From Pelagomonas calceolata (taxonomy: Eukaryota > Sar > Pelagophyceae > Pelagomonadales > Pelagomonadaceae): a stretch of 64,000 bases of DNA. The stretch lies in NCBI GenBank assembly GCA_918797485.1, contig CAKKNE010000001.1, positions 2,728,001-2,792,000 on the forward strand. The letters are read 5' to 3'. Position 1 is the stretch's first letter. The number at the start of each line of letters is the position of its first letter. Positions 1-64,000 of this stretch are shown here, one piece after another. The notes below the pieces were generated by a model. It had not been told where the DNA came from. It saw nothing but the letters and a program-made list of their open reading frames with translations, and ran no database searches. The translations under genes were made by a program, and so were the position numbers.

Positions 1-1107
1 GGGGAGGTCCATCAGGGGAGTTTAGCATTTAATCGACCTGTCGGAGCACCATTTGGCGCTCAGTTGGCCCAAGGTTTTTTTATTCCGGCTCAGCCTGTGG
101 TTCTTAGCTCAGTTGGGGAGGTCCATCAGCCGAAGCTAGCCTAATTACCCTCATCTAGTAGCTTTATCAAACATTTTATCGGCTCGCTGGGCCGGCCGGC
201 GGCGGCAAGGCTCCCATTTTTGTGCCAAAAAACGGCAATGCGCGCCCGCCCCGCCCGCGCGCGGGAAGGGAGTCTATCGACGCTGACCAGCTAATGAGCG
301 TGAATTTGGCAGCATCGGCGACCGGGGCGGTCGATCCCGCCCCCGCTTTTTGACGTAAAATGCCACGATCCCAGCTTCTGCGCGCCCCCCAAGGACGCCG
401 AAGTCTCCTAGGCTAGATCATTACGATACTTGCGGGCCCCGGCCGCGGCCCGGGCGGGCCGGGAAATCATCGGGACCGGGCCTACCCTAGCTCGCCCCTA
501 GGAAGTTCCCTTCCCCCTTATCCACATACTATCTACATTCAACAGCGCAATTATGACACTTCCTCGCATTACACCACATGAAGTGCTGATCCCTTACGGG
601 GACCCTCCTATGACCTCAGTCGCCAAACCCGCTGGGATGCCGGCAGTGCCATACTGCCGGCCTACCGTTTTCCACAATACTAGTATGGTCTGGGCACGTA
701 ACCTGAAACATGACTTCAACGTGAAGTGAAAGTCAACTTCAAAGGAGTTCAAGTTGATTGTTTTGATGGTTTCCGAACCTGCCAGTGGCCGCTGAGCTTA
801 AAACTCAGCAGCCCGAGGCAGTCGAGGTCACGGTGTAACGTTCCCCGAAATGACACAGGCACACACTTCGGTCCGCGGCACTGACAATCATGATGACTCG
901 GACTCGGAGGTGCACTGTCCGAGTCAACGTGACACCGGTCGTGCTCGGCTGCTTGCTGCCGCGCACGGCGGCGATGGTTCCCTTGGAACCATCTCGTTTA
1001 CCTAGTTAGCGCCTCGCTCGCCCGCTCCGCGAGCTCGGCGCCATCGGCTCACAAGCAAGATACGTCGCTGTATATCTTATATTGTTTTAATCAAAGCTGT
1101 TGTAAGC
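1..1107. other. Repeat-bearing upstream region, no gene seen
   Basis: No coding region is supported here. The 15-bp word GGGGAGGTCCATCAG occurs at 1-15 and again at 115-129. Positions 251-345 match 11200-11290 in inverted orientation. The rest is GC-rich low-complexity sequence with several copies of the CCGAGTC and GTCACGGT words (about 820-990). The last 90 bases before the ATG at 1108 presumably hold the promoter of the androglobin-like gene, but I see no defined element. Confidence 0.6.
251..345 (+). repeat. Dispersed repeat C, copy 1 (partner 11200-11290, inverted)
   Basis: About 90 bases, including the stretch GGAAGGGAGTCTATCGACGC and then a TTTGGCAGCATC motif, recur on the opposite strand at 11200-11290 with only a few mismatches by eye. 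Both copies border a GCGCGCGGG palindrome. There is no coding capacity and the class is unknown. Confidence 0.7.
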
Positions 1108-4100
1108 ATGTCCAAAGCCACGGATCCCCCAATAACTTCTGAGAGCAGTGACAACCGGACTCCTCTGCCTGCCCTGGGACAGGCGGAGTGTACCTCAAAT
1201 AAGCACGCCGGTCTCTGGCCGCGGGTGGCAGACGCTCTTTTGCCTAAATGGCCACATGAGCTTGAGGGCGAGAGATGGTTTAGCACAGATGATGCGTATG
1301 TGGACCAGGAGTTCGACCTTGAAGCTCTGCCGTTCTGGCTTCGGGATACAAGTGTGGGCTGGGTTCGAGCACCCAGTCTTAGCTCTCAGTCAGCGCAATC
1401 AGCGAGCTCTGAGATATTAGTCAAGACGAGCATAATAAGTAATGAGGAATTTGTGACAGATGACCAGTCAAATGTACGAAGTGCACAGGCCGTGGAAAAC
1501 ACTGCTCTTGCGGAGTGGAGTGAGACAGCTATTGATGCAATCACAAATGAGCCGCTCCCACAGGTTGTCGTTCTACCACCACAAACTGACAGGGGACCCC
1601 CCCCCCCGGATTCGTTGCCACTTGAGAGGGGTTTTGCTTTGGCGGACCAACCAAATGGGATCGCTACATCATCCAAAGAGCAAGATGAGATTGGAGCATC
1701 GCTGCTTCGGTTGGTGGCAATGTATGCACGTCAGTGCGATCAAAATCGGAATAAACCTTTTCTTTGGGAGGCCATATACCCTCAAGATAGATCAGGAAGG
1801 CCGTGCTATAACCCCGGTGGCAAATACGTCGTAAAAGTCTTTTTTTGTGGCTCATGGCGCAGAGTTCAGATTGATGATCGTGTGCCCATAAATGCACGTG
1901 GACAAGCGACCATCGTGTTCTCGCGCGAGAGGCGCGAGTTGTGGCCATTTATTCTGGCAAAGGCAGCATACAAAGTTGCCCATCTAGCTTATCGGGCGAT
2001 ACCATCAGTAGATGAATCATCTCCACAGGCACTATTTGACTTAGTTGCTATTGCTACGACGGCACTTACGGGCTGGGCCCCGTCTCCCATCCACATACCG
2101 TCGAAGCCAGGTCCTATTGATGCTTTCACAGCACGTCTTACTCAGCGCGGGACACCTGAATGTTCGTTGGCGGAGATTGATTTGGCAAGCACCAACTGTT
2201 TTCCAGGGTCCTCTTTGAATCGACACTCTAAGCCAAGCGGTCGTCGAAGAAGCGGTCAATCCCGTGAAGTGTCAAATGAGATGCTAAATCAAGCATCTAT
2301 GGCACGCAGCACAGCAGCAAGAATGACAAAGAACAAGTTGATGGCGGCACGCGAAGAACTTATTGTGCTCGTAGAAACGACGGAGACTGGTGTTTGTTTA
2401 CATCCTCTCCTTGGGGTTTTGACATATCCCGAAGCCAATTCCGTTAGAACAGATAAAAGAAATATTACGAATTGTTTTGATGCGATACTTGAATGGTCGT
2501 GCGCAAAGTCCGGACTGTCTGACTTTGAATCGGGTCCCCTGACTTTGCCACCTACTACCTTAAGGAAGCCAATTTGCCACATCACTGATCGTTTGAGCAC
2601 GAGTCGCTTGTTGTCCTTTTCAACGCAGTACGGGCTGCCATTCACTGCCGAGCTGCAGAGTTCCTGGGTTGAGTCAGCGAGCGGGGTAGGATTTGTTTCG
2701 CAACCTTTGCGTCAACCTGGAGTACTCCACATAAATACGAGCTGCAACTCCGCCACCTTAGTCGCCTGTATACAAACCAATATACTCACCACGGCACCAT
2801 TGTCGGACGATAGTACCACAGCGGGGCCCCGACCAACCTCAATTCACACCCTACAAACGCGAAGTGCGGTTTTGACTCTCGAGGAGCTGGTGTCTCCTGC
2901 ACAGACATCAGAAGAAGATGGGCGTTTCAAGCAAGAGAATTCGACATTTTGTTGCTCATCCACAGAAAGCCAATCCACAGGTGTGTCCTTGCGGCTCGTA
3001 CAAAAAATCACTGGGCCATATCCATCAAGAAGTGGAATACTTTACGCTCCGCTGGCACCCAAAGGCCGGGCGTATAGGGTCTGTCTAGACGCGCCATTTG
3101 GTGCAGATGTCACTTTTAATTGCACTGCGCCTGTGTCATACAAAACGTTACCACCAGTATGCGAGCAACTTGGTGGTTGGTCGACGTCAGCGAATGGCAC
3201 CTACGATGCTGTCCATACCGACTGCGAAATTGTCGTATTTCAACGTGTCGTTGAGCTGATAAACCCAGTCGTCGACGTTAATGCCCCCGCGGAGACCTCA
3301 AACACTGATGCAAATTGCAAAGAAGAGCAAGTCCCAAAAACTACATCACTGGGATGTTTCCCTGAGACACCTCAATTTATGGATATCGCTCTGGAGCTTT
3401 CGGTCTCGGACCCAACCGCAGCTAATAATATCACGCTCCATACGCTTGACATAGATGAGAATGTCTCGACAACGCACAGCTTGTTGCGGCTCCAAAAAGT
3501 ACGCCTCCGCGAAAGGGGCTTCATTGTTAGTGCCACCCTGCGGGCTCCTAGCAACACACCCATTTCAGCTGGTTCCTGGTCGCTTATTGCTTATTCCGCG
3601 ACTAGTCTCCCCAGGCCACAACTACTACACATAAAAGAGTTAGATGGAGCTGGCACACAAGAAGAAGGCATGACTTACCGCTTTGGGTCTATGTATTCAC
3701 CCAACAAGCACCTGCGGTTATTCCGTGACATCCTTGAGGTTCCACAAGCATGTTTTCCGCTGTCTATAAACCTGGATGTGATCCATACTGAAGATCTGCC
3801 AGTGCGCTTTGTCATTGGTGAATCTACAGAGGAAATAAATCCATCTTCAACTTCTTCGCTCGAAAGAAACAAGGAAACAAGCTTGCGTTCCGCTTCGTGC
3901 GCTTCCTCTATAGTCTTCCCCAGGAAATCTTTTTTGGGAATACGACGTGCGTGCGTGCCTTGTTTCTGGCCCAAGCAAGCTAAGCACGCACCTCGGGATT
4001 CCGGCACTGAAAGACCTGACAAATCACCGGCGAACCTTAACATTGTGCTAGAGGCCAAACTGGACACAAATTTCATTCGTGCGGATGATACTTTGTACTC

Positions 4101-4740
4101 TCCCCAGCCTTATGCTTCCCAAAGTTTATCGTCAAAGCAACTTCAGCTTTCAGATGCGCCATTCTCGCCTGCTCAACGTTTGACAGGAAAACATCTTGAG
4201 GCTAGTTGGATCCTAACGCTACATGCGTCCGCAGGGGGTCTGTTGCTTCGCCACAATGACGACCAAGAGCGGACCTACCAGGTAATACAAAATGAATGGG
4301 AAGCGCGAGAGTCTGGGAGGGGAGCGCGAGCCAAAGATGTCCAGAGCAAATTCGGAATAGGTAGAACTCGGTCCACTGAAAGAGAGCTCACCGAGGACTA
4401 TGCGCTGGGCTCCAGGTTTATCAATTCTGAAATTGAGCTAAAGCGCGAGAGACCACGATCAGCCTTGCGCAAAATCCTGATTGAGGCTGTTCGACCTGGG
4501 CACGAGTTTTTGCACGATTGTATGAAGTCCAAATCTGCCTTGTCAAAACCCTACGCATGGGATAAGAAGGCTGCCGAGGCATATGGAGTTCATAGCATCG
4601 AGTATGCGCAGAACTCCATGCTCCATAAATGGCGGCAGTGCCTTTTAAAGGGCACAACTGAGTCACTGTTGGCCCGTGAGCAACACCGGGTCAAAATGCA
4701 GCAAAAGGCGACCAGAAGATCAAAGTTTCAAAAGGTTTAG
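1108..4740 (+). CDS. Androglobin/calpain-like protein
   Basis: A single uninterrupted 1210-codon frame. Residues about 218-300 carry the signature block of androglobin and calpain-7-like proteins: LWEAIYPQ, then YNPGGKYVVKVFF, a GSWRRVQIDDRVP strand, then ELWPFILAKAAYKVA and, near 322, an LTGWAPS motif. In animals androglobin is a large chimera of a calpain-like domain, a permuted globin and an IQ motif, needed in sperm flagella; relatives occur in flagellated protists. The protein is shorter than animal androglobin (about 1,670 residues). I could not identify a globin fold or a complete Cys-His-Asn triad, so protease activity is doubtful. The C-terminal 150 residues are basic and helical (LKRERPRSALRKILIEAVRP). 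The start is the first ATG of the frame, right after an AT-rich leader. A 3.6-kb single exon contrasts with the intron-rich neighbours. Confidence 0.75.
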   Translation: MSKATDPPITSESSDNRTPLPALGQAECTSNKHAGLWPRVADALLPKWPHELEGERWFSTDDAYVDQEFDLEALPFWLRDTSVGWVRAPSLSSQSAQSASSEILVKTSIISNEEFVTDDQSNVRSAQAVENTALAEWSETAIDAITNEPLPQVVVLPPQTDRGPPPPDSLPLERGFALADQPNGIATSSKEQDEIGASLLRLVAMYARQCDQNRNKPFLWEAIYPQDRSGRPCYNPGGKYVVKVFFCGSWRRVQIDDRVPINARGQATIVFSRERRELWPFILAKAAYKVAHLAYRAIPSVDESSPQALFDLVAIATTALTGWAPSPIHIPSKPGPIDAFTARLTQRGTPECSLAEIDLASTNCFPGSSLNRHSKPSGRRRSGQSREVSNEMLNQASMARSTAARMTKNKLMAAREELIVLVETTETGVCLHPLLGVLTYPEANSVRTDKRNITNCFDAILEWSCAKSGLSDFESGPLTLPPTTLRKPICHITDRLSTSRLLSFSTQYGLPFTAELQSSWVESASGVGFVSQPLRQPGVLHINTSCNSATLVACIQTNILTTAPLSDDSTTAGPRPTSIHTLQTRSAVLTLEELVSPAQTSEEDGRFKQENSTFCCSSTESQSTGVSLRLVQKITGPYPSRSGILYAPLAPKGRAYRVCLDAPFGADVTFNCTAPVSYKTLPPVCEQLGGWSTSANGTYDAVHTDCEIVVFQRVVELINPVVDVNAPAETSNTDANCKEEQVPKTTSLGCFPETPQFMDIALELSVSDPTAANNITLHTLDIDENVSTTHSLLRLQKVRLRERGFIVSATLRAPSNTPISAGSWSLIAYSATSLPRPQLLHIKELDGAGTQEEGMTYRFGSMYSPNKHLRLFRDILEVPQACFPLSINLDVIHTEDLPVRFVIGESTEEINPSSTSSLERNKETSLRSASCASSIVFPRKSFLGIRRACVPCFWPKQAKHAPRDSGTERPDKSPANLNIVLEAKLDTNFIRADDTLYSPQPYASQSLSSKQLQLSDAPFSPAQRLTGKHLEASWILTLHASAGGLLLRHNDDQERTYQVIQNEWEARESGRGARAKDVQSKFGIGRTRSTERELTEDYALGSRFINSEIELKRERPRSALRKILIEAVRPGHEFLHDCMKSKSALSKPYAWDKKAAEAYGVHSIEYAQNSMLHKWRQCLLKGTTESLLAREQHRVKMQQKATRRSKFQKV

Positions 4741-5903
4741 CGAGATTTACCTTCATCACGAACACCATACACATCAACTCGGGCCTGCAACTCGCTAAAA
4801 TAGTCGAACAACTCGGGCCTGCAACACCATAAAGACTGGTTGTGCTTTGAGTCTATAAGTTTCTAGCCTTGGTTGAAGGCTGTTTGGCGTCGAGTCAAAG
4901 TCACTGGCACCGTAACTTGAACCGTTGCATCCAGCAAAGGTCGTCGGACCACCGGGGGCGTTGTGATTCTTCGCCGTCGCTTGCACGCTCACGTTTAGGC
5001 CTAGCAAAATCCCGGTAATTAGTATGGTTCAATTTATACGTCCAAGTCTGCAGGGCCCAGGGACTTGCCCAGGGCGGTCTTTGGTTCAAGTTAGGGCGCC
5101 GGGTTTATCTGAACAGGGTTGGGGGAGATGTTGGGGCTCCCCAATTCCAACTCCCATTTTGAGAAAACCCGTGCGCGTTGGCTCGAGATTACAAAAAGCG
5201 CGGGCGCGCACGCAAAGATTACAACCTTGGCATGTTGCGGATTGAAGATGACGCGCTGTGAAGCGGTACGCGGAGAGTTCTGAGCGCTCAAAGAGAGGTT
5301 ACGCCCCGTATTCGTCCGTTTCGGCACGTCGCGGCAAAGCAACGCGTCCAGTGGCGCGCGGCAGCACTGCGGGGGGCTACGCCCAGCCTTGAGTCGTGGA
5401 CTGGCAGCGCTGCGGCGGCCGAAAAAATCTCAAATGAGGCCAACGAGGTTACTTCACCACTGCTCGCATACGCAGCATGTGGTGCAAGCGTGCTGTACTG
5501 CGTGATGACTGAAGGTTGTTCTGAACCGTGTTCGTCGAGATCGGATGACAAAACAAGTCCAGGCGCGCCTGTGTGTCGCGTAGCCTATGGTATGCTGCAC
5601 TAAGTTGGGTCTACGACGCAGTTCAAAGTTCGGGAAACAGTCTAGGACCGACGCCCAGACGCTCCTCCTCACCGTGCGCCCTCAACGTGTGCTCTACGCG
5701 CCTGGTCTAGCGCGGCGACGTCCCACACACGCGCACTCCTCCACTCATGCAAGCCGCCTATACACGATCCTAGACCCCGTTTCGCTCGCGAACAGCCTCG
5801 TTAGATCTCGTTAGGCGCCGTCCCAACCCGTACGAGGGCAATTATCCTAGTAGGTTCTCCTCCTCGAATGCAGGGGTGACAGCACCGCAGCGACCTTGAC
5901 ACC
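4741..5903. other. Intergenic, repeat fragments, no gene supported
   Basis: No conserved coding region is recognisable. Positions 5015-5135 carry, in reverse orientation, the terminal motif of repeat family B (GATAAACCCG and, farther on, CGTATAAATTGAACCAT on the minus strand), also seen at 34665-35070 and 56605-56950. The phrase ACTCGGGCCTGCAACTCG/ACTCGGGCCTGCAACACC is repeated at about 4776 and 4808. The last 50 bases precede the AP-1 mu start codon. Confidence 0.5.
5015..5135 (-). repeat. Repeat family B, partial terminal copy
   Basis: On the minus strand this reads GATAAACCCG followed by about 70 bases and then CGTATAAATTGAACCAT, matching the end of the repeat at 56605-56660 (minus) and 35045-35070 (plus). 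Only the end is recognisable; the body is diverged or absent. Confidence 0.45.
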
Positions 5904-7353
5904 ATGGCTATATCTTGCCTGTTCCTCACAGACGCGAAAGGAAAAGTAATCATTGGCCGAAACTATCGCGGTGACATTCCAACATCGACTTCAGAAAGGT
6001 ATACCTGCTTAGCTCTTTTTCAATATGCTATGCAAACTCAGATTTGCTCAATATATTCAAGATAAAGATGAGATGGATCAACGTCCAATATTCACAGAGG
6101 GTGGATGTACCTTTGCTTACATCAAGGTTTGAAACTGATACAAAACTGAGAATAATCTTTCCATACTTCACAGCACAACAACCTGTTCCTGACCTGTGTC
6201 ACCAGGAAGAATTCGAATGTGGCTCTAGCTTTGATGACGTTGTATCGCTTGATAAGTGTGAGGCCCACGTTACTGAGCATCGAAAAAATCCTGACGATCA
6301 GGTTTTCAAGGACTACTTTGGTGGGCTAGACGAGGAAAGCATTCGGGATAACTTTGTTGTCATCTATGAGCTCATGGATGAAACTTTGGATTTTGGCTAC
6401 CCCCAGTCACTTGATGCGAAAATTTTGCGAGAGTAGGTCATTAATGCCGCTCCCATATAAACCATTTTAGCAGGTTCATCACTCAAAAAAGTAATCGACA
6501 CGAGATTGCACCAAGACCTCCAATTGCCGTCACCAATGCCGTTTCCTGGCGCAGCGAGGGCATAAAGCACAGAAAAAATGAAATATTCCTCGATGTCATT
6601 GAAAAACTGAATCTTCTAGTTTCTGGCAATGGTGGCGTTCTCAATTCAGAGATAATCGGTGCAATAAGAATGAAATCATACCTCAGCGGCATGCCCGAGC
6701 TGAAGCTGGGTCTCAACGACAAGCTTATGTTCGAGGCTACCGGCAGGTCAATCGCACGGGGCAAAGCAGTCGAACTTGAGGACATCAAGTTTCATCAATG
6801 TGTGCGCCTTGCTCGTTTTGAGAATGATCGCACCATATCATTCATTCCACCTGATGGTGAATTTGATTTGATGACATACAGGCTGACCACTCAAGTTAAA
6901 CCGCTTATTTGGGTTGAGGCTGTAGTTGAGCCACACTCTCACAGTCGAATAGAGTACATGGTCAAAGCAAAAAGTCAGTTCAAGAGTCGTTCTGTCGCCA
7001 ATAGTGTGGATATTGTTATACCAGTCCCCCACGATGTGGATTCGCCTTCGTTTAAATCGAGTATTGGTTCAGTAAGCTATCTTCCAGATCGCAATGTCAT
7101 CATTTGGAGTATAAAGCAGTTCAATGGCGCAAGAGAGTACTTGATGCGTGCGCATTTTGGTCTACCTTCTGTCTCTGGTGAGAACCCAGATCGTTGGAAA
7201 GCTCCAATTGAAGTTAGATTCGAAATTCCTTATTTTACGGTTTCTGGCATTCAAGTTCGGTACCTCAAAATCATCGAAAAAAGCGGTTATCAAGCACTTC
7301 CGTGGGTCCGTTACATCACCCAAAACGGCGACTATCAGTTGCGCATGACATGA
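5904..7353 (+). CDS. AP-1 clathrin adaptor medium (mu) subunit, 5 exons
   Basis: Exons 5904-5998, 6042-6126, 6174-6257, 6302-6432 and 6474-7353 give a 424-residue protein, the normal AP-1 mu length (about 423). Introns are 43, 47, 44 and 41 nt and all GT-AG. AP-1 mu is part of the tetrameric adaptor that recruits clathrin at the trans-Golgi/endosome and reads YxxPhi sorting signals. The N-terminal longin-like part has DAKGKVIIGRNYRGD and HNNLFLTCVTRKNSN; the middle has EESIRDNFVVIYELMDE and NAVSWRSEGIKHRKNEIFLD; the cargo-binding mu-homology domain ends in GYQALPWVRYITQNGDYQLR, the diagnostic AP-1 C-terminus. The ATG at 5904 gives the family-typical N-terminus. The extra C-terminal Met-Thr is minor. 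Identity is near certain; only exact splice bases are inferred. Confidence 0.95.
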
Positions 7354-8269
7354 TCGGGTCCCGACGGAGGATTGTTTATTGCAAGCAAGCACGCCAGCCT
7401 GATTCAAGGCAAAGTGGCAACAAGTTCTACAATGCCTATAAAAGGAACAAGCTCCTAAGAGCCTTCTCCCTGCTCAAGGATACCCAACCGGAGCTTCGAA
7501 TCAGCAGTAAGATAACGGTACAACGGGTTTTCAATCTCCCGGGGTTTCCCCCATAACCAAACGAGAACGATATTCAGCAGTCATTGCCGTGCGATGGGGC
7601 GAACCGAGTATAATCTACGGGGCCGGACCCCGATTAAATCGGGGGCTGTAGCGCCTCCCCTTTAATAGCCCGAACGGGGAAACTTACTGCGAATGGGCCC
7701 CAGGGGGTGCTCCACATTCTGACCGAGTGTGGAGCCCTAAAAATGCGAGGGGTCGGAAGGGCCCCCACGCGAACGTCGCGCCAGTGGCGTTTCGTGCCGC
7801 GTCAGGCGACCTGGGACCCCAACGGGCGAAGGCGCCCCGTTCGGGCTATCAATTGAAAATCTCACCAATTTGGCGTCAGGCCCCGTTGTAATCTCGAAAG
7901 AAATACTTCACGTTATTTCTCGAAGGCCTTGCATTCAAAGTTTCAAACAACATGTGTTAAATCGTCTCCGACTCGCGGGATTCGCAACAAGGGCCTTGCG
8001 TACACGCTGCATCCGGCAGCTCGAGCTCCGTGGATCGTGGCAGCCCAGACGCAACTTCGTCTTAAGCCTCCGCCCTTCCCGAACATGAAGAGACGAGGTG
8101 CACGTTCTGAGCAGATATTCCGGCAGGCCGAATCGTTCCGTCCGAACCCATTTGCTCATGTTATGGAGGGTCGACATGCCCTTGAAACCATCGGCGAACT
8201 CGGACACCCGGCGTGATGCTACAAACTTGAACACCCGGCGAACTCGGACACCCGGGCCGACTGCGATGC
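7354..8269. other. Intergenic with dispersed repeat A and a short tandem duplication
   Basis: There is no supported gene. It contains repeat A (7641-7890). Around 8195-8265 the phrase CGGCGAACTCGGACACCCG appears twice, separated by about 40 bases, as an imperfect local duplication. Open frames on both strands at 7870-8390 overlap each other and show no family resemblance. Confidence 0.5.
7641..7890 (+). repeat. Dispersed repeat A, copy 1 (partner 62860-63318)
   Basis: The left part, starting GGGCTGTAGCGCCTCCCC and running through CATTCTGACCGAGTGTGG to the CGCCAGTGGCGTTTCG motif, and the right part, GGGCTATCAATTGAAAATCT followed by CACCAATTTGGCGTCAGGCC, both recur in the same order and orientation at 62860-63060 and 63271-63318. 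In the second copy the two parts are separated by about 210 bases instead of about 40. Unclassified. Confidence 0.75.
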
Positions 8270-8730
8270 ACTTGAACAGGGCGAAATACCCCCCCAATCC
8301 TATCCTATCATATGCCAGTCACGGTGATACCCTTCTATATACACTTACTACACACACAACCAGACTTACTAGAAAAGTCTCAAGGGACAGCTGAAATTAA
8401 GTTTAGAGAGTGCTTGAAAAAGAGGGGACAATCTTTCGCCGGTTTGTGGGCCCGGGATCATGATATCATCATCATCATGATATTTGGAATCTTCTCTTCC
8501 CTGGATACGGACTTTGACACCCATGATCTTTGGGATGAAATGAATGAAATTAAAGAGGCTCTAGCTAGAGAAGGACTCCGGGAGTACTCCTCGATAGTAA
8601 ACTGTCACATTCTGGTGAACCGACGGCAAGCTTCACACAACTGTTAAGCTCAAGCGGGCCCTGTACGGACTGAAACAAAGCCCACAGCTTTGGTCAAAAG
8701 CGCATGAAAAGAGGAACTTACTTTATGAGT
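8270..8730 (+). mobile_element. Ty1/copia LTR-retrotransposon remnant (LTR-like piece and RT fragment)
   Basis: A short stretch near 8650-8720 encodes the copia reverse-transcriptase signature KLKRALYGLKQSP. The segment 8273-8350 (GGGCGAAATACCCCCCC and following pyrimidine-rich bases) recurs at 53170-53230 and may be LTR sequence. The element is an old, heavily broken fossil; most of gag, protease and integrase is not recognisable. A matching RNase H piece lies at 10590-10690, with an apparently intact host gene between. Confidence 0.65.
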
Positions 8731-8793
8731 AGAGAGGTCCCTTGCGCCGGTCCAACCCGCACGCATGGTGAGCGAAGATAGAGACAAACCCCG

Positions 8794-10558
8794 ATGACAG
8801 CTTTATGGGCGTCAGTTGGCGTTATTACAATTTTGTTGTTGTTGGTATATAGATACATATTTACAACAACATATGAGATCTCCAACGAAACTCTGTTCAG
8901 AGAGGAAGGCCCGAAAGCTCTGGCGGCAACTGCTAGCGATGGATTTGAAGCAGTGAAGGCATTGCCTTGGCCTCGGAGTTTGCCGGGCCTCAAGCAAATT
9001 GACAAATACAAAGCCCTGAAAAGACATGTTCTGGCGCAATGGAACGAAAACGAAGACATGAAAGCTGAGGTTCGCCAGCAACTACGACATGCACTGATGG
9101 ACCGTTGTCAAGTTCATATTACATGGCTACTGCGGGTGGAAAGAGAGCAGCAGTCAATCGAGCGAATGGCTCGTCGAGGAATGATGTCTGAATCCGACTT
9201 GAAAAAATTCGCACGGTTCTCTCAACTTTTAGACACGGAGGTTAACGATGTTCGACACGAAGCAGGGTGGCTTTGTGATGATTTGGAGCGCAGCCAACAG
9301 GCCTCAGAAGAAATTTGGTGCGCAAAAATCTTTTGTGTGCATGAAAATATCTATCTCTAGGCGGATTGCCGTGCAAATATGGAACCAAAGGCGGCAGGAG
9401 GATGCAGCTCGTGCACGTGCCTTAAAAGCAACGACTGAAGATGCAGCTCGGCGCCGTGATGCTGGCAGTGGTCTGAAGGGTTTGAAGGGAGGTTTTTTGG
9501 GTAAGGTGATAGATTCTAAGCCCAGCAGTTCAAGACAATTTGCTTCTACTCAGCCGGCATTCAAACCCATGACGTGGCCAGAGACTCATCCTAGAGAACG
9601 CGCTATCCAAGAGTATGAATTTATCAAGGCTGGTTTCCTCAACCAGGACCAGGACAAAGGCGAGGCTGTAGGGAGAGCTAGACAGCGTTTAAGAGATGCC
9701 CTCTTGCAGCGATGCCAACAGCAGATACCGTGGATTCTTAGCCTGCGGCAAGAGCAACAGCGGACACGTATTGCCACGGAGCGTGCAAGATGGCAGTCCA
9801 GTGAAATCCCAACAGCTGAATATTTGAGCACACTCCAAGTCTTCGAAACTAAGTGCAAGATGGAATCAGCCAGCATTCAGGAGGAGGCTGAATGGCTTGG
9901 GGAACAAGACGGCACTCCAGGAATGGGAGAAAAGATATGGTCAATGGCGTTTGAGCTTCACGCCAAGGCCAATGCCCAAAATACGAAACGCGAGAGATTA
10001 CTCCAACTACACCAAGAAAAGATTCTCCAGACTTATGCGGCAGGAACTGCAAAACCCTGGCCAGCTGACCTACCGGGCGTCAAACAGCGTTCAATCTATG
10101 ACCAGATGAAGTCGGCAGCATTACAGCAACTGTCTCAACCTGCTCAGGCCGCAATGCTTCAGGGTCATACCGCACCCCGGGTGGTTGGAGAACGGGCTGC
10201 TCGCCAGCTACGTGCTGCCCTGATGGCACGCTGCCAGCAGGTAATACCTCTTATTCAGCGCCTCCAGGCTGAAGGTTTTGTCTTCAACAAAGCTGTCGAG
10301 CTTGGTCATGTTAATGAAAAAGACATTGCTTGCTTCGAGGCAGTTGATACCAGTGTTAAGGCTGAGATCGAAGCAGTTAAGAGTGAAGCTAATTGGCTCT
10401 CTGATAATTCTGGAACTAACGTTGGCATGGGGGAGCAGATCTGGCCTGCCGCCTTTCAGATTTACACCAGGCGGCGCGCTGAGGTCACAAAGCAAATCCA
10501 AACTGCCCAGACGAATCCCCTCACTATAAACACTGTGTTTGCAGATGTGGTTGATTAA
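8794..10558 (+). CDS. Membrane-anchored protein with three tandem Sec66/Sec71-like domains
   Basis: Two exons, 8794-9317 and 9361-10558, joined across a 43-nt GT-AG intron, give 573 residues. A membrane segment (VGVITILLLLVYRYIF, residues about 8-23) precedes three copies of a helical domain. Each has the pattern LRxALxxRCQ, a central ExxDLKKF-like helix, an acidic EAxWL helix and a terminal GMGExIWxxA motif, at about residues 92-180, 279-370 and 451-545. Each is led by a WP..LPG.K...Y linker. Yeast Sec66 (Sec71), the non-essential Sec62/Sec63 partner in post-translational ER translocation, is about 206 residues with one N-terminal anchor and one such domain; alignment by eye fits its core. 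The splice choice is supported because it rebuilds the first EEIWRIAVQI motif to match EKIWSMAFEL and EQIWPAAFQI in the other copies. The gene lies between two copia fragments. The assignment could be a looser helical family, but the triplication is plain. Confidence 0.72.
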
Positions 10559-10589
10559 AGGTAGATCAATTTGGTTTTTTGGTTTGCTA

Positions 10590-10690
10590 GCTTTCCTATC
10601 GCAACAAAAGCAGAATATGTGGTTCTCCAGATGCGCGCAGATTTAACTGCGGCACATCAGGCTAGGTTCTGCGGACGCGAAATAGCCTCA
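10590..10690 (+). mobile_element. Ty1/copia RNase H fragment
   Basis: One frame reads IATKAEYVVLQMRADLTAAH, matching the copia RNase H signature around the catalytic Glu (xATKAEYVAL in this family). It is on the same strand as the RT fragment at 8650-8720. It is a broken fossil of a single short domain piece. Confidence 0.6.
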
Positions 10691-11199
10691 ACTCGCCAAC
10701 AACTTAGGTATTGGATTTCTATATTGGATTAGTTGAAGTAATTTACGGGGCCTATCCACCGCCGAAAAATAACCACGGGTGGACTGGCACTGGCCAGTTG
10801 GCCACTTCGCCGCCTAAATTGACCGTACCACTGGCAGGGCTACTAGACTCGGAGGTCGCGGCGGGGGCCCCCAACCCGAGCCGGACACCGGGTTCTTTTT
10901 TACAGTAAGATCCTGAGCGATCCTCCCCAAGGTAAATTCGTGCTGAATTACCCTGCGACACTTAATGCTCCGTGAGTACAGCTAAATTTGGCTGTTTTAC
11001 CCCCCCTTTCAGCGTGAACGGCGCGCTCAAACCTGATGGCCAGTGAATATTGCCACCGTTCGGCACCTTCCGATTCCCGAGGGGCGAAAGCAACCACACT
11101 TTGCCATATAATAATGGGGGCTCGCTTCACGTAGGTCCTGTCTGCATCCTTGGGGGCAGCGCAGAAGCTGAGATCGAAACTATTTGCGTGCTATGCGTC

Positions 11200-11290
11200 G
11201 GTGCGATCGACAGCACGGCCGCCGGATGCTGCCAAATTTACGCTCACTCGCTGGTCAGCGTCGATAGACTCCCTTCCCGCGCGCGGGCGG
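11200..11290 (-). repeat. Dispersed repeat C, copy 2 (partner 251-345)
   Basis: The reverse complement reads GCGGGAAGGGAGTCTATCG and onward through ATTTGGCAGCATC, matching 251-345. The only two copies in the window lie 11 kb apart in opposite orientation. Confidence 0.7.
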
Positions 11291-11384
11291 AGGATGATCC
11301 ACCTTATTGAAATGTTAAACTTAAATGTTATCCTCCTTGCCGCGATTTCATGATTATCGCAATCTGATCACGATCACGACAATG

Positions 11385-11835
11385 GGGGAGTGCAATGGAA
11401 ATACACGTCTAGTAGGATCCCAAGGTTCAACTGAGACGTATCCAAGCACAACCCGTACTTGTATTACCCGCCTAGGCTACTTCCCATCCTAGGGTACTCC
11501 GATATCCCCTTAGTAGGGGGAAGTCGCCTCTCACTCCTAACTATTATCATCCTGAGTCACCTTTAATTGACGGACGTAATTCCCCGTCACAAACCCCATC
11601 AAACATGGGAGAAACTATTTCGTTAGACGACTACACTACGCTGCCGGTGAAGTCCGGAGCTACACACTCTATTTCCCTATGCATCGCACTATCTCAGCCG
11701 CCGTACTCCCAAGGGTGCGTACTCCTTTGGTCTTGCATCATTCGCAGTGCTAGTACAAGTATAGCGGTGGTGCAGGGAATGTCTTCCTTTGCATCGTCAA
11801 CCAACCTTGATTTGGGCGTTCGCCAGCCTGCTTGA
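11385..11835 (+). mobile_element. Possible copia 3' LTR remnant
   Basis: A purine-rich ATGGGGGAG precedes TGCAATGG, the arrangement of a polypurine tract and LTR start. A 60-base stretch at 11685-11750 (ACTATCTCAGCCGCCGTACT, then CTTTGGTCTTGCATCATTCG) recurs at 53300-53360, where it again lies downstream of a GGGGGAG tract. Old fossil; its borders are uncertain. Confidence 0.4.
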
Positions 11836-11880
11836 CGGCCATTCAACTAGCCAGGTGAATTCAATGGCTTGTCTCTGTTT

Positions 11881-12298
11881 CTAACATTTGGACGGTGTAT
11901 CACTGCAAAAGATGAGCACGTGTGCCTGGTCAAGCTGGAAGAAAAGCAAAGATGTTGTTTGGTGGGTTATTGAGCTCCCGTAGTTCGCACCAACCTATAC
12001 ATAAATAATGCCTTCATATTGATTCGCTGAATTTTGATCTTACCACGCAATGCCAGGTTCCACCGTACGCCACGTCGAAGATTCTTTTTAGATCCGTTGC
12101 CACATCCTAGGGCGAGGGAATACGTAGCGCAAACTTGCCTTTTGAAAGTGTAAATCGCACCTTTTCAGTACTATACTTGTCCATGGCCGCATCTGCGGCT
12201 AAGATTGCTGCATCCTTTATCGCAACAGGAACTTCAACTCGATGCAGGCAAACCTTGCGGGAAACTTCTTTTTCCTCCGATGTACTCTCTTCAGCCAT
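11881..12298 (-). CDS. LC8-type dynein light chain, 3 exons
   Basis: Exons 12298-12161, 12106-12044 and 11994-11881 (minus strand) join in phase to a 104-residue protein; introns are 54 and 49 nt, both GT-AG. The order of motifs is that of LC8 family light chains: an AAILAADAAMDKYSTEKDVA helix, KRIFDVAYGGTWHCVVG (family consensus KKYNPTWHCIVG) and a THQTTSLLFFQLDQAHVLIF strand pair. LC8 proteins are homodimeric hubs in axonemal and cytoplasmic dynein and many other complexes. The usual GRNFGSYV is replaced by GANYGSSI and the C-terminus extends with SDTPSKC, so this is a divergent, probably axonemal paralogue rather than canonical LC8. The ATG at 12298 gives the expected acidic leader. It is divergently arranged with POLR3B 350 bp away. 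Confidence 0.9.
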
Positions 12299-12645
12299 AG
12301 TTAGCGTGGCGCTGAAAATTCTAGCTGGAGATATATCTGGCTAGGAATGATTTTACTGCGCTACTGCGCGAATGATAGTGCCTCGCGCAGCCCAAGTGCT
12401 TAATCTGGTCACACGCACGCACATATTGGCGTCGTTGTATTTGTCGATGCGATAGCCGCAGGGTCCGAGTCGTGGTGGCAATCATACTAATTGCTTCAGC
12501 TTCTGCACTGGCAGTCACGGTGGACATGACTCGGAGCACTGGCGAAATTTGACGGTGGACAACTCCCGGGAGCAGAGAAGATAAGGCTGGGGTCGGGGAA
12601 GTCACGATGATTGCGCCCTTGCGACGGACGGGTTTTTAAGGAGCC
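12299..12645. promoter_or_regulatory. Shared divergent promoter region (inferred)
   Basis: The 347-bp gap separates the dynein light chain (minus) from POLR3B (plus). It must hold both promoters. I see no TATA box or repeated motif that I can defend, and open frames inside it look like noise. Confidence 0.4.
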
Positions 12646-15600
12646 ATGTTGCAATTGCCCCACAATGTCCAGGTGTGTGGTTTCTGTACCTGCTATCTTT
12701 CGAATAAATCATCTAGACGAGATGGAAAATCCTACCACATTTTTTGCGTCTCATGAAGCAGCATGTGACCTCTTTCGATTATTTTGTTCAAACCGAGATA
12801 AAGAAAGTGGTTGCTGCAGAGCGCCACGGCGCCTACAAATTCAATTCTAAACATTTTTCAACGATACCACTGACAGGCACCAAATCAGACCGTGCGATCA
12901 GAGGTCGATCCAAACTTTTATCTGTCGTACACAGACGTTTATGTTGGATCGCCATCAATTGAAGAAGATGCTTTTACAAGCACAGCTGCAACTCCACTTG
13001 AATGTCGGCTTCGTGACTGTACGTACAGCGCACCCATCTACGTAGACGTAAAGTACCGCCGCGGTCCACAGATTGTGACCACCTCAAAAGTTCCAATAGG
13101 GTGCATACCAATTATGTTGCATTCTTGTAAGTGCGTCTTGTACGAGAAATCGCGCTCTGAGCTAGAAGCTTTAAAAGAGTGCCCTCACGACCCGGGTGGC
13201 TACTTCATCGTGAAGGGTGTTGAAAAGGTCATACTTATGCAGGAGCAACTCTCAAAAAATCGAATGATAATTGAACGTGATGCAAAGGGGGTGTTCTGCG
13301 CAGCTATCACGAGTTCTACTCACGAACGCAAAAGCAGATGCTCCATTGTGGTCAAACCCACATCGCATGGGTATCGGGTGTACCTAAAGCACAACACGTT
13401 GGGCGACGACATTCCAGTTGCGGTTATACTGAAGGCAATGGGGATGGAATGTGACCAGGAAATTGCTGAGTTGGTAGGTTCTGGGGACTGTCGAATTGCC
13501 AGCATCTTCGTGAATTCCATGGAGGAACCTAGTGCAGCTCGCGTGAAAACACAGAAACAGGCACTCGCGTACATTGGTGAAGCGATTCGAGCAAAATATA
13601 AGGCACAATCTGTTGATGGTGTACGGTTTTTACAATATGCCCCACATGGTCGAAGATCTATCTCTGCAGATGAAGAGGCGCGGGATGTCTTGGCTCATGT
13701 CGTACTATCCCATGTGCCTGTAGTAAACTACGATTTTGTTGCGAAGCGTACATACGTTGGCCACGTCACAAAACGTGTAATTGCTGCATTACTTGATAAC
13801 TCACTACTGGACGACAAGGACTACTACGGTAACAAGAGGCTCGAGCTTGCTGGTCAACTACTAAGCCTTTTATTTGAAGATCTTTTTAAGCGATTCAATT
13901 CAGATTTAAAGCGATCAGCTGACCTTGTTTTGCAAAAGCAAAACAGAACGGCTGTATTCGACATTGTGAAATCAACCATTTGGCGTACTGATACACTGGC
14001 CCAGGGGTTTGTGCATGCCATATCAACAGGAAATTGGGTTCTGAAGCGTTTCAAGATGGATCGTGCTGGTGTCACACAGGTCCTCTCGAGGCTGTCATAC
14101 ATATCAGCTATAGGGATGATGACTCGTGTCAACTCCCAGTTCGAAAAAACAAGGAAGACATCGGGTCCACGCGCTTTGCAGCCCTCTCAATGGGGGATGC
14201 TTTGTCCAGCAGACACGCCGGAGGGCGAAACATGCGGCCTAGTTAAAAATTTGGCACTTCTTGCTCATGTTACTACAGATGCTGAAATTGAAACAACAAA
14301 ACGATCCTGCTATGACCTTGGTGTTGAACAACTAGGACACCTAAATGGGACAGCCCTAAACTCACATGCCACTGCTTACCTGGTTTTCCTCAATGGGTTG
14401 GTGATTGGTGCGTGCTCCAGGCCGCACAAATTAGCACACGCGCTGCGTCGGATGCGCCGCTCAAAACGAATTGGCGAACACATCTCAGTCTATACCCATT
14501 CTGTGCATCGAGCAATATATATAGCTTGCGACGGTGGACGTGTCTGTCGTCCATTGATCATCGCTTCTCGCGGCCGTTCCCGGTTGTTGCCCCAAATCCT
14601 CGAACACAAGACACTAAATGTACACATCTTCAGATTAGCTCTCGGTCAGCTGACAGCATCAGGTGTCGTGGAGTACGTCGATGTTAATGAAGAAAACAAT
14701 TGTTTCATAGCACTGGATGAAAATCAGCTCACCCACTGCCATACACATCTAGAGGTCGACCCAGCAACCGTTCTCGGTGTGGTATGTGGTCTTGTTGCAT
14801 TTCCCCATCACAATCAATCGCCAAGAAATACATATCAATGTGCAATGGGCAAACAATCAATGGGATCAGTGGCAACAAACCAGTTCGAACGTATGGACTC
14901 TCTCTTGTATTCTCTCGTTTACCCACAAAAGGCAATAGTCAAGAGTCGCATTCTAGACCTAGTTCACTTCGATGATCTCCCTGGTGGTTGCAACGCAACG
15001 CTAGCTGTTATGTCGTGCTCCGGTTATGACATTGAAGACGCAATAATCCTCAATAAAAACTCGCTTGATAGAGGGTTTTTGCGTTGCCTTGTACTTAAGA
15101 AGCACCAGGCATCTATTCGACGGTCCGTTCATGCCTTACACCCCACGAGGCAGGTAGTTGCATTGATACAGGTATGCTAATGGTACATTTGACCGAACAA
15201 TTGGTCCGCCTCCACTATCTTCGTTTATACAAGGTTATGTCGAGTTGGCTAACTAGATCATACGATTGGAATAGGGATACATGACACCCGATACCAACGT
15301 TATTCCGCACTCGACGATGATGGGATTTGTCTTGTTGGCGAAAGACTCAATGACCAATCAATAATTATCAACCGCGAAGTGCCGATTGAATCTCCTGATG
15401 TTGTTTATTCTTCTGCGAGAGAGAGTCATGCCCAGTGTTGCTGCTTAGTGCCGGCCTTGCACATAAATATCACTGTCAGGGAGTCAAAGTGGCGGATGGC
15501 GGATGTCCACAACTCCAGGATCGCCCGCAAAATTCAAGTCCCAGTCGTGCTCGCATGGAATCTGAGCACTGTTTGATGGTGAGATATGATCTAGACCACA

Positions 15601-17110
15601 GGTACAAAGCACCAGCACCGAGTGTAGTGGACCGTGTGCTCCTCACTGCAAACGAAACTGATCAGTTTTTGGTTAAAGTCATGGTGCGACAGTCTCGTCG
15701 TCCTGAAATTGGAGACAAGCTGGCTACCGGCGTAAGAGAGACAAACAAAATCGGGTTGAGCTAATCAACATTACCCAGGTTTGCAAGCCGCCACGGACAG
15801 AAAGGTGTCTGTGGCGCAATTATATCACAGGTTTCAAAGATTTTTGTGTTATTTTTGTATTTAACATTATGTAATTATTATTATACAGGAGGATATGCCG
15901 TTTACGGATGTGGGAATATGCCCTGATGTAATTATGAATCCTCATGGCTTTCCTAGTCGCATGACAGTAGGAAAAATAATTGAACTTGTTCAGAGAGTGT
16001 GGACGACAATATGGCCGTTGTAATAATGCTTTCCAATAAACACGTAGGTTGCTGGGAAGGCTGGAGTATGTCACGGGCGGCAAGCATTTGGCACAGCATT
16101 TGGCGAGTCTCGCGGTTCTGCAGATCACTCAAAGTAACAATATCCGTGCCTTGCTTACATGGATATCTTTGCTACTACAGGGAAGCATCAAGAGAACTCC
16201 TCGCATATGGGTATTCCTATATTGGAAAAGATTTGCTCTATTCAGGAACCTCCGGCGACCTTTTGAGGGCGTTTGTTTTCATGGGGCCTGTGTTCTACCA
16301 GAAATTAAAACACATGGTCATGGACAAAATGCATTCACGCGCGTACCTTCCCTGTGTGTTTGTCAAACTAAGTCCATTAAACATTAACAGGACTCCACAG
16401 GCGCGGTTCGATTCTGAGTTATATATTGTATATTGTGCTTGTAGATATACAGTTCTTAATCCTTGCTCTTATGTTTATCTAGGTCCGAGAGCACAGTGCG
16501 TCTGCGCAGTCTTGTTCAACGTAATTCATGATTCACTCTTTGATCTAGGCTCACGCGCCAGCCCACCGAAGGGTAATAACACCGCCCTGCGAATGGCCTT
16601 GATTTTTGGCACCTGATTCTCTTCTTTGTAGGCGGTCGCGTGACGGTGGTTTGCGACTCGGTGACGAGACTGCTTTCATGTACATATTTGAGAAGACTTG
16701 CCTTAGGCGAAATGGAGCGTGATTGCCTTATATCATATGGCGCAGCCAACTTAATTACCGAACGACTGATGATCTCATCGGATCAATTTGATGTTCATGT
16801 ATGTGAGTATTGTGGCCTCCTTGGATATTCAACAGTCAGCCTTCACCGAGTGCCAATACTCTCTTCAAGATATATCTCGTTCGGTACAATGCGCACGCAG
16901 GCATCAAGCACTGAGCGCTCTATCTGTACGCGAAGTAGTTGGTGTCAAAAGTGCCGCTCGGATAGTCGCATGGCACAGATTCGCATTCCTTATGCTTGCA
17001 AACTTCTTTTCCAAGGTACGCTGCTTCTAAGCCATGTGTCGGGTAACCTTTGTGTGTCAGAACTCCAATGCATGAATGTTACGCCGCGGTTAAAGTTGGT
17101 GGACATGTAG
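12646..17110 (+). CDS. POLR3B: DNA-directed RNA polymerase III second-largest subunit, multi-exon
   Basis: The second-largest catalytic subunit of RNA polymerase III, which makes tRNA and 5S rRNA. Exon 1 (12646-12672, MLQLPHNVQ) is followed by a 44-nt intron and a segment [20 protein letters not shown] that aligns with the family N-terminus. The main exon (about 12877-15122) contains [78 protein letters not shown] and [20 protein letters not shown]. At least ten further small exons carry [94 protein letters not shown], the C-terminal zinc site (CEYCGLLGY and WCQKC) and [12 protein letters not shown], ending PRLKLVDM. Introns are about 41-90 nt. One junction after RRPEIGDK (near 15720) fits only a GC-AG intron. 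All catalytic blocks appear present. Confidence 0.95.
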
Positions 17111-17584
17111 CCAAACATGTTAGATCATCTTGCATATAGAAATGCGCCATTTTCAGTACAAGACATTGCGTGGGGACTCATAAGCTTAGGAGGGAGGTCA
17201 CGATGCAAGTTCCCCGGGCACTTCCCACCAGTCTTCCCACTAGGGCGAGTACTCAGGGGGTTATCCGCTATGTGAATTCAAGTTTATTATTTATTAATTC
17301 TCGTCCCGAGTCGGCGACTTAAGTGGCGACTTGGAGCATTTCCGACATGGGCCAGGTCAGCGGCGGCCCGGAAGGTCACGATTTAAGTGAGCTAAACCTG
17401 TCTGTTCGCGACACATTTTAGTAAGACCTGCATTTAAAATGCGCGTTTATCTCGGCCGGATCGTTGAGTTAGACCGCGAGCCCACTTACGAAGTTGGCCC
17501 GAAGCTCGCGATCTATCGAAGTGCCGCGGGGTGCGACGAGCGTAGAGGCCGTCGCGGCGAGCTAGGGATGCCAGAGTACAGAAT

Positions 17585-17700
17585 CGACATTCGATAATCC
17601 CTCTCCGCCGCGACTTCGGTTGCTGTGGGGCCTCGCAGCGTTGGATATCGTAGAGCGTCTGCGGCTGCTCGTGGGACAGTTTGCACAAGACGCATGCGGC
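17585..17700 (+). repeat. Dispersed repeat R3, copy 1 (partner 28480-28575)
   Basis: The stretch TTCGGTTGCTGTGGGGCCTC, then AGCGTTGGATATCGTAGAGC and a distal GTTTGCACAAG matches 28490-28570 in the same orientation with scattered substitutions. A weaker relative (CCGCAGTGTCGGATATCATC) is at 48802-48825. Confidence 0.6.
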
Positions 17701-18346
17701 GTCTTTGTGTGTATCTCTCCTCTGGACGCAGCACATATGTCGGGCGCCCACGGCTGGCCCGCGTCGCCGACGCCGAAAAAAAATTGTTATTTTTCGAGCG
17801 CGCCAGACCAGGGGGACCATCCAGGAACAGGGGACGGCACAAACGCGCGTCCCGAGAGGGAGCGTGTTCCCCCTTTTGGGGCAATTAGGGATGAGGCGCA
17901 GAAGCAAATAGTGATATACTGCAAAGAAGGCCGCGGCCAAGAAATAGAAGCCAACTCCCCCGTTTTGAGCGCTGCGCTCCTCCCCCGTAGCCGCGCGCTC
18001 CCATGCAATAATGGTTTACCTATCGTACCTAACTACTAGTTACATCCTACTTTTTCTACTAGCAAAAATTTTTACCTTACCTTAGCTAGCTACAAAAAGC
18101 CATAGGCACAGTATACTATAATAACCTTTGGGGACCTTTGCTAGTAGGTTTTGGTTGGATTAGCGAATTTACCCTGAGTGGGGCACGCGCGTGTCCCATA
18201 CTCCCCCAGACACGTGGGGCGCGCGGATCCTGGGACACGGCGAGTCCAATGCACGGGTTGGTTCCACGTGTAAGTGGAATGACTAATACCCCCCCTATGA
18301 TATGTACCCCTACCTTACTCATATACCCCGGGTCCTAGGACCTACT

Positions 18347-18374
18347 CCTAATGGATCTTTAAAGATCCATTAGG
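18347..18374. repeat. 28-bp perfect palindrome
   Basis: CCTAATGGATCTTT is followed directly by its own reverse complement AAAGATCCATTAGG with no spacer. It could be a protein-binding site or the scar of a foldback element. It lies about 700 bases from the nearest gene end. Confidence 0.85.
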
Positions 18375-19075
18375 ATACTTCTAGTAAAATAAAAGAAAGA
18401 AGAACTTGAAGAAGAAGGGCCTACTTGTTATAATAATAAGAGTAATAACAAATTAAGGGAACAAGCTCCTCAGATACTTTTTTTTTTTTGTGCTTGGTGC
18501 AGTGTTTGGGAGTGGGGGTGGTTTCTCTCCTCCCGGGTCCCTTGCTTTCTTCCACCGTACCTTATTCTCTCCGGCCGTAGCTCCGAGTCGCGAGGACCCA
18601 TCGCCAGCCCGGGCGGCCTGGGCGGGACGCTGTCGAGGATCTACGGTTCCATGATGGGGGTGCAGAGCGAGATGTATGAATCTTGCTGTCGTCCGTGCTC
18701 ACCAATCATATGGGGAGACATGCCCCAGACTCATCGAGATAAACCCATCGCCGAGAAATGCCGAGAACTCAGGCTTCCGAGTCGGCCTCTCGCGACGCTA
18801 AGATGGTCACTATGGACGTACCAGGGCAGCACACTTGGACGTACCAGGGCAGCAGCGGTGCGGTCACAGCGTTCGCATTTCAGCAGCTCACGCCGAGATT
18901 CCGTGACATGCGCCGCGTTTCACACGGTGACCGACCGAGTCGGCAAGGCGCCTCTACGGACATGCAGAGTTCGCACCCGTGCAGGTGCGTGATAAGCCGC
19001 CGTGCGCCAGGGATTTGTTGGTCTTCTATGGCCATCCGATGCCTTTGCGAGCATGCGGATTCCACACCGTCCTCA

Positions 19076-21317
19076 TCATTTCAAATCCTCAAATTGATAC
19101 GGCTTTTCACGGTGCAGCTTGTCTTGCCAAGCACGAGCTTTTGTGTAATCATTCTTCAGCAGTAGAGCCTTGCCAAAATGATGGAATGCTAGTTGATATT
19201 GTGACAAGGAGTAATAACAAAGTCCCATATTATGAAAGGTTACGTGATGCTCGCCACTGCATTCAATTGAGGTTTGATAAAATCGAATCGCCTTTTGGTA
19301 CATCCTCAATCCATAATACAAACGACCAACCTATGGAAGGGCAACTGAACACAGCCAACGTCCGGCTCTATGCCTCAAAAGCCACGTCTTTGTTTTTATC
19401 CAACATGAAATGCTGACGCCACAATTGAGGTAAATTACGGCAAAGATCATTTCGCAATTTAATTGTACAAGCGGAGACCTGTTGTAGTATCGGATCACGA
19501 AATTTGTAAAACACGTCCGGATCCCAATTGCTGAGCCTATGAAAAGGTAGCTGAGTATTTTTTGGAACAGTCCAAGCATACTTAAGCAAAGCAACAATTG
19601 CCTTCAGTGTGGGACGCTCAGTGTCGTCCTTCATGCTCTTTTGAACAACAAAAAAGTCGTTAGGACCAAATGAAGTAATAGAATCAGAGAAAGCTCGACA
19701 AAGATTAGGAAATGCGAGTGAGCGCGCCTATAATTGTGAAGTAAGAATTTACCTGACTTTGGCTTGCTACTGTACGGCTGAAAGGCGCTCCACATCACTC
19801 CCAACCCAATTATGGATTTGAACACGCCCTAAATCATAGAATGGTGAGCTTTGATGACCCATGGTTGATGGCTGGAATGTAGCCAGCACGGCGTCTTCTT
19901 GGTTTGTAAATACTAAAACAGAGACTTTCAGTGACGCTTCCTCCTGAGGATCGTGCAGAACAAAGCCTGAACGGCTTGTGCAATATAGTCCGATCGCATG
20001 ATAGTTGACCATCACCGAAAATGATCCATGCACAGCCACGTGAGGGTCGTTTAGCCCTCGAAACCTAATAAAGAACAAGATAAAAAACAATACAGTTTGC
20101 GCGCTGCGCATGCTGTTCGTGATTATTATTTCCTTTGTCTCCGGAAAGGACAAGGGCACGACCACCTGCGAGGTAACTTACGCCATACACCAGAAATGCT
20201 CACAAGAGAAGGAGGTCAGTCGCCTAAGGGCTCTCAAGGCGCCTATGGGCAGGAGTATCGATGCTTCATCTGAAGCATCTCCAAAGAAATCTCTATACCA
20301 CCTAAAACATCCAAGATGCACGCATACCGATTTAGCTTTACTATTACCGCAAAATCCGTCGTAAATGACAAGAATCCTCTGGTTCACTCTCCGCGTAGTA
20401 ATTTTCATTGATAACCCGGTACGTAAAGTGATTGTCGAATCGCTTGATTATTTCAGGGTCCAATGCATCTGTTTCGAATAGATTGCGCGACCCGACAGAT
20501 ATCAGCCCTTCTTTAAGTTGACCAGCTTCAATCTATGTTTCCAGGCATAGTGGTTTGTAAATAATGAGATAATATAGGCACTTGCTTGAAAAATGTCATG
20601 ACAAAGGGTGTCAAAAAGATAATTTGCAATAACACAAATAGGATTCTTTAGCGTGCTACGACCAATTACCACATTTGAATGGTGGAGCCTAAAGAAGCGC
20701 GAGATAATTGTGCAGAAGACCATACAATAAACCTGATGGTTTCATCATGTACTGCATCAAATATAGCGATGTCAAGCTGACCACAATCTAAATATGGACG
20801 GAAGCTTTCATGGTCATTCCAAAATTTCAAATTGTTCCACGTGAAATCAGTCATAACATACACGACTTTCTCTGCAGGAAACTCAAACACCTCCGGAAGT
20901 TCTTTGATTGCCTATTCATGCCCACACAATGAAGAATGGTCACTGTGAATACTTACCTGGAGTATAAAAAAAGAGAATTTGCCGGAACCCGCCCCCAGCT
21001 CAATTATGTAGAGCGGTTCTGTTTTATTTAGTGGAATTTTGCTGTTTGCACATGTGCAATCATGAAGAAACCCAAGGAGTACTTTTGCATATGCGCCTAA
21101 TTTAGCAAGTTGAAATAAAATTTTCGCATTATCGCCGTTCCAAACGTCCAATGAACGCATTGCAGGTAATGAAATGAGGCACAATTCCCTGACTCCATGA
21201 TTCAACGCCATTCCGGTCATAGAATGACATCATCAGCTTCCAAAGGAGACTGTCCGAGCATCGCGTGAACTCTTCAAGACGGCAACGATCCCCGGTCGGG
21301 GGTGTAAGTCCAGGCAT
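19076..21317 (-). CDS. SAM-dependent methyltransferase domain fused to TPR repeats, multi-exon
   Basis: Read on the minus strand. The N-terminal exon has LMMSFYDRNGVESWSQGIVP; the next begins RAYAKVLLGFLHDC after an intron ending in TTAG and contains IIELGAGSGKFSFFILQ, the glycine-rich SAM-binding motif I. Later blocks are VVYVMTDFTWNNLKFW, QLDIAIFDA, the substrate-side block NPICVIANYLFDTLCHDIFQ, GLISVGSRNLFETDALDPEI and VNYHAIGLYC. The C-terminus carries a helical segment and TPR motifs (YYGLRMYQKAIRFYQTSIEC; FHNMGLCYYSLSQYQLAFHH), stopping at 19076. This methyltransferase-TPR layout is a recurrent uncharacterised family in protists and bacteria; the substrate is unknown. At least six short introns interrupt it. 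The ATG at 21317 is the first in frame; the N-terminus could be extended. Its 3' end faces the POLR3B end. Confidence 0.8.
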
Positions 21318-22530
21318 GACGCTAGGAAATGAAACACACTAGAAATGTAATGTGTACGTTACTTCGCGCGCGTCTCGGATTTGTGATATATCGCGCGAGA
21401 AGCCTTTTTTGCAGTGGAAAGCTCTCCGAGTCGAACTTGAACCAAGCAGCGGCACCGTGACCGTGACCCCTCTCTCACCCCCTAGGTCAACTTGAAGTGG
21501 TAGGGCGGCTTCGTTGCGGCGCACGCGGCACTTTGGCGCGATATATATAGACAGTAGGCCCTGCCGATCTGGCGAATGATAGCTCACGACTGCAAATACA
21601 GCCTGAGGCCGGGCCTCCTGAGGTTTTTGTCACCGTGAACCAGGGCCACTTATCCGATCATGATGGGTTATTAACCCCTGGCGCGGCCCGGGGTCATTAA
21701 CCCAGGTAAATACCCGTCAGTGCCGTCAGGAGCTCCAGTTATAGAGGGGCCTGGGCCACGCCGCGCCGTCGGCGGCGCCATGCCTTGGTGCTTGCCTTCA
21801 AGTTGGCGTACCTGCCAGTGCACGGCACGTAATAGTATGCCAAGGGGCTACTTGCGCGCCTCCGCTCGACCCCGTTTAGTGATTAAAGTACCGGGTGGTA
21901 AATAAATGAAAAATAAATAATTAGAAATCGAGGACGGAGGAGGCAGAGCTCCACCTCACGCCGCTTGGCGGCTTTCGCTCCGCGCCTCCAAGGGATAATA
22001 ATAGGTTAATAACGGGCAATTTACAGGCCCTGTCAGCGGGAACCTAGAACCAGGGAAGCGGGGAGGAAGCGGGCAGCTACTAATAGCTTGAGGAACCGCG
22101 GCGGCCGGAAATCAGCGAGTGGCATTTTCACTGTAGTGCCTACCCAATTAATAATTTACGCCTGGGGGATGCCTGACATTCTGCCGGAACATGGGCCCCT
22201 GAAGAAGCGAGGGCCCGGAAGGGCCGCCCATCAGTCTCAGGCCTGCGGCGGCTACAGTGAGTAGGATAGTAAGCACAATACCGTAGATTCCGAGTCGGCG
22301 TAGAATCAACTACTAGGCTTGGTCACGGTGTATGCCCGCTGTGGGCCTCGGATATTCCTCCTTGAGTTATTCAAGTTTGTCTATTTCAAGTTATTATTTA
22401 TTACTACTAGTAATTCGGAGTGACATATCATTTTGGGTGCCCACAATACCCGGGGCCCGCAAAAGCGAAGTAGTATATTGCCCAGGTAAGGTAAAGTGAT
22501 AGTCGCGGTAAGTATCTCCATGAAGGTGAG
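21318..22530. other. Intergenic, repeat R-E copy, no gene
   Basis: No gene is supported. It contains a group of GGTTATTAACC-type palindromic words (21664-21676, about 22004) and GTTTAGTGATTA-like sequence near 21876, related to 28755-29125, plus several copies of the CCGAGTC and GTCACGGT vocabulary. Confidence 0.5.
21655..22045 (+). repeat. Dispersed repeat R-E, copy 1 (partner 28755-29125)
   Basis: Shared pieces include GGGTTATTAACCCC, AGGTAAATACCCG/AGGTAAATAACCCG, CCCGTTTAGTG and AGGTTAATAACGGGCAATTT (compare GGTTAATAACCGGTAATTTA at 28771). The pieces occur in a different order in the two regions, so this may be a shuffled element. Confidence 0.45.
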
Positions 22531-24371
22531 TTAAAAGAAGCTCGTGCCAACCCTGGAAGTTGTGACCATGTGGTTTGCATCGACGACAGTTGATTGCTCC
22601 ATGCGGTCCATTAGGGTGGTTTGTGGTGGTGCTTTTACTTTTCCATTGACTATTAAGAGTGGGTTAGAAGCTTGCATCACGCTATCGTTGACCGACACAC
22701 CGTCGAAATACTGCTTAAGAATAGCCTGAAGTTCTGTGTTTTCCTGCTCGAGACCCTTCCGCTCGCTCTCGATTGCCAGTTTGTCAAGTAGCACCTTGTT
22801 GTATTTCTGGAGAAATTGGTCTAGGTGACTCCATTTTGGTACAGGGCCTCCATCATGCATCCACGTCGATGTCTGTAAAGCCAGTGCGTTGTGATGCACT
22901 TCAGCCTTACCGCCACTCTCAAAATATGCATGGTCTAGCAGACCAGAGGTATCAGTAGCACGTTTTGCACTCGATATGGCAGCTGTTGGGTTGCTTGGAT
23001 CTATGGTGTTTTGGAAAGGGACGATTTTTTCTTGCTCTGTCTCCATCCTACGGGCCATTTCTGCCAGTACAATAATTCTCTCTGCAAGAACGACTCGTTT
23101 AGATATCTTCTGCTTGCATGTATGTGCATCTTGGGTCAATTCAGCAAGCCGGCAAATCTGGACTCGACGGAACATGTTCATTCGCACCTTGAGCTGTTGA
23201 AAATAGTACAAAACTTTATTTTTTTCGAGCAAGAGAACCTCATTCCGTTGTGCACTCTCTCTTGTGTTCTGCGTGAGCTTGGTGCGCCAGTGATGTAGAT
23301 TTGCCTGTAGACGTTCAATCTTCCTTATCTTGATTTCAATCTCTTTTGATAGCTCCTGGTCCTTCTTTGTATAGTACTTGAAGTCATGAGTTCGTTGATC
23401 TGTGGTTTGGAGATAATTAAGATGAGCAGTTTCAAAATGTTGTTCAAGATCCTCGATCTCTGAATCAAGGCCAATACGGAGCATGTTTATCTCCTCCAGG
23501 TTCCTATTTCGTATCTCCTCGCCCAATTGGTCGTGCTCTTGCTTTGTATCTGCACCGTGCTCTTGTTCCTCTCTATCAATAGCAGCAATGACGTCATGTA
23601 ATTCTCTTTCATTTGCCACATGTTGCTTCACAATGGCCCCCTTTTCTGCTTGGAACTCCACTTCTAAGGTACAAAGCTCGTGTTCGAATTCCTGTTCCGA
23701 CTTCAGTAGTCGAGTATCCTGCAAGTCAATAAGATGGTCTACGTTCTGGAGATGAGATCGCAGCGACATGTGAAACTGCCCTTCAGCTTCTTCCAGGTCC
23801 CGGTCCAGCATCTGAATGATTGCGTCCTTTCGATCAACGTCACGTTCGTGGTTTTGCGAGAGAATTTCAATGCCTTTGCGAAGCGACTCCACCTTCGCCA
23901 GACGCATGATCTTGCGCCACTGATTCTGGATTTTAAGCTGATTTATTTGTGCGTTCGCTCTCTCTTGCTCCATTCGCCGATTCAACTCATTTCGAGCTAC
24001 CTGATATTTTTGGTTCTGCGCGTCATACTCACGCTGCCGCATGAACTTTTCCTCAAGGTCAAGTCCCGGGGTCCGGCCCTTGAGAGACTTCCCCAACAGT
24101 GCTCCTCCAAGCATTCGCGGCAGCAATAATAGAACCGAGCCGTCGGACAGCAGCTCCTCTAGATTGAGTCGCCTTGGACCTCCCAACATCTTTCGAGATG
24201 ATTTGAGTATGTAGTCGAATGTGTTGATCCGTGAAGCCACCATGTCAAGTAAATTGCCCAACGTAGCATTTGGCCCCGTCCGCACAACAAGGTCCTAAGC
24301 GACATTACTCTGAGAGGACTATCGAAATTAGGTTATCTAACCTGCTCACCAAGCTGAACAATCAGCTGCAT
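22531..24371 (-). CDS. DRC2: Dynein regulatory complex subunit 2 (DRC2/CCDC65) with N-terminal ubiquitin-like domain
   Basis: Exon 1 (24371-24342, MQLIVQLGEQ) joins across a 47-nt GT-AG intron to exon 2 (24294-22531), giving 597 residues. Residues from about 90 on are a long coiled coil matching CCDC65/DRC2: QLKIQNQWRKIMRLAKVESL, a KGIEILSQNHERDVDRKDAI block, then EAEGQFHMSLRSHLQNVDHL; the C-terminal YNKVLLDKLAIESERKGLEQ and ILKQYFDGVSVNDSVM with NPLLIVN are diagnostic. DRC2 pairs with DRC1 and DRC4 in the base plate of the nexin link and is required for its assembly. Residues 1-74 form a ubiquitin-like domain: MQLIVQL, DLVVRTGPNATLGNLL, YILKSSRKMLGG and a last strand DGSVLLLLPRMLGG ending in Leu-Gly-Gly at 72-74, almost exactly the length of ubiquitin (76). 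Animal DRC2 (about 484 residues) has no such domain. Whether the diglycine is cleaved is inference. Confidence 0.93.
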
Positions 24372-25175
24372 TCTTTTGCCTCCGCAAACACCGCACGCGT
24401 TGTGCCGCGCAGACGTGTAAGATACACGCGTAAGTAAGGGCATACTGCGGTAAGTAGTGAGCCTGAGAGGTTACCAGAAACCAGTACAATGACAGCAGAG
24501 TAATTAATTGGGGGATCTTTGTTCTTTGCTCAGTTGTAGCCCATACATAAGGCGTGGCCTGGCTTGACTTGAAGGCCGGCCACTTTGGAAGAGCTAGAAG
24601 GTCACGGTCACGGCCCGGGTTAGCCTCAGGCTCCGAGTCAGGCTGAGGAGCCAGCTTGAGCCCGGGCCAGAACTTGAACAGTTACCGTGACCCGAATGGT
24701 ACTGTGCTACTGGCCTCTAGGCTCCCCTCGAGATTGTGACCGGCCACTGAACCTTCCGAGTCAGCGATATTAGCTTTGGTATGTGCGTGCTTGAATCTAA
24801 TGAGCTGGGTGCAGCAACTTGAAGTGCACAATGCAGCTGTTGTAGCTAGGTCTCTCGGGTGTCAATGTGACACGGAGATACCAACAGGAAGGACTCTCAC
24901 TGAAACGTGAGAGTGTCACGGTGGGAACCCCCTCAACTCTGATAAGACAGAATTAGGGGACACCCCCCGTCTCCCTCCCGGCCCTCCCTTTTTGGTGGCG
25001 GGGCTCTTAGGCCTCCCTTTTTGGTTTCGCCCTTTGGGCGACAACAGAGCAAAAGAATAAAATCCCAACTACTAGTCTGTTGCTATTCCACTATTCCACT
25101 ATTCCACATGCTACTAGACCCTACCAGCTGTAGGACTAGGTAGCATGCTACTACTCGCCACCATCCTTTCCTGCC
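24372..25175. other. Intergenic between two divergent genes, word-rich
   Basis: It separates DRC2 (minus) and exportin-2 (plus), so it holds two promoters. No gene is seen. Positions 24590-24780 are a dense example of the short-word vocabulary (GGTCACGGTCACGGC, CCTCAGGCTCCGAGTCAGGC, ACAGTTACCGTGACC). ATTCCACT is repeated in tandem near 25085-25108. Confidence 0.5.
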
Positions 25176-28100
25176 ATGCATGTTGATGAAGTATGTAGAG
25201 CACTCTGTGCGACGGTTTCGCCAGACTTGACGCAGCGTTGCGACGCCGAGACGTACTTGAATAATTGCAGACAGACAGTTGGATTTCCGCTTTTACTACT
25301 TCAGCTGGTGCTAGCCGCGTCGGTCTGGGACACCTTGAAACACAAAATCTAGCGGTAGGTGCAGGAGCATTGCAGCGTGAGCGCGAATGAGCAGTCGGCT
25401 GTGATTAGATCATCGGCATAGTCCAGCGTGCGCCCCTGGCTTGTATCTAATTCTTGTCGTAAGAGAGCCTCTGCATGTAGGCAGCAATTTACTTCAAAAA
25501 TTTGATTGAAAAAAGTTGGGAGGCGGATCCAAAGGGAGCAAACGAGATTTTGATGGCTGACGGTGACCGAAATGCGATCAAAGCGCACATAGTAAAACTA
25601 TTGTGTGAATGTGGTTCCTTTGAAGATATACGCCAGCAACTATCTCAAGCCCTGTCTCTGATGGCCGCATCCGATTTCCCAGGAAAATGGGAAAGTTTAT
25701 TGCCAGAAATTGTCAAAAACTTGGAGGGAGGTGATAGAGAGACAACCTCTGGGATGCTCTTAGCAGCGAACTCCATTCTCAAGCGATTTCGGTTTACGTA
25801 TAAATCTGATGCGCTATACAGTGAGCTTAAGTATGTCCTAGGAATTCTGGCGGCTCCACTGACAGCTCTCCTCATGCGACTTGGGCAGGCGTTAGATGTA
25901 GCGGATGACGATCAGAAGTGCTGCAAGGAGGTCTTAGAATCACTCAGGCTTGCTTGCCGCATCTTCTACAGTCTGAACTGGCAGGATTTGCCAGAGTTCT
26001 TTGAAGATCACATGGCAGAATGGATGGGCCAGTTTGAGAAATATCTTGGCTACAAAAGCAAAGCGCCACAGAATGAAGGCGATGATGAGTGCATAGTGCG
26101 CCTTCAATCTGCAATTATGGACAATATATCACTTTATGCCCAGAAGTATGAAGAGGAGTTTACCCCTTTTCTCCCACGCTTTGTTTCTGCGACCTGGCAA
26201 CGCCTTATCAAGTTGGGTTTGTTACCTAAGCATGACCGCCTTGCAGCAGCATCTATTCGTTTTCTTGCAGAAGTCGCTAGTAAGCAGATGCATACGACCA
26301 TGTTCATGGAAGGAAACGCACTAAGCCAGGTAATTGAAGCTATTGTACTCCCCAACATGAGTATTCAGGACTCAGATATTGAACTTTTTGAGGATAGCCC
26401 CCTTGAATATATCTCTCGAGACTTCGAAAGTGCAGACGCCGAAACGCGGCGGCGAGGTGCTTGCGATTTAATTGCTGCCTTATGTAAGCATCACAATGCT
26501 ACAACCACGCGTGTCTGTGTTGATTACATTGCTGCTATGCTCCAGAAGTATGCCGAATCACCATCTGAACATTGGCGTAGCAAGGACACCGCACTTCATC
26601 TCGTTATTTCTCTAACAGGTCGTGCCGAGTCCCCAGCGCGCGGTTCGGACAAATTCCCAGACCAAATAAACTTCATGGAAATGTATTCGTTGCACATTGT
26701 GGGGGAAATTGCAGCTCAAGCTAGCTCCCACCCAATCATTCTTGCTGACGCAATCAAATTTGTTTGTACTTTTCGAAATCATATTCCACCCGAAGAACTT
26801 GTTAAGCTTCTTCCGCTGCTTGGTTGGCGTCTTTGTAATACTGAAGTTGTCATTCGAAGCTATGCTGCTGCCTGCATTGAAAGGATTTTAGCAGCCCCTG
26901 GCAAAATTGCCAAGGATCAAATCGAGCCAATGCTCACACAACTTTTCGAGGCCCTCTTGGTAGTCCCTGAAGTTGCGCTTACTGGAAGTCCTTCGTATTC
27001 AGATAGCATGCCATGGGAGAATGAATATGCCATGAAAGCAGTAATGCGCCTCCTAGTAGCCAGCCAAGAAAGTGTGATTCCCATAGTCAAGAGTATCACA
27101 GAAAAACTCTGCAATTCCCTCACGCGAGCATGCGTTAACCCTGGCAATCCAAGATTTATTCACTATCTCTTTGAATCTCTTGCTATTCTAGTGCGGGTTG
27201 CCTGCAAGGCCGACAGCAGTGGTACCTTGACGAATCAATTTGAGCAGACGTTTTTCCCTCAATTCCAAGTAATTCTCCAGATGGACATTGTCGAGTTTGC
27301 TCCTTACGTTTTTCAGATTCTTGCCCTCATTCTCCGGTATAAGCATGCACTTTCAGATGCCTATGCTTCCCTGCTACCTGCACTTCTGCATCCGGCTCTA
27401 TGGGAGCGCTGTGGCAATGTGCCAGCACTATCTGCTCTTCTAGAGGCCTATCTTGCGGTTGGTGCTGATCAACTTGTTGCGAGTAATCAGCTCGAGCCTA
27501 TACTTGGCGTCTTTCAAAAGCTTCTTGCCTCGAAGTTATCTGAGGCTCACGCGTTTGATCTCTTGAAATCAATCATTCTGCATGTTGATTCAATCGTCGT
27601 TGATCGTTATATCATGACCATTCTGCAGTTGCTTCTGACCCGTCTTCAGCAAGATAGAGATCGCTGTGATTTATGTCACAAAACATTGTCTTTTCTTGGC
27701 CTTCTTGCTGGTAAGCACGGCGGGAAAAGCCTCGCAAATAGTATAGAAAATCAGCAAACCGGCCTTCTCGCTAATCTTATCTTACATGTCTTCGCACCTA
27801 AAATTGCACAGTCAGATATTGCAAATCCGTTCGATGCCAAAGCTATTGTTATTGGAGCCACACGAATTCTTTGTGAGGCACCTGACGTTCTTGTTAATCA
27901 GGGCGACCCCGCTTCCTGGAGAGCCCTAGGTGCCATACTCGTAAAGCTTCTCCGTCAGATTCGTGGGCAGTCCTACACCCCGAATGAAAGCTTTGAGTGT
28001 GCAAAAGAGATTCCAGATGGTCCCATGGCCAGCTACGATGCTACTTTTTCCAAGCTGCACTTTGGCTCAAAGAAGGTCGAGGATGCCTTTTCAGACATCC

Positions 28101-28195
28101 ATGACGTTAAAGAGTTTGCTTCATTCCATCTTCATCAACTTGCCACCCAAAGGCCCCATTTCCAACCACTTGTTTCCACAATTCAGGAACAATAA
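25176..28195 (+). CDS. CSE1L: Exportin-2 (CAS/CSE1), importin-alpha re-exporter
   Basis: A HEAT-repeat karyopherin that returns importin-alpha to the cytosol with Ran-GTP. The long exon (from about 25485) matches the family along its whole length: AIYFKNLIEKSW, FPGKWESLLPEIV, KRFRFTYKSDALYSELKYVL, CRIFYSLNWQDLPEFFEDHM, YAQKYEEEFTPFLPRFVSAT, ETRRRGACDLIAALCKHHN, WRSKDTALHLVISLTGRAES, NEYAMKAVMRLL, QFQVILQMDIVEFAPYVFQI, PALLHPALWERCGNVPALSA and LGVFQKLLASKLSEAHAFDL. The N-terminal coding part starts at 25176 (MHVDEVCRALCATVSPDLTQ, then FPLLLLQL) and needs one or two introns before 25485; the second junction, near VIRSS/AAIYF, fits either a GC donor or a slightly shorter exon. The total is about 960 residues, the normal CSE1 size. 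Apart from the 5' end it is intron-free. Confidence 0.95.
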
Positions 28196-28479
28196 AGTAG
28201 TATAGGTCGGTATCTCAAGTGTGCGGAAGCGCAGGCAGGGGTTTACATTGCCCAGCGGCAGCATGCATAAGTATAATATTAGTGTGGTGACCCGCCTAAA
28301 TACTACCCCGTCCCGGCCTAGAACTTTGGCGCAACTTCCGAGTGAGTTAGAGGCGCACCTTGAACAGAGCAGGAAGTCCTTGGCACCAGCGGGTGACTCG
28401 GATGATTGAGGGAAGAGGCCAGACCCTGAGTGATCTTAATCACCACGAAGCCACTGGCACCAGGAAAGAAGTCATCCGA

Positions 28480-28575
28480 CAGCCGCTCTCGCCCCGATTC
28501 GGTTGCTGTGGGCTTAGCAGCGTCGGATATCGTAGAACATCTGCAGCCATCCGTGCCAGAGGTTTGCACGCGCCC
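28480..28575 (+). repeat. Dispersed repeat R3, copy 2
   Basis: GATTCGGTTGCTGTGGGCTT, then CAGCGTCGGATATCGTAGAA and GGTTTGCACGCG parallel 17599-17690. Its right flank (GGAGATAACCCTGTCGCCGA) resembles 18714-18755 (GGAGACATGCC through ACCCATCGCCGA), suggesting that a longer element was broken up. Confidence 0.55.
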
Positions 28576-28754
28576 ACAGCCCCAAAATTTATGGAGATAA
28601 CCCTGTCGCCGAAAAACGGGAGACCATCGAATCTGGTACACGAAGTTGACCAGAGCTCCACTCGGTCGTGACCGGGGCAGCGGCGATGCGGGCTTAACGC
28701 GCGATGCGCCGCTTGGTGCATACTACCTGAGTCTAACTAGTCTACTACTTGTAG

Positions 28755-29125
28755 TCTAGGTTGGCATTAACTGGTTAATAACCGGTAATTTACCCATTAT
28801 CACTCCTCGGAGGGGATCTGGGGTAAATAATCCGGTAAATAACCCGACGGGTTTTCGACTAAACCCGTTTAGTGCGATTAGCGAAAGACCCCTCCGGGCG
28901 AGCGGATGGGCGCAAGCAGCCCGTTGAGCTTTTGGATACGTACAGGTGCGCCAAGGCAAGTACCGAGTCATGTGGCCCGGCGCGGCCCAGGCCCGCGCCA
29001 GTGGCCCGTGAGGCCCCCTCCCCTACCCCTCTATAAGATCTTGAGGTAAATAACCCGCACTAAGCCGCAATTACCCGGGTTATTAACCCCGGGCGGCGCC
29101 AGGGGGAATAACCCCTCAGGTAAAT
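28755..29125 (+). repeat. Dispersed repeat R-E, copy 2, rich in GGTTATTAACC words
   Basis: Contains GGTTAATAACCGGTAATTTA, GGTAAATAACCCG twice (about 28830 and 29043), CCCGTTTAGTGCG and GGGTTATTAACCCC. Related to 21655-22045. Confidence 0.5.
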
Positions 29126-29205
29126 GCCAACCTAGCTTGCAGTAGTATAAGTCTAGTCTCCAACTTAGTCTCCACTATCCTATGGCGTCCCGATTGCAAA
29201 TTGAT

Positions 29206-30986
29206 TTATGCTACGAGAAAAGTCTCCTGGAGTCCGGTTTGAACAGAGTCTCTGGATAACGAAGCTGTGATCGCATCAAGATGTGGTAAAAAAATGGATG
29301 CCGAAGGAAATTTTTTCAGAAGCATATTAGTGCGAATAAATACACCAACTGCAGCGGACGTTGACACATAGCAACCATGGAAAATGATTGTGCAAGCACC
29401 TGCTTTGTTTAGCCCATAGCGAAAGACAGGGATAGCACCATGATCTGGAAAATTAAATCCTTGGTCAATAGAGGTAGTTGTTGGCCCCTTGATGTCCATT
29501 TCGATAAGTCCATTTTCAGTTGGGATGTAAAAGAATGTAAGTTCATCTATGCCATGTACTGAGGCAGAACGAAATAAATGATGCAGGTGCGCTACGGTGT
29601 AGTCGCAGAGAATGGCAAATTTAATTATTGCGCCACAAGGTACTGATTTGATGAGAACCTCTGCACTATCATGTCGAATGCGTCTATCATGGTCCAAGGC
29701 CGCTCGGGTGGTAAGGTCGGTATGCATCATTCGTAGAGCATGCTCAGCGCATTTGTGCGTGGCATCGCCTGGCGTATAAGAGTAGTCGTTGAGCTTCAAT
29801 CCCTCCGGAAGCTCGAAACAAAATGGACAGCCATGCTGACCACTGAGGCAAATTTGACAAGGGGATTCAACCTTAACTTGATGTTGAAATCGGATTGATG
29901 ATTGGGATTTATTCAAAACTCGCAGTTGTTCCTGTGAGTTTAGAACATACCCAATATATGCTGGGCAAGTCATCATAGAATCATTAAAGACACTTTTTTG
30001 TGCCACAAAACTACCCCAAATCGCCGGATGAACAATTTCAGAACGATCATACTTATGTGCAAAAGCAGGGTGGCACTGACGAACTCGGCCTCGATAAAAT
30101 GGCGGGGAATGGAATGCACGCCATGCTTTCTGATGATAGACTTGATTTCGTAGTTTTAGATTCACTATCACAAAGTGCAACTCAGTGGCATTTAAAGGAC
30201 TTCGTGTGCATATTGGAGCCCAAATGAGGTCACAGAATACAGGGTGTTTTACATTAAGGCGCATATCTGGTTGAAGTGACTGACGCACAAATCTTCGCCC
30301 AGAAAACGAGGGATGTGGTAAGCTCTGTCTCTCAAGGAATGCGGACAGGGGGCTTTCCGAGTACTTGCCGGCTGGGGGACTTTCTGAGTTCTTTCCTTGG
30401 AGTATGCCTGGACTGTGTTTTGTTCCGCATTCCACCGTCATATCTGTCATTTGTCTCGTGCGCAATACTCTGCGACGTATCCGTCGTGAGTCTGCCTTAC
30501 CACCAGTGCAACGACTTTCCTTCGCCTGAGATGCTGAGTTAGATGTGTATCTGACCTGGCGTAGATTCCCGTCACAGTCACGGTAGCAACACGCTTTCAT
30601 ACGCTTCCTTTGGCGTCGTCTGATGATATGATTGATTTCACGGCGAGCCTCAAGCTCCAGTTTTAGTTTTGCTCGACGCTGCAGCACTGCACGTTCTTCG
30701 GCCAGCGCTCTAAGCTCAGCTTTGCTCCTGAATCGAATCCTTATACGATCTCGTAATTTATTGAGAGCGTCCTCGTCACCAAGATGAGTTACAAACAATC
30801 TTCTGAATTCATCAAATTCTATCCACCTACATCAGCCTTGTTGTGCTTACGGACTGACTTGGCCACTAACGCATTGTCATTTCCGTCGAATTCCTGGAGT
30901 AGCTCTGATGTGAAGGTGCGCACCTGGTCGCTGCCTAGATTTTTGTTTTTGCCTTGTAATAAAGGGTAAGATGACACGGATGCCAT
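29206..30986 (-). CDS. Unknown protein: degenerate EF-hand-like start, basic helix, Cys-rich C-terminal domain
   Basis: I do not recognise this protein. On the minus strand it starts at 30986 (MASVSSYPLLQG); a short intron beginning GTAAGC and ending GGATAG (about 30855-30820) joins it to a 530-codon exon, for about 580 residues. Near residue 35-55, EFDGNDNALVAKSVQFDEF looks like a degenerate EF-hand loop. A strongly basic coiled-coil stretch follows (RRAKLKLELEARREINHIIR, then RRRQRKRMKACC). The C-terminal 220 residues hold clustered cysteines (CQICLSGQHGCPFCFE) and a compact region with FRYGLNKAGACTIIFHGCYV. It is probably a structural or regulatory protein; given its neighbours a ciliary role is possible but unproven. 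Composition is normal for the window and the long frame is intact. Confidence 0.65.
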
Positions 30987-31169
30987 ACTCTGAAAGCCCA
31001 ACCGGAGTGAAAGCAGGCTTCGCGCCTAACAAGCAATTGATTCCCCTGCAGTTTTGTTCATTCACCTTGCTATCTATTGAGTAGCTATGAGCTTTGAATG
31101 GCGTGTTGCCAAAGCCAAGATGGCGATGCAGCGATGTGTTGCACCTATACTCTCAAATTAATCATTTCA

Positions 31170-32398
31170 TTACATGTGGACTGTGAGTGTGCGCGTGGGG
31201 CCATCCATCATCAGAAGTCGGAAAGGTGAACGTTCGCTCCGGATGCTCAATGTACCTGCGCAACTCAAATTATACTCGTCTTGTAGGATTGAAGCCATGC
31301 GTCAACCTATAAGTTCGTTGGCTGATACAGCAGATTCCAGCTTAAAATGCTGCGGGGCTGCAACAAATAGCGCATCTCCAAGTGCGTCAACAACATCTGA
31401 CGCAAAAGCATAAGCCCGCATGTTCAGTTTGGCCTGGACTTTGGATGGCAAAACTAAAAGGTGTCTGAGAACGCGGGATACGCACAGTCACAACAATAAG
31501 CTGTCGTTTTTGTGAAGATGATTCCGATATCTGTCCAAAACGCGGACTTGATAGGTTGATCCATGCATTAAGCTTGGACCAGAGGCTTGACCATCGTCCA
31601 TGTAGTGTCGCTTCTGGACCACTTGCAGGTGATTTTTTATGGGCATGCTTCTTGCGCGACGTGTCGATTTCCAGATCAAATGTATAAGCAAAATCATGTG
31701 CAATAATGAATGGTTCGTAGAACCTATCAAGGTTGTCAATGTCACGTAAGACTAAGAACTTCGCCGGCATGAGAACTCCAGGGTTATATGTGCTTCTGGG
31801 AGAAGCGCGCGCCATGCCTTCCTCAATGTATGTGCTCCGCCAGGTGGAAGCAGTGCTCCATTTACTGATGCGAGTGCAAGACCAACAACAACATCATCAT
31901 CATCAAATGCTGGGGAACCGGGTTCGATCGTGCCAATCACAACCTAAAATCGCTTTCCCTCATGCGAGTAGCAAAGAAATAATGCGCTAAAAAGGACACT
32001 ACCATTGGCTCCATCAACCCACGTGATACCAATGTCAGCTGTTTTGAAAACAACAACGAACGTATGTTGGATATCACCTCCTGCTAAATAACGTTCAAGC
32101 TCGCGCTTGCTTACCTGTTTGCCACGTAATCTGAGAATCATGGGCGAGCCCTCTAACCTTCCCGGATGCATCAACGTCTATTTCCTGAAAGCTGTCAAAG
32201 ATCTCATCGATTGAGACCTATGACCGTGGTCCTCGACGATAGCTAAAAATAGACCACCTGGTGCTGTGGCCCCTCAGCGGACATAACACGAATCTCGACA
32301 AAAGATATGTTGAGTCTGTGCATATATGTATCTAAATTGCACGTGGGCTTCTGATTGCGTACATGCAAAAGCTCATAAACGTAGAGGTCACTCTGCAT
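31170..32398 (-). CDS. PDZ-domain protein of unknown function, multi-exon
   Basis: Minus strand, starting at 32398 (MQSDLYVYELLHVRNQ). Exons joined by short GT-AG introns give SFVEIRVMSAEGPQHQ, VSIDEIFDSFQEIDVDASGK, then a PDZ-like fold: GDIQHTFVVVFKTADIGITW, VIGTIEPGSPAFDDDDVVVG and LASVNGALLPPGG, with the GI(T/S)-type carboxylate loop as DIGITW and the helix HTLRKAW. After the PDZ come MPAKFLVLRDIDNLDRFYEP, a basic linker (KKHAHKKSP), LIVVTVLLPSKVQAKLN and MRAYAFASDVVDALGDALF, ending LLMMDGPTRTLTVHM with the stop at 31170-31172. PDZ domains bind C-terminal peptides of partner proteins. No family name is known to me. Its first exon overlaps, on the other strand, the proposed first exon of the DRC10-like gene. 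Confidence 0.6.
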
Positions 32399-33787
32399 AA
32401 CTAGATCAGGTTCACAACTATTATCTTTAGGCGCAACGAGTGATTGCGGCTCTTGAAGATACTCTGGAGCGGCTCTCGCTTCTCTCGTGCATACCAGCAG
32501 CTCCCGATCCCTCCTTTTTGAGCCAGATTGACGACCTCGGACTGACGGACACGGTAAAACAGTTGTGGCAAATCGAGGAAAGTCTTCGGCTGACGGTATC
32601 AGACCATTACAGCGAAGCAATTGATGATGACCCGGGGTCTGATAATATTTTGGGTCGCCTAAACACCACCACCCATAAGTTATGCCGGTATCTCAAAGTC
32701 AGGGAGAACTCGCGTTGGTCGCCGACTCCGCCCTCGAAAGAAAATTGTTCCTTACTCAGTTTTCAACAGTCAAAATGCACTGAGCAGAGTTTTTGGCAAT
32801 CAATCCAACAAGATTAATAGGTATCTAGCTAATTTTACAGAAATAGCATCCCGCCAACTCTCGACAACGGTACGGAGCCCGAGGGGTTACAGGACTCAGC
32901 TGTATCCTTCTCAGGTGGAAGAAAACGCAGCAGATAAACAAATGTGGTGAAATGACCGATCGTTGGGCCATTAGGCATTGTATAGTTGGGTCTTAGGCAA
33001 GAACTCACTCAAAAGGAGCTTATTCTAACGCAAGGTGCAAAAGTGCTATCGTCAGCGCCAGTTACCGCCTCTCTCACTGCGTGCATTTCAGAGATAGGCC
33101 TTGCAACAAAAATTAGAGATACAGAGGAGAGAGCAGGACAAAGAGGTTTTAGCACATCAGCAGACATTATTGAAGATTCGTGCCGAGTTACAGGACATGG
33201 TACAACACAATGAGACAAAGATGGCTATGGTTAATTCACGGATGGAAGATCAAATTACTAGGTCTGTACTAGCGTGATTCACTCGAGACTTACAAGAGTA
33301 TCTTCAGGTCTGCGGAACGTCACGCTGGATCCTATGAGCAACTGGCAGCAAAAATTGGGTCACTCGAGTCACAAATCGAAGCTGAACATCAATCCTATCG
33401 AGACACTGAGGTAGCAGATACTAATGTTTTCTTACGCATCGGTGTGCAACAGGCAAATTTTCGCAAGAAGAAAGAAAGAGTGGAAGTTGACCTGGCTGCA
33501 CACGTAAGCTCAATTATCACCTACAGGCTTATGCTTGAATGTAGATTGCCAAATATGATGAGGATATGTGTTCCCTGCTGAATCAGACCAAAAAAATAGA
33601 GAACGAAAAAAACCTTGAACGCGACCAACTAATTGAATTAGAAACTCATTTTTTAAAGATAGATACTAATCATAAGTTTCAAAGCGAAGAGATCGCAGTG
33701 CTTTCGACCCTCCAACAGCGCCGCTTCTTTGCCAAGGGGAAACTCCATGGCACAATTACGAATATTCAAAGAGTAGTAATCCTCTGA
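32363..33787 (+). CDS. Probable dynein regulatory complex subunit 10 (DRC10/IQCD-like), multi-exon
   Basis: A coiled-coil protein built from about seven short exons. The first supported block, after an intron ending CTTTAG at 32430, is AQRVIAALEDTLERLSLLSC, which parallels the DRC10 N-terminal block (EAQRILAVLEETIEKL in green algae as I recall it), followed by LNTTTHKLCRYLKVREN (compare NLCRNLKDNPN). Later exons give NKINRYLANFTEIASRQLST, VEENAADKQM, LQQKLEIQRREQDKEVLAHQ, ELQDMVQHNETKMAMVNSRM, YEQLAAKIGSLESQIEAEHQ and IAKYDEDMCSLLNQTKKIEN, ending at 33787. DRC10 is a nexin-link subunit of motile cilia. The C-terminal IQ motif of IQCD is not seen, so either an exon is missed or it is absent. 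The start at 32363 (MQKLIN) is tentative. Confidence 0.55.
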
Positions 33788-35393
33788 GCAGCGTTCATTT
33801 TCTCATGAGGCCCTTGATTGGCACATTAATATATAAGGCCCGTGGCGAGCAAGCAAGGACATTCACACAACAGCTTAGAAATAAAAAGAGTAAAAAAGGG
33901 AAATAAGAAGAGCAAAAAGGTTAGATTCAGAGTCTTCAGCCGCAATATTCATACCTTGTGAGTCTAGGTCCCAGACCATGACAGGGAATCTTATTGAGAA
34001 ATTCGTGTGTTTGCATTGCAACACGTGCTGCTCGAGCTCAGCTAATTAAACTATTTGATGAGATCGATCCGGGCCGGGTGTTTTTCTCCAAGGAAAACCC
34101 TAGACGACCCACCCTAAGGTGAATTTATGATCTATTGTAGACTCGAAGATCTATTGCGAGCTTCAAGTTCAAGTTCCCGAAACCAGGGTGTGATCGCCTA
34201 CTTGATCGCCTAATCCCGAAACCAGGCTACCGTGACTTCATCAGCCTGAGATTAGAGAAGCCTCCGGCCTAATTTGAACCTCGCGCGGTGATACTTATTG
34301 CTCTTCTCTCTTCGGCAACGTCCAAATTCCAACGCCTTCAAGTCGTGCCACCTTTTTGACCGTGACTAATTGAAACTTGAATTCCAAATTCGAGTCTTCA
34401 CCTACCGTGGCAGCTGGGCCGGTCTCAGGCTGTCTAGTGCGCTAGCATTCAAGTTCCAAGGGCCCGAGTGACGGCGAGTCGTCCGGAGCCTGAGTCCCCC
34501 CGGGTGCGAATGTACTTGGGCTGGTCCAATGAGCCCGCGATCATCGTAAAAAGCGCACTAGCCGGGGGGGGGGGGGAACTACCGTAACAGGTACTCAACA
34601 CTGGCACGGTACTCAACTGTTAGGCCCCGCGGCCCCCGCCCCTCAGGCTTGCCGTAAATTTTCAAGTTTTTCGAATAAGGAAATAGACCCATTCTCCATG
34701 AGTCCTAATTAAGATGAATTGCCCTGCGAATCTTAATACTGCGTGGAGACTTCGAAATTCACAGGGGGGTCAAGCGAATCATCATCATCATCATGATAGT
34801 CGACGTTGATTTTCAAGTTGATTTGGCGCGCAATGAGCGTCACGGTAATGCCACGCGCCGACCGAATGGCGGGAAACTTTTGCTGAGGCGCAGGTTCCGT
34901 ATGCTAAAATAATGGGCTGTGCAAAGTTTGGTACCATGCGGGCAGCCTGAGCGACGCGGTGATGCCGCATGATGCCAGTGGTCCGAGCCTGAGATAAAAA
35001 CCTGCCCCAAAACCCACTGGCAAACTGGAAAATCGCCCGCCGAGCCTGAGACGTATAAATTGAGCCATAATTACGGAAAATTTTCCTAGCGTTCCATATC
35101 AGTGTATGTTGGTTTTTTTCGCCTTGTAGATCATATCCAGGAGCATCTCAAGATTTGTTGAATCGCCGGTCGATTTTAGCGTGGCCCGGGCGCGCAGCGG
35201 ATATCGTCGTCGCGGCTCCTCAGCGCGGACCTTACTAGGCGCCCCCCCCCTCGGAAGAAGTCTGAGCAGCTTTGTTTTTACATAATTTTAATCCATTCCT
35301 GATGCGCTGGGAGCCCACGGAGAAAGTAGCCCAGTGGAGTCTCCCTTCATTCGGTAATAACGTGGTACACGTAACAATACAACAGGATTGATT
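33788..35393. other. Intergenic, word-rich DNA and repeat family B
   Basis: No gene is seen. 34140-34520 is dense in TTCAAGTT and CCTGAG words; a 13-base G run lies near 34565-34577; ATCATCATCATC occurs near 34780. Repeat family B occupies 34665-35070. Confidence 0.5.
34665..35070 (+). repeat. Interspersed repeat family B, best copy
   Basis: About 400 bases matching 56605-56950 in inverted orientation. Shared blocks, in order: GAGTCCTAATTAAGAT, CCCTGCGAATCTTAATACTG, GGAGACTTCGAAATTC, AATGGCGGGAAACTT, TGAGGCGCAGGTTCCGTATG, GGTACCATGCGGGCAGCCT and the terminal TATAAATTGAGCCATAATTA. Partial relatives are at 58840-59130, 10925-10975 and 5015-5135. No protein coding is evident, so it is either a non-autonomous element or a terminal piece of a larger one. 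Confidence 0.75.
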
Positions 35394-36894
35394 ATGAACG
35401 CAACGAATTTGCAGCCTTCATTACTCGATAAGCGTTCTGCCATTGCCAGTGGTATTCAAGCGCAAGCAAGACGTTGGCTAGCCGGGGGCTCCAAACGGTA
35501 CCTCCGTGCACGAGAAGAAATATGCAAAACTAATTTTGGCATGCTGACGCGCCAGACCATGTTAAGAGTACGAATCAAGATATTTAAGTCTATCGCGAGG
35601 AAAGCCATACATCGATTGGCAGCCCTCAGGGCTGAAGAAGTCTCCAAAATCAGCAGCAATGCGGCCATGAAAGCGATTGACTTTGCTAACAAGACGCTTA
35701 AAGTCACAAAAAGTAGATACGCAGAATTCCTTCGAGTAGAGGCGGGCGCACAATGGATTTCTGACTACCTTTGCGAGCGGATGTCCAAACCGATCTCGAC
35801 TCACATGCGGAAGCTCCTCGCACTCAAACAGAGTGACCAAAATCACAAAATATGTACTCGCCAGTGCCTTGTTTTTTTCGCATAAATAGCAGTGCTTTTC
35901 TTAAGGTCCAACATTACGGGCTGTGCGTGGCCAATCCGGCATGGTTTGTGAGAACTGTGGAGCAGTGGGCGTATTCCAGTTTAGTTGTCTTCCCTGCAAT
36001 GGTTACATAGATGCACCCTCAGGAAAAGTGAATTCGCTTCGATTGCAATGCGCTAGCGCTCTACGCGTCGAAACAATAGGTAGTTCTTTCAAAGCCCCCC
36101 CCCAGGGTGAGCCCCATGCACCTAGATCTCAGGGAGAAGCAAACTTGCACGCAGTTCTCCACAATGCTATTGAGATACTCAGGAGGAGGCTTAAGACTGT
36201 AGTTCCTGAATTCGCTTCATCCATTCTTGCACTTATCAAAACCAAAGGATCTTGGCTTCATTCAAAACGAATATGTGATGACGATCGGATTTACTTCAAG
36301 CAGCGGCTTGAGCAACCTTCATCAGCACGGCGTGCACATCGGCATCGTGGTTTTTTACGTGCCCTTGATGGTGACGTTAAAAACCTCGACAAGGTGACAA
36401 AATGCGGTCTGGCGTACTGCTTTGATCGCTCTTCCGCATGCGACGAACAGCGAGCAAAGGAAGTTTTGCTTAACTATTGCATGGACCCAAGGGCAGGCAA
36501 GCGCAATATTCATAGCCACAAAGGATGGGTTGATATTACCTCCACCTATAAAATGTGGTCAACAACTGGCCTTCATGCTGCAAGGGAAAGTATTCGGCTA
36601 GAACACTGTTTGAAACTACAGGCTAGCTGGAGCAAGTTTCAAGGGAAATCCATGAGGCATCAACGTGAGAGTTGTGCCCATTTCCTGTCAATTATCATGC
36701 GTGAGCTAAAGAATGAAGCTGAACGTGAGTTTTTATGCATCGATAATGCCCAAGATAGCTCTTACCAGAAGCATGTTAAAATGGTGGAGATAGAGAAAGC
36801 ACGCTTTGAAGCGGCTGATCGGATCATGCGATTGCTTGCCGAGTACAGGGCAATAAGTTCATTGGAACAATTCAAATATCTTCATATTTCGTGA
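35394..36894 (+). CDS. IQ-motif and zinc-ribbon protein of unknown function, 2 exons
   Basis: Exons 35394-35853 and 35906-36894 (52-nt GT-AG intron, phase 1) give 482 residues. An IQ-like calmodulin/centrin-binding helix is near the N-terminus (IASGIQAQARRWLAGGSKRY), followed by a basic helical region (RIKIFKSIARKAIHRLAALR). At about residues 168-186 is a paired Cys motif, CENCGAVGVFQFSCLPC, of zinc-ribbon or B-box type. The rest is helical and charged, rich in R, K, H and C. Nothing matches a family I know. The large protein at 49.7-52.7 kb has the same pairing of an IQ helix with a CTKC...CFRC-type zinc motif, so the two may be distantly related; this is inference. The earlier in-frame TTG codon at 35388 is not taken as the start. 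Confidence 0.65.
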
Positions 36895-38123
36895 TGACAC
36901 TGGTGGAGAAAAGCATGACTATTTTAGGTTCAAGTTATCAAACCCGAGCTTGGTGTTTTTCCTTCCTAGATTGAACATCGAGGTATTAGTTAGCTGGATA
37001 CCAAGAATGCCCTCAAGATGCGCCTAGATGTCCCAGTCTCGTCGGGTGATGGCAGTCAATACGCACTAGTGCTGACCTAGTTCGTAAATCGTGGGTTTGT
37101 CAATTAAGCAATCTCAGACCCCGCGCCGAGGAAAGCAGTTTGCCACTAGCATTCGGAGGCTTGTACGGTGAAAGATCAGAAAAATTTCCGCCGTGACTAG
37201 ATTAATCTGCTCATTTAAAATTACTAGTGTCGTATGAATAGTAATCATAAACTGAAGCAGGAGAGAGGGCGGATTAAACTGAAGCCTGACCCTGACTCGG
37301 AGCCCGAGGGTCTCGAGTCTGTGCCGAATTCGCTTTAGGCCGTGACCGTGACCGTGACCGTGACTAGTAGATCGCGTTCCGAGTCTGCTGCAGCGGCGGC
37401 GATTGAAAAAGTAACCCCTGCCTGCCAGTCCAGTCTCGGACAGGGCAGAGTACTTCTCGATGGCACTCTACAAACGACTCGGCCAGCGGCCAAGTGGCCG
37501 GGAACACGAATCTGCGAATTATCACGCACCACTCCTCTCGGTCTGTGCGCGCACCGCGCGCACCGAATTGGCAGGGCGCAGATATTACTTGTAGCGACGT
37601 CCCTGCCAGGCTTTTGGGCTGCCCACGGCGTTGCGGTCGCGCAGTCCGGCCTAAATAAAGCCTCGTTTCGGTCACCCACGCAGTCGCCCCATTAGGGCTC
37701 GCCCGACCCACCCACCCAAAACGTTGTACTGCAGGGGAAGGGGTACGCGGCCGCTCAAAACACGTGCGACGGATCAAGGAGTAGAGGAACAACACACCAC
37801 CTGACCGAGGTCGCGGATCGCCGTGATTCCATGCGCGGACGGTTTATTTCGCTACAGTGCCTATCGTGCCCTCGGCGGGGCTTCAAGGTTTTCAAGTTTG
37901 TAGTCCGCGAGAATCAGACAGCCATGCGCCCGCGGTGTGAAAGGGTGGTTCGAGGGGCGCGTCGCGATAGGAGATACGCCCAACGCCGGATGGCGACTGG
38001 TCCTTGGGCCAAATGTGCGCGACGCGAGTTGATCTGTTTACTCCTGTCAAAAGCACTAGGAATCCCTAGGCTACAACAGCTCGCCAAGCTTTGATGGCGT
38101 GGGCTCACGCGGGCGTCCGCTCT
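36895..38123. other. Intergenic, hexamer tandem repeat, no gene
   Basis: Contains a CCGTGA tandem array at 37340-37364. Several overlapping open frames on both strands at 37335-37795 arise from GC-rich sequence and have no family resemblance. Confidence 0.5.
37340..37364. repeat. CCGTGA tandem microsatellite
   Basis: Four consecutive copies of CCGTGA, the same hexamer that recurs singly throughout the intergenic DNA of the window as part of GTCACGGT/ACCGTGAC words. Confidence 0.9.
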
Positions 38124-39154
38124 ATGGTAAAAATTATATTGTCTGTGATTAAAAAACGATTTTCGCAGATAAACGCTCAGCGCAGAGTTGAAGAAGTACA
38201 AATAGATGGCCTTGCTCTGCTTAAACTTGTTAGATAGGAACTCAAAAATATTGTGACGTCTAACCGTAGGTAAAGCATTGTCGTGATGCATTGCCCAAGA
38301 TGGTCGCAGGATCGCTACTGGGGCTCGACAAGGGTTCAATTCTTGAGGTGACGCACTGCTTTCCATTCCTGGCCCCCAGGTCTCAGGATGATTACGAAGA
38401 TATCGGAGGCACAGAAGAGGATGTGGACGGCGAAGAATATCAGATGGAGATGATGAAAATGCTCAGGGAAGTGAATGTAGATAACAACTGTGTGGGATGG
38501 TACAAGTCTATTTATGCGGGGTCATTCTGCCAGACACCTTTAGTGGAGACTCAGTTCAGCTACCAAGATAACCTATGTAATAATTGCGTTGTTCTGCTTT
38601 ACGATCCTAGTGCAATATGCAATGGGAAATTGAGTGTCAAGGCGTACCAGCTTTCTGAGCAATTCATCACATCTTACAGGGCGAAGTCAAACTCATTTGT
38701 GTCGCCCTCCTCCATTTTGGTGCAGCTTCCACTTAAAGTCCGCAACTCTAGCCTTATCACCGCGTTGCTTCACGACATAAATGAATCCAGACAGCTCAAA
38801 ATGTGGCTCAATCTTGTAGATCAAAACACCGAATGTGCAAATCCCCTGGAACGCCACCTTGAACACTGTTGTCAGTGGGTTGACGACTTGATTGAAGAGC
38901 AGGCCAAGTTCCAATACTATCTCCGCAATATTGAGCGTTTCAAAGATCATGCGCGTTGGCTTTCGCAACGTCGAGTTGATATTAATGATGAAGAAGATGA
39001 TGCGCCCATGTGGAAAAATGCTACGAGCCCACCTCGTCTAGATTCACTTCTCATTGCCAATCAGCTAAAGCAATATTGCCTCGAAATTAACCGATACTCA
39101 GCTTTTGTTCTCTCCAAGCTCCAGCTTGAAGTAACTTGCTGCAAAAGGGCATAG
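38124..39154 (+). CDS. EIF3H: Translation initiation factor eIF3 subunit h, 3 exons
   Basis: Exons 38124-38126 (the ATG alone), 38169-38228 and 38270-39154 give 315 residues; introns are 42 and 41 nt, both GT-AG. eIF3h is an MPN-domain (non-catalytic) subunit of the eIF3 complex on the 40S ribosome. Exon 2 carries VEEVQIDGLALLKL (family VQIDGLVVLKI); exon 3 continues VKHCRD, GSLLGLDKGSILEVTHCFPF, EYQMEMMKMLREVNVDNNCV and GWYKSIYAGSF; the helical C-terminus has the family motif PPRLDSLLIANQLKQYCLEI. No JAMM metal site is expected or seen. The start rests on the absence of any in-frame Met in exon 2 and on an ATG directly followed by GTAAAA at the right place. Slightly shorter than the human protein (352), mainly at the N-terminus. 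Confidence 0.93.
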
Positions 39155-39699
39155 TTCTCATACATACCTGATGGTCATTGGACTGATGTACATTCTCGAC
39201 TTCTCCCTTTGTCTGCAATGAAATAAAAGAATGCCAGCTATTTTGGACTGCAGGAGTCTTTTTCCGCGACCTAAATCTGGATGCGCGAGAAGAGCTTTTC
39301 GAGAGTCCGAGAAGAGCTTTTTTCGAGAGCAGCGCAATCATGATGGTGGTCTTAGGTGGCCAAGGCCAAGGACAGGGCAGGCAGGCCCGTTTTCAATTAA
39401 TGCCTACTAGTAGAATAAACTTGAAAACATTTTTTGGGGGTGTGGTGGTGTGGGGGTTCTGTGGGGGTGTCGACTACTAATATTGGGGAGATTATCGGGA
39501 AAATTACCCCGGGGGGAAATAGGTCACCGTCACCGTGCACTGGCAGTGTGTAATTCCACTGGCCCAGGACCCCCCGGCGGGCACGCGGACCCGCGTAGTC
39601 TAGCGAAATAGGGCGTCCCATGTTTCAGAGCGTCTGCGACGGGAGATGATCCCGTAATTGCAGTGGCTCATCGATGTCTGTCCTCGGGCCTCAGGCTCT

Positions 39700-39755
39700 T
39701 ATCATCATCATCATATTTATCGCAATCATCATCATCATCATCATCATCATCATTC
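39700..39755. repeat. ATC trinucleotide microsatellite
   Basis: Runs of ATC interrupted once (CATATTTATCGCA); translated in one frame it gives poly-Ile. Similar short ATC runs occur at 8465-8480 and 34780-34795. Confidence 0.9.
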
Positions 39756-39759
39756 ACAC

Positions 39760-39994
39760 TATATTTGAGTGTCCAAAATTGGACGACGTCAGAGGAGATT
39801 TCCTCCAGAAACTAGAAACGATCTTCCTCCAGAAACTTCAAGTTGAACTAGAAACGAACGCCGCGACGGATTGTTTGGCTTTATTAATGGGAGATGACCC
39901 GCCCCAGGAGATTGAGAATTCGCTCTATCGTTTCTTGACGTCTCTTTTCAAGCGCCGACTGGGTATCCTAGCCGCGCAGGGAGAAGGCCTCTAG
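39760..39994 (+). mobile_element. Possible non-LTR retrotransposon (LINE) 3' ORF tail
   Basis: The frame reads HTIFECPKLDDVRGDFLQKL, resembling the zinc-knuckle-like His/Cys tail (HxLFECPxxxxxR) downstream of reverse transcriptase in many LINEs, then DCLALLMGDDPPQEIENSLY and FLTSLFKRRLGIL. Only about 75 residues exist and no RT is found upstream, where the microsatellite lies. Alternative: a random open frame. Confidence 0.35.
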
Positions 39995-40230
39995 AGATCT
40001 CCGAGTCTCTAGAGGCTCGGTGCTCCGCCGAGTCCTTCAAGTTCAAGTTTTCCTTTAGGATATTCCTTCCTTAATTATATATTAGAAATAGTTGTTAGTT
40101 CTCTGATTGTTGTTGGAAGTACTATAGTGTGTTCCCAGGGGTCTTTTGCTTTTGGCCGGTTTAAATTTTTTCAAGGTTGGCGCGTAGGCTATTGCGCGCC
40201 AGCTCCGCTCGGTGTAGGAATACATTGAGC

Positions 40231-43200
40231 ATGAGAGCGGATCCCATTCCCAAGCCTCCACCAAAACTCGGGATTTCGCATGCAACACGCGAAGAGCGTG
40301 AGTGTTTTACCTTGTTCCAGCAGCACGATGGCAGGAAACGCAAGACTAAGGATATCCCGGGTTGGTCTCCTATTCCGCCGATAGAGTGCCGCGATGGACC
40401 TGATGAAGCATGTAACGAGACAAGCGAGACTAAACAAGGTGAGAAACCCAAGCAGAATGCGTTTGACAGGATCATGACAGCAGACCAAAGGCGACGCTCT
40501 AAAAAGCGAAGCTCAAAGGCAGTAGGTAACCAGGATGCCGAATTTGATCAAACAGAATTCGCATCCAGATATTGGCTAGACGAATCCTTGCCTGTGCTAT
40601 CTCGACCAGAGGAAATATTTGGAGATATTGTCCGGCGCTTCCCCGAGATAAGTGACTTAGCGAGCAAAATGGAAAGACCGTTGCGAGTTGCAACTATGTG
40701 CAGTGGCACAGAAGCCCCACTCTTAGCCTTGGAACTTGTATCGCGTGCCTGTGAAGTTCAAAAAGAGAGCCCCCTCGCAGTTACACACGTCTTTTCAAGT
40801 GAAGTTGAACCTTTCAAGCAGGCTTATATCGAACGTAATTTCGCACCGCCTCTTCTATTTCGGGACGTTCGGGAACTTGGCAGCAGGCAAGCACACACGG
40901 CCTTTGGTTCACTTGAAAATGTGCCGCGTCAACGTGGTGACGTGGATATTCTAGTTGCCGGCACGTCATGTGTTGACTACTCTAATCTTAACACTTGTAA
41001 GAAGACATTAGAGCAGTTAGGGGAATCTGGTCAGACGTTCTATGGCATGTTCGAGTGGGTGCAAAGAGCACGGCCGCCTCTAGTACTTCTAGAGAACGTA
41101 TGTGGCGCACCGTGGAAAGGAATGATTCGAAACTTTGAAGCAATCAACTACCGTGCTCAAGCAGTTCGTCTTGATACCAAGAATTACTACCTCCCTCAAA
41201 CTCGCACTCGAGGCTACCTTCTGGCCATTGCAGACGAAGTGGCATTGCCTGATGTAATTCATCGCTGGGAAAGACAACTCCGCGCTATGGAACGCAATGC
41301 ATCCGCAAGCCTTGAAGCTTTTATGCTTGACGCCCACGATCCACGTGTTCAGGCAGCGCGGGAAGACCTCAGCTACAAAAAGAAAGATAAGGAAGATACG
41401 CCCTGGGACAAGTGTGAGGCGCGACATGCTCGAGTTCGTATTGAGGAAAAACTTGGACAAAAGCGCCCGCTAACTAACTGGGTGCATGGCGTGAATGCTG
41501 CATCTCTGCCGGACTTCGCTTGGCGCGACTGGGCGGGTGCTCAAACAGAGCGGGTTCTCGACAGTATGGATATAGACTACATGCGCCTCGTCAAGCGCCG
41601 CGAAGATGCAAACTTCAAGACAAGTGTGTGGGATTTATCTCAAAATGTAGATCGATCTGACCCGACCAAAGCTAAGCTGGGAATATGTCCATGTCTCACG
41701 CCTTCCTTGTGTGCCTACGTCACTAATCAGGGCCGGCCCGTCGTCGGTGTCGAGACCCTCGCTCTGCAAGGTATCCCAATTGATGACCTCTTGCTCACTC
41801 GTGAGACCGAAGAGAATCTCACCTCGCTCTCCGGGAACGCTATGTCTACGACGGTTGTTGGATCTGCTCTTCTTGCTGCGCTTCTTTCACTTCCCATGGG
41901 CGTCCTTGGGCGCATAGGAATTGTTGATTCAAAAGCCTGCGCAAGACATTTGGACACTAATTATCCAGTCCAACACCATAGCACGCGAGGTAGCGATCGA
42001 CATGCAAATGTTGTAAGATCGCAAGTTCTGGTTCGGGAGCCGCTGGAATTGGGTGCAACAATTCCAAAGTACTTTCAAGGTGCTGGGTCATTCGCGGAAC
42101 GTGTCCTTCACGCCGCTTCCCAGAGCGCCAAGCGGTGCGTCTGCGAGGCTCAGCGGACTAATTCTTCGTCCAGGGTTCTCTACTGCACTGCCTGTGGTCA
42201 CAGCGCTTGCGAGGCATGCGCAGGCAAACCAGAACACACTCAGTACAAAGTGGATTGTCGGGGTCGGGTATCTCCTGAGGAATTTGAGGTTGCTCTTGGG
42301 TTGGCACTCCCAACAATTGTCACTCTTTCTGGCTTGTCGACAGCTTCTCTCTGCAAATTACGCCCAGAAACTGCTGGCCTCTCTCGTAATCTGCCTGCAA
42401 GCAAGAAACGCAAGTCAGAAATGGGTGCTATCGCACAAACTGCCCTCGACGATGAGGTCTGGAGGAGATGGGTTGAAATTGTGTCTCATCTTGACAGAGC
42501 AAGTTTTCGTCTAGTTGAGATGAGACGATGTGTTGAATGTTGGAAAGTACGATACACAGATGCGTCAAGCGCCCTTGTTCTTGAACTGACATTAGGAGGT
42601 GTATATGGAATTGTATGGCATGCATTTGTTGAGCCACCTCGGGGGCGAGGTCCACTGCGAGACCGGCTTGAAGGTTTCGCAGTTCTTCGCGGTTTCGTTG
42701 AGAGTACGGGGGACAGCCTCTTGGATGCCAACTGGAGTTTGCGGCTGCCAATTGATGATGATATTGACCTTGAGCTGAGCTACGATGGGCCTGTGGTAGA
42801 ATCGTTTGCATCATCCTTTGGAATGGAAGATGAGAATATGATCGGCAAACAACGCTATTCACATATCAATGTGAAAGTGCTGAAGGGTGCCTCGTATCTT
42901 GATGAAGATGTATCTGGACGTCGACAACAGCGTCTATGTTTCCCCTTAACCTGCCCCACCACTAGTGCCCCCCTCTCCCTTCATTCAATACACAGCGACG
43001 GCCTTGTCTCACCGGCAATAACCCTGTGTTGTGCAGGTTATGTGCTACTGCATAAATGTGCCGCGCCTTTGGGCTCCCTCCATAAGAGGTTGGGAAACGA
43101 CAGACCAGAACTTTATCTCTTTCTTGAATCCAAGCCTGTTGGTCCTGCAGCATTGGATACCTACGTCTTTGCGCGTGACTGGCGACGTCTTGCTCTGCGC

Positions 43201-46200
43201 GAAGCACGGTCATCACTCGTGTGCTCACTCCAGAGAGGTTGGCACCCACTTGAGTGTACTAAAGATAAGGCCAATGTTACAGAGATTAAGACATCAACTA
43301 TTTTGGGGCGTTGGGTGCCTATTAGTGCTGATATTTCCCAGGTTAATGCGGCCGCATATACAGAGCAAGTTCAAACAGCCATTTCCGTGAACGTTTCCTC
43401 TCCCTGGAACGCAAGTTCCATTCTTGAGATCGCAGTCGATCTCGGGGATCTCTGTGCGACGTCAGTATCGCCTGTCTGGGGGGGGGCATCGACAGTACAT
43501 CCTGAACAGTGGAAGTCGCTCACTCTGAGGGTGGTAGGCGCGTGTGGTGCTGTCGCATCGGCGTCAAAGATGGCCTTAGGGTTTCTGGTACCTCGACTGA
43601 AATTACCAGTGGCACTCTCTGTCTGGCAGACAGTACAAGGGGGGTCCAGACTTGCAGCCAAAGTCCGGGCCGGACTGCCATGTTGCACGACATGTGCTCC
43701 CCTAGCACCAACACTAAGCTGGGTTAAAGTAGCGGGGAAATCGAATCAATTCACCGCCATTGAAGACCCATACCTCGCAGGTGAGTACGAGCGAGCGCTA
43801 AAAAACCGACCCGCCGCCTTCGAACTAGATTCTAAACGCGAAAAACAGCAGAATGCTGATATCGGCTTTCTACGTATCGCCATTAATCCCGTTGCCATTG
43901 CTGTGCGGGCGTTCTCTGCGCTCCCGCGGTTCCTTCAGGCACGAGCTGACGGCGAAGGGAAGGTCCAACTTGACTTTCGGATTGTTAGTAGTAATTTTGG
44001 CAGGACAATGCTGCCCGCTCGCTCATTTTCTCTTTGTAGCAATCGTGTTGACGAACAGGCTCCCCAGACTCCTGGTTTTGGCAATGCAGCATCGGCACTG
44101 CGGCCTGAACAACTTCGGTCATTAACTTGGATGCAGCGCATGGAGGCAACATGTGAGCCCTTTATTGAGGAAGAAGTTGTAGATGAAGCTCTTTCTGTTC
44201 TTGGCTGGCGAGCAGAAGCTCGTGTGCAAATTCCTGTTGTGGTCCGAGGGGGTGTGCTTGCAGATGCGGTTGGCTATGGAAAAACTGCAATTACGCTTGC
44301 ATTGATTGACGCGCAGTGGCGAGACCAAGCCCCAGAGCTCCCTCCACACCTCTTGGGCAAGGCTATTCCCTGTAAGGCCACTCTCGTTATCGTACCTAAG
44401 CACCTCATGGCACAGTGGCCAAGTGAGCTAAGAAAATTCCTCGGTGATCGCTACAAGTGCCTTACGATTATGAGTGTCGGTGATCTAATGCGGCTTACAA
44501 TCCCAAAAGTTCTCGATGCGGAAATCATTATCATGTCGGTGCAGACTTTCAGATCAAAGGCGTATTTTGATCATCTTGCTGAATTTGCCGCGGTCCATGC
44601 TTTCCCGAGCAAGGGTGGGCGGTACTTTGAGGAGGTTCATAGTCGGGCTCTCCAAAACATAGAAAAGTATGTTTCCGCGTTTCAAGCTTCTGGCCAAGCA
44701 GGTCTTGATTCCATGCGAAAGGCTGATAAAAAATCCCTGAGGGTGACACTAGCTGTGAATACTAGTAAGAAGCAAGCCTACGAGAGCGGGGTGCCCCTGC
44801 GGGGGGCGCGTGAATCCAAGGTTGCGCAGAGAAAAAAGTCATCGCCCAGTGTTGTGGAATACTTTTCGTCGGATGATAGTGAACAAGAAGAAAAGGCCTT
44901 TGTCAAACCGAGGGTGGAGTCGGTACGCACTAAGCGCCCTGGTCCAAAGGCACCACCTCTTGAAATGTTTTATTTTGCCCGAAAAGTCGTGGATGAGTAT
45001 ACATACTTGGACCATCGTGATGTTCCAACTGTACAAGCCATCAAGGCACGTTGCTCGTGGGTTCTATCTGGCACCCCACCACTCGAGTCCTTCGATGACG
45101 TTAAGGGCATAGCAGCATACTTGGGAGTGCATCTTGGGGCGAGCAATCCTGTGGTACTCACCAAAAAAGGTGATCGTCCAACTGATTCGCGTAAGGAACT
45201 GTCCAAGTCAGAGCTGTTTCAGGAGTTCTTGGAAGCGAAGTCCCAGTCGTGGCATGCGCGTCGCCAGGATGTTGCACAGAGATTTTTGGACAGATTTGTA
45301 AGACAAAATGTAGCTGAAATAGATGAGATTCGCTTTCAAGCAACAATACAACGGGTAGTTATGCCTGCACCGGACCGTGCTGTGTATTTAGAGCTTGAGC
45401 ATCATCTCCATGCACTCGAAATGCAGAAGGTAAAGGCCGCAGCACGTGGTAAGAAGAAATTCCGTGATAAGAGTGATCGGGAGACCAGACTTTCAGAGGC
45501 TCTGGAAGGGAGCGCCGATGCTGAGGAGGCGCTCCTGAAACGATGTGCACGCCCAGCCTCGGCCCCCAATACGATAATGAATGGTAGTAGTGGCGACGGC
45601 AGCGATGTTACAGCCTGTTCTAACGTTGTGTCTAAGCGCGCTGCGGAGCTGGAGAATTGTGCAACTCAAATTGTCAGGGAGGTTGCTGCAGCACATCGCG
45701 TTGAGGAGGAGATTCGGCGTTGGGCTGCAGTGAGTATGTCCAGGCCTCTCAATGGAGACCGAGGGTGTGATAATATTTTCAAAAAGCACGGGAACAGCAT
45801 GTGGCAAGTTGATGGAGAAAAGAATGCTCGCGGACGGACCAAAAAAAAAGATAAACCTGGCAAACCATTCGATAAATTTACGGGTCACCAACATATGCGC
45901 GAGTGGTGGAACGAGCTAAATCAGGGAATTGGTGACAGTGATGCATCGGCCCAGTTGCTTGCGCTGGCTGCCGAAGGCCTAGCCATTGCAAGTCATAGTC
46001 TTAAAGGCGAGTCACATGAATTTGCATCTGGTATCGTACGTAGTCCCGAAGTAAGAAGAAGATTAGACGCACAGACCCGTCCTGAGATCATCAAGGCAAC
46101 CCGTTGTGTAGATCTTGTCTTTCCTGAACCAATTATTGAGGGCGAATCTGCTCCCGTGAGAAAACAACGGGATGACACTCTCAAAGAGCTTTTCTGGGCT

Positions 46201-47091
46201 CTGCGAAACCAAGTGTATGAACTACGAGCCTTGAACAAAGAGTACGTGGGCAGGACACGTTCCCTCCGATTCTTTCGGGCCATCGAGCAAGCTCAAAGAG
46301 AGTTTGTTGCTTCACAGCCGTTTTCATCATCTGATCAGGCGACTAACGTACAGATTCCACTCACCAATCGAGCCATCTTTTCATGCTGCGGTCATGTTGG
46401 CGAAACCTCAAAGATGCGTGCAGCAGCAGCCCGAGAGGAATGTCCAGCAGCTGGATGCCACGCAAATGTGCGCTCTCATTCTGTTGTGGAATGCGCATCG
46501 CTTTGCCTTAATGAAAGCAACTCAAATGCCAAGGCGGTCACTCATCATGGTGCCAAGCTTGCAGAAATCATAGATCTCGTGAGTGGTTTCCCAAAGGATG
46601 AGCGGGTCCTCATATTTGTTCAATTTGAGGATCTCCTGACCCAAGTACATGCTGTCCTCACTAAGGAGGGTTTCCCAGCGCTGAAGCTAAAAGGTACAGC
46701 TCATCAAATGTCGGCCATAATGTCAAAATTTCAAAAAGCGAAGTTGGGAAAGAATGATGAGCGCATACTTCTTCTAGAACTCCACAACGAGTCTGCATCT
46801 GGTGCGAACCTAACTGCTGCAAATCATGTGATCTTTGTGCACCCACTTCACGTAAGATGCACAGTCTTCCCCTAGTCTCATTTTTATCTTGATTCTTCTC
46901 CCTCTGAAAGTTGATTTACACAGGTCAAGACCTTACAGAATTACGTCATGTGTGAGACTCAGGCCATAGGGCGTGTTCGTCGTTATGGACAGCGGAAAAT
47001 TGTCCATCTTTACCGGTTCCTCGTCGATGACTCGATTGACATCAAAATATACAAACGTCGATGTGATGAGCAGGCAAAGCGTTTTCGTTGA
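40231..47091 (+). CDS. DNMT5: DNMT5-type cytosine-5 DNA methyltransferase with SNF2 ATPase
   Basis: Exon 1 40231-46851 and exon 2 46924-47091 (72-nt GT-AG intron) give about 2262 residues. DNMT5 is an ATP-dependent maintenance CpG methyltransferase. MTase motifs: MCSGTEAPLLALEL (motif I, about 155), VAGTSCVDYS (motif IV, catalytic Cys), LLENVCGAPW (VI), QTRTRGYLLAI (VIII) and SGNAMSTTVVGSALLAA (X, about 535). A Cys-rich finger follows (CVCEAQRTNSS...YCTACGHSACEAC, about 636-670). The SNF2 half has GGVLADAVGYGKTAITLALI (Walker A, about 1347), VPKHLMAQWPSEL, VVDEYTYLD (motif II, about 1588), WVLSGTPPLESFDDV (III), a RING-like CCGHVGETSK...CPAAGC (about 2050-2080), RVLIFVQFEDLLTQVHAVL and, in exon 2, QAIGRVRRYGQRKIVHLYRF (VI). 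All core motifs are present, so it looks active. The first in-frame ATG is at 40231; upstream in-frame codons lack ATG. Confidence 0.96.
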
Positions 47092-47549
47092 ACCAGCTTG
47101 GATTTTCCGGCTACCGGCGGACCACTGTGCTCGTAATGCGTAGACAAGCAAGCAAGAGCATCCTGTCCGCTGCGTCTAGTTTCGCTATTATTATGGTGAG
47201 TACCTTAGAGGGACCATCGCTAGCTACTCCGAGGTCGGAATTCAACTCCGCGAGGTGCCCCTTTTTTAGTCGCGTCGACGTCGAGTCGGCAAGTCCCGGG
47301 TCATTGGCGGGCCATTCAACATCGGAAATCCCAAGTTGCCTTTTGGGAAAATCCGAGCTGCCTTTTCGTAATTGGAGACAGCACCCCCCCCCCCTCCCCC
47401 CATCGTCGAGACGCCGAGTTGAGCAACTTCCAACCCTAATATTCGGTGTCATCATATGACCTAAATAGGATGGTACTTGTGGTAATCAGGCTAACGACGA
47501 CGACGAGGGCTGGGTAGAGGAGTAGCATTATCTAGCTAGTACTGAGTGG

Positions 47550-47758
47550 AGATGATGATATAAGTTGAGTCGGTTTTTACACCACTTTTTCGATGCTTAG
47601 AGGTCAATTAAGCCCTATTCGCTGCGCTCATAGGACAATTGACCTCTAATCAAAAAAGTGATGCAAAAACCGACATCAACTTATTTTTAGGGTTCCCCCT
47701 CCCCCGACCTTACCAAATGTAGATTTTAGAATTTTAAGATTTATATTTAATTTATGAT
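47550..47758 (+). repeat. Foldback (MITE-like) element D, copy 1; inverted partner at 53587-53813
   Basis: Nested inverted repeats: outer arms near 47562-47590 (TCGGTTTTTACACCACTTTT) and 47652-47682 (AAAAAAGTGATGCAAAAACC); inner arms TAGAGGTCAATT (47599-47610) and AATTGACCTCTA (47637-47648) around GCCCTATTCGCTGCGCTCAT. A shared tail follows: CCCCCGACCTTACCAAATGT and then AGATTTTAGAATTTTAAGAT. No coding capacity. Confidence 0.8.
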
Positions 47759-49439
47759 ATTGTTATGACGAAAATGATTTATGCTTTTTGAGTGTGTGTG
47801 TTCAACTTGCTTCAAGCCTGAGATATACACCAATTTGCCTGGTCGTTCCCAATTTGAGTCCATGCTTATTACGGGCCAGTGCTATTCTATTAGTCTTTTT
47901 TCTTTGTTTTGGTACTGTGGCTGTTGTAGCAACAAGTTTCGAAATACATGGTGACAATCTTCCACAATCGAGCATCGAAACTCGCTTGACTTGAGGTCCG
48001 TTAGTTTTTTTTTCAGACGCGGCATTTTGCAATGAGAACGGGACGTTGCTAGCTATTTGCCGTTCTAGCGCGTCTGGAAACCTGGCAGAATATTTCCCTG
48101 CGATCTTTTGTCGGCGTGTCGTACGAGCAATGTCAGACTTGGGAAGAATCATCTCAGCCCTAACCTCGAAGTCATTTGTCATTGGCCAAGTCGCTTTGTT
48201 TCAAGTTGTCCTGCATGTCAGTCTCTATGTCACTCATATTCTATCTTCACCCACCTCGACTTGATCAACCATTGGCGCCGCAGACAGTTTGCACCGTGCC
48301 CCGCCGCTTGATTCTTCATTTCAAAGATTTTCATTTCATGCACCAAACTGCGGTACTAGCACGTTCTGCGGTACCTACGGTACCGTACCGCAGTAGGTCT
48401 GTGGCTTACCAGCTTGTACTTGTACTGCGGCATGTACCCGGGCCCGATACTATTTATCGTCACGTTCCTTCCTTTGGGACGCCAGCCACTCTGTCCGACC
48501 GTGACTGAGTCGCAGGCCCGGGCGTTTTGACCCCCCCCTCCAAACGTTGTCTAGGCAGTTTCATTACATTACAGGTAGTCAGCGGAAGATGAACAGCTTG
48601 TAATCCGTCACGGTGTGTACGTCAGCGCGCGGGCATCCTCGTGCAAAACACTTAGTCTACGTCGTGGTCGCGGGCAGCCGGGCGACGCAATGCCGAAAAC
48701 GCGGCAGCAAACGAATCCCTTCTCGCCGAGAAACGGCCAAAAACCATGAAAAAAGACTTGCGATCGCCTTTTTTGGCGCAGTTTCGAGCCGATCGGGCCA
48801 CCGCAGTGTCGGATATCATCGTCCGTGTGACCGCCGACGATCTGAGACAAAAAGCAGGGCGAATATCGCGCTGAATGTCTAGGACTTTTTGTTGTATGCC
48901 TTCCCAGCCACCACGGCGGGCATATGCGGGGATTCGGCAGCTGGCGCTCCAACAGCTGCTGAAGTCAATTCCCCTTCAATATTATTATTTTTAGAGGCAG
49001 CCTGAGCCAAACTCCCCAGTCATCAGGCAGCCTCGCAGCCCGCTGTGGTGCACCACAGAGCCACTTTCCGGGCATTCGAGCAGCTGAGTGATGCAACCCT
49101 GCTTCGAGTATAAAAAGGCCCAAACGCACGCGACCGCGGCGGCCGCCACTGGCATCCTCAATTACTTTTGTGCGGGTGCCAGACAATATATTCGACCTCT
49201 TCTCTTTGGTTCGAAGTGGCAGTGCCAGTGGTCACGCTTAGGGCCTCAGGCTCGGGCGCGTCGCCACTACGTGGGTTCCGAGCCTGAGTCCGCCGAGTCG
49301 ACGGTGACTCGGACTCGGACGACTGGCACTTTTAAGTTGACCCCGTTTCATTGCTGCGAGCTCGTACGCTCGTGCATCTTTACGCGAGATTTCAGTACGT
49401 TTATGCGCGTGATTTATACCGCAGTAATAAACTAGGTAA

Positions 49440-49470
49440 ACTACCTACGGTACCTACGGTACCTACGAGT
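49440..49470. repeat. ACCTACGGT short tandem repeat
   Basis: Three near-consecutive copies of CTACGGTAC. The same GGTACCTACGGTACC palindromic phrase is seen at 48370-48390. Confidence 0.75.
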
Positions 49471-49742
49471 AGAAGGTACAAGCCGCCCCCGTTGTAGACG
49501 CAAAAATCTAACGCGTAGACTTTGCTTTACCGTGCGTACTTCGCGCCGGCCGCCAGTGCATCGCCCTAACCAAACAAAAAGCGTGTCGTTGCTGTGGGCG
49601 AACGCATCGCTGTTTGGAGCAGCCTGATGAGCACATAAAGGCCGTAGAGCTAAGACAAGAAAAATCAATAGGCGATTGAGCCCCGAGCCTCCAGAGCGTT
49701 TAGCGCTAGTTGTATGAGTACCGAGGGTTGCCGACGAGAGAA

Positions 49743-52676
49743 ATGGCACCTACTTCGACAGCTGCTATCAATCCGGCCTTCAACTTCGCATCCAGGGAGT
49801 TGCATAGAGAACATTTTCTGGGAGGTGGCGGCAACAGTGGAGGGAGATTACCATACTATTAAACCTGGTTTATTTGTTTTGAACAGCGTATCAGAGTTGA
49901 CTCATAAGTGTATATAGAAAAGTCGTAGGTAAGCGCGATTTCAAATAGCCTAGGCTGTCAGCGCCAACCAGAAATTCGCAATTGCTTGACACGGCTATAT
50001 CATTGTCTCAGTATAACAACTGGTCAGCTCGACTTGAGGGAGCTGCTATGCTCGCTCTATGCACTTGAAAACACCAGGCATGTGTATGAAAATCCAAGCA
50101 GATTGCTTTTCTCATTCTTTAAGCTGTATGCAGCGCCGGGAGGAAGCGCTGTTCGGAGTGATGTGGTGCGCATTATTTCTATAGCAGCTGTGACTCGCGC
50201 AGAAATCTCGCGCATGCTGATGGTTACTCACCACTTACCTCGATTTGTTAAGCTGTCTAGATTTCAGAGCTTCTTGGCGGTTCACCCGAATATCATTGAT
50301 GCATTTAGACTGCAATTATGGAACCAGCTTCCAGACTCTTCAAAGTTGGGATATTTGCAGTCGCGGGAGGATGCGTCAGCCAGGTGGTTTTGCCAATATG
50401 CACATGAAATAAATGTCAAATCTGCCACGACTTTTAGAGATCTGTCTTCATTGCGCTGTAGTTTTGGTGCATGGTGCAAGTTCCATCAAGGGGTGACTCG
50501 CATACAACTCCAGCAGAGGACGGTGTCTCTCCGCAAGTGCAAGACCTCTATCCTGTGGTGGCACTCTTATACTACCCAGCAACGTATATCACACGCACGG
50601 AGGCATATTGCGGCTGTCCTTGGTGAACGTGCAATTATGCGCCGTGTATTTAGGACTAAATGGCATCGATACAGTTGCAGCAAGGGGCGTCTTCGCCAAA
50701 TTTCAGATAATTTTGAAAGTCATTCTGTGGAGATTGCGCATGGTGCCTTCATTCTCCGTCATACCATGATATCCACCTTTCGCCGTAAAGCAATGATTCG
50801 GTGGCTAAGTTGGATTGCAAATGTCATGAAATGGGAAAAAGCCGGGCTACTAATGCATAGATACCTCAGGAGGCGGATCTTCAAGCAATGGATTGCTCAC
50901 TTTCGAGCCGTTAGGGGTTTTAGGGTTGGAGAGGAGGAATCTATCAACAAGCAGATCTGGTTGGCATCCGTGATCAAGCAAGCGGAGAAAGCAAATATGT
51001 TTGTCATGCAAGCAGCAAAGAATACGCGGCTGACTGCTATAGCAGATAAAAAACAAAAAGCAGCTTCAGTAAAAATGAACTTGCTGGCCTGGAATCAACG
51101 TAGGCGACAGGCAGAGCGTGCCGCAGATGATCGCATAAAGTTGGCTACGCAACAAGACATGAGAGCGAAACGCATAGCGAAAGAGAAAGAAGATCGTGCA
51201 GCAGCTTTCAAGGCCGCATGGGAGGCGCTAGAAAACTCGTACATCAAAGAACATCAACGAGCAACTTTATCATGGTTAGACTCCAGCTCCTCCAAGAGTC
51301 ACGTGTCGAAGGCATTCAAACGTATCAAGCGAGAGTTCTACCAACCGCCCACGCCGAGAAGTATAAATCGCGAAGCCCAACTGAAATCTTTAACTTCGAT
51401 TGTGCTTATTAAGATGGAATCAGTGCTCTTCCAAAAAGGAATCGTAATGGGGCATTTGATTCAGCAGTATGCTGAAAGTTCATGCGGTTTTCTTTCTCAT
51501 GATGAATTCAGATCGCTAGTTCGAGACTTGCCAATTGACCTGTCTCCAGAGCAAATTCGTGTGGTCGTTGGTACTTTGGATGCTGACAATGATGGTTATT
51601 TGGGTGTCGAAGAGCTTGAAAATGCACTACACCAAGTTCATAAATATAATGGTGTTTCTGCGTCGCCATGGCGAATGTACATTGACCCAGCCCAGGATGT
51701 TATGTGTTACCACAACCTAGCAACGAGTGAATTAGTATTCGAGCATCGTATGCATGATGCGAAGCTAATGGAGATTACAAAATCAAATTTCATCGCTGAA
51801 ACGGAGCTAGAGGCCATCAATCACATTCGGCGAGAACGCGCCCTCGTAATTTTGCCTACTGGGCTAGCAGCGTGTTGCAACTTTTAAAAATCATGAATTC
51901 TTGTTAGGCCTGGACTCGTGTTAAAGAGGACTATGCTAGCGTGGTCATGACACGAATGTATCGAAGTTTCAGATCAAGGAGAGAACAGGGAAGGTTGATG
52001 TGGAAGATCCAAGCACGGCGGCAAAAGCGAAATGCAGCACGCCATGCCATTGTTGCAACGAAACTTCAGTGCTGGTGGCGAGTGGTAAGCGCCAGGCTAT
52101 TATTCATCGCAAAAGTACGGCACCATGTGGAGGTCATCCCAAATCTTGTAGAGAGAAAACTGTCGCTCAGCAGCGCGCCAAGTACTCTCCAACCAACAAA
52201 TGATTTAATTTCTTCTTAGGTACTATTGCAACCACAATACTGGTGAGTGCACCTGGACCCCCCCCCGACACGGGTCGAATGTGCTTCATGCTCCGCAAGA
52301 CTATATTGTTGTAAATGAGAATAATCGCGTGTACTTTGTGAAGTGGAGCATGTCCCCTAATGAAGCGCATCTCCGTATGTGGAACAAGCCTTCAGGATAC
52401 CGTCGATGCACCAAATGTCTTCAAAATATTGCGCTTTTGGAATGCATTGATGTACCTGGCTTTTTCTGTTTTCGTTGCTTTCGCGCTTCCTTTGATGATC
52501 ATGATTTCGCCCGCGGAACTAAACAACAGAGGCGGGTCAGTCCTGTTTCTTGCACCCTTTGTTCACAGGGAAGAACAGCTAGTTGGCACTGCTTATCGAA
52601 TGGTCCAGGGCTTGCCGCCTGTTCCCTCTGCTTCACACGGATAGAAAATGTAGATATGAAGTGGTTAAGAATATGA
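49743..52676 (+). CDS. Large EF-hand, W-repeat (Sfi1-like), WW, IQ and zinc-motif protein, multi-exon
   Basis: The main exon (about 49986-51887) begins with an EF-hand remnant (GQLDLRELLCSLYALENTRH). It continues with a region of spaced Trp-centred helices: FGAWCKFHQG, ILWWHSYT, KWHRYSC, IRWLSWIANVM, FKQWIAHFRAV and LLAWNQRRRQ, the periodicity of Sfi1-type centrin-binding repeats. It ends with an EF-hand pair (CGFLSHDEFRSLVRDLP; loop DADNDGYLGVEELENALHQV with Asp/Asn at 1, 3, 5 and Glu at 12) and a WW-like segment (WRMYIDPAQDVMCYHNLATS). The next exon has IQ helices (HAIVATKLQCWWRVV); after another intron comes a second WW (YYCNHNTGECTWTPPP). The C-terminal exon carries Cys pairs (CTKCLQNIALLECIDVPGFF, CFRCF, CTLCSQ). 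Calcium, centrin and proline ligands suggest a cytoskeletal scaffold of centrosome or axoneme; no name is known to me. The 5' exon (49743 on) and exact 3' end are uncertain. Confidence 0.7.
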
Positions 52677-52994
52677 TGAATAGCCGAAAAGTGGATGACT
52701 TTCGGCATCCGGAGCGCTCGAGCGCTCGAGCTGGGTGCTGGGGGCGGCAGATGGTGCAGGATATGGTGGCAGAGGTAAGACGGGAAAACGACGTGGATAC
52801 GGCCCCGTGGAAGCCGAGGCCCCTCCAAAGACCACACGGCGGTTTACTTCGGGTTGACGCCCTTGCTCGTCTCCATTGGCGTCTCTCTGATCTCTATTGT
52901 TGGCTCGTCCTCATCCGACTCAGAATCATCGAAGGCCTGTGAAATGAATCAGGAATATGACAGTCTGCACCTTGACACATCCAGGACCTGCCAC

Positions 52995-53420
52995 TGAGTG
53001 GGGGAGCGTGAGAAAGATACCTCTTACCCCGCCTCCCTATTCCCCCTTAGACTAAGAACACGCGTATGGGGGCATTTCTTCACGCAATTAAATCCTAATA
53101 CCAACGGGGTAGACCACTGGGAGACCTGGCAGCACGGGACTCGTAAATCCGAGGCTGAATCAGTGTGCGATAAACAGGGCGAAATACCCCCCCTTATCCT
53201 ATACCCTTCCTATACACTTACATCACCCTTCAACACGCAAGGCGTAATAAACACAGTTAAACCAAAACTACTTAGTGTATTTTAAGGTAGCTCCGCGGCA
53301 GACTATCTCAGCCGCCGTACTCCCAAAGGCGCGTACTCCTTTGGTCTTGCATTATTCGCAGGTTATGGGCCCACGGTCCTAAGAGATACTCCGCCGTATT
53401 GCCTTTTGAAATCCTACACA
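52995..53420 (+). mobile_element. LTR-like remnant related to the copia flanks at 8.3 and 11.7 kb
   Basis: GAGTGGGGGAGCG (polypurine-tract-like) is followed by TGAGAAAGATACC. 53170-53230 (AGGGCGAAATACCCCCCC) matches 8275-8350, and 53300-53360 (ACTATCTCAGCCGCCGTACT) matches 11685-11750, so one short segment carries both flanks of the copia remnant. Probably a solo LTR or 3' end; old and incomplete. Confidence 0.45.
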
Positions 53421-53586
53421 TTCGCGAGTGTCCACACTTCACTCGTTGGGATAGAAAGCCCACTGGCAGCCGTTTGTTAGCATTTTAATAAAATGAGCGA
53501 CCAAGCAACTGCTGGCTCCGAGACCGAAGAGTCAGCGCAAGTCCCCTCCGATCATCAGGGGACTCACACATATATAGTCATACGTC

Positions 53587-53813
53587 ATAAATATAAATCT
53601 TAAGATTCTAAAATCAACATATGGTAAGGTCGGGGGAGGCCCGGGGAACGTCGTAATGAAAATCATGATTACTACACCACCCTTTTTTTATAAAATTACA
53701 CTACCCTTTTTTTATTAGAGGTCGATTGTCCTATGAGCGCAGCAAATAGGGCTTAATCGACCTCTAAAATCGAAAAACTGGTGTAATTTTCATTACAACT
53801 TATATCATCATCT
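53587..53813 (-). repeat. Foldback element D, copy 2 (inverted)
   Basis: Reverse orientation relative to 47550-47758. It shares the tail (AATCTTAAGATTCTAAAATC, GGTAAGGTCGGGGGAGG), inner arms TTAGAGGTCGATTGTCC and GGGCTTAATCGACCTCTAAA, and the end ACAACTTATATCATCATCTC. An extra partial duplication (ACACCACCCTTTTTTTA / ACACTACCCTTTTTTTATTA) lengthens one arm. Confidence 0.8.
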
Positions 53814-53902
53814 CAGGCTAAAATGCGACAAGCTCTTTCTACAAGCTCTAAGCGCCTGAGGCATATTTTTCCTTAATCTTCTAACTTGCAGACGATGGAG
53901 CT

Positions 53903-55942
53903 TCAAAGGGCGTCGACACAAGCCGTGAGCCCAGGGCCGTTGGCGATTGTACCGCAGCGGCGAAGAATTTCAGCAGCCTCTGCCCAGCATGTGGAGGCGA
54001 GTCGGGCGTATTGTGTACGCGCGGTGTCTGCGCGGTCCACGACTGCAGCATCTGCAGCGGCGGCCGCTACCTCCGCCGCCGCAACCGCGCATCCATTGTA
54101 AAAAACTGCCGCGGCCGAAAGACGCCGCGCTGCCTCGTGCCGACGAGATGGATAACGACGGAGAATGCGAGCAAGTCGCACATTCGTGGCTGCGCGAGGT
54201 GCGGGGGCACCTGCAGCTCCAAGACGCACCTCTGCTCGGGCGAAAGTATCACATGCAGCCTTATCATCACCAGTTGCCGCAGCTAATGCACCTCGCGCAG
54301 CCAGCACGAGCGCAGCGGCGAAATTACTTGTAACACGGCCGTAGACTACCTCGGAGGCAGCCTCGGCACGCTCTAGATGTGAAGCAGCGGCAGTGGCGGC
54401 CGGATCACGAGCTGCACCAGGGCTGCCGGAGCACGTCGGGCGCACGGTGACCGAAGCCTTTGCGCGTACGTCGGGCGTCCACTCTGCATCAGCCTTTGCG
54501 TCCGCAGTAGTGCCATTGGCGTGGTGGCGTCTAGACTCGCAAGTAGCCGCGAATTCTTCTGCCTCTGAGTCAATCCACTGCAAAGCCACATCTCCGCGGC
54601 GACGTGAGACTGCGCACGCAGCGACCTGCGCAGGAGACTTGCCGAAATACGTGTGGATGTGAAAGACGCGGATCCACGCTGCAACATCGGCGAGCGCCGC
54701 GTGTGCATCAGCAGCGACCGCTCCCGAGGGCCGGTCCGCATTTTTGCTCGCATGAAGTGCGGAGCGGAGCACATGTGCAGCCGCAGCGAGCTCTCCGCGG
54801 CGCGCGTGTGCTCGACCGCACAACACGTGTGCGCGTGCGCGGAGGTTGGCCACGCGCTGTACGGCTGCACGAGGTGACAGAGAGGTAGTACCACCTACAG
54901 AGACGGGAAAAGGGCAGGCGACAAGAGCAGCAACGCATTCCTCCCAGGTGACAGGTGCAGCTGCAGCTCCTCGCGCGGCATCAGCATCCACTCGCGCGCA
55001 GAGCCACACGGCCAAGCCTGAGCCGGCCAGGGCAGCTGCCGCAGATGATGATGCGATGACAGCATCTCGAAGTGGGGCGGCAAACGCTGCACCTGCGCCC
55101 GGCGTGACCACCGCTGCACGGAAAGCATGATCTAGTGCAGCCGTATCGTGCGTGGGTGCAACAGCCTCTAGGCGCCGCGTCACCGCTGCAAAACCACCAT
55201 GCGCTACGCGGAGAAATGAAACCACGCCAGCCCAGCTTAGGTCGCCACCTGGCACGTCTGGGCGCCGTGCGAAGCCGTCCGCACCCTCGAGTACGCCCCA
55301 GGGCTGCTCGGCGAGGCGCGGCTCGCCGGCGTTGGCCAGTATGGTGACCAATGCATGCCATGGCACGCGGCTCTGATGCGCTGCTGCTGCTGCTATTGAT
55401 GCTAATCGCGAGAACAGTCCAAGAACCGAGGTGGCAGCGGCTTCATCTGCCATGGACACCACATCATTGCCATCATCTACGCGAGCCGGCGTCTCAGTGA
55501 GCAGCGAGACCACTCGCTTTGCGTGTGCTTCCGCCTGTAACCAAAGTCCGGACGCGGCGTATGCGCGCGCAAGGTCAAGGAGTGCCTCGAGCGTATCGGG
55601 TGCTGCCGTTCCGTGGCAGAGGCGACAGAGGGCAACTGCACGCATACGGAGCCGAATAAGCACGTCAAGGAGCGGAGGTGCGTCAGAGGTTGAGTCGCGG
55701 GCATCCGCAACCCATGAAAAACTCGGGCTGATCCCCCCCGATCTCCAGGCCTCACCCTTTAGTTCATGCGCACGGCGTGTCGCCTCGAGCGCGTGACACC
55801 TGGCAAGGACAAGAGCAAGCCGAGCACTCGGTGGTGCTGCGGCGCATGCAGTGGGGTCCTTCGCGAGCCGTGCCGCGATTGCATGCCGCGCAGCTGGCGT
55901 CTCAGGCGCCCATGCTATTCCGTCTGTGCGAATCACGGGCAT
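53903..55942 (-). CDS. GC-rich, Ala-rich TPR-like helical repeat protein, function unknown
   Basis: A single 679-codon minus-strand frame from ATG 55942 (MPVIRTDGIAWAPETPAARH) to 53903. The protein is very rich in Ala and Arg and arranged as helix pairs reminiscent of TPR: TLEALLDLARAYAASGLWLQ, AHVLCGRAHARRGELAAAAH, ALADVAAWIRVFHIHTYFGK, ALVLAARGALAAATGDDKAA and ARLASTCWAEAAEILRRCGT. No catalytic motif is seen. Base composition is clearly richer in G+C than the neighbouring genes (codons GCG, GCC and CGC dominate), although normal coding organisation is kept over 2 kb. That could reflect a local GC isochore, an unusually expressed gene or acquisition from a GC-rich source; I cannot tell. Several overlapping frames on the other strand are GC-driven shadows. 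The nearest gene upstream is 4 kb away. Confidence 0.65.
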   Translation of the reverse strand: MPVIRTDGIAWAPETPAARHAIAARLAKDPTACAAAPPSARLALVLARCHALEATRRAHELKGEAWRSGGISPSFSWVADARDSTSDAPPLLDVLIRLRMRAVALCRLCHGTAAPDTLEALLDLARAYAASGLWLQAEAHAKRVVSLLTETPARVDDGNDVVSMADEAAATSVLGLFSRLASIAAAAAHQSRVPWHALVTILANAGEPRLAEQPWGVLEGADGFARRPDVPGGDLSWAGVVSFLRVAHGGFAAVTRRLEAVAPTHDTAALDHAFRAAVVTPGAGAAFAAPLRDAVIASSSAAAALAGSGLAVWLCARVDADAARGAAAAPVTWEECVAALVACPFPVSVGGTTSLSPRAAVQRVANLRARAHVLCGRAHARRGELAAAAHVLRSALHASKNADRPSGAVAADAHAALADVAAWIRVFHIHTYFGKSPAQVAACAVSRRRGDVALQWIDSEAEEFAATCESRRHHANGTTADAKADAEWTPDVRAKASVTVRPTCSGSPGAARDPAATAAASHLERAEAASEVVYGRVTSNFAAALVLAARGALAAATGDDKAACDTFARAEVRLGAAGAPAPRAATNVRLARILRRYPSRRHEAARRLSAAAVFYNGCAVAAAEVAAAAADAAVVDRADTARTQYARLASTCWAEAAEILRRCGTIANGPGLTACVDAL

Positions 55943-56604
55943 GGGTCCGCCCCACGCGAGCCCCAGGTGTTAGTATAGCGCAATGCTGCTGTGGGTGGCG
56001 ATGACATCTGTGCACGGGCATACGTCCTGTGTCAATACGCACCGTATAGTACGATGCTCACTCAGCGACTTCATCATCTGTTGCCATCTCCTCTGTCCCA
56101 GCCATGGCAGATATATATCCGAGTCGCATACGAGCTGTATCTAACACCACAGAGCCCGCACGCGGATTTTAGGACCGATCCGCATTACCTCTCAAAAATC
56201 ATGATCCACATAATGATGATGACTTCGGTAACCCGCCGGCGGCCGTGAAGGATGAATCCCCTCCCTCAGGCTCTCTGCCCGCCCCCGATCATTTTGCCAA
56301 GTTGGTTTCTTTGCCGCCGCGGGTTGATACGTAGTACAGCACCGCCGATTGTGCCGATTGTGGCTTCTGGCGGGTTGCACTTGTCCTTAGTCCGTAACAC
56401 CTGATGAATCGAGTGACCAACAAAGTGCGATTTTTGTAGAGTGTTTGATGACGTAGCCTCCTCCTCCTACCAAACAAAACACTGGCGTTGCTAGCAGGCA
56501 GTACTAGTATGTTCCTGCCTGATTTGGAGAAAATTCTGGTTCCACCCAATCCCCGGCTTAGCAACGGAATTCCTCTTTGAGCCCTATATAGATAGGCAAC
56601 GTTA

Positions 56605-56950
56605 GGCAATAACGTAATTATGGTTCAATTTGTACGTGGCGATGTTGGGTCGGGTTTATCCGGGACCCTCGCACCGCGTCGCAGCTGCTTTCTCAGCGCG
56701 AGGCTGCCCGCATGGTACCGAACTTTTGCAGCCTATTATTCTTAGCATATGGAACCTGCGCCTCAGCACAAGTTTCCCGCCATTTGGCCGGCGCGTGGCT
56801 GCACGCGCAATGCGCGCCACAAAATCAAAATCAAAGTCGACTATTTGCTTGACCCCCTATAAAATTCGAAGTCTCCAAGGAGTCTTAAGATTAGCAGGGT
56901 AATTTATCTTAATTAGGACTCATGGCGGATGGGTCAACCCGGGGTGGGGT
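56605..56950 (-). repeat. Interspersed repeat family B, inverted copy
   Basis: Its reverse complement follows 34665-35070 block by block: GAGTCCTAATTAAGAT, GGAGACTTCGAA, AATGGCGGGAAACTT, TGAGGCGCAGGTTCCATATG, GGTACCATGCGGGCAGCCT and AAATTGAACCATAATTACG. Confidence 0.75.
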
Positions 56951-58839
56951 GGGGTCTACCCTAATCCAATTGGCTTGCCACAGCGGCCTTCGGATTCCGA
57001 TTACGACCGCCGTTGCGGGCAATGCGAAGTTCGTGGTGTACCAGGCGATGTACACATAGACGAGTTTATATCTCCGAAGCCCGTTTGGACGCTAGGTATT
57101 TTTACGCTGCAGCCCTTCAGTCTGATGCCTCCTGTCGCCGCGCCGGATCTATCCTCCCGCCCCGGTCCGCGCGCGCGGTTCACCCTGGTTCGACCGGGCG
57201 AGGCTACGGTCATCTTGAAGTGCCCGGGCCGTAGGTATCATAGCGTCGAGAGAGTAGCCGACTCAATGTTTTTCGGCGTTTCGACGTGGACCTTTCGCTT
57301 CTTGAATTTTTTATTGGCAGTTAGTTGGCTTTTCCCTCGCATCGTACCTCATGCTTCAAAAAGCAGCGGTTCTGGATAATAATGCAGCATGCAATCCTGC
57401 TAAGTGGTAGAGTCGACTCCCACGGGGATGAGTAAATTGCCAGAATCCACTGAATCCACTAACATACTTAGCAGAGATGCAGAGGCGGGCACGCGGCGCG
57501 GTGCAAGATCGGTTGTCTATTCCGTCCGCGTCTCGATTAGTATCTTTTAAAGGTTTGCTGCGATTAGTAACACGTAAGGGCAACCTTGATTGCCGGGTCT
57601 TCTAATGTCCTGTTTACCTTTTTTAATTGACAAAATGACCACCCCTTCTATTAAGCAACACTTTTGCTCATGGGAAAGCCATCTAAACTGGCGACTTCCT
57701 AAACCCGTCTACTATATAGCCTACTGCAGCATGGAATGAAGACGAATTCGGTGACCGAAAAAAAAACCGCAGCGGGGGGGGGGCGTATTGATCCACAAAT
57801 CCTTTGTTTGATCAACAGTAAGCTAGCTGGCCTGGTAATCCCATTGTCACCTCGGGAGGCTGCCCTGGCGTAGGAAGCGCTCTGTGCCAGAAATCCCCAA
57901 CAGGCGTCGATGGCGAGCTAGGACCAACCAAGGATCCAGCCACGAGCTCTTAGAAATATTTCCCCCCTTAAATTTTTTTTTGTTGGGTCTGGCAAGTCGC
58001 CCGAGCGGTCTTGGAGCGTGTGCAATGGCTGATTCACCTGGGCCGCGTCGAAATCATTACTTCGTCTGCTGGATCGCCTGCTAGATCTCTCTCTATATTA
58101 AATTTCCACATCAAGCCGCGTCATAATTCCTTATCAAGTCGCTGAGCGCCGAAAGTCGAATCTGCCGGCCGCCCGTCTCGTGAGTGGGAGGAAACGTGAG
58201 TGGGCTTACCTCGCCATCGCCTGCAGTCGTATATGTGGGAAGAAAAATTAGCGACAAGATCAGAAACGGTCGTCAGAGAGGTTGAGCAAGTAGTCCTAAC
58301 GGCGACGATGCAGATCCGTGAACGGTTCAAAATCTAATGATAGGTTTTAAAAGCTCGCGATGGCCGCGGAAGATTGATTGACCGGGCTTCCCAAAACAGA
58401 AGATTCATTGACTGGGCTTCCCAAAACAAAGCGGCTAGCTTTTTCCGACATCGGGAGTCACAAGACTACACGGTCACTTTGCTATGGCTCCAAGTACACT
58501 TTTTTTTTTAATTAGTAGCTCATGAATTACCGATTTTCCGCATTCTTAAATATAACTTGACCCCCCAAAGAAACGTCGAACCCAGCAGCAGAGCGCGTTT
58601 GTGGAAGTCTGTGGGGTTTTGGCTGTCTGTCGTCTATAACTAGTCAATGACTACCTCTACCTTGACGCGTGAGGGCCAGCGAGCACGATGGGGGTGGTGC
58701 AATGCCCCCCCCCCACCCCACCCCCGCCCGTTCTGGTATTATTAGTAGGGCCTGGCCTGGGATAGTACAACTCAGGCGGCTAGCGTAGACAGCCGGCCCC
58801 CTCGGAGTACATTCTCAGGCTTTTTTCGAATATGAAACT

Positions 58840-59130
58840 GGGTTCGTTCGTCTTGAATTAGGACTCACTGGCATGACCCCCTGTGAATATATATACTACG
58901 TGGGGACTTCGAAATTGATAGAAGGAGAATAGTAATTGCAGAGTCCGTCGTTTGGCGTTATGATTCGGAGGGGCAGGTTCCGAATGATAAAAACCTGCTT
59001 TCTGATGAGTGAGTACAAGGGCATAACAATATATATATAATCAATATTAGTTGGCCGGGTTTTATTTCAAGTTACTATACCTCCCAAGAAACTGGCTATA
59101 TAAACCGTAAAAACCCCGCCCAAAACCAAG
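58840..59130 (+). repeat. Interspersed repeat family B, diverged copy
   Basis: Shares AATTAGGACTCA, CCCCCTGTGAAT, GGGGACTTCGAAATTGATAG, GGGGCAGGTTCCGAATGATA and AAAAACC(C/T)(C/G)CCC blocks with the other copies but lacks a recognisable centre. Confidence 0.5.
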
Positions 59131-60158
59131 GAGCCCTTGTAGATGTGTAAATAAACCAAGGGGCACTTACGAAAGAATTATTTCCTATCGTCCCACTGGG
59201 CCATATCTATATATGGCTCAAAGCCTGAGGGAATCCCCTCGTCTGTCTAAGCCTCAGGCTGAGCCGACAACTAACGTCCTGAGCCATGTCTTGGCTTGCA
59301 TGTGGCGACGGGAAATTGGTGGTCTGTTTGAGGTGCGTTGCTGTGTTAGGTGGTCGGGCGCTTCTCTACTAGTACTAGTAACAATTTGCAGATCTGTGTT
59401 TGCGGTCGTGCACCGATTTAGGGCCTCGCAGAGAGCAGCATCTCTCGGGCACTCGCAGACTGCCTAAGCAGACTGCCGAGATGGCTGCCTTTCGGCGCAC
59501 GCGTCTTAAGCATGGCGCAGACGAGTACCTAGAACCTCCACGCGCGCCCGGTTGCTGCCCCGTGCCGTACGCGAGCATGGGGAACGCGATAAAAACTGGG
59601 CGGTCGCGTAGAGGAATTTCCAAGGTTATGATTTTTTTGCACCATTCCGGGGCTTCAGAAGAGTCTCTGGGTCGAATGAAGTCCGATTTTTTCGCTTGAG
59701 CTTTACTCAGTGCTGTAGATAGAAATCGAATGACCTGTGCGCGTAGCAAGTACAGGTCGTGTTTACAAAAAAAAAAACGGCTACGACTAGTCCGGTCGCT
59801 CGTCACCGTGATTCAGACGAGAACAACTCGCGAGCAGGTGCGCCCGCATCGCCGGACAAAGTCCAAGGAGGCGAATTCATGCCTTTCGCTCGGGGTCCTC
59901 GCACTTTTCTTGTACAGTCCGCTCAAAATTCGTGAGTTCAACCCTGACCATGGGTATCGATAATTGTCGCTCTGTGCAGTTAGCCCGTGCGGACAGGCAC
60001 CGAGAGTGTCGTTTTATTTAAAGGTGGTTGCGCTAACCACATGAAAAAAAATGCAGCTGTACACACAGATAATACGTCGCCAGTGGAATTGCCGCACGAA
60101 TCCACGAGAGTACTGAACATGTTGACCTAAACAAAACAAATTGCAATCAGCATAGAAT

Positions 60159-61920
60159 TTAAGCACCATGGGCACCCACCGCCAAATTTGGTGCACCGTA
60201 CTTGAGTGCAGAAAGCACAATTTCCGCTGCAGAATTGCAATTCCCCCCACTATTGGAGAACATAGTCAAATACGCATGTCTCGGTAAACAAAAGTGATGG
60301 CAACATGCAATACTAAGAGCATCAAGCACTAAATTCGGCGAGAGCCTATGATTCACGATGCACACATCAAGGTGACAAATTAACGCAGTTAATGATTGAT
60401 TCGCACGTTTGGAGTCTGTTTATTGTTTCTCGAGCGTCTTTTAGCTCAAGAGGGCAGGAAGCAAGGGAAATTAAACATTCCCAGCTTTCATAATTTCCCC
60501 AGAGAACTGAAACCTCACCTTGGCTGAGGTAAGTGCCTTTTAGAATAGATGGAATATCTAAATCAAACTTTTCCAGTAGCTTTGATGGTGGTATCATCAT
60601 CTTGGTATCTCGCTGGACAGTTCGGATAAGCACTGTCAGGCTATTCAATTGCGGTCTAGGTACATCCACATTTAGATTGTTTGAGAATTGCGGGAGAATC
60701 ACTAACAATCTGCAAAGAACACGGATAACCTGTACATCACTAGAGAGGCTGTTCGACAACTGTCTAAGTGTGTCGAGCAACACCGGCGTGCTAGAAGATA
60801 TCAATAATAAAGTCAGGGCGATATTTGTGTTTTTGCATGACCATTTTGTCGCCTGTGAATCAAATTGGACAATCTTTGTGCAAACAAAAAGTCTGCTTAC
60901 CTGCTCCCTTTGGAACATGAAATGTGGGTGTTTTCTGCCATTCAGCGTGCATTGGAGGCAATCTAGAATTTGTGATACTAATGATCTTGGGGAGCAACAG
61001 CGATAGTATCCGGTAGGGTCGTCGGTAGGGTCATGTCTCGCCATCCACAGGATTGGCACCCCCCCCCCACTTATGAGGTCAGGTACAGTACTCCTGTGAG
61101 TCAAATCGACTAGTGTATCAAGCAGGGCTTTTATGCTCGTCGCAACCATTTTCACAACTAGTTGATCTGAATGAAACAACATCCATATAAGTGGCACCAA
61201 GACTCTGCTATCAATGGCCGTGTAACTTGTGCTTGTATGACATATTTCGCCAAGAGCTAGTCTGATTGCAAACGCCTGTCTGAAATGAGTCTGGGACAAG
61301 AGAAGTTTCAAAACGGATGACGATTGGCACTTGCATATTCCAATATTATTACTACCACGCAGAGCGGACACGAGTCCAATAGCTACTCGAGGGTAGCAAT
61401 CACACTGTACTGTGTCCTCGCAAAATACCATAGTTAAGAAGTCATTGAGTTCCTTTTTTAGCGTCCCTGTGGTAATTACTGCGCACTTAACAAATGCAAC
61501 CAGTGTTTGATGCGCTGCTTCGAGGAGAGCTGATTTATTGCGCATAGACTTTAAAATACACAGAATTATGCCAAGAGAGTAGCTGTGGCACAGCAGCTTA
61601 GGACTCAGGATAGACATTTCGCATACCAAACAATAAGTGGCGCGTAATGAAAGCAAGTCTCGATTTGGCAAAGCTAACAGATCGCGTATACTTTGCCACA
61701 GCAAGGTAGATTGTTGAAGTCGGGTGGTCAGCATTGTATGCAACCTAGAGGCGCCACATCCGTTGGCAGCCGAAATCAGGAGGATTAATGTGCCCATGCA
61801 ACGTGGAACTTGGGTAGGGTTGGCAAGATCCTCAATAAGATGATCAACTAGTTTATGATTAAGGAGGAAGGCAGCCAAAATCTCCTGTCTCCCCTGGTTT
61901 CTCCCCTGTTTTCTCCTCAT
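60159..61920 (-). CDS. ARM/HEAT-like helical repeat protein, function unknown, 2 exons
   Basis: The minus-strand main exon runs from ATG 61920 to about 60464 (YESWE); a 60-nt GT-AG intron joins it to an exon that continues ANQSLTALICHLDVCIVNHR and stops at 60159. The total is about 560 residues. It is hydrophobic-helical throughout, with pairs like LLALPNRDLLSLRATYCLVC, LEAAHQTLVAFVKCAVITT, LVPLIWMLFHSDQLVVKMVA and VIRVLCRLLVILPQFSNNL, typical of armadillo/HEAT solenoids. No kinase or other catalytic domain is visible. It could be the C-terminal ARM part of a larger protein (ULK4 or Fused kinases have such tails), or a stand-alone scaffold. Nothing upstream in the window supports an N-terminal extension. 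Confidence 0.6.
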
Positions 61921-62135
61921 TAAATATTTAGAGAGGCCAAGGATCCGTACGGTGATGCCTCCGGGCCCAAGCCTAGTCCTAGTCCGCCAGGAGCGGCTTT
62001 TGATGGGCGAAGTTCACGCGGGCTCCAAGCACATCCCACGGAGTCGTATCATAATATGGTGGCCCTACTGCGGTAATTCGGTATGGAATTAATACCAGGA
62101 TTATATGATTATGATTAACGTGACCTGCCAGAGTC

Positions 62136-62197
62136 GGTCCAGAGAATGCTCAGTGACATACTGCGTGGTCCAGAGAATGCTCAGTGACATACTGCGT
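62136..62197. repeat. 31-bp perfect tandem duplication
   Basis: The unit beginning GGTCCAGAGAATGCTCAGTG occurs twice head to tail (62136-62166, 62167-62197) without a mismatch, so it is recent. Confidence 0.9.
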
Positions 62198-62737
62198 GTT
62201 CACCTCGCTCTCGGTGGGCTCGTGGCCCACCACGAACGGCTCGCCGGCGGGTCCGACTCGGAGTCCCCCTAATTTCAAGTGAGCCTGAGCCTCTGAGATC
62301 ATTCGAGTTCCCTGCCACTTGGTGGCGGCGATTTTCTGGCTACGGGGTCCCAAAGGGTCCCTTTCTATGGCGCCGGGACCGGGGGGAAGGGGCCACCTTG
62401 AAAAATAACTATAGTCAATTCGGGTTTTGGGGTTACGGCCTCGGCCTAGCTAGCTTTGGTTCCTGCGGTTGCGTAGGTCAGTAGGATAGGATAGCCAGGA
62501 TCTGGCCTGGGGAGGGTTTTCGGGGGAGTCCCCCGCGAGCGTGTACGTGAGCTTGCTGCCGGTCGTAGAAGCGTGCGTCGTCGTCGCCGTGCCCGGGCCG
62601 CCGACGAGCCGGAGGCCGTCGATCTTGATCCGGGCGTACTCGCGCGCCGTCTAAGGGGCTTTGCCATCAGATTCTGGTGCTAACGTGCGGGTATTTCAGG
62701 CGCCTCTAGAGATCTCTAGAGGGCCAGCTCAATAAGC

Positions 62738-62818
62738 GTCTCTCTCTCCCTCTCTCTCTCCCTCCCTCTCTCCCTCTCCCTCTCCCTCTCTCTCTCTCTC
62801 CCTCTCTCTCTCTCGCCT
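62738..62818. repeat. CT/CCCT polypyrimidine microsatellite
   Basis: Eighty bases of CT dinucleotides interspersed with CCCT units. Confidence 0.95.
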
Positions 62819-62859
62819 CTGGGCGGAACTTCTGAAAAAGAAAACTCACTTTTATGTAC

Positions 62860-63460
62860 GGGGCTGTGGTGCCTCCCCTTTAATAGCCCGAACCCCGCAA
62901 CTTACTACGAATGGGCCTCAGGGGGTGCCTCACATTCTGGCAGAGTGTGGGGCCCTGAAAATGCGAGGGGCCGGAAGGGCCCCCGCGCGAACCGTTGCGG
63001 CGAACGTCTCGCCAGTGGCGTTTCGCGCCGCGCTAGGCGACTGTTTGGGCAGTTCTCACTAAGAGCTGCCGTGTTTGCGCATCCTACCGACGCCGCGGGT
63101 GCCATGGTGGGCTTCGACGGGGAAATCACCAGCATAGAAGCAAGCGAGTTTTCACCACCTGAAAACCCGCGAGTTAAGCTAAATACCCGCACCCCATCTC
63201 GGGGGGGCTCGTGGCAAGCTAGTATCGCCGTGTGCTTAGGATGCCCCTGGGACCAAACGAGCAAGTTGCTGGTTCGGGCTATCAATTGAAAATCTCACCA
63301 ATTTGGCGTCAGGCCCCTTTTCTATGCTGGTAATTTGGTCTCCCAGGGGCCCTCGGGTACCTATGGCGTGGGGCGGATGCGCAAGCGCGGCCGGGTACCC
63401 GATAGGCTGCCAGATAGGTAGCCTGGCGCGGCACGAAACGCCGCTGCGCTGGCGCCACGT
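62860..63460 (+). repeat. Dispersed repeat A, copy 2, with inverted arm
   Basis: 62860-63060 and 63271-63318 match 7641-7890. In addition, 63418-63460 (GCCTGGCGCGGCACGAAACG) is an imperfect inverted copy of 63010-63045 (CGTTTCGCGCCGCGCTAGGC), so this copy could fold back over about 400 bases. Confidence 0.6.
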
Positions 63461-64000
63461 CCGTAAGCCACCAAAATTTCGAGACCAAATCGTTCCGCTT
63501 GCCCGTTTCAGTCACGTCCTGGAGAGGTAAGCAGGCCCCTTAGGCTCGAATTACCCGCGGCCAAGACGTCTAGTTATAGGATACGGCAGTCACCACGGGT
63601 GCCGCAGGATTATGCCAATGTTCTTGTAGCAACTAGGACGGTTGCGGCTGCGACTGAAAAGGGGCAGGACTAAGAGTTCCTGCAAAAAGGGCAAGATTAT
63701 AGACAAGATTATAGATCCTTCACTTCGCCAGGCTGATTCACCTACTGATCATCTGGGCCTTCTAGCGGAGTATGCGATCAGCTCCTGGTTAAGTCTTTTG
63801 GGGGTATAATCATGCAAACTTATCTGTGGCATGCCAGTTGGACCATCATTCTAATACTATCATGTCCAAATCAATTACTCGTAGGCGATCATGTACAGGT
63901 CTTTCTACATCGGGCAGCTAGTTCAATCAATCAGATTTAACGTACTCTACGAGTGTGTTTGCGTCACCATGTCGGCTTCACTTGTGTGTGGCTGTGTCTT

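Follow-up and report, generated by a model that had tools for sequence, protein, structure and literature searches.

The DRC2 gene and its surroundings

The window, by which we mean the whole 64,000-nucleotide stretch analysed (C1:2728001-2792000), belongs to a Pelagomonas calceolata assembly of 32,445,274 bases in 8 contigs, described as six nuclear contigs (32.4 Mb), a plastid genome of 90 kb and a mitochondrial genome of 39 kb (PMC9481584). The nuclear genome has a mean G+C content of 63%, each contig having a single region of 52% that averages 259 kb, and the authors suggest that the centromere lies in this low-G+C region (PMC9481584). Since the 4-kb blocks of the window range from 46.8 to 56.5% G+C, the window is probably part of such a trough.

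A gene for the nexin-link subunit DRC2 is located on the minus strand (Table 1). Splice translation of the exon at 24371-24342 and the open reading frame at 24294-22531, which forms exon 2 and has TAA as its last codon, yields a product of 597 residues, with MQLIVQL at residues 1–7 and RMLGG at residues 70–74. This gene model, with its short first exon and clean 47-nt GT-AG intron, had been put forward in a sequence-only reading of the same DNA, all letters and coordinates of which are correct.

Table 1. Features of the DRC2 gene in window coordinates
Feature	Position	Strand	Basis or detail
Candidate first coding exon, MQLIVQLGEQ (strand 1 and turn of the ubiquitin-like module)	24342..24371	-	30 nt, ATGCAG...GAGCAG
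Intron, GT-AG, phase 0	24295..24341	-	47 nt, GTTAGA...CTTAG
Rest of the candidate ubiquitin-like module, residues 11-74, ending RMLGG	24103..24294	-	Ubiquitin, NEDD8 and Fubi alignments with shuffle and open-frame controls
Gly73-Gly74-Ala75, predicted protease junction	24100..24108	-	Ala75 aligned to residue 2 of Tetrahymena DRC2
DRC2 proper, residues 75-597	22534..24102	-	Pfam domains and PDB DRC2 chains
Stop codon TAA	22531..22533	-	Read from the sequence
Alternative upstream ATG, in frame with exon 1, adding 24 residues before MQLIVQL	24441..24443	-	Start-codon survey
Met71 codon, start in the reading without a ubiquitin-like domain	24112..24114	-	C at -3

Two Pfam families match the product above their cut-offs, NYD-SP28 at residues 98–195 (1.1e-18, 67.6 bits) and NYD-SP28_assoc at residues 498–539 (2.6e-12, 47.1 bits). 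Among PDB chains, Chlamydomonas DRC2 (7ju4_2; 4.4e-105, 355.6 bits) scores best, far above DRC1 (47.7 bits). By these matches, the protein from about residue 75 onwards is certainly DRC2, as the earlier reading had it. A second, weak match on contig C5 is probably DRC1.

An AP-1 mu adaptin gene in the same window (5904-7350, plus strand) serves as a local splice-site reference. In a hand-built model, guided by the human AP-1 mu protein, its four introns measure 43, 47, 44 and 41 nt and have loose donors; because they span 41–47 nt, the 47-nt DRC2 intron is ordinary here. Two overlapping open frames at 8782-10555 (plus strand) match Sec66 in Pfam (9.9e-6 and 5.8e-5), and a PWP..LPG unit, seen by eye more than once, suggests tandem Sec66-like repeats. 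At 40165-46872 (plus strand), a 2236-codon open frame carries DNA methyltransferase and helicase motifs by eye and is a DNMT5-like candidate.

The first 74 residues and the junction with DRC2

DRC2 chains in the PDB place the native start of the protein at the end of the module. Residue 81 of the product aligns with residue 6 of chain 9fqr_Qu, which we take to be mammalian DRC2; the corresponding pairs (product, chain) are 92 and 23 for 8j07_2, 94 and 26 for 9e5c_1h, and 101 and 36 for the Chlamydomonas chain. In ungapped back-extension, these four chains start from 1 residue after to 9 residues before Ala75. When the query is taken from Ala75 onward, this residue aligns with residue 2 of Tetrahymena DRC2 (8tek_B; ALLGKSLKGRT versus ALLGKTLKGRS), 8TEK being the Tetrahymena N-DRC base plate (PMC10504270). 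The starts of the Tetrahymena chain and of 9fqr_Qu lie within one residue of the Gly-Gly junction. Because the PDB chains start there, the 74 residues ending in Gly-Gly directly precede the normal DRC2 start. This is the arrangement of ubiquitin-like (Ubl)-Gly-Gly precursors, with a Gly-Gly at the end of the module directly before the native start of the partner (LGG, then ALLGKSLKGRT), and this position of the junction, as seen in the alignments, is the strongest new point.

One of the six PDB DRC2 chains has a long extension of its own: by extrapolation, 9y6s_8B, from L. tarentolae (PMC12637542), carries about 78 residues before the Ala75 position. A composite query gave no alignment between the window module and this extension, and on this weak negative a homologous Ubl in the Leishmania extension was rejected.

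Global alignment of the module to ubiquitin scores 38 (z 6.1), as high as which none of 2000 shuffles came. In local alignment, residues 1–74 are equalled by 9 of 2000 shuffles and residues 1–100 by 14 of 1000, or 28 of 1000 without exon 1. Shuffles that keep MQ and GG reach the ubiquitin score in 5 of 5000 cases, the NEDD8 score in 1 and the human SDE2 score in 13; keeping MQLIVQL and RMLGG raises these counts to 36, 2 and 64 of 5000. A second control grafted MQLIVQL and RMLGG onto open-frame 74-mers of the window, after removal of those holding three module marker strings; among the 2350 remaining, which overlap and many of which do not come from genes, 4 reach the ubiquitin score and 1 the NEDD8 score. 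For the 1328 grafted 74-mers taken from frames of at least 180 codons, the counts are 4 and 0. Sequence similarity to ubiquitin is thus beyond chance in the global, local and open-frame controls. With the long ends fixed, the Fubi score is reached by 1270 of 5000 shuffles and 429 of the 2350 open-frame 74-mers.

The test was calibrated on Ubls of the alga itself, of which 31 stretches of at least 60 residues were used and the 10 shorter ones among the 41 found were dropped. In the trimmed test, which gives the DRC2 module a z of 3.7, two of the 31 have lower values, and the Ubl of the genome's own SDE2 scores lower still (0.15); the value of the DRC2 module therefore lies at the weak end of the Ubls here. 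The module has two lysines, and the position of ubiquitin Leu71 is occupied by Pro69. When residues 1–95 are compared with ubiquitin joined to the genome's own S30, 0 of 2000 shuffles score as high, so the resemblance continues past the junction; we count this continuation as chance, because Tetrahymena DRC2 has the same stretch natively. Taken together, residues 1–74 do seem to resemble a diverged ubiquitin-like domain, with a likeness above chance and modest in degree.

Profile searches gave no significant ubiquitin-like family match. For residues 1–74, no Pfam family reaches its curated cut-off; at E values up to 10 only FERM_N, which has a ubiquitin-like fold, is listed (E 0.17), and it is absent from the Pfam lists for residues 1–95 and for the whole protein. 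A PDB sequence search with the module returned a single unrelated match (E 0.97) and nothing significant. An HMM built from the 41 own-genome Ubl stretches gives the module 2.6 bits, a value reached 48 times among 5000 shuffles and once among 580 decoys; for the HMMs of earlier rounds, 33 and 71 of 5000 shuffles and 3 and 1 of 580 decoys score as high. Two of the 580 decoys contain pieces of the module, and neither is a decoy scoring above it. AlphaFold (AF2) models of residues 11–130 and 11–78, made without an alignment and with strand 1 absent, are of low confidence, with mean pLDDT values of 60.5 and 69.4, and contain helices only, with no strands. A search of the host genome for a second copy of the module found none at E values up to 10. 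No relatives of DRC2 occur among 434 pattern matches in bacterial and archaeal contigs or 156 in viral contigs, neither collection being eukaryotic.

Of the earlier proposal that the DRC2 N-terminus forms a ubiquitin-like domain, the alignment to ubiquitin beyond chance and the junction at the native DRC2 start speak in favour, and a significant family match is what it lacks. A ubiquitin-like N-terminal module is in our view the best reading, with translation of the exon and a putative beta-grasp fold supported, short of proof.

Coding signal and translation start

Codon usage of the part beyond exon 1 is among the results that speak against the module. Residues 11–80 score -3.2 bits. Of 347 open stretches presumed to be non-coding, 125 reach this value; among 180 coding pieces, all of them taken from the training genes themselves, no more than 14 are as low. 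Exon 1 alone scores +3.0 bits over its 10 codons, a point in its favour. Synonymous usage given the amino acids is -2.7 for residues 11–74, lower than in any of the 15 overlapping pieces taken from the DRC2 body. Codon usage thus does not support coding, and the low score may point to a leader or to a sequence that came from another part of the genome.

The survey of first exons covered 600 nt upstream, with introns of 30–300 nt, exons of up to 300 nt and the acceptor fixed. Six in-frame ATG-plus-GT first exons are possible, from two ATGs (24443 and 24371), the latter having A at -3. An alternative donor, GTGAGC at 24349, looks more canonical, and its use would shift the frame. In the unspliced order, ATG 24371 is followed by out-of-frame ATGs at 24305 and 24269 and then by in-frame ATGs at 24243 (G at -3 and +4) and 24189 (A at -3), all before Met71.

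These data bear on the possibility that there is no Ubl at all: the region would be an open 5' leader before Met71 or another late start, DRC2 would begin MLGGALLGKSLKGRT, which is an ordinary start, and the resemblance to ubiquitin would be due to chance, picked out by a reading on the lookout for such features. Codon usage that is not coding-like, the negative family searches in Pfam and the PDB, and a Tetrahymena DRC2 that starts at the same place are all consistent with it. However, the leader would have to stay open for 60 codons, and ribosomes would have to scan past ATG 24371 and the in-frame ATGs at 24243 and 24189, with their G or A at -3, to reach Met71, which has C there; moreover, even when supplied with the same ends, no more than 4 of the 2350 open-frame 74-mers equal the module in their match to ubiquitin. 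We regard this reading as somewhat doubtful. That the Ubl exon of DRC2 is real at all we consider fairly probable.

Known ubiquitin-like fusions and a possible precursor

The module can be compared with several known fusions. Its tail, RMLGG, is identical to what we take to be residues 70–74 of human Fubi. As in FUBI-eS30 (FAU) of holozoans, a 74-residue Ubl with an MQ start, an RMLGG end and few lysines is fused directly to an unrelated protein; unlike in FUBI-eS30, the partner is a flagellar coiled-coil protein rather than a ribosomal one, the interior is no closer to Fubi than shuffles are, and S30 in this alga has near-perfect ubiquitin as its fusion partner. A FUBI orthologue was rejected, as only the ends match Fubi and S30 is fused to ubiquitin elsewhere in the genome. 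Work on Fubi recognition discusses Gly69, Met71 and Leu72: USP36 takes up Met71 in a hydrophobic pocket, and Leu72 is one of the changes said to explain why related deubiquitinases fail where USP16 and USP36 recognise Fubi (PMC10611586).

The fusion of eS30 to near-perfect ubiquitin (LRLRGGGKVHGSLARAGKVKGQTPK) is found in two copies, at C5:44750-45151 and C1:44793-45194, ~45 kb from the contig starts. QIFVKTL is not preceded by a Met, so an upstream exon probably supplies the ATG, and very short first exons may occur in the ubiquitin-fusion genes of this alga.

With SDE2 the module shares a diverged N-terminal Ubl ending in Gly-Gly, and the last strand and tail match locally (DGSVLLLLPRMLGG versus HGAVYSLEPRLCGG of human SDE2). 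Human SDE2 differs in being a nuclear genome-maintenance protein, and its cut-site motif, GGKGGFG, is absent from the window protein as read, as is the SDE2 helical region. A paralogue or gene fragment of SDE2 was rejected on the absence of these features and the presence of a separate SDE2 at C2:45487. SDE2 shows that Gly-Gly cleavage, by a deubiquitinase-like activity, can act on a diverged Ubl of a non-ribosomal protein (PMC5131917). The alga's SDE2 gene, which has the GGKGGFG motif, lies around C2:45487; inspection by eye places its junction (VGGKGGFGQLLR) in an upstream frame and a Ubl of its own in front of the match. This Ubl is missed by PF13019, a yeast Pfam model, which is a limit of that model.

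The ubiquitin fusions of ribosomal proteins (Ub-eS31, Ub-eL40 and Ub-eS30), for which a cis-chaperone role has been proposed (PMC8354635), are likewise N-terminal with a diGly junction; they contain near-perfect ubiquitin, whereas the DRC2 module is about as diverged as the weakest genome Ubls scored. Finally, a ubiquitin-like domain is described in the ciliary-motility protein CFAP298/FBB18 (PMC8527833, PMC12633728); this Ubl has a large insertion, and CFAP298 is a cytoplasmic dynein-assembly factor, not the precursor of a structural axonemal subunit.

As the leading explanation we tentatively propose, with slightly less than even confidence, that DRC2 is made as a Ubl-DRC2 precursor, whose cleavage after Gly74 releases a normal N-terminus close to the nexin-link tip. 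The 74-residue ubiquitin-like domain would be joined directly to an otherwise normal DRC2, and a putative diGly protease (a deubiquitinase) would cut after Gly74 in the cytoplasm. The cut would leave DRC2 beginning ALLGKSLKGRTPG, the N-terminus that Tetrahymena obtains by starting translation there. The domain might act in cis to help a long coiled-coil protein fold or stay soluble, and might keep the N-terminus covered until assembly. UCH-family proteases are present in the host genome, with four matches, of which the two with equal scores are probably one duplicated locus.

Published structures indicate where this N-terminus would act. In the Tetrahymena model, DRC2 has an extended N-terminus that lies within the linker top and touches DRC8, and positively charged loops in this place, among them those of DRC2, make a connection to the next doublet (PMC10504270). 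In a second N-DRC model, apparently of Chlamydomonas, the proximal tip that faces the neighbouring doublet holds a cluster of flexible, lysine-rich loops or termini, which belong to DRC2, DRC4 and DRC11 (PMC10266980). In the window protein, the 13 residues that follow Gly74 have a net charge of +3. Because the DRC2 N-terminus lies in the linker top, an uncut domain would sit near the contact with the neighbouring doublet.

These positions also suit a genuine Ubl that stays on the protein and provides one more contact, with the neighbouring doublet or with DRC8, near the nexin-link tip, the Gly-Gly being a relic or linker; Pro69 might make the tail harder for a protease to cut, and CFAP298/FBB18 is already a ciliary protein with a ubiquitin-like domain. 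A permanent domain, however, needs neither a Gly-Gly at the native DRC2 start nor the RMLGG tail of Fubi, which is cut, and we consider it unlikely. That the module is coding and not a beta-grasp, being an unrelated N-terminal extension as may hold in the Leishmania DRC2 chain, would fit the roughly 78 extra residues of 9y6s_8B and the helices of the AF2 fragments, but those fragments omitted residues 1–10 and any alignment, and 2346 of the 2350 same-ended open-frame 74-mers score lower against ubiquitin, so that this reading is most improbable.

The earlier reading held that Ubl-Gly-Gly fusions are known, and knew of none on a nexin-link subunit. The S30 and SDE2 precedents bear out the first part, and for the second we found no report, in the open-licence papers searched, of a Ubl on DRC2 or the dynein regulatory complex; where the available excerpts pair CCDC65 with the term ubiquitin-like, the latter concerns CFAP298 and CCDC65 appears in a cited title.

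The Ubl-DRC2 precursor proposed here could have wider consequences. It is a rather doubtful prospect that an axonemal subunit is made as a Ubl precursor and a protease unmasks its N-terminus, with assembly gated by a deubiquitinase and each DRC2 releasing one free Ubl with an RMLGG tail that could be conjugated. Fusions of a Ubl or ubiquitin to S30 are described as having arisen three times (PMC10611586), and the DRC2 case, if true, would be an independent addition to them. The Ubl-Gly-Gly precursor, known for ribosomal proteins and SDE2, would then occur on a new class of partner, a nexin-link subunit, and flagellar assembly would be tied to diGly proteases.
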